35,574 nt of DNA. Origin: a virus. The notes beneath the pieces were generated by a model, which did not search any database, had not been told where the DNA came from, and saw only the letters and a program-made list of their open reading frames with translations. This document shows, in pieces, positions 1 through 35,574 of this stretch (position 1 is its first letter; every line of letters starts with the position of its first letter). The stretch covers positions 1-35,574 of IMG/VR virus record IMGVR_UViG_3300030380_004592; one strand, 5' to 3'. A program made the translations under genes and the position numbers.

Positions 1-3000
1 TCCATAAAATCTTTCCAATATTGAGGTTGATTAGCAAACGCTTTACCAGCTTTTATAGGGTTGTTGAAGCTCCAGTTTAAAAAGTTTATGTTAGATATAA
101 TTTGTAATACAGCTGATCTAGTGTTAAAAAACATTATAGCACCAATAGATCCATTTATATAATCTAAAACTCTATTACTAAGTCTATTGCCACTAAATAA
201 TCTATTTTTACCAGACTTCATACGTTTAAGTATGTTTTCCATTGCATCTCTATACTTTTCACCGTAAGCAGCTTCTAGCTTATTTAAGTTTTCTTCACTA
301 AATATTAACTCAGCATTTTTAGTAAATCCAGACTGATCTAGATACTTAGCTCTTTTAACATTGTTTAAAACGTCTAACAAGTCTGTTGTTATCGTACCTG
401 CTAACCAGTCGTTACCTGGCTTAGCGTAACCATCTCCTTTAGTTAAGTTTAGTATTTCATCTGCAAAAGCTTTTAATAGTCCGTCTGAATTAACAACATC
501 TAACAACTCTTGAGTATCTGTTTTTGACAAGCCTGGAGCAAGATTACCCGTTTTATTAAATAAATAAACTCTTACGGCTTGCTCATTAGTAAATCCACTA
601 TCATTATTTTTTCTTAAATTTTTAGGTATTTCTAAAGCTTTTTTAAGCGCTTTAAAATCTTGAAGCAGGTTTATTCTAGATCTTGAAACATTTTCCATAG
701 CTCTAGCATATGGATCTAATAAATGCTCTTTAAACCAAGCCATTTGACTATCACCTAACTTACCTTTACTTAGTAATGGATATAACAAACCCATAAAGTC
801 TTCAGCTGAGTAAGGTATAAAGAATTTTTTATTACCCTTACCAGCACCTCTAACTTTTGCTTTTGCTCTTGAATATCTTTTTTCCGATGCGATACCTGTA
901 GTCTGTTCTATTATTTTATTAAAGTCTTCGTTGACACTTTTACTAAACTTTATTTTAGCTTGTTGTACTTTTGACTTAACATCTAACTGACTTAAAGCAT
1001 CTTGAACAGCTTTAACATTTTGATAAGCATCATCTGCAAAATAAAAATCATTATAGCCTTCAGCTGCTTTATTTACTATCCATTTAGCTTTAGCAGCACC
1101 AGTAGAGTTACCTAAACCAGTTATATTTTTTAATGGTATATTTAAACCTACACTATCTAAAAATTCTTTAATAGCTACTTGAGCTTCAGGTGCTCTAGCT
1201 GTTAAAACAAAAACATCTTCAGTTCCTCTTGCTTCTTGTATCTTTTTAGCTATATCTAATAATGGACCTGGCTTACCTTCAGTTACTTTATTGAACTCTG
1301 AAAAGTCAAATACATAACCTTCTTTTAATAATCTAGAACCATCTTTAGCAAACTCTTCAGCGTTAAGTTTACCTTTAGTTCCATCAGGTGCTGTAAATAA
1401 AACATCTGACTTAGTAGTAGCTAATGTATCATCAAAATCAAACACTCTAATCTTTTTAACTGGAGCATTTGGATTACGCGCAACTGATAAAGCTTCATCA
1501 ACTGTTTTAGCATAACCAATTATTTCATTATTAGTTTCGCTTTTACTAAACTTAATAACATTATTAGATAAAGTTTTTATATTAGAGTCTTTAGCTTTAT
1601 TTACTGATCTAGATAAACTAGGAGTAGTTAAATTACCACTAGCATCTATTTCCAATGTTTCTCCAAAAGTTTTATTATCTAAACCTTCTATTGAAAATGG
1701 ATCTATACCACCTTCTATATTAGCTACGATTTCATCAAAGTATCTATCAAACCAGTTATCGTTAACAATACTCCAGTTTTCACCCATACTAGTTGTTCTT
1801 CCAGCTGATTTTATTTTAATCTTGTCGTCATAGTTATCTAAAGCTATTAATTTATAGTTTTTCATAACTAAATCATACATAGTGTTAAAATCAGATTTAC
1901 TAAAGTTAGTATCTAAAGCACCTATTAATAAGTATAAATAAGCTCTTGTAGCTGGCATAGCGTGTTCCCACTCATATAACTTACCATCATATCCTTTAGG
2001 GTTTTTAGACCACCCTAGCATTTCAGCACCCATTCTATGAGGATGCGTAACATCAACTCCTACCAAACTAAAGTAATTCCCCCAAGCTTTAGCATTTTTA
2101 TTATTTTCTCTTATAGATTTAAAAACTCTTTGCCAAAGCTGCTTGTGCATACTTAAATGCATTGCGTTTATTTGTTTTATATTTTGAGTTATTTTATTTT
2201 CACCTTTACCTCTTGTTTTACCTTTTGTGTTAGTTTTAGATATTTCTTCTGGTGTTGATCCAAAATATTTTGAATAAGTTATGCCATATTTATAATCTTT
2301 TGCTTTTCCAGTAAAAGGTTTTCCGTATTTTATTTTTTTATTTTTTAAAAAATTATCTCTTTTATTAACAAAATATTTATCAGTTGTTGTTTCTACACCG
2401 TCAACTTTTATTTTTATTTTACCTTTTTTAGCTAGTATTCTATTACTAGGTCTTAAAACTGTTGCTGTTATTAAGTCCTTAGGTAACACAGGTGCCCATA
2501 TATTTTCTACATCTGTAAAAAAATCATCTATAGCTTTTTTAGTATCATGTTTGTATATTTTATCTCCTATGTAAGTGTTTAATAGTTGATCTATATTTTT
2601 AATTTCACCTTCAAACTCTGGATTAACTTGAACAGTTAAATTTTCAATATTTTCTACAGCTTTATTAAACTTAATACCTTCTGGTCTAGCTATTTTTTCT
2701 CTAACTTGTGGAGCACCTCTTTTTACCTCTTGTTCTGTAACTGTTTCTGATAAATCAATAGTTTTATTAGTTACATTACCTTTAGTATCATAAACAGGTT
2801 GAGTAGTGTTATTTACAATGTCGTTAAATTCGTTTTTTACTATAACCTCAGCTAAAAACTTAGGCATTTTTCTTTTTAAAACATCTGGCCTAATGTTCAT
2901 TAAATACTCTGTAATTTGATCTATACTAGGATCTAAAGTTTTAAATAAATCTAAACCAGATTTTAAATTAGAAGTAGATGGAATACGACCTTCATCAATT

Positions 3001-6000
3001 GCTTTTTGCATTTGAGTAGGATTCATATTTTTTATTTCTAACTCGTAGAAAGGAGTCCATTTAGATCTTCTCATAACAGATGGATCTACCTTGTTTAAAG
3101 CTATTAAATCTTCTGCTATTTTTCTAATAAAAGATTCTCTATTTTTAGTAGATAACTCACCATTTTTTGGTAAACTTAATTTATCATATATTACATTAGC
3201 AAAACCACCTGGTTGAACACCTTTACCGGTTGTGTAGTCAACTAAAGCTTTAAAAAACTTTTTAGGATCAGTCATAGCTGGTCTATCAGTTTTTCTCAAG
3301 AAGTTTATTATTTCTCTTTTAGCTAAGTTTAATTCATTTTCAGTTAAACCTATTTTATTAGCTATAGCAGATTGTTGAGGTTTGTTTTTCTTTAACTTAT
3401 CCTGAGCAAGCTTTATATCAGCATAATCTTCAGGACTTATTTCATCAGACACTAATGTTTCAGCTACAGTAACTTTACTATCTTCACCACCCACTTTTTT
3501 AGTAGTAGCAACTGTTGAAGGTTTTTTACCTCTTTTAATTTGTATATCTCCTGAAACTAAGTTTATTAATGGTTGACCGCTAATGTTTTTACCAGTTAAC
3601 CAACCAAATAAACTGTTTTTAGAAGCATCGTACTCAGATCTATATTTATCACTTATTTTTTCTTTAACTTCTTTAACAAATCCAGGATTCATATCTAAAT
3701 AAGCTTCACTAACGGTATTTCTTATAGACGCATCTAAAGTGTTACTTTGTTCTATTTCTAGCAAAGCATCAAAAAATTCTGGAGAGTTCTTAAACTCTTC
3801 TTTAGATTTAAATTTTCTATTTTCAGCTGGCCCAGTAAACTTATCAAAAATTTGTTTTATAGTTTTGTTATCTTCTTTTTTAGAAAACTTAACAACATTA
3901 TCTTCATCGTCTGGTAAAGCTAAATATGTTTTATTTTGAATATTAGATTGGTAGTTTTTAATAAAGTTAAAAACATCGTTTGAAGTTTTCAAATCAAACA
4001 TCCAACTAGAATCTCCAAATATATCTTTTGATATACCATTTATTAAATACTTTAACGAAGGTATAGAATTAAAATCACTCATATTGAGCGCACCAATAGC
4101 AATTGCATTGTTAATCTGAGCTAGTAACTCTTCTGAGTCAGCAGTTGCCTTACCTCTTTTACCTGATTTTAAAATAACTTTACCTTTGCCACCTGTTTTA
4201 TAAGAATTAAATCTAGCTATTAAATCATTGTAGTTTTGTTCTGTTATTTTACCTAACTTAAATTTATTTCTTATAGTTTCTATAGCTTCATCTACTGCTT
4301 TAGTAGCTTCGTCACTTAAAATGCCATCTTTATCAACTATGTTTTTAGCTTTATTTTGTATGTGGAATAATTCTTCTATAGGTGCAGCAGCAGCATACCC
4401 AGCTTGGCTAAGTAAACCGGATTTAGCTATTTGTTCATTTACAACCTCTTCATTTATTATTATATTATTACCAACAGCTGCAGCATTATTTTTAGATTCA
4501 ACTAACTCATCTACCGCTGCTAACTCTTGCTCACTTAAATTTTCTAAACTTTCTCTCCATTTAGGGTTTTTAGTGTCAACAACTATAAATTTACCGTTTT
4601 TAGGCATTAAAACCATTGCAGCATCTTTATAAAAATCATATAGACCAAAGTAATAATCTGGATTTAGATTAACAAAATTTTCACCCATTTCTTCTCTTAA
4701 ATCTTTAATTTTATTTTTGTTTTCTCTTGATCTTTTGTTTAGTAAATATTCTCTTCTAGTGTTAAGATTGTTGTATTGCTGCTCTATTTTCTTTCTAGAT
4801 TCAGTAACAACTGGAGATATTTCTCCAGTTTGTCCAAGCCTTGACATGTTAAATCTTAATTGCCTCATCTGTCTAGCAATGTCAGCAGCTTCTATTATCT
4901 CTTCATTTGTCATAGAGTTTAACTTAGTTAAACTTGTAGCATCTTGAAAAGCTAGTTTATCTAAAAGCTCTCTTCTCCTTTCTCTTAACCCTGTTTTTTC
5001 GGGGCCAGGTCCTAAAGCTCTAAACTGTTCTTGCAGCTGTATTAACTCAATTACATCTTTTTCATTTTCTAATACTTCTTCTCTTGTTGCAAATTCACTT
5101 TTTATTAAGTTTCTAGTATTACCCATAGTTTTAGGCGCCATTATCGCAAAAGAAGTTACAGCAACGTTAGCTAAGAACTCTTTATCTATGCCTTCTATTA
5201 TGGATTTATCTTCATCTAAAACACTTATATCTATAATGTTGTGAGCTACTTGCGTTAATATTTCTTCAGCCTCTTCAATTGAAATAGCTTTAAGAGCGTT
5301 TTTACTAATACCAGATATTGTTTTACCAGTTACATTTGCAGCAAAATTTAAAGGAGAAGAATAAGCTTTAGCTTTAAATTCTTGTGTACCTATTTTTTTA
5401 GCTAAACTAGAAGCTCCATTTAATAACCTAAGTGTACCTAAAGTTTCAGCAACAGTAGCAGCGCCACCAAAAGCATAAGAAGTAAATGCTTTTTGAGCAA
5501 AACTATAATTAGATATTTTTTCTAAATCATTATACTCCTCTTGTAATTCTCGCTTTTTATCATTGTCTAATTCTTCTTCAATTTGCTTTTTTAATTTTGG
5601 TAATTGCTCTAAAGCATTAAACTCTCTAACTTCTATATCTCCAAATTTAAGACCTGTTTCACCAACAAAAAATATACCTTGAGCTGTTCTAGTTCCAGCT
5701 TTTATTAAATTTAAACTTTTTGTTAACACAGCGCCACCAGGTATAAAAGCAGTTACTATAGATGGTGAATTATTAGCTAAAGATTCACCAAACCAATCAA
5801 AAAAGTTTATATTTTTATTTTCAATATCATTTAAAGTTATGTTCTCAGGTATAGTAGTTTCTCTTTTTTTTGCTAGTTTTAAATTGTAATCTACCGTGCT
5901 TTGTTGCAAGTAATCAATAGCTTGATTTATTTTATCTCTAGCTTCTGGCTTATACAATGGTTTAACAACTTTTAAAAGACCTTGACCAGTTAAAGATAAA

Positions 6001-7313
6001 AAACTTTGAACACCACCACCAAAAAACTCTTCTAAAGCCATACCTGTTCTAGCACTTAACGTATAGTCTAATGCTAAGGCATTTTCTATTATTTTTGACG
6101 TTTCAACTTCTCTTGCATCCTCATTGAATTGTTTTATATTTAAGTCGTTTAACTTTTGTTGATCTATTAAGTCACTATATATAGTATCTAATCCCTTTTC
6201 TTCAAATTGTCTTTGTACTTCTTGAGACTCAGCTGCTAAAACTTGATACTTTTTTATTTGATCTTCAGTTCCATTTTCAATATTACCACTCGGTATTGAT
6301 TTTATTATATCTTCAATGTCACTATCTATTCTGTTTATGTTGTCAATAAAAGGTTTAGCTTGTTTAATATAAAGATTATAATTGTTTTTTAAATTATTAT
6401 TTTGTTCTTTTATTATATTTTTACCAATTTTTAATGCTTCAATTGCTTCTTCTGCAGATTTATATTTTTTATCTTTTCCAAAAGGGCTAATTATAGATTG
6501 CGAATCTTCTGGAACTGTTCTTAAAAACAATTTAATTTCTTTTTCTTGCAATTCGTTTATAGTATTGTTCTTAACATATTCTAGTTCAGGATTATACTCT
6601 TCATCTATAACGCCGGTTTTTAAATAGTTTTCGTACTGTTTAAATTTTTTATCGCTTAAATAATTTTTTATAGGTATATACTTAAAACCTACTCTTTTAC
6701 TACCACTACTTTCGTAAAATTTAGATTCTTCTTCAGTTAAAAAACCTTCTTTCAATCCTTTTTCTCTATATTCTTTAAAACTTAACGTTTCGTAAAAATC
6801 AGGTTCTATATTAGAGTCATTTACTACAGTAACAGGTCTTTCATTAATTTTAAAATAATTATTAGCTGTTGCTTCTTTAATTGTTTTTTGAGGTATGTTA
6901 TTTAAACTATAAGTTAAATCATTTAATATTTGATCAGCTTGTATTTTTTTTCTTTTATCTACATTTTCTTTTTTAGTATATTCGTTAAAATCTTTTCTTT
7001 CAGACTCTTTAAATATACCTCTTTCAAATTCTTTATTTACTATTAAAGGATCAAATAAAACTTGAGTTTGAGTATTATTGTCATTATTAATTAGACTTGG
7101 CTCTATGTAGGCTACTAAATCTTCCTTTGCTTGCTTTTTCTCTGGTTCAGTGTCTATACTTACAAATTGTTGTATTATATTATTTGAAGATTCAACGCTT
7201 TTTGATTTTATACTTGGGTTTCTCTTAAGCAATTCATCAAAAGTTAAACCAAGTTCTTCTGCTTTACCTAAAAGATCTTCGTAAGTAACTTCTACACCGT
7301 TTATTTCGTACAT
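1..7313 (-). CDS. Giant virion/ejection-type protein with embedded HAD domain (3' end outside window)
   Basis: The frame is open from ATG at 7313 to the window edge: 2437 full codons with no stop, so the protein is larger still. The start follows the previous stop by one base (TAATATG). It comes third after two internal-virion-type proteins, the position of the giant gp16 ejection protein in T7-like phages; that role is inferred. The N-terminal ~500 residues are charged and helical. Short apolar stretches lie near residues 510-530 and 705-720. A segment with EWEHAMPA lies at 1781-1788. A HAD phosphatase-like domain spans about 1950-2115: DFDDT at 1959-1963, VLTAR with T2038, and FADD with D2094/D2095. 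The motif KFSK occurs at 1142, 1921 and 2122. The last visible part, around 2390-2405 (GAIMFFNTRSAVLQ), resembles a module I associate from memory with giant proteins of uncultured marine phages. No transglycosylase or RNA polymerase motif was recognised. Confidence 0.85.
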   Translation of the reverse strand, partial: MYEINGVEVTYEDLLGKAEELGLTFDELLKRNPSIKSKSVESSNNIIQQFVSIDTEPEKKQAKEDLVAYIEPSLINNDNNTQTQVLFDPLIVNKEFERGIFKESERKDFNEYTKKENVDKRKKIQADQILNDLTYSLNNIPQKTIKEATANNYFKINERPVTVVNDSNIEPDFYETLSFKEYREKGLKEGFLTEEESKFYESSGSKRVGFKYIPIKNYLSDKKFKQYENYLKTGVIDEEYNPELEYVKNNTINELQEKEIKLFLRTVPEDSQSIISPFGKDKKYKSAEEAIEALKIGKNIIKEQNNNLKNNYNLYIKQAKPFIDNINRIDSDIEDIIKSIPSGNIENGTEDQIKKYQVLAAESQEVQRQFEEKGLDTIYSDLIDQQKLNDLNIKQFNEDAREVETSKIIENALALDYTLSARTGMALEEFFGGGVQSFLSLTGQGLLKVVKPLYKPEARDKINQAIDYLQQSTVDYNLKLAKKRETTIPENITLNDIENKNINFFDWFGESLANNSPSIVTAFIPGGAVLTKSLNLIKAGTRTAQGIFFVGETGLKFGDIEVREFNALEQLPKLKKQIEEELDNDKKRELQEEYNDLEKISNYSFAQKAFTSYAFGGAATVAETLGTLRLLNGASSLAKKIGTQEFKAKAYSSPLNFAANVTGKTISGISKNALKAISIEEAEEILTQVAHNIIDISVLDEDKSIIEGIDKEFLANVAVTSFAIMAPKTMGNTRNLIKSEFATREEVLENEKDVIELIQLQEQFRALGPGPEKTGLRERRRELLDKLAFQDATSLTKLNSMTNEEIIEAADIARQMRQLRFNMSRLGQTGEISPVVTESRKKIEQQYNNLNTRREYLLNKRSRENKNKIKDLREEMGENFVNLNPDYYFGLYDFYKDAAMVLMPKNGKFIVVDTKNPKWRESLENLSEQELAAVDELVESKNNAAAVGNNIIINEEVVNEQIAKSGLLSQAGYAAAAPIEELFHIQNKAKNIVDKDGILSDEATKAVDEAIETIRNKFKLGKITEQNYNDLIARFNSYKTGGKGKVILKSGKRGKATADSEELLAQINNAIAIGALNMSDFNSIPSLKYLINGISKDIFGDSSWMFDLKTSNDVFNFIKNYQSNIQNKTYLALPDDEDNVVKFSKKEDNKTIKQIFDKFTGPAENRKFKSKEEFKNSPEFFDALLEIEQSNTLDASIRNTVSEAYLDMNPGFVKEVKEKISDKYRSEYDASKNSLFGWLTGKNISGQPLINLVSGDIQIKRGKKPSTVATTKKVGGEDSKVTVAETLVSDEISPEDYADIKLAQDKLKKNKPQQSAIANKIGLTENELNLAKREIINFLRKTDRPAMTDPKKFFKALVDYTTGKGVQPGGFANVIYDKLSLPKNGELSTKNRESFIRKIAEDLIALNKVDPSVMRRSKWTPFYELEIKNMNPTQMQKAIDEGRIPSTSNLKSGLDLFKTLDPSIDQITEYLMNIRPDVLKRKMPKFLAEVIVKNEFNDIVNNTTQPVYDTKGNVTNKTIDLSETVTEQEVKRGAPQVREKIARPEGIKFNKAVENIENLTVQVNPEFEGEIKNIDQLLNTYIGDKIYKHDTKKAIDDFFTDVENIWAPVLPKDLITATVLRPSNRILAKKGKIKIKVDGVETTTDKYFVNKRDNFLKNKKIKYGKPFTGKAKDYKYGITYSKYFGSTPEEISKTNTKGKTRGKGENKITQNIKQINAMHLSMHKQLWQRVFKSIRENNKNAKAWGNYFSLVGVDVTHPHRMGAEMLGWSKNPKGYDGKLYEWEHAMPATRAYLYLLIGALDTNFSKSDFNTMYDLVMKNYKLIALDNYDDKIKIKSAGRTTSMGENWSIVNDNWFDRYFDEIVANIEGGIDPFSIEGLDNKTFGETLEIDASGNLTTPSLSRSVNKAKDSNIKTLSNNVIKFSKSETNNEIIGYAKTVDEALSVARNPNAPVKKIRVFDFDDTLATTKSDVLFTAPDGTKGKLNAEEFAKDGSRLLKEGYVFDFSEFNKVTEGKPGPLLDIAKKIQEARGTEDVFVLTARAPEAQVAIKEFLDSVGLNIPLKNITGLGNSTGAAKAKWIVNKAAEGYNDFYFADDAYQNVKAVQDALSQLDVKSKVQQAKIKFSKSVNEDFNKIIEQTTGIASEKRYSRAKAKVRGAGKGNKKFFIPYSAEDFMGLLYPLLSKGKLGDSQMAWFKEHLLDPYARAMENVSRSRINLLQDFKALKKALEIPKNLRKNNDSGFTNEQAVRVYLFNKTGNLAPGLSKTDTQELLDVVNSDGLLKAFADEILNLTKGDGYAKPGNDWLAGTITTDLLDVLNNVKRAKYLDQSGFTKNAELIFSEENLNKLEAAYGEKYRDAMENILKRMKSGKNRLFSGNRLSNRVLDYINGSIGAIMFFNTRSAVLQIISNINFLNWSFNNPIKAGKAFANQPQYWKDFM
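936..1553 (-). other. HAD-like phosphatase module bracketed by two KFSKS motifs
   Basis: Within the giant protein, residues 1921-2126 form a self-contained module. It begins and ends with KFSKS (1921-1925 and 2122-2126). Between them are the four HAD superfamily motifs in the right order: motif I DFDDT (D1959 nucleophile, D1961 acid/base), motif II Thr2038 in VFVLTAR, a motif III Lys candidate in GAAKAKWIV, and motif IV FYFADDAYQNVKAV with D2094/D2095. All catalytic residues are present, so a working phosphatase or nucleotidase is plausible. The spacing between motifs I and II, about 75 residues, leaves room for a cap. The substrate cannot be read from the sequence. Confidence 0.75.
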
Positions 7314-7314
7314 A

Positions 7315-9027
7315 TTAATTAGTTAAAGTATTTAAAGCTGAAGTCTTATCGTTAAATATAACACCCGTATCTTGATCTATTAAATTATTTTCAAAAGTAA
7401 TTATTTGATTAGGATCACTTAAATCATATTGTATTTTAACATTTCCTTTATCATCGTATATATTAAACACTAAACCTTGTTCAGTTACTTGTATAACTGG
7501 ATTTTCTTTATTATTAACATCAATTATAGCAGATCTAGAACCTTCTAATACATGAACTCTACCATTGTAGTTGTTAGCAAATTTTTCACCTATTTTAATG
7601 TTTTTCTCTAAGTCTAATCTAATTTGTTTAGACTTTTCATCTAATTTGTCAATATCTCTTTCCATTAACCCTTTTAAACCAATTCCTTTAACAAAAGGTT
7701 GTAACGATGCTGGTCCAACATTGAAATCTTTAAGTCTAGAAGATGTTTCTTTGATAGTATTACTAGCATTGTATATTTCAGTATAATCAGCTAATTTCTC
7801 TTTGTCACCTTCACCTCCTATTTTCATGAATACTTGAGTATCTGTAACCTCACTTGTTTGTTGACCAAAATTTGCTTCTGCAAAATTAGCATATGCTCTA
7901 GCGGCGTATTGTCTAATTTCTCCTTGAATTTGTAAATACTCTTCTTCAGTAAATTTTTCGTCACTTCCTGCGAGATCTTTAAATGCACCACTGTTATTTA
8001 ATTGTTCAACAGCGGCTGAAACGTTATCTTGATTAAAAGTACTCCAAGAAATGTTTGCGTATTTACCTTCTTTTTTTTGTTTATATGGATCATTTAAATA
8101 ACCTAGATTATACAATTGATCCCAAGATTTATTGAAACTAGTTGATTTTGTTTTTTGTAGTAAATAATCATTATGTTTAGTAAATAAATCATCTGCAATA
8201 TTATTTTTTTGCTTAACTGTTTGAATTTTTTTAGTATTACTATTTAAATCTATAACTTCTCTTTCGAATTCAACATCCATCCCAATGTCTCCAAATTTAC
8301 CTATCTGTTCTTCTAAGAGAGCTAAGTTATCTTTATTAGTTATTAAATCTTCATTTTTTATAACTTCACTCTGTATAGTGTAACCGGTTTGCTTAAAAGC
8401 TTGATTTTGAGCATGTATGTTTTGCTCGAACAATTCTCCGTCTTTACCTGTAAAACTTAACACAGCTTGACCATTTTCATTATTAGTAACTTTAATATTA
8501 CTAGCGTAAGCAGATGACAAAACTGAATTAAATTTTATACCTGGACTTAATCGAGCGTCTCTAGTTAAACTGTATTCAGAAGATCCATTTCTAACAGCTT
8601 TTACGTGCTGTTTATAAGTATTTAAATCTTTAGCAGCTAAAGTGCTGTAAGTTGCTAAAGCTTCTAGATTTGAAGTTCCTTGAGAAAGTGTTTGTAAATA
8701 ATAGTCTTTGTCAGCTTGAGTAGCACCTGGAGAATAAGCTTTTGTTTTAGCATCACCTATTAATTGAGCTTGTTCTCTAGCATAAGCGGTTAAAGCAGTT
8801 TTAGTTTCAGCACTTGCATCTTTTAGTTGCTTGCTATATTCTAATGTTAATTGTTCTGCTGTTGCGTCACCTAATAACATTGCTTCTTCGTTCCTTTTTC
8901 TATCTTCTTCTTGCTGTTTAGCTATATTATTAATTAAATTAGCACTAGCTAAATAAGATCTATCTATAATCTTCTGGCTCTGCTGACCATAGTTAAAGCT
9001 TCTTAAATTTACGTTTCTTTGACTCAT
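7315..9027 (-). CDS. Internal virion protein candidate, 570 aa, coiled-coil N-terminus
   Basis: No family is recognised with confidence. The first ~130 residues are rich in Glu, Lys, Gln and Ala and look like a long helix or coiled coil (around AKQQEEDRKRNEEAMLLG). The rest mixes helical stretches with charged loops. There is no signal peptide or membrane segment. The gene sits 13 bases after the 289-aa gene and one base before the giant gene, so the three are probably co-translated. In T7-like phages the matching position holds gp15, which forms the periplasmic ejection tube with gp14 and gp16. That assignment rests on gene order only. Confidence 0.7.
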   Translation of the reverse strand: MSQRNVNLRSFNYGQQSQKIIDRSYLASANLINNIAKQQEEDRKRNEEAMLLGDATAEQLTLEYSKQLKDASAETKTALTAYAREQAQLIGDAKTKAYSPGATQADKDYYLQTLSQGTSNLEALATYSTLAAKDLNTYKQHVKAVRNGSSEYSLTRDARLSPGIKFNSVLSSAYASNIKVTNNENGQAVLSFTGKDGELFEQNIHAQNQAFKQTGYTIQSEVIKNEDLITNKDNLALLEEQIGKFGDIGMDVEFEREVIDLNSNTKKIQTVKQKNNIADDLFTKHNDYLLQKTKSTSFNKSWDQLYNLGYLNDPYKQKKEGKYANISWSTFNQDNVSAAVEQLNNSGAFKDLAGSDEKFTEEEYLQIQGEIRQYAARAYANFAEANFGQQTSEVTDTQVFMKIGGEGDKEKLADYTEIYNASNTIKETSSRLKDFNVGPASLQPFVKGIGLKGLMERDIDKLDEKSKQIRLDLEKNIKIGEKFANNYNGRVHVLEGSRSAIIDVNNKENPVIQVTEQGLVFNIYDDKGNVKIQYDLSDPNQIITFENNLIDQDTGVIFNDKTSALNTLTN

Positions 9028-9040
9028 TTTATTTTAATTA

Positions 9041-9910
9041 TTATCTACTAAACTCTGTTACAAATTCATTAAAATTACCATAATAATCCATATTATTTAT
9101 AGCTCCCATTCCTGATCCTCCAGTTGGAGATTGGTTACTAGATGATGGAGTAAAATAACTAGATGAAGAAGGAGCTATGTTACTAGATGAAGAATTTGTA
9201 TTACCACCACCATCGCCAATAAGCCCAGCGGCATAAGCATTAACACCTAGCGAAACACTAGATGATAATCCACCCATTAATGAATCAGTGGCAGCATCTC
9301 TCATACTAAGACCTCTAGAAGTATAAAAATCTTTTTCACCGTATAATCTATCTATCTCGGCTTGTTCTCTAGCTGATATACCTAAAGCTTCTCTTTCTTC
9401 CGCTGATATAGCTTGACCTTCTAGGCTGAGTTTTTGTTGTTCTAAACTTAATAATTGTTGATTAACTTGTTGAGCACCTTGAGCTCTTAATTTTTGATTT
9501 TGTGCTTCTTGTCGTTGTATGTCTGCTGCAATACCTCTTTTGCTTTGTAAAGCTGCTTGAGCCAAAGCAGTGGCTCCACCTGCACCTGCGCCTGTAGCAG
9601 CTATAGTGTCTAATGTATTAGCTAAAGCAATGTCAGTTTGCTCCATTTGTATTTCAGCTGCTTCTGTAGCAACACCTAAGTTGGCATATGGATTAGTTAC
9701 TAATGACTTCATTTCATCAATTTCACCTTTCATATCTCTTATTTTACCAGATGCATCGTAAACTGGAGTTCTATCTCTAAAAGCTTCATTAATCAAGCCT
9801 TGAGCGTTTTCAACTTCTTCAACAGCTTTATTAGCTTTGTGATTTTGTATTAAAGCACTTACACCTCCTATAATTGCAGGAGCAGCTATTGCTAGTAGTG
9901 GAAAACCCAT
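9041..9910 (-). CDS. Internal virion protein candidate, 289 aa (gp14-like position)
   Basis: The N-terminus is apolar (MGFPLLAIAAPAIIGGVSAL) and could insert in a membrane, as ejection proteins of the gp14 type do. A Gly/Ala-rich helix follows (TGAGAGGATALAQAALQ, about residues 105-121), then a Gln-rich helical stretch (around AADIQRQEAQNQKLRAQGAQ). The C-terminal ~60 residues are low-complexity Ser/Asn/Gly. Glycine/alanine-rich apolar helices plus a Gln-rich helix are typical of small podoviral internal virion proteins. A function in DNA ejection is inferred from this make-up and from its place directly before the 570-aa and giant genes. No Shine-Dalgarno; the leader is A/T only. Confidence 0.7.
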   Translation of the reverse strand: MGFPLLAIAAPAIIGGVSALIQNHKANKAVEEVENAQGLINEAFRDRTPVYDASGKIRDMKGEIDEMKSLVTNPYANLGVATEAAEIQMEQTDIALANTLDTIAATGAGAGGATALAQAALQSKRGIAADIQRQEAQNQKLRAQGAQQVNQQLLSLEQQKLSLEGQAISAEEREALGISAREQAEIDRLYGEKDFYTSRGLSMRDAATDSLMGGLSSSVSLGVNAYAAGLIGDGGGNTNSSSSNIAPSSSSYFTPSSSNQSPTGGSGMGAINNMDYYGNFNEFVTEFSR

Positions 9911-9959
9911 AGTAATATATTTTTAATTATTAATTCATTTTTCATACTGTATAAATATT

Positions 9960-11639
9960 TTAGTATGACGACATTACAAAATTAGTTCCTGCAGCCCATA
10001 TTTCTTTGGGTCCACCTAATTGAGTTGTTTCATCTGTTTCAATTTTAACTGTAGCGAAATAACCTTTAATACCACTCATTTGAGCTCCAAATAGTATTTC
10101 ACCAGTAGCAGCAGCTGAGTTGTTTACTAAATTAGCTACATACCTATTTTCTTTTCTATCAAAACCAGCTCTTAAAGTGTAGCCAGTGTTAGCATCTACA
10201 TAAGATCCTTCGTCATAACTTTTTATAGATACTATAGAATCATTGCTTTGCACATAAGACCCTGCAGCTCCGCTTGGGTTTGGATCTTGACCAGTAAAAC
10301 CAGAGTTAAAGCTTTCAACTTCCCAACCGTTACTGCCTTCATAGAATATAGTGTTGAAGTTTTTAGTTATATTAGGTTGAGTATTGAATACTATAGTTAC
10401 ATTAGAAGGTCTTCTAACACCATAAAAACTACCTCTAGTATCATTAGCTACATTTTCATGATAATGCTCGTATAACTTATAATCTTGAACACTATAAAAC
10501 TTATTTAAAGTACTAAATATTAAATTAGGTTTATAAGTAAACAAACTAACCCAACCGTTTATACGTTCATCAAAAGATAATGTTTTGTAAGTTGACTCAT
10601 CTGTACTTACTTGATTTGAATTTTTCTGTAAAGACACAACATAATTTTTATTATGTATATCCCAACCACCTATTACCTTACCTTTTGTCTTATAATTAAA
10701 AGTTACAGTTCCACTTAAAGCGCTTGTAAAAGCTGCAGAGTTGTAAACAGTGTAAGTGGTTCCAGATACTTCTAAAAACACAACGTATCCTGGTTGACCG
10801 CTTATAGTCATGCCAGGAGTTAAAGCAATTGTAGATGTTACAACTACCTTAGCAGTTCCAAGAGTACCACCTGATGAGTGGTCTGTAGATATGGACTGTG
10901 TAGTTAAAGAGTCAGATACGTCTGCTAGGTTATCTCTAAAGTAATCTTGCATACCATACATACTTATTTCAGTTAACCCATCATTAGATAACCTCATTAT
11001 AGCATTACGGTTTTTATCTGAAAAATACTTTCTATAGTTATATATTGCAAAAGATTCTGGGTTTTTACTTATTCCATAATCACCTTTGTAAGCTACAAAC
11101 TGACCTATAATATTTGCACCTGCTTGTGTTTGTGTACCACTTTCAGTTGTATATATAGTATCTTTATCTATTAAAGCTCTATGTATCTTGTTTTCTTGAA
11201 AAACAATTAAGTTAGTATCTTCAGAATAAGTCTTTTGTATAGAACCATATACGGGATCTAAACTTTTAGTAATAGCTTCAGCTACTGAAAAAACATTTGT
11301 TTGATTTACACCAGTTCTAGAGTTGTATATACCAGAGTAAATTAACGTACTATTTCTATTTTGCTGTAGTGGATACTGTTCATCTAAGTAAGCTCTAGCA
11401 CCATTATCAGTTGCTATATTGTTAAAACCACCTCTAATTCTAGCTTCTTCTATATAAAAATCCCTAGAAGAATAATTAGATGCAATTGGTCTAGAGTCAG
11501 TATTTAAACCCCCAGGTAAACCTTGACCAGGGTACACAGCTATATTTCTACTATTTCCACTAGCTGAACTTCTAAAAGTAGGCTGTATTCTCTTAAGTAT
11601 GTAAGTGTTATAAAAATCTACTTCTACAATATACGACAT
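9960..11639 (-). CDS. Tail nozzle/hub-associated virion protein candidate, 559 aa
   Basis: The protein is beta-rich with many Tyr, Asn, Ser and Thr residues and no predicted membrane segments. Repeated short blades such as NLIVFQENKIHRALI (about 165-180), followed by further strand-turn-strand units to residue 420, would fit a beta-propeller as in podoviral tail nozzles (T7 gp12 or P22 gp10 type). It follows the 1210-aa gene by 11 bases, so the two probably act in the same tail complex; the propeller may be split over both. I do not recognise a named family, so the role is inferred from neighbours and composition. Confidence 0.6.
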   Translation of the reverse strand: MSYIVEVDFYNTYILKRIQPTFRSSASGNSRNIAVYPGQGLPGGLNTDSRPIASNYSSRDFYIEEARIRGGFNNIATDNGARAYLDEQYPLQQNRNSTLIYSGIYNSRTGVNQTNVFSVAEAITKSLDPVYGSIQKTYSEDTNLIVFQENKIHRALIDKDTIYTTESGTQTQAGANIIGQFVAYKGDYGISKNPESFAIYNYRKYFSDKNRNAIMRLSNDGLTEISMYGMQDYFRDNLADVSDSLTTQSISTDHSSGGTLGTAKVVVTSTIALTPGMTISGQPGYVVFLEVSGTTYTVYNSAAFTSALSGTVTFNYKTKGKVIGGWDIHNKNYVVSLQKNSNQVSTDESTYKTLSFDERINGWVSLFTYKPNLIFSTLNKFYSVQDYKLYEHYHENVANDTRGSFYGVRRPSNVTIVFNTQPNITKNFNTIFYEGSNGWEVESFNSGFTGQDPNPSGAAGSYVQSNDSIVSIKSYDEGSYVDANTGYTLRAGFDRKENRYVANLVNNSAAATGEILFGAQMSGIKGYFATVKIETDETTQLGGPKEIWAAGTNFVMSSY

Positions 11640-11650
11640 GTTTTATTTTT

Positions 11651-14600
11651 TTATTCTACAGGGAACTCAGGTGATATAGGACCAGCAGATGAAACACTTG
11701 TTTCTATTAAGTTGTTTAACTCTGATATTAACCCTGTTGTTGATGTTTCCCAAAATAATTCTAATTTAGAATCTAAAGGTTTTATTTCAAAAGCGCTAAA
11801 CACCATATTATCAGATGATTCTCCACCTATTATAAACTTTCCATCAGCACTTAGTTGTGCAACAGAAGGGTTAGAACTAGCACTATATATACCTTGAGAA
11901 GACAAAGGAGTCACATCTGTGCCATAAGTAGTAGTTATGTTCCAACCATCCTCTTGTGAACCTATAATATTAGTATATTCCAAAAACCTAGGTATTGTAA
12001 ACTCTTGCCAAGTAGATTGTCCAGCTACATATCCAGGACTACTACTATTGTAGGCGTCTATTCTTAAAGTATCAGTAGTTGCGTAATCTTTACCAGGGTG
12101 TGTTATAACTAAATAATTTAAACTTGCTGTTCCACCAACCTCATTTACTTTTATTTTAACACGTCCACCTGTTCCAGAACCCTCTTCACTTGTTATATTA
12201 CCAGCATCAGCAAAAGCTCTACCAGTACCAATAAAGCCTCTTCCTTTTATTCTACCAGTATCTACACCGTCAAGGTTTACTTCTTGAACACCCATATCTC
12301 TAACTTTAGCTATACTGTTTACTACAACTTTTTCTTTTCCTACGTAGTAGTTAGCAGCATAATGAGTGTATACAGTTGAAGAATCTCCCACATCAGGATT
12401 ATACCCTATTCTAGGAAAAAGTATATCATCACTTGTTCTAAATTGAGTTTGCTCTGGTTGAACTTCTTGAAGATCAGAAGATAATTTATTTATATTATCT
12501 GAAATTAAAGAAGTAAAGAAACTTTGAGATTCTAAATACTGGTTAGTAGAATTAGAAGAATTATTTAAGCTAGCTTCTGGATTAGCTAAACAAACATTAG
12601 GTAAATATAAGTTATAATAATCTTGTTCAGTTTGTTTAACAACTATTTTGTAACTATACCAACCCAACTTGTTTTCAGGTGTTTTAAAACTTAAAACCTC
12701 ATTAAGAGTTACAGTTATAGAATCTGATATAGTTATAGTAGAAGTATTACCATTTCTAACTACACTTAAAACAGTATAAGTTTGACCGCCATCTTGCAAT
12801 ATACTACCAGGAACAATATTAGGTGAAAACCATCTAACTTCTAAAGTACTACTAGTGGCAGCTGTTCTAACTTCTGCAGTTTCTAAACCATCACAGTATA
12901 AACCGGGATAACCTTCTTCATGTTCACCTACTTGAGTTGTAGGTATAGAGTTTCTAAATAAAACCTTTAAAGAATCACCAGGCCAATACGCTAATGTTTT
13001 TGAGTTTTCTAAAAACTCTCTATATCTGTGGTATACAGTAGAACCGTTAAATGCTAAAGGATCAGACCCTTGTTGAAACTGACTAGAATCTAAAGAAGAA
13101 AGAATAACGTCTGATTGTCTTCCGTATTTATCTGATAAAATTATACCTACTTGATATGTTCTATTTTGTTTTAAAGTATGAGTAGGATAAGAAACTCTAG
13201 AATAATTTCTTATATTAATAAGACTAGAACTCGAGTAACTTCTATATTTTTCACTAACACTTACATTGTAGTCTAAACTTTCAGGTGGTGAGTGTTTATC
13301 TAAAAAATTACCATAAACAACTCTATTACCAACAACTGATTGAGACATTGCTCTAACTGGTACTTTGTCAAAAACTCTTGTAGCTTCTCTATTAGGTAAG
13401 GTTCTAAATGGTTTTCTAGATTGATAATTGTAAGTGTATATGTTGGTGTTGTTACTAGTTATAGAACTATCAGTAACAGGTATTGTGTCTAAAACCTGTA
13501 TTGCTAAAGCGTCAGATTCTTTATATAGGATATCTATTTCTGTTATCCCAAGACGATCAGCCATTCTTCTAACTCGATGTGGTGTGTTTATATTTAAAAA
13601 CACGTTATCAACATTATTTTCAAAGAAACTAACAATAGTGCTAGATCCTATAGATTCTTGCTGCTCTAAGTATTCTGTGATGTCTTCTCTTGATGGTATA
13701 TCTATTAAATAACCTTTCTGTTTAGGTACAAAAGCTGGTTGAGTAAATGGAGACATCAAAGAATATTCTCCATCTTCATATTTAAATCTGTATGCAAATC
13801 TAACAAACTTTTCTTTTAAAAGTTCTGAATCACCTGGCCAGTTAGTTTTACCTTGTCCATTAGGTGATGAAAATTCTAAAATAACACCTCCATGGTCATC
13901 AACAACATTCGATAAAATCACATAAGAAATAGTACTACTTACTTCTGTTAAGCCACCAGTTGATGTAAACGGAGCTATTGTGACTGTTTCTCCTACGGAG
14001 TAGCCTTCACCCCCATCTACTACAGTAATAGTTAAATCAGAAATATTTGTAGAACCTCCTTTTGCTACGGTAGCCGTAGCACCTACACCTCTTCTAGAGC
14101 TTATAATAGGTTGAGGTGAACTAGCTCCAGTTCCAGAAACCGTGTTTAAAGCACCAGTAGGATTAAGTAGAGTACTTCCAACTGTGAAAGATCTATCTAA
14201 AAAACTATAATCAGCATTTATATCATTTACACTTAACTCTAAAGTAGCTGTAGCTCCTGAAGAACTAGTTACTGAACTAACTAATAAATTACTATTAACA
14301 TCCCAGGAGTTTGAACCTGGATTAGTGGGATTTGTAATTCTCATTCCAGCTACAGGAAGTTGCCCTGAAATTCTAGTTATAGTTATCGTGGAAGGTGTAG
14401 TACCTGTTTGAGCACCTATAACAGCTGTTGAACTAGGTGGTAACCACAGGTCGCTAGCGTTTTGTAAACCAGGAGAAATAAAAGTTAGTATATCGTTAAC
14501 CGCTAAAGAAGGTGATGTATCTTTATTTAAAAAAACTTCACCAGGTGAACCACCACTAGGTTGTTTTATTTTTTCTATAAAAGCTAAAAAATCATTTGGA

Positions 14601-15283
14601 GCAGCGTGATCTCTTAATAATATCATACCAGGACTTAGCTTTGCTAAATCAGTATCACTTACTTTAAATTCTTTATTATTAGCTGTTGAAACTGCAGTAA
14701 CAGTTACGTCTATTTTAGTATAAAGATCCATAGCTTCATATGGATAATACTTAGCAACAGATATCAAGTCTTCTGAATCGTAATGAGTATTACTAGCTAT
14801 AGCTTTAGTTACATTGATTTTTCTAGGTTGGTTACGATTGTCAGTCCAAAACAATAGATCTTCTATTAAATCTATACCGTATATATGGTGAGTTTTAGAG
14901 AAGTTTAAAAACCTACCTTCAACTAAAATACTACTAGTGCTAGTTTTGTTATCTCTCATTAAGATGTAACAATTAACACCAAATGGAGCTGAATTATCTA
15001 ATTGATTATCTGAAGGATCTGTATAATTAGTGGCCATAAAAAAGGCTCTATTATTAACTTCATCTGCTAAAAAACCAATTATTTCTAAACCTGGTACAGC
15101 ACTTAAACCAAAGTCAGATAATAAAGTGTTACCTAATACATTTTCTAAAGCACCTACGTCTTCGCCTTCTGATCTACTTACATTTACATTTTGAGCATCT
15201 CTATATTCACCATTAGACAATAACCTATCATCTAGGTCTTTGTTCATTTTAGATTTTACAAATGTATTTATAGTTTGTGGCAT
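11651..15283 (-). CDS. Large tail hub/nozzle (DNA stabilisation-like) protein, 1210 aa
   Basis: The N-terminus carries a signature around KMNKDLDDRLLSNGEYRDAQ followed by NVNVSRSEGEDVGALENV. I associate it with the stabilisation/nozzle proteins of short-tailed phages, which close the head after packaging. A segment at about 320-450 is an insertion-like beta region with Gly/Ser/Thr-rich linkers, including GGEGYSVGETVTI near residue 425. A similar GYxxGD-type hairpin is found in the 305-aa protein at 32374-33291. A second related segment (DYATTDTLRI) lies near residue 1065. Strand-rich units such as NRVVYGNFLDKHSPP and SDKYGRQSDVIL fit propeller blades. It lies directly after the two connector genes. 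Homology was not checked. Confidence 0.7.
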   Translation of the reverse strand: MPQTINTFVKSKMNKDLDDRLLSNGEYRDAQNVNVSRSEGEDVGALENVLGNTLLSDFGLSAVPGLEIIGFLADEVNNRAFFMATNYTDPSDNQLDNSAPFGVNCYILMRDNKTSTSSILVEGRFLNFSKTHHIYGIDLIEDLLFWTDNRNQPRKINVTKAIASNTHYDSEDLISVAKYYPYEAMDLYTKIDVTVTAVSTANNKEFKVSDTDLAKLSPGMILLRDHAAPNDFLAFIEKIKQPSGGSPGEVFLNKDTSPSLAVNDILTFISPGLQNASDLWLPPSSTAVIGAQTGTTPSTITITRISGQLPVAGMRITNPTNPGSNSWDVNSNLLVSSVTSSSGATATLELSVNDINADYSFLDRSFTVGSTLLNPTGALNTVSGTGASSPQPIISSRRGVGATATVAKGGSTNISDLTITVVDGGEGYSVGETVTIAPFTSTGGLTEVSSTISYVILSNVVDDHGGVILEFSSPNGQGKTNWPGDSELLKEKFVRFAYRFKYEDGEYSLMSPFTQPAFVPKQKGYLIDIPSREDITEYLEQQESIGSSTIVSFFENNVDNVFLNINTPHRVRRMADRLGITEIDILYKESDALAIQVLDTIPVTDSSITSNNTNIYTYNYQSRKPFRTLPNREATRVFDKVPVRAMSQSVVGNRVVYGNFLDKHSPPESLDYNVSVSEKYRSYSSSSLINIRNYSRVSYPTHTLKQNRTYQVGIILSDKYGRQSDVILSSLDSSQFQQGSDPLAFNGSTVYHRYREFLENSKTLAYWPGDSLKVLFRNSIPTTQVGEHEEGYPGLYCDGLETAEVRTAATSSTLEVRWFSPNIVPGSILQDGGQTYTVLSVVRNGNTSTITISDSITVTLNEVLSFKTPENKLGWYSYKIVVKQTEQDYYNLYLPNVCLANPEASLNNSSNSTNQYLESQSFFTSLISDNINKLSSDLQEVQPEQTQFRTSDDILFPRIGYNPDVGDSSTVYTHYAANYYVGKEKVVVNSIAKVRDMGVQEVNLDGVDTGRIKGRGFIGTGRAFADAGNITSEEGSGTGGRVKIKVNEVGGTASLNYLVITHPGKDYATTDTLRIDAYNSSSPGYVAGQSTWQEFTIPRFLEYTNIIGSQEDGWNITTTYGTDVTPLSSQGIYSASSNPSVAQLSADGKFIIGGESSDNMVFSAFEIKPLDSKLELFWETSTTGLISELNNLIETSVSSAGPISPEFPVE

Positions 15284-15285
15284 AA

Positions 15286-16425
15286 TTAATGTTTAATCCA
15301 TTTAGATTTACCTCTCATAACTTGAGTAAATTCTTCTAACTTAATATTACTTAATCTTATTTTAGCATTTCTTAATTTAGCAGATCTCTCTCTTCTATAT
15401 CTTTGAACTATATATTCAGGAAAGTTAGCTCTAGAAGCTACCATAGAATGCATTATATGAGCATATAAAGCATCTTCTGCCATTTTAGGTACTTTACTAT
15501 TTAAATCACTTTGTAAGCCGTCAGAGATGTATTCTATTATAATTAACTGATTAGCTAAGTCACTTGAGAAACTAAACTTACCTTCTCTTTCATTTATAGT
15601 AAACCACCCATTTTTTTGTGATGTTTCAGGATCTAAGCCATATCTTTGGCCGTAAGCCATTTTCCACCATTGCCAATCATAAACATTTGCATTGTCAAAT
15701 ATTTCATCATTTAGCTGTCCTGTTATGTCTAAAGTGTTGTTTGTTTTCCAACGTTTATCAGTTTCAGATTCTGCAGGTTGTAAATTTTGTCCTAAATCAC
15801 CTTGTGTATAATCACCATCACCATCTTGAAGTATAGGTTCTGTTGGGTTACTTGTTAACCTAGTTGGATATATTACGTGTTTAACACCTGATTTATCAAC
15901 CCAAGATAATTGTACGTAGTTAACATAATCTTGTGGTAAAGGTATAGATAAGCTTGGTGGTATTACAACTTCTTGTGAGTTAACAGATTTTAATGTATCG
16001 TAAGAAAACTCTTGTAAACCTCTTTTAGCGTGGAATATAACATCTGATCTATTTGCTCTAGGTAACAACTTATCTAATCCTACGTAAGCTACCATAAAAT
16101 TATTAACGATGTCCACTAAACTAGTGTAAGCATAACTACCATAATTATCCCATATTGTAGGAGTTTGTAGCTTAATCAACACAATGTCGCTAGCTACTAG
16201 TGCAGTTCCTAGTGTTATAACGTTACCAGAAGCTTGATACTCTGTAGCTCCAGGACCGTAATTTAATACAACACCATTTTTTAATAAACTAAAATTAGTA
16301 TTAGTGGTAGAACTATTTATTACTAAATTTACATTACCCGTCCAAGTAATAGTGTTAGTTGTCAGCCCACTAAAACCTTGTTGACCAGCGTAGTATTGAG
16401 CATTAGTTTCTTTAATAAGTCCCAT
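15286..16425 (-). CDS. Head-tail connector / tail tubular A-like protein, 379 aa
   Basis: An N-terminal beta domain (about residues 1-95, with GLTTNTITWTGNVNLVI) is followed by a helical part with GLDKLLPRANRSDVIFHAKR and LQEFSYDTLKS at about 117-145, then a beta sandwich (VVIPPSLSIPLPQDYVNYVQ). The C-terminal ~70 residues are a basic helix with many Arg and Lys (RYRRERSAKLRNAKIRLS). The middle pattern, helix then PLPQDYVxYVxLxW, is what I know from tail tubular A/adaptor-type proteins of podoviruses. The extra N-terminal beta domain may be exposed. Neighbouring genes on both sides are connectors or nozzle proteins, which supports a ring at the head-tail joint. Confidence 0.65.
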   Translation of the reverse strand: MGLIKETNAQYYAGQQGFSGLTTNTITWTGNVNLVINSSTTNTNFSLLKNGVVLNYGPGATEYQASGNVITLGTALVASDIVLIKLQTPTIWDNYGSYAYTSLVDIVNNFMVAYVGLDKLLPRANRSDVIFHAKRGLQEFSYDTLKSVNSQEVVIPPSLSIPLPQDYVNYVQLSWVDKSGVKHVIYPTRLTSNPTEPILQDGDGDYTQGDLGQNLQPAESETDKRWKTNNTLDITGQLNDEIFDNANVYDWQWWKMAYGQRYGLDPETSQKNGWFTINEREGKFSFSSDLANQLIIIEYISDGLQSDLNSKVPKMAEDALYAHIMHSMVASRANFPEYIVQRYRRERSAKLRNAKIRLSNIKLEEFTQVMRGKSKWIKH

Positions 16426-16428
16426 GTA

Positions 16429-17175
16429 TTATCTTTTTGAATTTACTTCTTCTTGTTGTAACTCTCTTGCAGCAGCCTGTACTATATTAGGATCTCTTAT
16501 TACTACACCAGAATATTGTAATATTTTAAGTATAACTTCTGTTTGTTGAATATCACTTATTTCAAAGTTAACAGAAGCACCACCTATAACAGGTGTTATT
16601 GCAAAACCAGGAGTTCCATCCCATATGAAAGCACCAGTTGTAGTATCTACACCATAAGCCCAAACCACGTCAGCTGGTTTTCTAATGTAATTAAAACCTA
16701 TGTCAGATACTGCTGGCGAAGCAACTGCAGGTAAAACTGTTAGTTTATTATCTTGATATGTAGCTATAGGGAAATTAGTAGTAGGTTGAGTTAATGGAGA
16801 AAGATTTTGTTGATGTAATTCTCTTCTACTAACTATTTGTATTTCTGGAGAGTTTTTACCAGTTTCATAAAACGCAGAACCAAATCTATATAAATCGGTT
16901 GGCTGAGTATACACATTGCTTGATACTGCGGAAGCACTTGCATTTTTATTAAATATTTGAAATTGGTTTCTAATATTCTCCATCCTAGACGCAAAATCTA
17001 CATCTGTTTTTGGCATACGTAAATATTGATTATAGTCGTCAAAAAACTTTTCAAATGTTTCTAACTGTACTTGAGTAGCTAGTTTATTAAACTCAAAAGG
17101 TGTTAAATAACCTCTTTGTTCTTTGTTTAATATACTCAATACTGTTGTATATACTGTATTTACGTTTATTGCCAT
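16429..17175 (-). CDS. Head-tail connector (ring protein) candidate, 248 aa
   Basis: The protein begins with a helical region (NTVYTTVLSILNKEQRGYLT, then PFEFNKLATQVQLETFEKFF, residues 6-45), followed by an Asn/Gln-rich part, a beta segment with VYTQPTDLYRFG and a C-terminal helix ending in QEEVNSKR. The N-terminal NKEQRGYLTPxEFNxLA pattern is one I associate with neck or adaptor proteins next to portal-type genes in Bacteroidota and marine phages. It is the first gene after the terminator at 17188-17215, so its transcription may start separately or by readthrough. The assignment is moderate and rests on pattern and position. Confidence 0.6.
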   Translation of the reverse strand: MAINVNTVYTTVLSILNKEQRGYLTPFEFNKLATQVQLETFEKFFDDYNQYLRMPKTDVDFASRMENIRNQFQIFNKNASASAVSSNVYTQPTDLYRFGSAFYETGKNSPEIQIVSRRELHQQNLSPLTQPTTNFPIATYQDNKLTVLPAVASPAVSDIGFNYIRKPADVVWAYGVDTTTGAFIWDGTPGFAITPVIGGASVNFEISDIQQTEVILKILQYSGVVIRDPNIVQAAARELQQEEVNSKR

Positions 17176-17187
17176 TTTAATTTTTTT

Positions 17188-17215
17188 AAAAAAAAGGCGG
17201 CCGCATAGCCGCCTT
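17188..17215 (-). terminator. Rho-independent terminator after the 261-aa gene
   Basis: On the minus strand an 8-bp perfect stem (AAGGCGGC paired with GCCGCCTT, arms 17208-17215 and 17194-17201) with a 6-base loop is followed by a run of eight T. It sits 15 bases past the stop of the 261-aa gene and 12 bases before the 248-aa gene. The stem is very GC-rich against the ~30% GC background. Confidence 0.93.
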
Positions 17216-17230
17216 AATTATTATCACTTG

Positions 17231-18016
17231 TTATTTAAGTTTTTTCTCTATTGATTTATAAACTTCAAGTCCCTCATCTGTTTTAAACCAAGCAGCCATA
17301 GCTGAGTAAGGGTTTTCATCAAACGGTACACTCATTAATTTACGTCCATTACTACCCCATTTAAAAGTTCTTTGGTCTTCTGCTAAAATAATTATTCTAG
17401 CTTCAGTAGCTCTTATAGCAAAGTTTCTAAGAACAACGTTTTCATCTTCAGAAAGATCTATAAAAAGTTTTGGATTTGACTTAGCAAAAAGTAAACCATC
17501 TCTTTTAAGTTCTTTACTAGATAAACTATTTACACTGCTACCTACTTCAACTCTTAATATAGCTTCTAATTGATCTATATCCATATTAGTGGCTATATTC
17601 ATAGCTTCTAACTCTAGTTCTAAAAAGTCGTATTGATCTTCTGCTTCTACTATTGGATCAAACTCAGCAAATAAAACACCATTATGAGGATGCTTAGATA
17701 AAAACTCTTGCAAGTTTCTTTTTTCTTTTTTAACGTATAAATGTCCTTCATCAAAAACAATATGCGCTAAAGTAGCAGGACCATTTTGTTCATCTACAAA
17801 TATAGATTTTTGATTAGTTGCGTATCTTAACTCTCTTTCATAACCTTTGTCTGGATCAAACCAAACACAAGGATATCTTCTAGAGTGTTTTGACATTATT
17901 GTATATGTTAAGGGAGTTTTGTCATTTAATAAATAATAACTTCTATCTTTATACTCCCAAGTATCTTTTTTAACTTCAGCTTTTGCTGGAGCTTTTTTTT
18001 CTTTTGTTTCTTCCAT
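17231..18016 (-). CDS. Conserved virion-associated protein candidate, 261 aa
   Basis: No function is recognised. The first ~18 residues are Lys/Glu/Ala-rich and likely disordered (EETKEKKAPAKAEVKKDTWE). The body is soluble and mixed alpha/beta, with an aromatic, charged central part (VLFAEFDPIVEAEDQYDFLE) and a C-terminal helix (AWFKTDEGLEVYKSIEKKLK). It sits between capsid and connector genes but is isolated by intrinsic terminators on both sides and has its own AT-repeat leader. It may therefore be made at a level different from the capsid protein. A structural or capsid-linked role is inferred from place alone. Confidence 0.6.
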   Translation of the reverse strand: MEETKEKKAPAKAEVKKDTWEYKDRSYYLLNDKTPLTYTIMSKHSRRYPCVWFDPDKGYERELRYATNQKSIFVDEQNGPATLAHIVFDEGHLYVKKEKRNLQEFLSKHPHNGVLFAEFDPIVEAEDQYDFLELELEAMNIATNMDIDQLEAILRVEVGSSVNSLSSKELKRDGLLFAKSNPKLFIDLSEDENVVLRNFAIRATEARIIILAEDQRTFKWGSNGRKLMSVPFDENPYSAMAAWFKTDEGLEVYKSIEKKLK

Positions 18017-18036
18017 AATATAATATAATATAATAA
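18017..18036 (-). promoter_or_regulatory. AT-repeat leader (TATTATATTATATTATG type)
   Basis: The bases just before the ATG of the 261-aa gene are copies of ATTAT/TATTA. The 17-base string TATTATATTATATTATG, which ends in the start codon, is shared exactly with the leader of the scaffold gene at 21113-21129. Only the (TA)-rich repeat separates this start from the terminator upstream, so it could hold a promoter or act as a translation enhancer in a phage without Shine-Dalgarno sites. Which of these it does is unknown. Confidence 0.4.
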
Positions 18037-18038
18037 TT

Positions 18039-18066
18039 AAAAAAGACCCCGCCTAAGCGGGATCTT
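18039..18066 (-). terminator. Rho-independent terminator after the capsid/decoration genes
   Basis: On the minus strand AAGATCCCGC (18066-18057), loop TTAG and GCGGGGTCTT (18052-18043) form a 10-bp stem with one T.G wobble, followed by six T. It lies 14 bases after the stop of the 99-aa gene and before the AT-repeat leader of the 261-aa gene. It would set the end of the abundant capsid transcript. Confidence 0.92.
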
Positions 18067-18079
18067 ATTATTGTTTTGA

Positions 18080-18379
18080 TTAAGCTAACGCAGCGCTAGC
18101 TAAAGTATTAGACATACTGACTTCAATCGTTCCTGATCCTCCACCAATTTTTCCAATAGCTTCAACTAAATTTTGAACATCTGCTTGAACAAATCCTCCA
18201 CCAGCACTACCATCATTAGTAGAAGTTAGTGTAAGAATGTCACTGTCAGAAGCGCCTCCAATATATGCTATTGCAATTTTTAATGAAGTTCCTGATCCAG
18301 AAGCTTTAACTGTACCTACATTTTCTGCACACACAAGATCAAATGCACCTGCAGCTTTTTTTACTTTTACGTATCCCAT
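18080..18379 (-). CDS. Small capsid-linked (decoration-like) protein, 99 aa
   Basis: The protein is Gly/Ser/Ala-rich with short beta-strand stretches (TSLKIAIAYIGG, SDILTLTSTNDGS) and a helix around VQNLVEAIGKIGGG. It has no signal or membrane segment. It lies 31 bases after the capsid gene and directly before a strong terminator, so it shares the capsid transcript and may be abundant. Small genes in this place often encode capsid cement or decoration proteins, but I recognise no family and the assignment is by position. Confidence 0.55.
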   Translation of the reverse strand: MGYVKVKKAAGAFDLVCAENVGTVKASGSGTSLKIAIAYIGGASDSDILTLTSTNDGSAGGGFVQADVQNLVEAIGKIGGGSGTIEVSMSNTLASAALA

Positions 18380-18410
18380 AATTTCTAAATTTTAAAATGT
18401 TAATAAATAA

Positions 18411-19889
18411 TTAAGCTCCTTTGAATAACACGAAGTTATTTGCAGCTTGAGTTACTAAACATCTTTCAGATAAGAAATTAACTCTCATAGTATCAAGATC
18501 AGAAGTATAAGCACCTCCAACAGAACCAGTGATCCAAGATTTCATTCTTCTATCATCAGCTTCTGAAGCTCTATATCTTACATGTAAGAAAGGTCTTCTA
18601 ATGTTAGATCCCATCATTTGATCGTACACTGTAGAAGTTCCAGCTGGAACAAGTACACCATCAATTTCTTTATCTAATCCTCTAGTTGTAGCATCATTTA
18701 GATATTTCCAATCAGTTTTGTAGAAGTCATAAGAACCTCTTCTAAAACCAGAAAATCCAAAACTAAGTGCCATATCTCCATCGTTTTCAAATAACCCATA
18801 AGAAGCAGAAGCGGTAGAAGAATAACCTCCACCTGCCATGGCAGCAATCATATCGTCAAAGTCAAGAGCGGTAGATCTTGATAAGAATAGCATGTTTTCT
18901 TCAATAGCACCTTGCTTGTCTAAGTTTTTAAGGATTTCATCGAAATCTCCTAAAGCACCTGAACCAGGAGCAGCAGCACCAGCAAAACCAGAATATACAT
19001 TACCTCTTGTTTCAATAGCGTCAAACAAACCTTCAGTACCTTTAATGTGTGCATTGCTAGCACCAGCTGGTCCAAATTGAGCTCCGAAATCTTGATTTGC
19101 AGTAGCCATTTTCTTACCTTCAACCATTGCCATTTCTAAGTAATCTTCAAATCTTAATCTTGTTTCAGACTCAGATTTTAAATACCACATATAACCAGAC
19201 TGACCTTCTTCAGTAGATACTTCTATCCAGCCAATTTGAGCAGCATCAGAACCACTTATCTCAAAATTATCTTTAATGATAATTGGTGAGTTTTCAAATG
19301 AAGTTAACTTAGGCTCAATTGCACCTGCCATTCCTTCACTTCCTTTTGGAAATTCAGAACCGTATACAAACAAACTGTTATTAGCACTAATTAAACTACC
19401 ACCTGCCAGTGTAGCTCCTTCGTAGCTAGTACAAGTTAAAGTATCTTGTTTAGTACCTGAGCTATTAGTTACAGCTGTTACTAATAGTTTAGCAGTAACT
19501 AAACCAGTAGCATTGTCAGATACTAATATAGTATTACCAACTCTTACAGCACCAGAAGCTTGACCAGCTGGTAAAGCAATAGTAACTGTATATACTGGAT
19601 CAGCAACTTCAGCAACAGTAACAGAATTATAAGCAATGTGTAATCTATTTTGTTCAGACCAAATAACTTGATCAGATGTCATTGGCATTTCAGCGCCAAC
19701 CATTCTCAAGAAACCTCCAATAGTTCGGTTTCCGTATCTTTCTACTTCCGCTTCGTAAAGCTCAGGTAGATATTGTTGTGTCCATGTCGAAAAATTAGTA
19801 TCATGAAAATCTATATAATTATCTTGAACTGTAATTTTATTCGGCATAGGAGTAATTGAAGCTGGAAAAGCTCCTCCTGATAATCCCAT
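18411..19889 (-). CDS. Major capsid protein, 492 aa
   Basis: It follows the scaffold gene and precedes a small decoration-like gene and a terminator, the normal place for the capsid gene. It begins with a Phe/Tyr-rich N-arm (YIDFHDTNFSTWTQQYLPEL, about residues 25-44). A beta-rich inserted segment spans about 90-175. Next comes an acidic helix (SETRLRFEDYLEMAMVEGKK, about 240-260) and a C-terminal part with RRPFLHVRYRASEADDRR. The length and helix/strand order fit an HK97-fold capsid protein, and the RFEDYLEMA pattern is one I know from capsid proteins of uncultured marine phages. Codon use is regular. No Shine-Dalgarno; leader AAAAATTAAAAA. Confidence 0.85.
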   Translation of the reverse strand: MGLSGGAFPASITPMPNKITVQDNYIDFHDTNFSTWTQQYLPELYEAEVERYGNRTIGGFLRMVGAEMPMTSDQVIWSEQNRLHIAYNSVTVAEVADPVYTVTIALPAGQASGAVRVGNTILVSDNATGLVTAKLLVTAVTNSSGTKQDTLTCTSYEGATLAGGSLISANNSLFVYGSEFPKGSEGMAGAIEPKLTSFENSPIIIKDNFEISGSDAAQIGWIEVSTEEGQSGYMWYLKSESETRLRFEDYLEMAMVEGKKMATANQDFGAQFGPAGASNAHIKGTEGLFDAIETRGNVYSGFAGAAAPGSGALGDFDEILKNLDKQGAIEENMLFLSRSTALDFDDMIAAMAGGGYSSTASASYGLFENDGDMALSFGFSGFRRGSYDFYKTDWKYLNDATTRGLDKEIDGVLVPAGTSTVYDQMMGSNIRRPFLHVRYRASEADDRRMKSWITGSVGGAYTSDLDTMRVNFLSERCLVTQAANNFVLFKGA

Positions 19890-19909
19890 TTTTTAATTTT
19901 TAGTTGTTG

Positions 19910-21115
19910 TTATTTTTTACTTTTAATTTTCAACTTAGAAGTATCAACGCCATTAACTGCTTTAACTCTTAAACCGTTTATAAACACATCACCAGTAGCC
20001 TGTGGCCTAGGTTCGTTAGTTATATTTTTTGATTTTGCCATCATATCTTTTATAGCATCAGCTTTGCCTTGCTCATAAAAATGATTAGCAATAGTATCAG
20101 CATTGTCAGCAGCGTAAATAGCTTTGTGATAACCTACAGTATCAACAACTTCACCTTCTTTGTTTAAGAACTTCTTAACGAATGTGTTTAAGTCTGACTG
20201 TTTTTCAGCAACTGCAGAAGGATTAGAGATACTATATTTAAATTTCTTTTCACCTAAATCAAATTCGAAACCTTCGAACTCTTCATTTAAAGTGTTGCTT
20301 GTATTTTCTCTAAACGTTTTTCTACGTTGCTCAGCTATTTGTTGTTCTTTGTTGTATCTATTGAAAAAGTCCAAAGCTTTTTGCTGTTCTTGAGTAACGC
20401 CTGGTCTCAACTTGATCTCATCGTAATATTTACTCTTTGAACTTTCCAAAAATTTTTTGGCCTTTGCAATTTCTTCTTTATAAGCGAGTTTCTTTTTTCT
20501 TATATCTCGCTCTTCATCCACGTCTTCATCATACGAAAAATTATCTTCCATTAAAAAGTTTATTTCTTCTGAATCTAGATGTGGTTTAGTTTTGTTATAG
20601 TACTCTTGTAATAAAGACTTAGAATCATATTTAGAATAATCTCTATTTAAGTTAACATAGTCTTCTACAGTACCACCAGTTTCTTCCATAAATGAAACTA
20701 GCTTTTCAATATTTTCAGGTAACTTTTTACCAGTTACTTTTTCATCTCTTACAGCTTCTTTTAATTCTTTAGTAGTTTCTTTAACTTCTTTTTCTTTAAT
20801 TACTTCGCTAATAGGAGATTTAATTTCCTCTTGTTTTTCCTCTGTTTTATTTTCTACTTTAGTTTCTTCGGTAGATTTTTCTTCTTCGTGTGTTGATCCC
20901 ACTTCTTGCAATCCCACGACTTGTTCTTCTTTTTTCTCATCAGACTGTAACACAACTTTCGTTGTTTCTGGCTCTTGAACGGCATCTTTTTCTTTTTTAC
21001 TTAAATCTAACTTAGTAGTTTCAGGTGTTTTATTTCTTAAACTTGGTTTCTTTTTTATTTTTAAACCTTCTTTAGTATCATCTACTACAGGTTTTTCTTT
21101 TTCTTTTTGTGACAT
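19910..21115 (-). CDS. Scaffolding protein candidate, 401 aa
   Basis: The first ~130 residues are almost entirely Lys, Glu, Thr, Val and Gln (for example KEGLKIKKKPSLRNKTPETT), highly charged and disordered. A helical middle follows (ARAKKFLESSKSKYYDEIKL-like, about 215-260). The C-terminus is short and basic (VDTSKLKIKSKK), suited to capsid binding. It lies between portal and capsid genes. High charge, strong helix content and this position are the marks of a phage scaffold. No protease motif is visible, so it may leave or be degraded by a protease coded elsewhere. Confidence 0.7.
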   Translation of the reverse strand: MSQKEKEKPVVDDTKEGLKIKKKPSLRNKTPETTKLDLSKKEKDAVQEPETTKVVLQSDEKKEEQVVGLQEVGSTHEEEKSTEETKVENKTEEKQEEIKSPISEVIKEKEVKETTKELKEAVRDEKVTGKKLPENIEKLVSFMEETGGTVEDYVNLNRDYSKYDSKSLLQEYYNKTKPHLDSEEINFLMEDNFSYDEDVDEERDIRKKKLAYKEEIAKAKKFLESSKSKYYDEIKLRPGVTQEQQKALDFFNRYNKEQQIAEQRRKTFRENTSNTLNEEFEGFEFDLGEKKFKYSISNPSAVAEKQSDLNTFVKKFLNKEGEVVDTVGYHKAIYAADNADTIANHFYEQGKADAIKDMMAKSKNITNEPRPQATGDVFINGLRVKAVNGVDTSKLKIKSKK

Positions 21116-21130
21116 AATATAATATAATAG
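21113..21130 (-). promoter_or_regulatory. AT-repeat leader at the scaffold start
   Basis: The scaffold ATG is preceded by TATTATATTATATT, making the same 17 bases with the start codon as at the 261-aa gene. No Shine-Dalgarno motif is present between the portal stop and this start. The repeat may be a shared translation or promoter signal for two structural genes. Confidence 0.35.
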
Positions 21131-21140
21131 TTGTTTTTAT

Positions 21141-23537
21141 TTATTGCGGCATAAAATCTTGCATACCTATCTCTCCTTGTTCAAAATCTTTAGGAGGTAA
21201 ATCATTTTTTCTTTGACTTATCATTTCGCTTTGTTGCGTGCCTGATATTCTAGTTCTTTTATCTTTTCTATCTTCTATAAACTCTTCTCTAGCTTTTTCT
21301 TGTTGAACCTTGATTGTAGCTAATTGCATGTCATAACCATGTTGTAGCTCCATTATTTGTTTTTTAATTTGAGCTTCCATTTGCATTTTTTGGATATCAA
21401 ACTGAGATTTAGCTTTTTCAACTTGTACAGTGCTTTCAGTTAACGCTTGTTGTTTTTGCATTTCAGCTAAAGCAGATTTTTCAGCAGCCTGAGCATTGGC
21501 GTTGGCTTGAGCTTCTATATTTTTAAGTTTAGTTTCTTCATCTTGCTCTTGCTTTTTCTTTCTTCTAAACTTAAGTAATTGATTAGCTAGCTTTAAGTTT
21601 TTAACTTCTCTAATATCAATAGCATCTTCTAAATATATTTGACCTGACTTTAAAGCTATTTGTATATTTTGCTCTAACTGAGCTTTTTCTTCTTCATCTG
21701 GTTCTAAACTTATAAATATACCAAAATCGTGTATATTTAATTTCATTAACTCTTCTAATGTTGCAGAATTAAAAGCAGATATACTATTTTCTAAAGCTTG
21801 CTTTGTTAAAGGAAATTGTAAAGAGTCAGCAACTCTTAACGATATGTTTTCACAAGCTCTTAAAGTTAAATACAAGCTAGACTGTAGTATGTGTCTTGTT
21901 GCTGTATTGCTATTAGCAGCAGCTAGCTTTTGTAAACCAACTAATGAGTTTTTATCTGGATTACTACCATCTCTAGCTTCATTTAAACCGGTCACATCGC
22001 GTATCATTTGTAAGTAATACTGATATGTAGTTATTAAAGACTGTATCTTAGAACCACCAGAGCCTGTTTGTAATTCTTGTATTGGAACTTTACCTCTATT
22101 TAATTCACCATCTTGAGTTAAAGATCTACCTACAATACTACCAGTTTGAAAATACATGTTTAAAGCTTCAGCTGGATTATAGTTAGTTCCATTACCTAAA
22201 TCAACTTCTGCTAAACCGTCCATGTCTAAGTAAACACCATCAGGTACTATTCTAGCTAATACTTGTTGCAGTTTTAAATGAGTCAACTGTATCATATCTG
22301 CAAAACCTGTTATTCTACTAACAAGAGATTCAATACGACCTTTATACATTCTAGGTGCAGATATAGCGTAATTAAAATTAACTTTACATGTATCAGCAAC
22401 AGGTCTAGTCATATTTTCACATAGCCTCCAATCTAACATCATTGGATGACCTAGTATTTTAGCTCCAGAATAAAGAGTTTCTATTGTTCTAGATACTTTT
22501 TTAAATGAATCTGATTTGGGTGGATTAAATGTATCTGATTTTTGTAAAGCTTTTTCTAAACCTTGATCTGTATTTTTTATTTTAAATACTTGATCAGAAT
22601 AGCTTTTATATTCAAAATATAATACTTGTACAGTTTGGTCGTCTTGTCTACCACTGTAACTTCTTAAATACTCAGAGTTGCCAGGATATTCTTGTATAAC
22701 CTCTAATTCTTCTTTAGTTAAATGTGGATATTGTTTTTTAATATCAGATAAATACACAGACTTAACTTCACCTACATAATATAAATCTTGAAAGTTAGGA
22801 TCTTCAGTATAAGAATAAACTAAGCTAGCTGGATCTACATAATCAACTACTACACCTTCAGATTTATTCCACATTGTTTTAACGCAGCCAATACCTAAAA
22901 CAGTTAAATCATGATTTATTCTTTGTCTAACTAATTCGTATTTATTTTTATCTAAAACTTGATTTATAACTTCTTCTTCAGCTACTTCAACAGATTGTTT
23001 AAAATCCATTTGCAGATGAACTTCTAATTCTTCTTTATCTCTAGGAGCGCTATCTGGATCCATAGAAAAAGCATCAACACCAAGAAGTTTTTTGGCGTCT
23101 TCTAAAAACTCTTTAGCGTTTATATCAACTAATAAATCTTTAGCATAGTCAGTTCTTATTTTAGAACAAACAGGATCTTGAGCGTAAGCATTTATGTCAT
23201 AACTTCTTTGTGATATACCATTAACTACAATGTCTACAAACTTAGATACAACAGGTACAGGTTTCCAGTCTAAATTTAAATAAGATAAATCACCATTAAT
23301 AGCTAATTCATCTTTGTACTTTTGTACTGGCTGTTCACCTCTAGCATATAGCCTTAATAAATTATAGTTATTAAAATTAACAGCATAACCAGGAGAGTTA
23401 GTTCCATACCTATAATTTCTAAACCATTCACCTTCGATAGCTCTACCTACAGCAAGACCATACTCTTGAGTTGCTTTTTCTGCATCTGGTACTACCTGAT
23501 CTGGAAAAGAACTATTACTGTTATAAGAAATTTGCAT
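21141..23537 (-). CDS. Portal protein, 798 aa
   Basis: It forms the dodecameric channel through which TerL pumps DNA and onto which the tail is built. It lies directly after terL. The signature DVTGLNEARDGSNPDKNSLVG at about 514-534, followed by a helix with ANSNTATRHILQSSLYLTLR, is the wing/stem region typical of large (~700-800 aa) portal proteins of crAss-like and related marine phages. The C-terminal ~120 residues (about 655-775) form a Gln/Glu/Lys-rich coiled coil, including EKSALAEMQKQQALTESTVQ, which could be the crown or barrel. The length is much greater than T7-type portals. Start: ATG, 25 bases after AT-rich sequence without a ribosome site. Confidence 0.92.
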   Translation of the reverse strand: MQISYNSNSSFPDQVVPDAEKATQEYGLAVGRAIEGEWFRNYRYGTNSPGYAVNFNNYNLLRLYARGEQPVQKYKDELAINGDLSYLNLDWKPVPVVSKFVDIVVNGISQRSYDINAYAQDPVCSKIRTDYAKDLLVDINAKEFLEDAKKLLGVDAFSMDPDSAPRDKEELEVHLQMDFKQSVEVAEEEVINQVLDKNKYELVRQRINHDLTVLGIGCVKTMWNKSEGVVVDYVDPASLVYSYTEDPNFQDLYYVGEVKSVYLSDIKKQYPHLTKEELEVIQEYPGNSEYLRSYSGRQDDQTVQVLYFEYKSYSDQVFKIKNTDQGLEKALQKSDTFNPPKSDSFKKVSRTIETLYSGAKILGHPMMLDWRLCENMTRPVADTCKVNFNYAISAPRMYKGRIESLVSRITGFADMIQLTHLKLQQVLARIVPDGVYLDMDGLAEVDLGNGTNYNPAEALNMYFQTGSIVGRSLTQDGELNRGKVPIQELQTGSGGSKIQSLITTYQYYLQMIRDVTGLNEARDGSNPDKNSLVGLQKLAAANSNTATRHILQSSLYLTLRACENISLRVADSLQFPLTKQALENSISAFNSATLEELMKLNIHDFGIFISLEPDEEEKAQLEQNIQIALKSGQIYLEDAIDIREVKNLKLANQLLKFRRKKKQEQDEETKLKNIEAQANANAQAAEKSALAEMQKQQALTESTVQVEKAKSQFDIQKMQMEAQIKKQIMELQHGYDMQLATIKVQQEKAREEFIEDRKDKRTRISGTQQSEMISQRKNDLPPKDFEQGEIGMQDFMPQ

Positions 23538-23541
23538 CTAT

Positions 23542-25767
23542 TTATTTTATTATTTTTGAAATTATTCCATCGTTATCATATCTTTTTATACCTAAACTTA
23601 TAGGTTGATATTTTTTCTCTGGATTTGGTCTATATCTATTTTTATTACAAGCCATTATTGCTAAACCAGAGCTTATAGTAGCATCGTACTTAGTCCTGTT
23701 GTTTATATTAAACTTACCCCAGTCTTCTAATGTTTTTTGAAAATACATATCTCCATAACCTTGTTCTGTTGAACCAACATAAGTTTCTATATATGATTCT
23801 ATTGCAGCAGCATGAGCTTGCTTAATGTCTTCGCTTGAGTTAGGTATTCCACCTATTTCTTTTTCTGTAATAGAGAGTTTATTCCAAACTTTATCTGGTC
23901 GGTTCATACTAAAACCTCTATAACCTCTGCGTTTTAAATAATATAATAATCTAGGTTTATTATTTTCAGCTAAAAGTGGCATGCCGTAAAATAACAATGC
24001 CATCAATACATCTTCAAAAAATATCTCAGCTGTTTGAGGTCTAGCTATATATTCTAAGAAAAAGTGGTTTGGTGGTGCATCTTCCATTGAAAACTTAGTT
24101 AGTCCATGAAGAGATCCATTAGATCCTTTACCATCCACAGTACCACTAATATCGTAAGAATCACAACCAAATGCTCCAACGTGTTCATTTCCAGGATATT
24201 TAACACCATTTTTTATAATCACTCGGTTTTGAAGATTTTTAGGAGGAACCCATGATATTTTAAATCTACCATCTTTATTAGGAACAAACTTTACCTTAGT
24301 ATCTTTAATACCATTTTCCCATATAAAACTACCTGTAGTTACACTTGATCTATTATTTAATTCTTCGTTATAATCAATTTGTTCGTATATTCTAGTAAGA
24401 TTAAACAAACTATCTTTTGCTTCATCTCTAAAAGCATGCTGCTCTGTTCTTGGGAATTGCCTGTAATATTCATTTAAACTATCTTGATCACTCTTTAAGC
24501 CATCTACTTCATTTTCCCAATGCTCTATTACTCCGATTGTAATTTCAACACCGTCTCTTCCGATTGTTTTATTTTTTGGCGTAACGAATACAGGTGATCC
24601 AAAAGAATCCATGAATCCTTCGTAGTTCCACTCCATAGGGATGAAAAGAGAATACAGTCCGCTAGATGTTTGTCCGTTTCTATTTCTTTTTGTAACGTCT
24701 GAATTGTAATAGAGTTTTTTAAAGTTTTCTCCACCTTTATCTAATGCGTTTGAAGTTGAGCCCATCATACATTTACCTACGATCCTGCGACCTAGCCTTA
24801 ACGTAGTTTTTGTAACTCTCCAGTTGTTTAATATATTGTCAGGTCTTTCCCATTTCCCTGATTCATCGTGTGATAGTAGTTTTAATTTTTCACCATCATA
24901 AGAGTTATCTCCTGTGTTTTTCCAGTCAATCGTAGTATCTAATCCTTGCAGTTCTCTAAGCTTCTCATTGGACTCGAGTTTTCTTCGAGTAAGCTTCGAA
25001 GCCGGCACCCTATATGCGAGCTCGGTTTTTGGACGATCCATACCGTCTTGGATTGGTTTAAAGAAAAACGGATAGTTAACGGATATTGGTACAACTTTAT
25101 CTGTGAACATCTTTTTAGCATCTGCTCCAGATTTTGATAAGATACCGAATCTAGCATCTGAAGAAATCGTGGCTTGATTAACAAGCTCTGCTGATGACAT
25201 AAAGGAGAAACCACTCCGTCTGTTTTTAAGATAACACATTCCATAGCATCTGTTATCAGCCTTACAGGCTTCCCAGAATATGAAGAAGAGTCTATTTGCT
25301 TCTCTATAATCCGGAGCTCCGACATCGATTTTTGACCACTGCAAATACATGTAATGAGTACCAGTGATGTAAGTAGGCATACCGTCATTATAAAACCAGT
25401 AACCATCTGATCTATACTTAAATTCTTCATCTATATAATCGTACCATTTTTCTTTGAAGTCATTAGGATACTCGTCCCAATCAAATCTACTTTTTATTCT
25501 AGCTAATTCTTTTGGGTATTCTTGTTTTTCCCAATATTGTTCCTTTTGCTTTTCGCTTCGTTTAAACGGTTTATCGACTGCTGGTAAAGCAATCCTGAGA
25601 TTTTGAATTTCAATGATCTGTCCAATCTTACCTGTTTTACTAATTACAATAAAATCGTAATCAGAGTTATAACCATACTCCCATTTTTTATATCTATTAT
25701 TCTTAGATAATATTTTTGGGTTTACAATATCTTTTAACTCTTTCCATAGAGTCTGTTTGTAACTCAC
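23542..25767 (-). CDS. terL: Terminase large subunit (DNA packaging ATPase/nuclease), 741 aa
   Basis: It packages DNA into the prohead and cuts it. The N-terminal ATPase has a variant Walker A (KNRRSGFS, 181-188), Walker B LLSHDE with D301/E302 and a coupling-type motif MGSTSNALDKGG (335-346). The C-terminal RNase H-like nuclease has GCDSYD (D536), AENN (E601) and TKYDATISSG (D695), the three acidic metal ligands in the usual order. The protein starts at GTG, overlapping the upstream stop as GTGA. Bases 24541-25380 are GC-richer than the flanks (about 39% against ~30%) with CGG, AGG, TTC, CTC, TCC and GTC codons that are rare elsewhere, so part of the ATPase may have come from recombination. 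Confidence 0.96.
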   Translation of the reverse strand: MSYKQTLWKELKDIVNPKILSKNNRYKKWEYGYNSDYDFIVISKTGKIGQIIEIQNLRIALPAVDKPFKRSEKQKEQYWEKQEYPKELARIKSRFDWDEYPNDFKEKWYDYIDEEFKYRSDGYWFYNDGMPTYITGTHYMYLQWSKIDVGAPDYREANRLFFIFWEACKADNRCYGMCYLKNRRSGFSFMSSAELVNQATISSDARFGILSKSGADAKKMFTDKVVPISVNYPFFFKPIQDGMDRPKTELAYRVPASKLTRRKLESNEKLRELQGLDTTIDWKNTGDNSYDGEKLKLLSHDESGKWERPDNILNNWRVTKTTLRLGRRIVGKCMMGSTSNALDKGGENFKKLYYNSDVTKRNRNGQTSSGLYSLFIPMEWNYEGFMDSFGSPVFVTPKNKTIGRDGVEITIGVIEHWENEVDGLKSDQDSLNEYYRQFPRTEQHAFRDEAKDSLFNLTRIYEQIDYNEELNNRSSVTTGSFIWENGIKDTKVKFVPNKDGRFKISWVPPKNLQNRVIIKNGVKYPGNEHVGAFGCDSYDISGTVDGKGSNGSLHGLTKFSMEDAPPNHFFLEYIARPQTAEIFFEDVLMALLFYGMPLLAENNKPRLLYYLKRRGYRGFSMNRPDKVWNKLSITEKEIGGIPNSSEDIKQAHAAAIESYIETYVGSTEQGYGDMYFQKTLEDWGKFNINNRTKYDATISSGLAIMACNKNRYRPNPEKKYQPISLGIKRYDNDGIISKIIK

Positions 25768-26039
25768 TTGCTACGCCCTTCTGCAAAACCCCTAAAAGAT
25801 CTTTCTTCTTTTTTATTTTTAGGTTTTTCACTTAACATTTCTTCTTCTTGCTGTATCCTTGTTAATATTTCAAAAGCATCAAATATAGCTAACTTTTTAG
25901 TAGCGGCTGCATTTTTTAATCTATCAGCTGATACATCGTCGTCTGAATCTACTATTTTTTCTTTTGCTACTTTAATTAACTCTTCAACTGCTTTTTGCCC
26001 AGCTTGGATTATTTTCTTCTTCGTTTCCTTCGTGTTCAT
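25764..26039 (-). CDS. Small protein before terL, possible small terminase or adaptor, 91 aa
   Basis: Almost entirely helical and charged, with two helices: residues ~8-31 (KIIQAGQKAVEELIKVAKEK) and ~40-70 (DRLKNAAATKKLAIFDAFEI). It ends with a Phe/Arg/Gly tail (FRGFAEGRSK). It overlaps terL by four bases (GTGA), suggesting tight coupling. Small terminase subunits are often in this place, but no helix-turn-helix is clear, so this stays a candidate. The first 56 bases overlap the co-chaperonin gene in another frame. No alternative downstream start would preserve most of the protein, so the overlap seems real. Confidence 0.6.
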   Translation of the reverse strand: MNTKETKKKIIQAGQKAVEELIKVAKEKIVDSDDDVSADRLKNAAATKKLAIFDAFEILTRIQQEEEMLSEKPKNKKEERSFRGFAEGRSK

Positions 26040-26577
26040 GAGTTACTGCTATATCATTAGATTTCATACAATAAAGGCGTTCGCCTTCTACAATAAATTC
26101 AAACTCTGAGTTAGGTGTAAATATAACAAGCGATCCAGGTTTTAATCCTACAGCTTCTAAGGACTTATTAGTATACTTTAATATACCAAAGTGTTCTTTC
26201 TCTTTATTTACACTTAGATTTGATTTATTTAAAATAGGTTTTACAAAGCAATAATCTAAATGTGTTTTTAAATTGTACATATAGATTTGATCTAAATTGC
26301 AAAAGTATAGTTCATCTTTAAAAAAAGTAGATGAGTTTTTCTCTCTACCTTTCATATCATAATATCTTCTAAAAATATTATGATGGACATAAACTATATC
26401 ACCACATTTTATATCTGTATCAAAAGCAGCTGGAGTAGAAACAACAGTAGCTTTTTTGCTTACAAATTTATGGTCTTCAATACTAGTATTTATAATTAAT
26501 TCCTTGCCATCTATATATCTAGTATTATCGTATCTGTCAAAGTATGGCTTTACTAAGAACTGATATAGGCTCTTCAT
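25984..26577 (-). CDS. Tandem GroES-like co-chaperonin, 197 aa
   Basis: This would cap a GroEL chaperonin, as T4 gp31 does, to fold large head proteins. It appears to have two GroES-like barrels in one chain. The first spans residues ~38-101 (ATVVSTP, then DIKCGDIVYVHHNIFRRYYD and LYFCNLDQIYMY). The second spans ~128-179 (FGILKYT, then GLKPGSLVIFTPNSEFEF, VEGERLYCMKSNDIAV). Both show the order V-x-P / K-x-GD-x-V / lY-x-m / DI of GroES, where the mobile loop would fall between the first strand and the KxGD strand. The final NPSWAKSS is kept although it lies in the 56-base overlap with the next gene. Host GroEL is needed; no groEL gene is in the window. ATG overlaps the upstream stop (TAATG). 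Confidence 0.8.
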   Translation of the reverse strand: MKSLYQFLVKPYFDRYDNTRYIDGKELIINTSIEDHKFVSKKATVVSTPAAFDTDIKCGDIVYVHHNIFRRYYDMKGREKNSSTFFKDELYFCNLDQIYMYNLKTHLDYCFVKPILNKSNLSVNKEKEHFGILKYTNKSLEAVGLKPGSLVIFTPNSEFEFIVEGERLYCMKSNDIAVTHEHEGNEEENNPSWAKSS

Positions 26578-26804
26578 TAATACTTAAGATCATATTCTAC
26601 TGCTATCGCCATTTGACTATTAAATCTTTTCCAAGGTAAAACTTCGTCATTCTTTTTTATATAAATAGAATATTCTCCACTCTTTTCATTATTTAATATG
26701 TTGCATATAGTATGACCACCATACACCTCTTGACCAATAGAATAATGCATTGCATCGTTTTTATAATCAGAACCTATACTAATTTTTCTGATTATACTAG
26801 ACAT
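26577..26804 (-). CDS. Hypothetical small protein, 75 aa
   Basis: No family recognised. A compact, probably beta-rich protein: IIRKISIGSDYKNDAMHYSI at the start, then VYGGHTICNILNN and EYSIYIKKNDEVLPWKRF. No membrane segment or Cys pairs. It overlaps the co-chaperonin start by one base (TAATG) and the upstream 84-aa gene by eight bases, so it is translated together with them. The gene set may serve head assembly, but nothing in the sequence shows a function. Confidence 0.65.
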   Translation of the reverse strand: MSSIIRKISIGSDYKNDAMHYSIGQEVYGGHTICNILNNEKSGEYSIYIKKNDEVLPWKRFNSQMAIAVEYDLKY

Positions 26805-27051
26805 TTTCCTCTTGTAACTCGTCCTTTTTTATATCTGTATAAGTGCCGTCTTCTAAGTTTATATTTATAGCACCATACTCTTTTTCAAGTTCGTTTTTAA
26901 ACTCTTCAATATCTTTGTTAATCTCTGCTATATGGTGTAAATGACTGTGCTTTGTAGTTTCTAAAACACCTATTTCATTTATCACTTCATTTAACTTTGA
27001 TTGTTGCTCTTTAATTTTATTTAATTGTTCTTCTGTTATTTTATTTTCCAT
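26797..27051 (-). CDS. Small coiled-coil protein, 84 aa
   Basis: The first ~60 residues are a coiled coil with Leu/Ile spacing (KITEEQLNKIKEQQSKLNEV, then NEIGVLETTKHSHLHHIAEI), broken by a His-rich bend (HSHLHH, about 34-39). The C-terminus is acidic. A His-rich bend between two helical arms could fold back as a hairpin dimer. No known family is seen; it lies in the assembly-gene run before the co-chaperonin. Confidence 0.65.
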   Translation of the reverse strand: MENKITEEQLNKIKEQQSKLNEVINEIGVLETTKHSHLHHIAEINKDIEEFKNELEKEYGAININLEDGTYTDIKKDELQEENV

Positions 27052-27072
27052 TTAATTTAATTTAATTGTCAT

Positions 27073-27315
27073 TTACTCAGGCTCTGGTGGCGTCCACTCT
27101 GGAGTTGCCATTAAAGTTAAAGCTTGTTCATGATTTAAAGTCTCTACTGGAACTAGTGAACCATTAGTAATAAAACTAGGTTCAACTTGGTAAGACAGTA
27201 AACCTTGAGTATTTGCTACGTTTCTTCTCATTGTTTGAGCAGAACTTTGATTTACTTGACTGAATAAAATAGCGTTTGTATCAGTTAAGTTTATTACTGC
27301 ATAAGTTGTTGCCAT
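27073..27315 (-). CDS. Hypothetical small protein with Pro/Glu tail, 80 aa
   Basis: It begins MATTYAVINLTDTNAILFSQ and continues with a polar, probably beta-rich body (LLSYQVEPSFITNGSLVPVE), ending in TPEWTPPEPE. No membrane segment. It lies after the fibre genes and before the assembly genes. The neighbouring 72-aa protein also ends in a Pro-rich acidic tail (PVDPPA). Small genes next to fibre genes can be fibre chaperones; this is only suggested by position. Confidence 0.55.
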   Translation of the reverse strand: MATTYAVINLTDTNAILFSQVNQSSAQTMRRNVANTQGLLSYQVEPSFITNGSLVPVETLNHEQALTLMATPEWTPPEPE

Positions 27316-27361
27316 TGTTTTAATTATTATTATTTATATATTTACTTGTTTAATATTTTTT

Positions 27362-27580
27362 TTACGCTGGAGGATCTACTGGTTTAGGCTCAAAATGAGA
27401 TGTAGGTATATCGATAACCCATTGCCACTGTGAATTTTGCAAGTTAGAAATATCTGTAGTAGATAAAAATATAAACCAATTATCATTAATATCTTGAATG
27501 CAGTTAAAAAAAGTTACCTCATCAAAAAACACACCTTGTATATTTTCTTTTTGTTCTATTGTTAATTTTCTTGCTTCCAT
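27362..27580 (-). CDS. Hypothetical small protein with Pro tail, 72 aa
   Basis: No family recognised. It begins with a charged helix (ARKLTIEQKENIQGVFFDEV), continues with an aromatic stretch (QDINDNWFIFLSTTDISNLQ) and ends with a Pro-rich tail. The start codon overlaps the stop of the 1192-aa fibre gene (TAATG), so it is translated directly after the fibre. That coupling, its small size and its Pro tail make it a candidate fibre partner or chaperone, without direct evidence. Confidence 0.6.
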   Translation of the reverse strand: MEARKLTIEQKENIQGVFFDEVTFFNCIQDINDNWFIFLSTTDISNLQNSQWQWVIDIPTSHFEPKPVDPPA

Positions 27581-30500
27581 TATACTTGTCTTCCTAACGT
27601 TGTTTGATAAGCTGTTACTAACGTGTTCATTTGGTCAAGTTGTGTATCTGTTAATCCTAAACCAAAGTATACTAAAGAAGTAATACCACCATATCCAGTA
27701 GAATATGCATTTGCTTGATTAATCCATAAATTATATACTGCTTCTGGAGGTAACGCACTATTAACTGAAATACTTACTACTGTTGAGTTATCTTTTTTGT
27801 AAGAAATTTCTGTTGATAGTGTTCTACTTGCTTGATGAAACCCCGCTTGCGTAGCTGGCATAGTAGTCGATGCGGACAAGGAATTATTAATCGTTATATA
27901 CATACTACCAGGTACTCCACCAGCTTTATAAAATGCTAATGAATCAGAACCTTTAAATACTCCTAAAGGAAAAGATTGATTTAGCTGCCAACCGTTTTGT
28001 GTATAAAAACCTAAAGATGCGTCATTCCTACCTAATCCCAAAGCTGCAGGTGTAACTCCTGTATCACCGTATTTACCTTGAACGCCGTCTGAGCTATGTG
28101 TTACTCCTGATGTCCACGTAATTTGCGCTACTGTTGTGTCTTTTAAATTATAACTATGAGAAACATCAGTACCTCCAACAAATGGATATATAACTTTCAT
28201 CTTATCCCAAATACCATTAGATTTCAAACCTGAAACTAAAGTTGTTATAGCTGATTTTTGAGTTGAATCTGTAATTCCAGCTGCCTGTATAAATGCTAAA
28301 GCAGAATCTCTATTAGGTATATCTAAAACTCTATTTGTAGCTATCATATTTGCTGAAAAAGCATTTGCGTTTGAGTTAGGTGCTTCACCTTGTAAGTTTT
28401 CTGGCATATTCATACTTGTAGCTATTCCATTTGATTCACTACCTGGGCCATCACCTATAAGTTCACTACCGCCCATACCACTACTAGTTCCATTATTACT
28501 ATTAGTACTTAAATCAGGATATATCCAATCCGATCCATTAAAATAACTATCTGCTCCTAAACTCCACCATCCAGTAGAATTTAAACTAGTTAGATCACTT
28601 GGAGAACCTCCATTATATATTCTTAATATTCCATCTTCACTTAAAGCTCTATTAAAAATAGATAAATTTGAAAGTAAACCATCGAAAAGGCTACTTAAAC
28701 TATACCAATACCTACCAATTAGTAAGTTTTGACCGTTATCACTTTTATATGTTTTTGACGGTTGATTAGTTGTCTTTACTAAAACGCCGTTTTCATATAG
28801 TTTAAAATCTGTATTGTCATAAGTACAAGCATAATGTGTCCAAGAGTTGGTTGGAGATATTGTGTTATCAGATTGAACTTGAACATTAGTATTGTCTGAA
28901 GATAACCACTTAAAAGTCATTTTATTATTTGCCGCGTAAGCTCTAATGCCTGAAAGTGCGTTATGCATCAATAAAGTATCATTCAAAGCAACAGTATTAA
29001 AATTAGCCCAAAACGAAATGCTAAATGTATTAAGTCCATTTAACAAATTAAAATTACTAAAAGTTGCATAATCATCTGTTCCATTAAACTCTATACTATA
29101 ACTACTATACGGAATACTACGAGTTAAATCAGAGCCAACTAAATTTGCTGTAGTCATACCTTCGCTAAGACCGTTTAGTGTAGATACTAAAGATGAAACT
29201 TGTGTTGCTCCATTATTTGTACCGGTATTTCCATTACCACTTGAGTCTGTTATAGTAGTATTATCTAGCTTCCACCACGCGTAAAGATTAGAAGTATCAA
29301 TCGCTGTTTCTAAAGGCGTACCATTATTATATAATGTTTCAATTGAATTAGCTCCTGTAGCTGGTAAAGTTGAATTATATATTTGTATATTACTAATTTG
29401 TCCATTAAACTCATATGAACTATATCTACCTAAATATCCATAGTTGTTAGTCCAAACTAAATCTGTTGTAGTTGTATTAGTTAAAACAGGTTGACCATTC
29501 AAGTACAACACCCTTGTAGTTGTAGGCTTATCCCAAGTAGCTGCAAAATGATACCATTGATTAGCATTTAAAACAGAACTATAAATCATATTAGTTCCCC
29601 AGCCTCCTGAAGTCCATTGATAATAAGCAAGCTTGCCATTAACTAACCAAATGGGCATACCATCATTTCCTCCACTTCCTACAATTCCTTGAAGTCCTGA
29701 GGTTGTATTAGTTTTAAACCACCCTGAAATAGTTACATTTGAAGTTGAAATACTTGGAGTTCTATTATAAGTAATAAAAGAAGTACTTCCATCAAAATCT
29801 AAAGCAGTAGAGTAATTAGCTGTAGAATTACCTATCTCCCAATTACTACCATTCCAATTACTAGTATCAGCATTCATTTTCCACCAAATAAAAGGAGCAT
29901 TATTATAACTTTCCGCTGGCACTCCATTATTATAAATGTTACTTAATTCTGATGTTTGATCGCTTTTCCAAATGACTAAATTTGACATATCACCATCCCA
30001 ATTGTTAGAACCACTCCACCCTGCTGCGTCTTTACTTAAACTTTTGAAATTAAAATCATTTGAACCTGTACCTAGGTTAGTAGTAGTAACTGTAGCACCA
30101 TCTAAATAAAATTGTGCAGTGTCTCCATTTCTATAAATTAAAATATGATGCCAATTTCCATCTCTAAATGAAGTTGAAGCAGCTGTATTAGTATATGAAT
30201 ATTGAGTACCAGCGCCTCTGTACATAAATAAAGAATTATTCCTTAATAAAAAAGCACTTAATCCATAACTAAAAAAAGCATTGTTAGATGTTCCAGAAGT
30301 ACTTGAAGGACATTTAGCCCATAATGAAATAGTCATTTCTGTACCTAAATTTTCTAAATTTCCCGTAATTCTATCTGAATTGGCTCTTACAAAATTAAAA
30401 ACAGTTGCGCTTGGCAATGAAGAGTTTGGTACAGTTAAAGTGTTTGGAGATGATGTAGCAGCGTCACCAGTACTTGACCCACCTAAATCATAATAAGCTA

Positions 30501-31158
30501 TAGGTGAATTACCTGGTATAGCCATAGGATTTTGTGGATTAGGTGTAGATCCACCAGCATTGTTGTTATATAAATATTTTATTTGATTTTCAGATAGTGT
30601 GTAGTCGAAAATTGATAATTGATTCATTTTTCCATCAAAAAATCTTCCTGACGATATATCCCATCTTCCAATATTAAAACTTCCACTACTTGCAGTTGTT
30701 GTAGAATTTATTGTCCCTGAACCTGTTGTTGTAACGTTTACTCCATCTACATATATTTTAGCTCTGTTAGTGTTGCCAGTTTCATTTCCATCATAAGTAA
30801 CTGCTATATGATACCAAGTAGATGTTGATAAAGATATTGAACTCTCTACATAACGATTTCCATCATCATTTAAAAAAAATGCAAAATAAAATCTTAGTTT
30901 ATTAAGCTGTGTTTGTAAAGCAAAAGAATATTGCGTGTTTGTAGCTCCACCATAACTAAATAACGCTTTATTACTTGTTGTGCTATTAAAATTAAACCAT
31001 CCTGAAACTGTAAAGTTTGTAGTACTAACTAAACTATTATTAACACCACAATTTATAAATTCAGAACTCCCATCAAAATCTAAACTATAGTTATCTAACT
31101 TACTCTGATTGCTTTCTTCAGGCATTCGCCACGTTGGTGATATCCATTTAGTTGCCAT
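27580..31158 (-). CDS. LamG-repeat tail fibre / adhesion protein, 1192 aa
   Basis: Four concanavalin A/LamG-like jellyroll domains sit in a row at about residues 23-195, 246-430, 447-630 and 684-870. Each shows (S/A)LDFDGSxxF or a variant, SGWF or SLWA, W(Y/H)H near the middle, and (Y)LDG or YVDG then F(D/N)G with a closing LYNNG; closing WWK/WWS motifs follow domains 2-4. Such domains bind glycans on the host surface. The C-terminal ~250 residues are different: SALAFIQAAGITDSTQKSA, then WDKMKVIYPFVGG and LVYFGLGLTDTQLDQ, ending TTLGRQV. I associate this module with fibre proteins of Bacteroidota phages. Domain architecture suggests host-range function; the C-terminal tip is probably the receptor-binding or trimerisation part. 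Confidence 0.85.
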   Translation of the reverse strand: MATKWISPTWRMPEESNQSKLDNYSLDFDGSSEFINCGVNNSLVSTTNFTVSGWFNFNSTTSNKALFSYGGATNTQYSFALQTQLNKLRFYFAFFLNDDGNRYVESSISLSTSTWYHIAVTYDGNETGNTNRAKIYVDGVNVTTTGSGTINSTTTASSGSFNIGRWDISSGRFFDGKMNQLSIFDYTLSENQIKYLYNNNAGGSTPNPQNPMAIPGNSPIAYYDLGGSSTGDAATSSPNTLTVPNSSLPSATVFNFVRANSDRITGNLENLGTEMTISLWAKCPSSTSGTSNNAFFSYGLSAFLLRNNSLFMYRGAGTQYSYTNTAASTSFRDGNWHHILIYRNGDTAQFYLDGATVTTTNLGTGSNDFNFKSLSKDAAGWSGSNNWDGDMSNLVIWKSDQTSELSNIYNNGVPAESYNNAPFIWWKMNADTSNWNGSNWEIGNSTANYSTALDFDGSTSFITYNRTPSISTSNVTISGWFKTNTTSGLQGIVGSGGNDGMPIWLVNGKLAYYQWTSGGWGTNMIYSSVLNANQWYHFAATWDKPTTTRVLYLNGQPVLTNTTTTDLVWTNNYGYLGRYSSYEFNGQISNIQIYNSTLPATGANSIETLYNNGTPLETAIDTSNLYAWWKLDNTTITDSSGNGNTGTNNGATQVSSLVSTLNGLSEGMTTANLVGSDLTRSIPYSSYSIEFNGTDDYATFSNFNLLNGLNTFSISFWANFNTVALNDTLLMHNALSGIRAYAANNKMTFKWLSSDNTNVQVQSDNTISPTNSWTHYACTYDNTDFKLYENGVLVKTTNQPSKTYKSDNGQNLLIGRYWYSLSSLFDGLLSNLSIFNRALSEDGILRIYNGGSPSDLTSLNSTGWWSLGADSYFNGSDWIYPDLSTNSNNGTSSGMGGSELIGDGPGSESNGIATSMNMPENLQGEAPNSNANAFSANMIATNRVLDIPNRDSALAFIQAAGITDSTQKSAITTLVSGLKSNGIWDKMKVIYPFVGGTDVSHSYNLKDTTVAQITWTSGVTHSSDGVQGKYGDTGVTPAALGLGRNDASLGFYTQNGWQLNQSFPLGVFKGSDSLAFYKAGGVPGSMYITINNSLSASTTMPATQAGFHQASRTLSTEISYKKDNSTVVSISVNSALPPEAVYNLWINQANAYSTGYGGITSLVYFGLGLTDTQLDQMNTLVTAYQTTLGRQV

Positions 31159-31167
31159 ATAATTATT

Positions 31168-32367
31168 TTAATCTCCCATTCTATACCAAGCTGTAGGGTT
31201 TGTTGTAGTATATTCTAGCTTGTTAAGATTTGCTGTTTTACCAGTATTGTTGTTAGTTAAATTGTATATTTCTTGCACTTGACCTGAAGTTAATTCTATA
31301 TTATCCCAATAAGCAAACTCATCTATTTTACCATTAAGATAATTTTTACTCCCTGCAAATCCAGCTCCTATTGCTAAATTTCCAGATCGCATACCTCTTA
31401 TGTTTGCTGTTCCTACATTAGTTGTTAAAGCTTGCGAAACTCCGTCAACGTATATTTTTGTATTCGATATATCAGCTCTATTAGCGTTGCTATCAACAGG
31501 ATTATATAATACTATATGGTGCCAGTTTCCATCATTAATATTTACTGTATTAGTGGTTATTGCTTGACAAATAGTTAAACCAAAAGTTGGTGACGAATCT
31601 AGTGACCATAACAATTTTTGACTACTATTTATAAAATAAAAATTATTAGTATATCTAAAATTACCACCTCCTACATCACTGAAAAAAGATAAAAAAGTTT
31701 CAGTTGAAGAAGTTTTAACCCAAAATGAAAAAGTTCTAATAGTTGCTGTTCCGGTAAGTTTTTTAGTTATTGGAGCTTCTATGTAGGAATCTACCCCATC
31801 AAAACTCATACTAAAACTATTTGCTAAAGTTCTATTAACTGCTTCTATAGATAATTGAAATGTAGATATTGTACCGCAAACGCCAGGTGAAGTATAACTA
31901 ACAGTATAAGTTCCAATTGTTGAAGCTGCTAAATCAATAACACCTGTACTATTGTCTATAGAAAGACCACTTGAAGCTGCAAAAGTACCACCAGAAACAC
32001 CTGTTATATTAGGTGTAGCTGTTCCAGTTTTTTCAAAACTAGATGATGAATAACTAAAACTAGAATCGTTTGTTTGATTAAGAGCAAAAGCAAAAGAGCT
32101 AGGAATGCCTTCTACTGTGTATGTTATAGTATAAGATCCAATTGTTGAAGCTGATATATCTATAACACCTGTAGAACTATTAACTACCAAACCTGTTGGC
32201 GATGATGTAAAACTACCACCTACAGGAGAAAAAGTAGGTGTAAGATTACTATCAGCTGTACAAGCACCGGCAGATGGATAACTTAAATTTACTTCTACTT
32301 CTCCACCCGTTTGTCCAGGCAGGCTAGATAAATCAGGTATTGGTGAGCCTATTCCTATATAACTCAT
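31168..32367 (-). CDS. Ig-like/LamG adhesion protein, 399 aa
   Basis: After a Pro-rich start, two copies of a ~75-residue beta module occupy about residues 30-105 and 105-178. Each ends with STGVID(I/L)(S/A)ASTIG(S/T)YT(I/V)(T/S)YT. One LamG-like domain follows at about 187-375 (SFSMSFDGVDSYIEAP, NIRGMRSGNLAIGAGF, YLNGKIDEFAYWD). The C-terminus ends WYRMGD. It sits ten bases after the cupredoxin-like gene's neighbour and before the large LamG fibre. The Ig-like repeats would be spacers carrying a glycan-binding head, perhaps on tail or head fibres. Two repeats nearly identical at the motif level suggest recent duplication. Confidence 0.8.
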   Translation of the reverse strand: MSYIGIGSPIPDLSSLPGQTGGEVEVNLSYPSAGACTADSNLTPTFSPVGGSFTSSPTGLVVNSSTGVIDISASTIGSYTITYTVEGIPSSFAFALNQTNDSSFSYSSSSFEKTGTATPNITGVSGGTFAASSGLSIDNSTGVIDLAASTIGTYTVSYTSPGVCGTISTFQLSIEAVNRTLANSFSMSFDGVDSYIEAPITKKLTGTATIRTFSFWVKTSSTETFLSFFSDVGGGNFRYTNNFYFINSSQKLLWSLDSSPTFGLTICQAITTNTVNINDGNWHHIVLYNPVDSNANRADISNTKIYVDGVSQALTTNVGTANIRGMRSGNLAIGAGFAGSKNYLNGKIDEFAYWDNIELTSGQVQEIYNLTNNNTGKTANLNKLEYTTTNPTAWYRMGD

Positions 32368-32373
32368 ATCTTA

Positions 32374-33291
32374 TTAATATAAAGCTATTATATCATTGTC
32401 ATCTAAATTGCCTCCACTATCTGGTGTAGCTGCTGTTATTTGTTTAACTAATATAGGCATAAAAGATCCTTTTGATATATTTTTAAATACCACTTCTTCA
32501 CCACTTTCCATTTTAGCAGTTATTGATCCCATTTTTTCACCTATATAAATACAAGCACCTCTATCAGAAGTGTTTGCTAAATCTATATTAGCTACTTTAC
32601 CTATAAAAGCATTTGGTGCTGAAGGTGGGTTAGTCTCTACAGCTTGAGTTTTACTATCAACACTATAATTTTTACCAAAAGGCTTAGCACCTGCTCGTCT
32701 TATTATTTCAAAACTTTTAACAGCTGAATTATTTGGATAAGTATCAAAAAAATCAGCACCATTATCTCGTATTGTTACAGGTGCGCCCATAGAATATCCA
32801 TGAGTTGCACATTGGTAATATATAGTAGCAGCTGGTAAATCAAGTGGAACAGTGAAAGTTACTACTCTATCTACACCTGCTGTTGATCCAGTTACCACTA
32901 CACCATTTGCAGGTCCAAAAGGAATTCCACCTTCAGTCAAAGAAAACTCTAAATCGTGGCCTGTATTTGATTCAGCTTTCTGATAAAAAACATAAGTATT
33001 TCCTCTAATTAAGGTTATAGAAGGACCTTGAACACCATTTAAATAAAATTTTCCACCACTAACAGCTTGAACATTTATTATACTTGAAGTACCAACTGAA
33101 GTTACTTTTAATTGAGCTGCAGCTCCGCTAGATGGAGTATTTAAATTTATAATATCTCCAACAGAATAACCGTAACCACCTGATTCTAAAGTTATACCAT
33201 TTTCTGGATTTATTGCTCCTAAAGCCACTGGTATTGCATCATGCGCAAACATTCGTACTTGAGCGGCCTGATTTCCTTGTACACCTTTCAT
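32374..33291 (-). CDS. Virion protein with cupredoxin-like domain, 305 aa
   Basis: Residues ~35-70 hold a GGYGYSVGDIINL hairpin like that in the 1210-aa protein. Residues ~80-175 look like a cupredoxin: NTYVFYQ, TGHDLEF with H112, then IYYQCATHGYSMG with C161, H164 and M168. His, Cys, His and Met are the four type-1 copper ligands, in the right order. The His-to-Met spacing (x3) is one shorter than in plastocyanin. The C-terminal ~130 residues have a beta-rich part (GKVANIDLANTSDRGACIYI) ending NDIIALY. It is upstream of the fibre genes, so it is probably a structural protein of the tail or fibre base. Copper binding is unproven; I know similar YYxCxxH modules from other marine phages. Confidence 0.75.
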   Translation of the reverse strand: MKGVQGNQAAQVRMFAHDAIPVALGAINPENGITLESGGYGYSVGDIINLNTPSSGAAAQLKVTSVGTSSIINVQAVSGGKFYLNGVQGPSITLIRGNTYVFYQKAESNTGHDLEFSLTEGGIPFGPANGVVVTGSTAGVDRVVTFTVPLDLPAATIYYQCATHGYSMGAPVTIRDNGADFFDTYPNNSAVKSFEIIRRAGAKPFGKNYSVDSKTQAVETNPPSAPNAFIGKVANIDLANTSDRGACIYIGEKMGSITAKMESGEEVVFKNISKGSFMPILVKQITAATPDSGGNLDDNDIIALY

Positions 33292-33296
33292 TTTAT

Positions 33297-33752
33297 TTAT
33301 TTTTTTATTTTTGTAATCTTTTCAGCACCTCTAGATCCAAAGTATGCTACATAAACTGTTATAAGTAAAGCTTCTAATAATGAAACCCAACCTGTTTTAA
33401 TTTCTAATAGTACTGTTGAATCTAGTACTATAAATATTGTCATTGCTAAAGTTAAGAAAATAAGTGTCATAGGTCTTGTATTTTTACTAAGCCATGAATC
33501 ACTTTTCATATCACTTTCCCATCTTCTTGAGATGTTATCCATTTCAGCAATCTCTTGTTCTAATATTTTTAAAGCCATCTCTTTGTCTTCTGGCCCAATA
33601 CTAGAATCACTTGATATAAGATTTTTTACTATTCCAAGACCACCTTTATCAGGCAATACGTCTCCAATAGTATTAAGGATTTGAGGAGCTTTACTTTTTA
33701 GAAAAGCCCCTATCTTACTATCCTTAAATTTTTTATTTTTTTTATCGCTCAC
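33297..33752 (-). CDS. Holin, 3TM/GTA-holin-like, 151 aa
   Basis: It would make holes in the inner membrane at lysis. The first ~75 residues are soluble and Lys/Asp/Glu-rich. The conserved block WESDMKSDSWLSKNTRPMTL at about 77-96 matches the pattern W-x-x-D-x-x-S-x-S-W-L-x-x-x-x-RP of the GTA holin family. It is followed by two strong apolar segments (IFLTLAMTIFIVLDSTVLL at ~97-115 and WVSLLEALLITVYVAYFG at ~121-138) and a basic tail. The start is GTG, sharing a base with the upstream stop (TAGTG). It is next to the zincin-like gene and a 52-aa membrane protein, which suggests a lysis cassette. Confidence 0.85.
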   Translation of the reverse strand: MSDKKNKKFKDSKIGAFLKSKAPQILNTIGDVLPDKGGLGIVKNLISSDSSIGPEDKEMALKILEQEIAEMDNISRRWESDMKSDSWLSKNTRPMTLIFLTLAMTIFIVLDSTVLLEIKTGWVSLLEALLITVYVAYFGSRGAEKITKIKK

Positions 33753-34030
33753 TACTTTTCCATTCTATCGTAATACATACCAACTCTATCTTTTGGTAAC
33801 TTACCATCTATTCTATCTAAATATAAACCAGATCTTTTTTGTTCCATTTTTCTATCCATCTTCATTTCAGGTCTGTCCATATCCATTTCAGCTCTAGACA
33901 TTTCCATTTTAGCTCTATCCATATCCATTTTAGCTCTATCTAAATTCATTTTAGCTCTGTCCATTTTCATAGGAGCCATAGTTTGTAGAGTATCTTCACC
34001 CTCTAACATTTCTTTTTTAACCTTATTCAT
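33752..34030 (-). CDS. Heptad-repeat protein (MDRAKM), 92 aa
   Basis: The start was chosen at ATG 34030 because it is one base after the stop of the zincin-like gene (TAAAATG). A longer frame would begin inside that gene at 34171. Residues 23-64 consist of six seven-residue repeats, M-D-R-A-K-M-(D/N/E), each with Met, Asp, Arg and Lys. Further loose repeats follow (YLDRIDG, YYDRMEK). The regular pattern predicts a charged amphipathic helix with a Met face. The stop overlaps the holin start by one base, so the two are translated together. No family or function is recognised; binding to membranes or other virion proteins is possible. Confidence 0.75.
   Translation of the reverse strand: MNKVKKEMLEGEDTLQTMAPMKMDRAKMNLDRAKMDMDRAKMEMSRAEMDMDRPEMKMDRKMEQKRSGLYLDRIDGKLPKDRVGMYYDRMEK
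33839..33964 (-). repeat. Six 21-bp tandem repeats in the heptad-repeat gene
   Basis: Six in-frame copies of 21 bases occur at 33944-33964, 33923-33943, 33902-33922, 33881-33901, 33860-33880 and 33839-33859. Copies 2-4 are closest to each other, with a shared GAGCTAAAATGG-type core on the coding strand; copies 1, 5 and 6 have diverged. In-frame length matches the seven-residue protein repeat. Confidence 0.9.
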
Positions 34031-34031
34031 T

Positions 34032-34373
34032 TTACTTTGTTTTTCTAAATTTACTATATTTTTCTTTTCTATAAGCTTCTTTTTCCCAAGGAGCTTTCTT
34101 ACGTTGCTGTGCTGTTTTAAAATTTTTAATTGGATAAGCTTTACCCTTCCAATAATAATTTTTATCATCAACTCTAAGATCTCCTCTTCTTAATTGGTCT
34201 ACATGTACTTTTTCGTGGCTAATAACATTTGCTAATTCTTTTGGATCACTTATATCATTAGCGATTATTATAGAACCATTGGTTTTAGTTTCACCATTTA
34301 TAGTATAATCAGTACCAGTTCTATAGATAGGTGTATTATCTATAGTATAAGGAGGGTTCATTTTAAAAGCCAT
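34032..34373 (-). CDS. Small zincin-like protein with HExxH, 113 aa
   Basis: The motif VISHEKVHVDQLRRGDL holds HExxH at residues 53-57 (H53, E54, H57), the zinc-binding core of many metallopeptidases. A later PWEKEAY (E97 or E99) could give the third ligand of gluzincins. The protein is very short for a peptidase and has no signal peptide. It begins MAFKMNPPYT and ends with a basic tail. The start overlaps the stop of the upstream 52-aa membrane gene (TGATG). Next to a holin it may be a lysis or processing protease. Similar small HEKVH proteins seem common in uncultured marine phages, from memory. Confidence 0.7.
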   Translation of the reverse strand: MAFKMNPPYTIDNTPIYRTGTDYTINGETKTNGSIIIANDISDPKELANVISHEKVHVDQLRRGDLRVDDKNYYWKGKAYPIKNFKTAQQRKKAPWEKEAYRKEKYSKFRKTK

Positions 34374-34531
34374 CAGTCTGCTTTAAATGCCATTAACAAC
34401 TCTCTTAATGCTAAACCTGCAAACATACCAGAATAAAATATATGGTTTTCTAACAGCAACAAAACTCCAATAATACCTAGTGCAACTGATTTAGAAAGAG
34501 GATGATTTACTATTTGTCTTACTTTATCCAT
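34373..34531 (-). CDS. Small membrane protein, 52 aa
   Basis: It begins MDKVRQIVNHPLSKSVALGI and has an apolar core with two short membrane-like stretches (SVALGIIGVLLLLEN and FYSGMFAGLALRELLMAF), ending FKAD. The ATG shares one base with the stop of the 60-aa gene (TAATG), and the stop shares one base with the start of the zincin-like gene (TGATG). These precise joins, open frame and membrane pattern make it a real gene. It may be a second holin-like or antiholin-type protein of the lysis region; that is inferred. Confidence 0.75.
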   Translation of the reverse strand: MDKVRQIVNHPLSKSVALGIIGVLLLLENHIFYSGMFAGLALRELLMAFKAD

Positions 34532-34713
34532 TAAGAATGTCTTTTACCGTGTTTGTGAATTTTTTTAGCTGAAGCAAAATACCCATGCATTTCTCCTGCA
34601 GCTACTTCTAAAGCTTTTTTCTTTTCATACTTAGCAGCTTTTTTATGACCAGTTTCATAATCACGTATAGCGTTTCTAGCATAGTCTTGTTCTACTCTTT
34701 GTTTTGATTTCAT
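34531..34713 (-). CDS. Small basic hypothetical protein, 60 aa
   Basis: A helical, very basic protein with many Lys, Ala and His (EQDYARNAIRDYETGHKKAA, then HKHGKRHS at the C-terminus). It lies three bases after the stop of the 90-aa gene and shares a base with the next start. No known family. It belongs to the run of Lys-rich small proteins at this end of the window. Confidence 0.6.
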   Translation of the reverse strand: MKSKQRVEQDYARNAIRDYETGHKKAAKYEKKKALEVAAGEMHGYFASAKKIHKHGKRHS

Positions 34714-34716
34714 AAC

Positions 34717-34989
34717 TTAATATTTACCTCTAACTCCTTTTGGGTTAGACTTTGTTGATTTACCTTTGCCACCCCATAAATCTTTACAAGCCCAATAGCT
34801 TGCTGTTAATTTACTTTTCTTTTGATCACACTTATGTCTAGCTCTAAAACTTTTTCTAGCAGCAGCAGAATAATTATGACCATAATCGCTGTGACCATAA
34901 TGTATTAGCTTTTCTTTACCACCTTCACAAGCTTTAACCATTTTCTTTTTTTTAGGCTTTGGAGATCTTTTAGGCTTGTTGCAAGCCAT
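34717..34989 (-). CDS. Conserved small basic Cys-containing protein, 90 aa
   Basis: The start MACNKPKRSP at 34989 is chosen because it follows the previous stop by seven bases. A longer frame to 35043 would run back through the upstream gene. The N-terminus is Lys/Pro-rich (KPKRSPKPKKKKMVKACEGG), then KEKLIHYGHSDYGHN, a basic helix (SAAARKSFRARHKCDQKKSK) and YWACKDLW. I associate the pattern (KACxGGxEKLI...ARHKC...YWA) with a small conserved phage protein family of unknown function (perhaps DUF6321). Cys and His spacing could bind metal. Confidence 0.7.
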   Translation of the reverse strand: MACNKPKRSPKPKKKKMVKACEGGKEKLIHYGHSDYGHNYSAAARKSFRARHKCDQKKSKLTASYWACKDLWGGKGKSTKSNPKGVRGKY

Positions 34990-34996
34990 TTTACTT

Positions 34997-35287
34997 TTAT
35001 CTACTTTTTTTGCCACCTTTTTTCTTTTTAGTTGATTCACCACAAGGTCTACCTGTAGCTACATTTATCCAGTTTTCTTTTTCAAACCAGTCTCTAAGTG
35101 TAGCTCCTTTTTTTCGAGCTCCTTTTACATTTGATTTACTAGATCTTTTATATTTACCAGACGATGCTGCTTTACGTTTTGCTCTTACAACTGCATCTCT
35201 TTCAGCTTTACTCATTGATCTTACTTTAGCTGCTGGCAAACAAACTTTTTTAGTACCTCCTCCTTTTACTTTACTTTTTGGCATCAC
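34997..35287 (-). CDS. Conserved small basic protein, 96 aa (DUF5872-like)
   Basis: Lys/Arg/Ser-rich protein with a conserved core: KKVCLPAAKVRSMSKAERDA, then AASSGKYKRSSKSNVKGARK, KGATLRDWFEKENWINVA and GRPCGES. This fits a small conserved phage/bacterial domain of unknown function (DUF5872-type from memory). The start is one of two adjacent ATGs at 35287 or 35284. It overlaps the upstream gene by 17 bases. High positive charge would suit nucleic-acid binding, but this is inferred. Confidence 0.7.
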   Translation of the reverse strand: MMPKSKVKGGGTKKVCLPAAKVRSMSKAERDAVVRAKRKAASSGKYKRSSKSNVKGARKKGATLRDWFEKENWINVATGRPCGESTKKKKGGKKSR

Positions 35288-35516
35288 CTAATTTTTTCAT
35301 TGCTTTATTTCTAGCACAAACCATTTTTTTAGCATAGCTCGGTTTTTTCTTTCTATTAAAAACTATCTGTTGATTAAGACTACCTACAATAGCTTTCTTA
35401 TTACCTTTTCTAGATTTTATTAACCAATTAGCTAAGTCGCCACAAGATAATTTTTTAAACTTACCTTTAGCATCTGCGTATTTACTATCTTTCCATTCAG
35501 GTCTTTTTTTTGCCAT
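35271..35516 (-). CDS. Small basic hypothetical protein, 81 aa
   Basis: It starts MAKKRPEWKDSKYADAKGKF, has a single CGDLANWLIKSRKGNKKAI segment and ends with a basic helix (KKMVCARNKAMKKLGDAKK). No family recognised. It overlaps the downstream gene by 17 bases and the preceding partial gene by 20 bases. Like its neighbours it is Lys-rich with one or two Cys. Confidence 0.65.
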   Translation of the reverse strand: MAKKRPEWKDSKYADAKGKFKKLSCGDLANWLIKSRKGNKKAIVGSLNQQIVFNRKKKPSYAKKMVCARNKAMKKLGDAKK

Positions 35517-35574
35517 GTAATCTTCTTATTGCGTCTTTACAGCGTTTAGCTATAGCTCTTTGTTTTGGTTTGTT
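35497..35574 (-). CDS. C-terminal end of a small basic protein (partial)
   Basis: The only open frame on the minus strand at the right edge reads 25 codons, NKPKQRAIAKRCKDAIRRLH then GKKKT, to a TGA at 35497-35499. The other two frames stop within 30 bases. Composition matches the neighbouring Lys/Arg-rich genes. Its start lies outside the window. Confidence 0.55.
   Translation of the reverse strand, partial: NKPKQRAIAKRCKDAIRRLHGKKKT

Follow-up and report, generated by a model that had tools for sequence, protein, structure and literature searches.

What does a four-residue motif, KFSK, mark when it recurs along a giant phage protein: the borders of its modules, the places where the chain is cut, or both? 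The question is raised by the window studied here, the whole 35,574-base stretch of IMG/VR record IMGVR_UViG_3300030380_004592, a linear fragment from an uncultured ocean phage. A terminase, a portal and further virion proteins are encoded in it, as indicated by PHROG matches. A minus-strand open reading frame at 3..7313 specifies 2,437 codons of a giant polyvalent virion protein, recognised from its translation and from 112 non-redundant relatives; the C-terminus is missing at the contig end. From its location among the virion genes, we infer that this protein travels inside the virion and enters the host together with the DNA.

Layout of the giant protein and its KFSK copies

The chain appears to be built from an N-terminal part, a zincin-like module, a row of variable cargo modules, a HAD phosphatase module and a conserved C-terminal part, all read from the minus strand. 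Polyvalent proteins are characterised by disparate modules and by their shuffling; the former are seen here as zincin-like and HAD modules joined with exchangeable segments in a chain of 2,437 or more residues, and the latter is seen among the relatives. KFSK occurs three times, each copy preceded by V or I. The first copy (aa 1142-1145, 3879..3890) lies at the seam between the zincin-like module and the first cargo module, within a linker (aa 1123-1147, 3873..3947) that is predicted to be disordered. The exchangeable cargo modules follow (aa 1146-1920, 1554..3878). They are delimited by breaks in homology, the window copy has no Pfam or PHROG match, and in 42 relatives the middle modules gave only scattered single matches to Pfam and PHROG. 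The second copy (aa 1921-1924, 1542..1553) and the third (aa 2122-2125, 939..950) form the seams before and after the HAD phosphatase module (aa 1948-2118, 960..1472), which was assigned by a PHROG_415 match (E = 3e-4), a DFDDT motif and a structural model. The positions 1142, 1921 and 2122 given by the original prediction are thus exact in the reading frame, and the two copies that it described as framing the HAD module do enclose the PHROG_415 match.

The variant IKFNK reported at residue 1547 was found as well (aa 1547-1551, 2661..2675). It shares its neighbours (REKIARPEGIKFNKA), including the upstream sequence, with a KFSK site in the relative L013 (REKIARPKGVKFSKS), and because of this shared neighbourhood we conclude that IKFNK is an altered copy of a real KFSK site. 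RYSR at aa 2146-2149 (867..878) was considered as a further copy and rejected. It falls within K-x-(Y/F)-S-x-A-K-A, a conserved element in which Ser is retained in 59 of 64 relatives and the residue after Ser is variable, and it is probably a different conserved element.

Judged by composition, 0.087 copies of KFSK are expected in the giant protein, and three copies were reached in none of 2,000 shuffled versions. Some 4-mer, however, occurs at least three times in 75% of the shuffled proteins. The count in the window protein alone is therefore suggestive only, and the evidential weight was moved to the relatives.

AlphaFold models built with alignments of relatives place the first copy in a 25-residue segment of pLDDT <50 (local residues 274-298) directly after the zincin-like module. 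The second copy is modelled as coil between helices (pLDDT ~75), and the third in a dip of pLDDT <50 (local residues 242-244) that separates the last HAD strand from the helix after it. The models thus put two window copies, the first and the third, in poorly folded linkers.

Borders and seams among the relatives

Scans of viral and genome contigs yielded the set of relatives, which totals 303,541 residues in 112 non-redundant giant proteins; no relatives of the giant protein were detectable by tblastn in phage records. In this set KFSK was observed 78 times, compared with 8.4 expected. For regional counts we used (K/R)(F/Y/M)S(K/R/E) in the 94 proteins that have a HAD motif and a single zincin motif. 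The 60 residues before HAD hold 27 motifs (1.1 expected, 25-fold) and the 50 residues after it 58 (2.7 expected, 22-fold), while the cargo region from zincin to HAD holds 50 (16.2 expected, 3.1-fold). Inside HAD the motif stays near background with 3 against 1.4 expected. Before the zincin 7 were counted (13.7 expected), and in the remaining C-terminal part 4 (12.7 expected). The other genes of the same contigs show no excess (32 observed, 26.4 expected). Hence, among the relatives the motif is above chance only from the zincin module to the end of the HAD module. In a 40-residue stretch before HAD, FSRS was ranked at the top by a blind pattern search, with FS.S close to it.

The expectation that KFS(K/R/E) falls at domain borders in homologues is borne out by the two enriched HAD flanks. 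Occurrence in the folded cores of homologues had been named as a finding that would refute the proposal, and this check did not refute it: the HAD core is near background, the N- and C-terminal domains are unenriched, and two of the three window copies lie at pLDDT <50. We also considered avoidance of the motif outside linkers (0.43-fold) as the sign of a cut site, yet permuted motifs ranged from 0.30 to 2.06 and the idea was dropped; the N- and C-terminal deficit is not meaningful alone because several permuted motifs are equally rare there. The distant relatives elemoE, ctfjg026 and Panino have hardly any such motif.

Selection appears to act on the protein. At the DNA level KFSK has 14 distinct 12-base spellings, with both TCN and AGY serine codons in use, also at the fixed site after HAD. 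Since several codons encode the motif, we conclude from these spellings that it is the protein motif and not a DNA signal that is selected; a DNA-level recombination signal is ruled out by the 14 spellings and both serine codon families. At the site after HAD, 53 of 64 relatives retain Ser and 42 of 63 retain Phe amid variable neighbouring linker positions. Ser in the zincin linker reaches 90% conservation or more, against a mean column identity of 30% in the alignment.

Where homology between relatives begins or ends, the motif is close by far more often than in shifted controls. In an all-against-all comparison, 12.0% of right homology ends lie within 10 aa of a motif (1.3% in shifted controls), as do 8.9% of left ends (1.1% in shifted controls); these counts are of non-independent events with shared history, and permuted motifs with equal history show no effect. 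The peak of right ends is the final K of the motif, and among the 24 letter orders of its residue classes the seam effect is found in the true order and in those sharing the FS(K) core only. Single comparisons illustrate the same behaviour. At the zincin-proximal site, that of the first window copy, modules are swapped among five proteins exactly at (F/M)SK. Over the 80 residues that end at KFSK, L011 is 98% identical to L013, a figure that drops to 30% beyond the motif, whereas the window protein and L013 are 34% identical before KFSK and 88% after it. L017 shares 66% identity with the window protein before KFSK and 20% after it, where L017 and L025 are 89% identical. No gene was found to be split at the tag in relatives, the sole split (L082) lying elsewhere. 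On the strength of these comparisons, the KFSK-type tag is almost certainly a seam of module exchange.

The embedded zincin-like module and FS(K/R) beside zincins of other phages

The small HExxH protein at 34032..34373 (minus strand) had been named as the only protease candidate in the window. We consider it the weaker candidate: likelier is the zincin-like (MPTase) module in the giant protein itself, at aa ~885-1120 (3954..4661), just upstream of the first KFSK. Relatives have an HExxH-type helix and a later invariant Glu there. HExxH is present in 89 of the 95 relatives with a recognised module, whereas the window protein and five others read EE(L/I)FH. In the window copy (EELFH, aa 980-984, 4362..4376) the first His of the zincin signature is replaced by Glu, and Glu 981 and His 984 are retained. 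These two residues and Glu 1062 (4128..4130), the putative third metal ligand, are invariant in the 16 sequences of alignment A4, and the counterpart of Glu 1062 in alignment A5 is likewise invariant. In the AlphaFold model, Glu 1062 falls in a predicted helix (211-223), and the module shows three strands and the two expected helices, in an order that fits the description of Iyer et al. 2017 (PMC5512222). A fold search with the model gave no PDB match at E <0.001, profile comparison of the window zincin with other phage MPTases gave no match, and solved-structure searches with other phage MPTases gave weak matches only, mostly to designed helical proteins. The assignment of a zincin-like module therefore rests on motif, conservation and predicted topology.

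Tags are not scarce where the active site is altered. The six EE(L/I)FH members carry 2.8 tags on average and the HExxH members 1.4, so that tags do not go together with an intact active site. The strict tag is absent from the region in 25 of the 89 HExxH members. The small protein, for its part, carries HEKVH and matches PHROG_10499 (E = 8e-12), a phage family with no assigned function; it has no significant Pfam or NCBIfam match. No prohead protease was found among the window genes scanned, the record being a fragment.

In phages found via an unrelated zincin, FS(K/R) seemed to bracket the zincin. A test fixed beforehand compared FS(K/R) at -130..-60 and +100..+180 of HExx(x)H with the rest of the same proteins, in 20 new non-redundant polyvalent proteins from other phages and prophages. 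In the flanks, 2,927 residues hold 10 occurrences, and the remaining 39,406 residues hold 19. This gives an odds ratio of 7.1 and a Fisher p-value of 1.5e-5, which is optimistic, as the tested zincins are mutually related and shared flank ancestry may inflate the count. The scrambled control F(K/R)S occurs 0 times in zincin flank windows that were 5 residues wider. Giants bearing LPD38 elsewhere were too few and gave no clear overall enrichment, two collection scans with other zincin queries yielded 0 relatives, and a search across the whole class, covering 385 genomes, produced a single weak match, which was left out of the analysis.

It is tempting to speculate that (D/N)-(I/V)-(R/K)-F-S-(R/K) beside zincins is a general self-cleavage code of polyvalent proteins across very different hosts; we regard this as a tentative extension and the less probable outcome. 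If true, such a code would let phages swap modules as pre-marked cassettes. Similar contexts (NPDIRFSR, PDDVRFSK, GDIRFSK) were seen in these phages, the refined pattern having been recognised post hoc. Cultured phages with tags next to a zincin include Vibrio phage douglas 12A4 and Vibrio phage K249.

Possible role of the tag and setting of the phage

Polyvalent proteins of phages and conjugative elements have been described by Iyer et al. 2017 (PMC5512222), who found the zincin (MPTase) to be their commonest domain and proposed self-processing of the chain by the embedded zincin. The window protein resembles them in its many unrelated modules, heavy shuffling and embedded zincin-like module. 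It differs in its border tag, of which no mention was found in that paper, in lacking a Pfam match, and in its EELFH. In the open-licence papers searched, we found no description of such a border motif, nor of a zincin substrate site. As a candidate marker of borders and processing sites in polyvalent proteins, the tag gives the question of self-processing a residue-level target for direct testing, and it could be used to divide giant phage proteins into their functional units.

Our preferred reading is that the tag is a cassette seam and probably also serves the zincin as a processing site, and we give cleavage by the zincin a probability of about 0.5. A linear tag of approximately (V/I)-(K/R)-(F/M)-S-(K/R/E)-(S/T) lies in linkers between modules, which have been exchanged there in evolution. 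The chain would also be cut at the tag, the likeliest agent being the zincin, acting in cis or upon adjacent copies. Cutting could take place while the head is assembled or once the protein has been ejected into the host, and would release the cargo enzymes. Zincins usually prefer a hydrophobic P1' residue, which a cut between K and F of KFSK would fit. The original prediction had offered either a polyprotein cut by a protease or a linker shared by shuffling. The homology breaks and the five-protein swap sustain the motif as border marker and shuffling seam; the cleavage part is carried on here as a proposal.

What suggests cutting is the recurrence of the tag beside zincins elsewhere, its location in linkers and the earlier proposal in PMC5512222; against it stand EELFH with undiminished tags, the HExxH members that lack the strict tag, the finding of no gene split at the tag among relatives, and two known systems. 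Phage N4 injects a giant virion RNA polymerase that contains a zincin (HELVH) and, according to PMC5512222, enters the virion unprocessed; its FS(K/R) motifs, at -235 and +518, fall outside the tested flanks. DdrB of phage P1, an internal head protein with a zincin (HELGH), is reported to be processed (PMC5512222) and has KRFSY 116 residues before HELGH. We rejected it as a site precedent, since a cut at KRFSY predicts 82.5 kDa and the reported product has 76 kDa.

Could KFSK instead be a merely tolerated linker, inherited with shuffled modules in recombinants that keep their folded domains, and read by nothing? Seam behaviour has been demonstrated and makes a protease unnecessary, and tags persist in members with an altered zincin. 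We nevertheless think this rather unlikely, given that Ser and Phe are retained after HAD, where homology mostly runs through, that similar tags flank zincins in unrelated phages, and that differing codons argue against simply copied DNA.

A reader other than a protease, for which the tag would be a binding site for portal, scaffold or chaperone or a point of unfolding and refolding while cargo is threaded through the tail, seems to us unlikely. The idea is favoured by the basic character of the tags and their position between modules, and it draws on crassvirus phi-crAss001, in which the virion holds large cargo proteins that are partly unfolded during ejection in the model of PMC10172136; terms for proteolysis, protease or peptidase were not found in the main text of that paper. 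Two proteins of the window phage match crassvirus muzzle families (PF25731, E = 9e-9; PF25729, E = 6e-10). This reading does not by itself explain why tags flank zincins in other phages, however, and it has no known partner.

That another enzyme cuts the tag, be it the small HEKVH protein, a prohead protease encoded beyond the fragment or an enzyme of the host, is improbable. The EELFH of the window zincin, the small protein itself and the fragmentary contig speak for it, but most relatives have an embedded zincin upstream of nearly all tags, and tags are associated with zincins in other phages too. Chance repetition in a protein rich in lysine, which the frequent 4-mers of the shuffled copies might suggest, is contradicted by all family-wide tests as well as by shuffles, letter-order permutations and position controls, and can hardly be credited.

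As to the phage itself, a structural protein encoded in the capsid region of the window has relatives of 41-49% identity in Flavobacterium and Maribacter phages and in one unclassified phage, and weaker relatives in Cellulophaga phages; given these relatives, the host is probably an aquatic Bacteroidota bacterium. Genes at the homologous position in related phages are annotated as structural.

Two putative catalytic centres of the giant protein

The zincin-like module of the giant protein carries HExxH in 89 members of the family, while six members show EE(L/I)FH in its place. These are the window copy (4362-4376, minus strand) and the relatives L017, L047, L050, L052 and L081. The remaining putative active-site residues are retained in these six proteins, and the variant may represent an altered or repurposed form of the putative metal site. 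Further along the giant protein, the HAD phosphatase module is preceded by a module with an E-H pair (aa 1783-1784; 1962-1967, minus strand) within YEWEHAMPATRAYL. Across the middle regions of 42 relatives, this pair shows conservation of 90% or more. It may form a nuclease-like or other catalytic centre.

The (L/I)TPE motif

Counted by distinct contexts, (L/I)TPE is over-represented in the giant proteins of the family at least as strongly as the module-border motif KFSK, with LTPE found 20 times against 2.9 expected, at many positions. Homology breaks seldom fall at (L/I)TPE, which is probably an ordinary helix start.

Tail end, other window proteins and family contigs

Muzzle-protein families of crassviruses are matched by two minus-strand proteins (9960-11639 and 11651-15283; PF25729, E = 6e-10, and PF25731, E = 9e-9), so that this marine phage has a crassvirus-type tail end. 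In contrast, the relatives of its capsid region are Flavobacterium and Cellulophaga phages. The 1,192-aa protein at 27580-31158 (minus strand), whose several repeated segments resemble, by eye, LamG or concanavalin-type units, is probably a tail fibre or adhesin. Another predicted protein (33752-34171, minus strand) contains successive near-repeats such as MDRAKM and LDRAKM. Its reading frame partly coincides with that of the small HExxH gene (34032-34373), the protease candidate of the original prediction. The contigs of giant-protein relatives L111-L124 were binned in MAGs of organisms as disparate as Ilumatobacteraceae, Woesearchaeota, Aliivibrio and Clostridiales, and are probably misbinned phage contigs.
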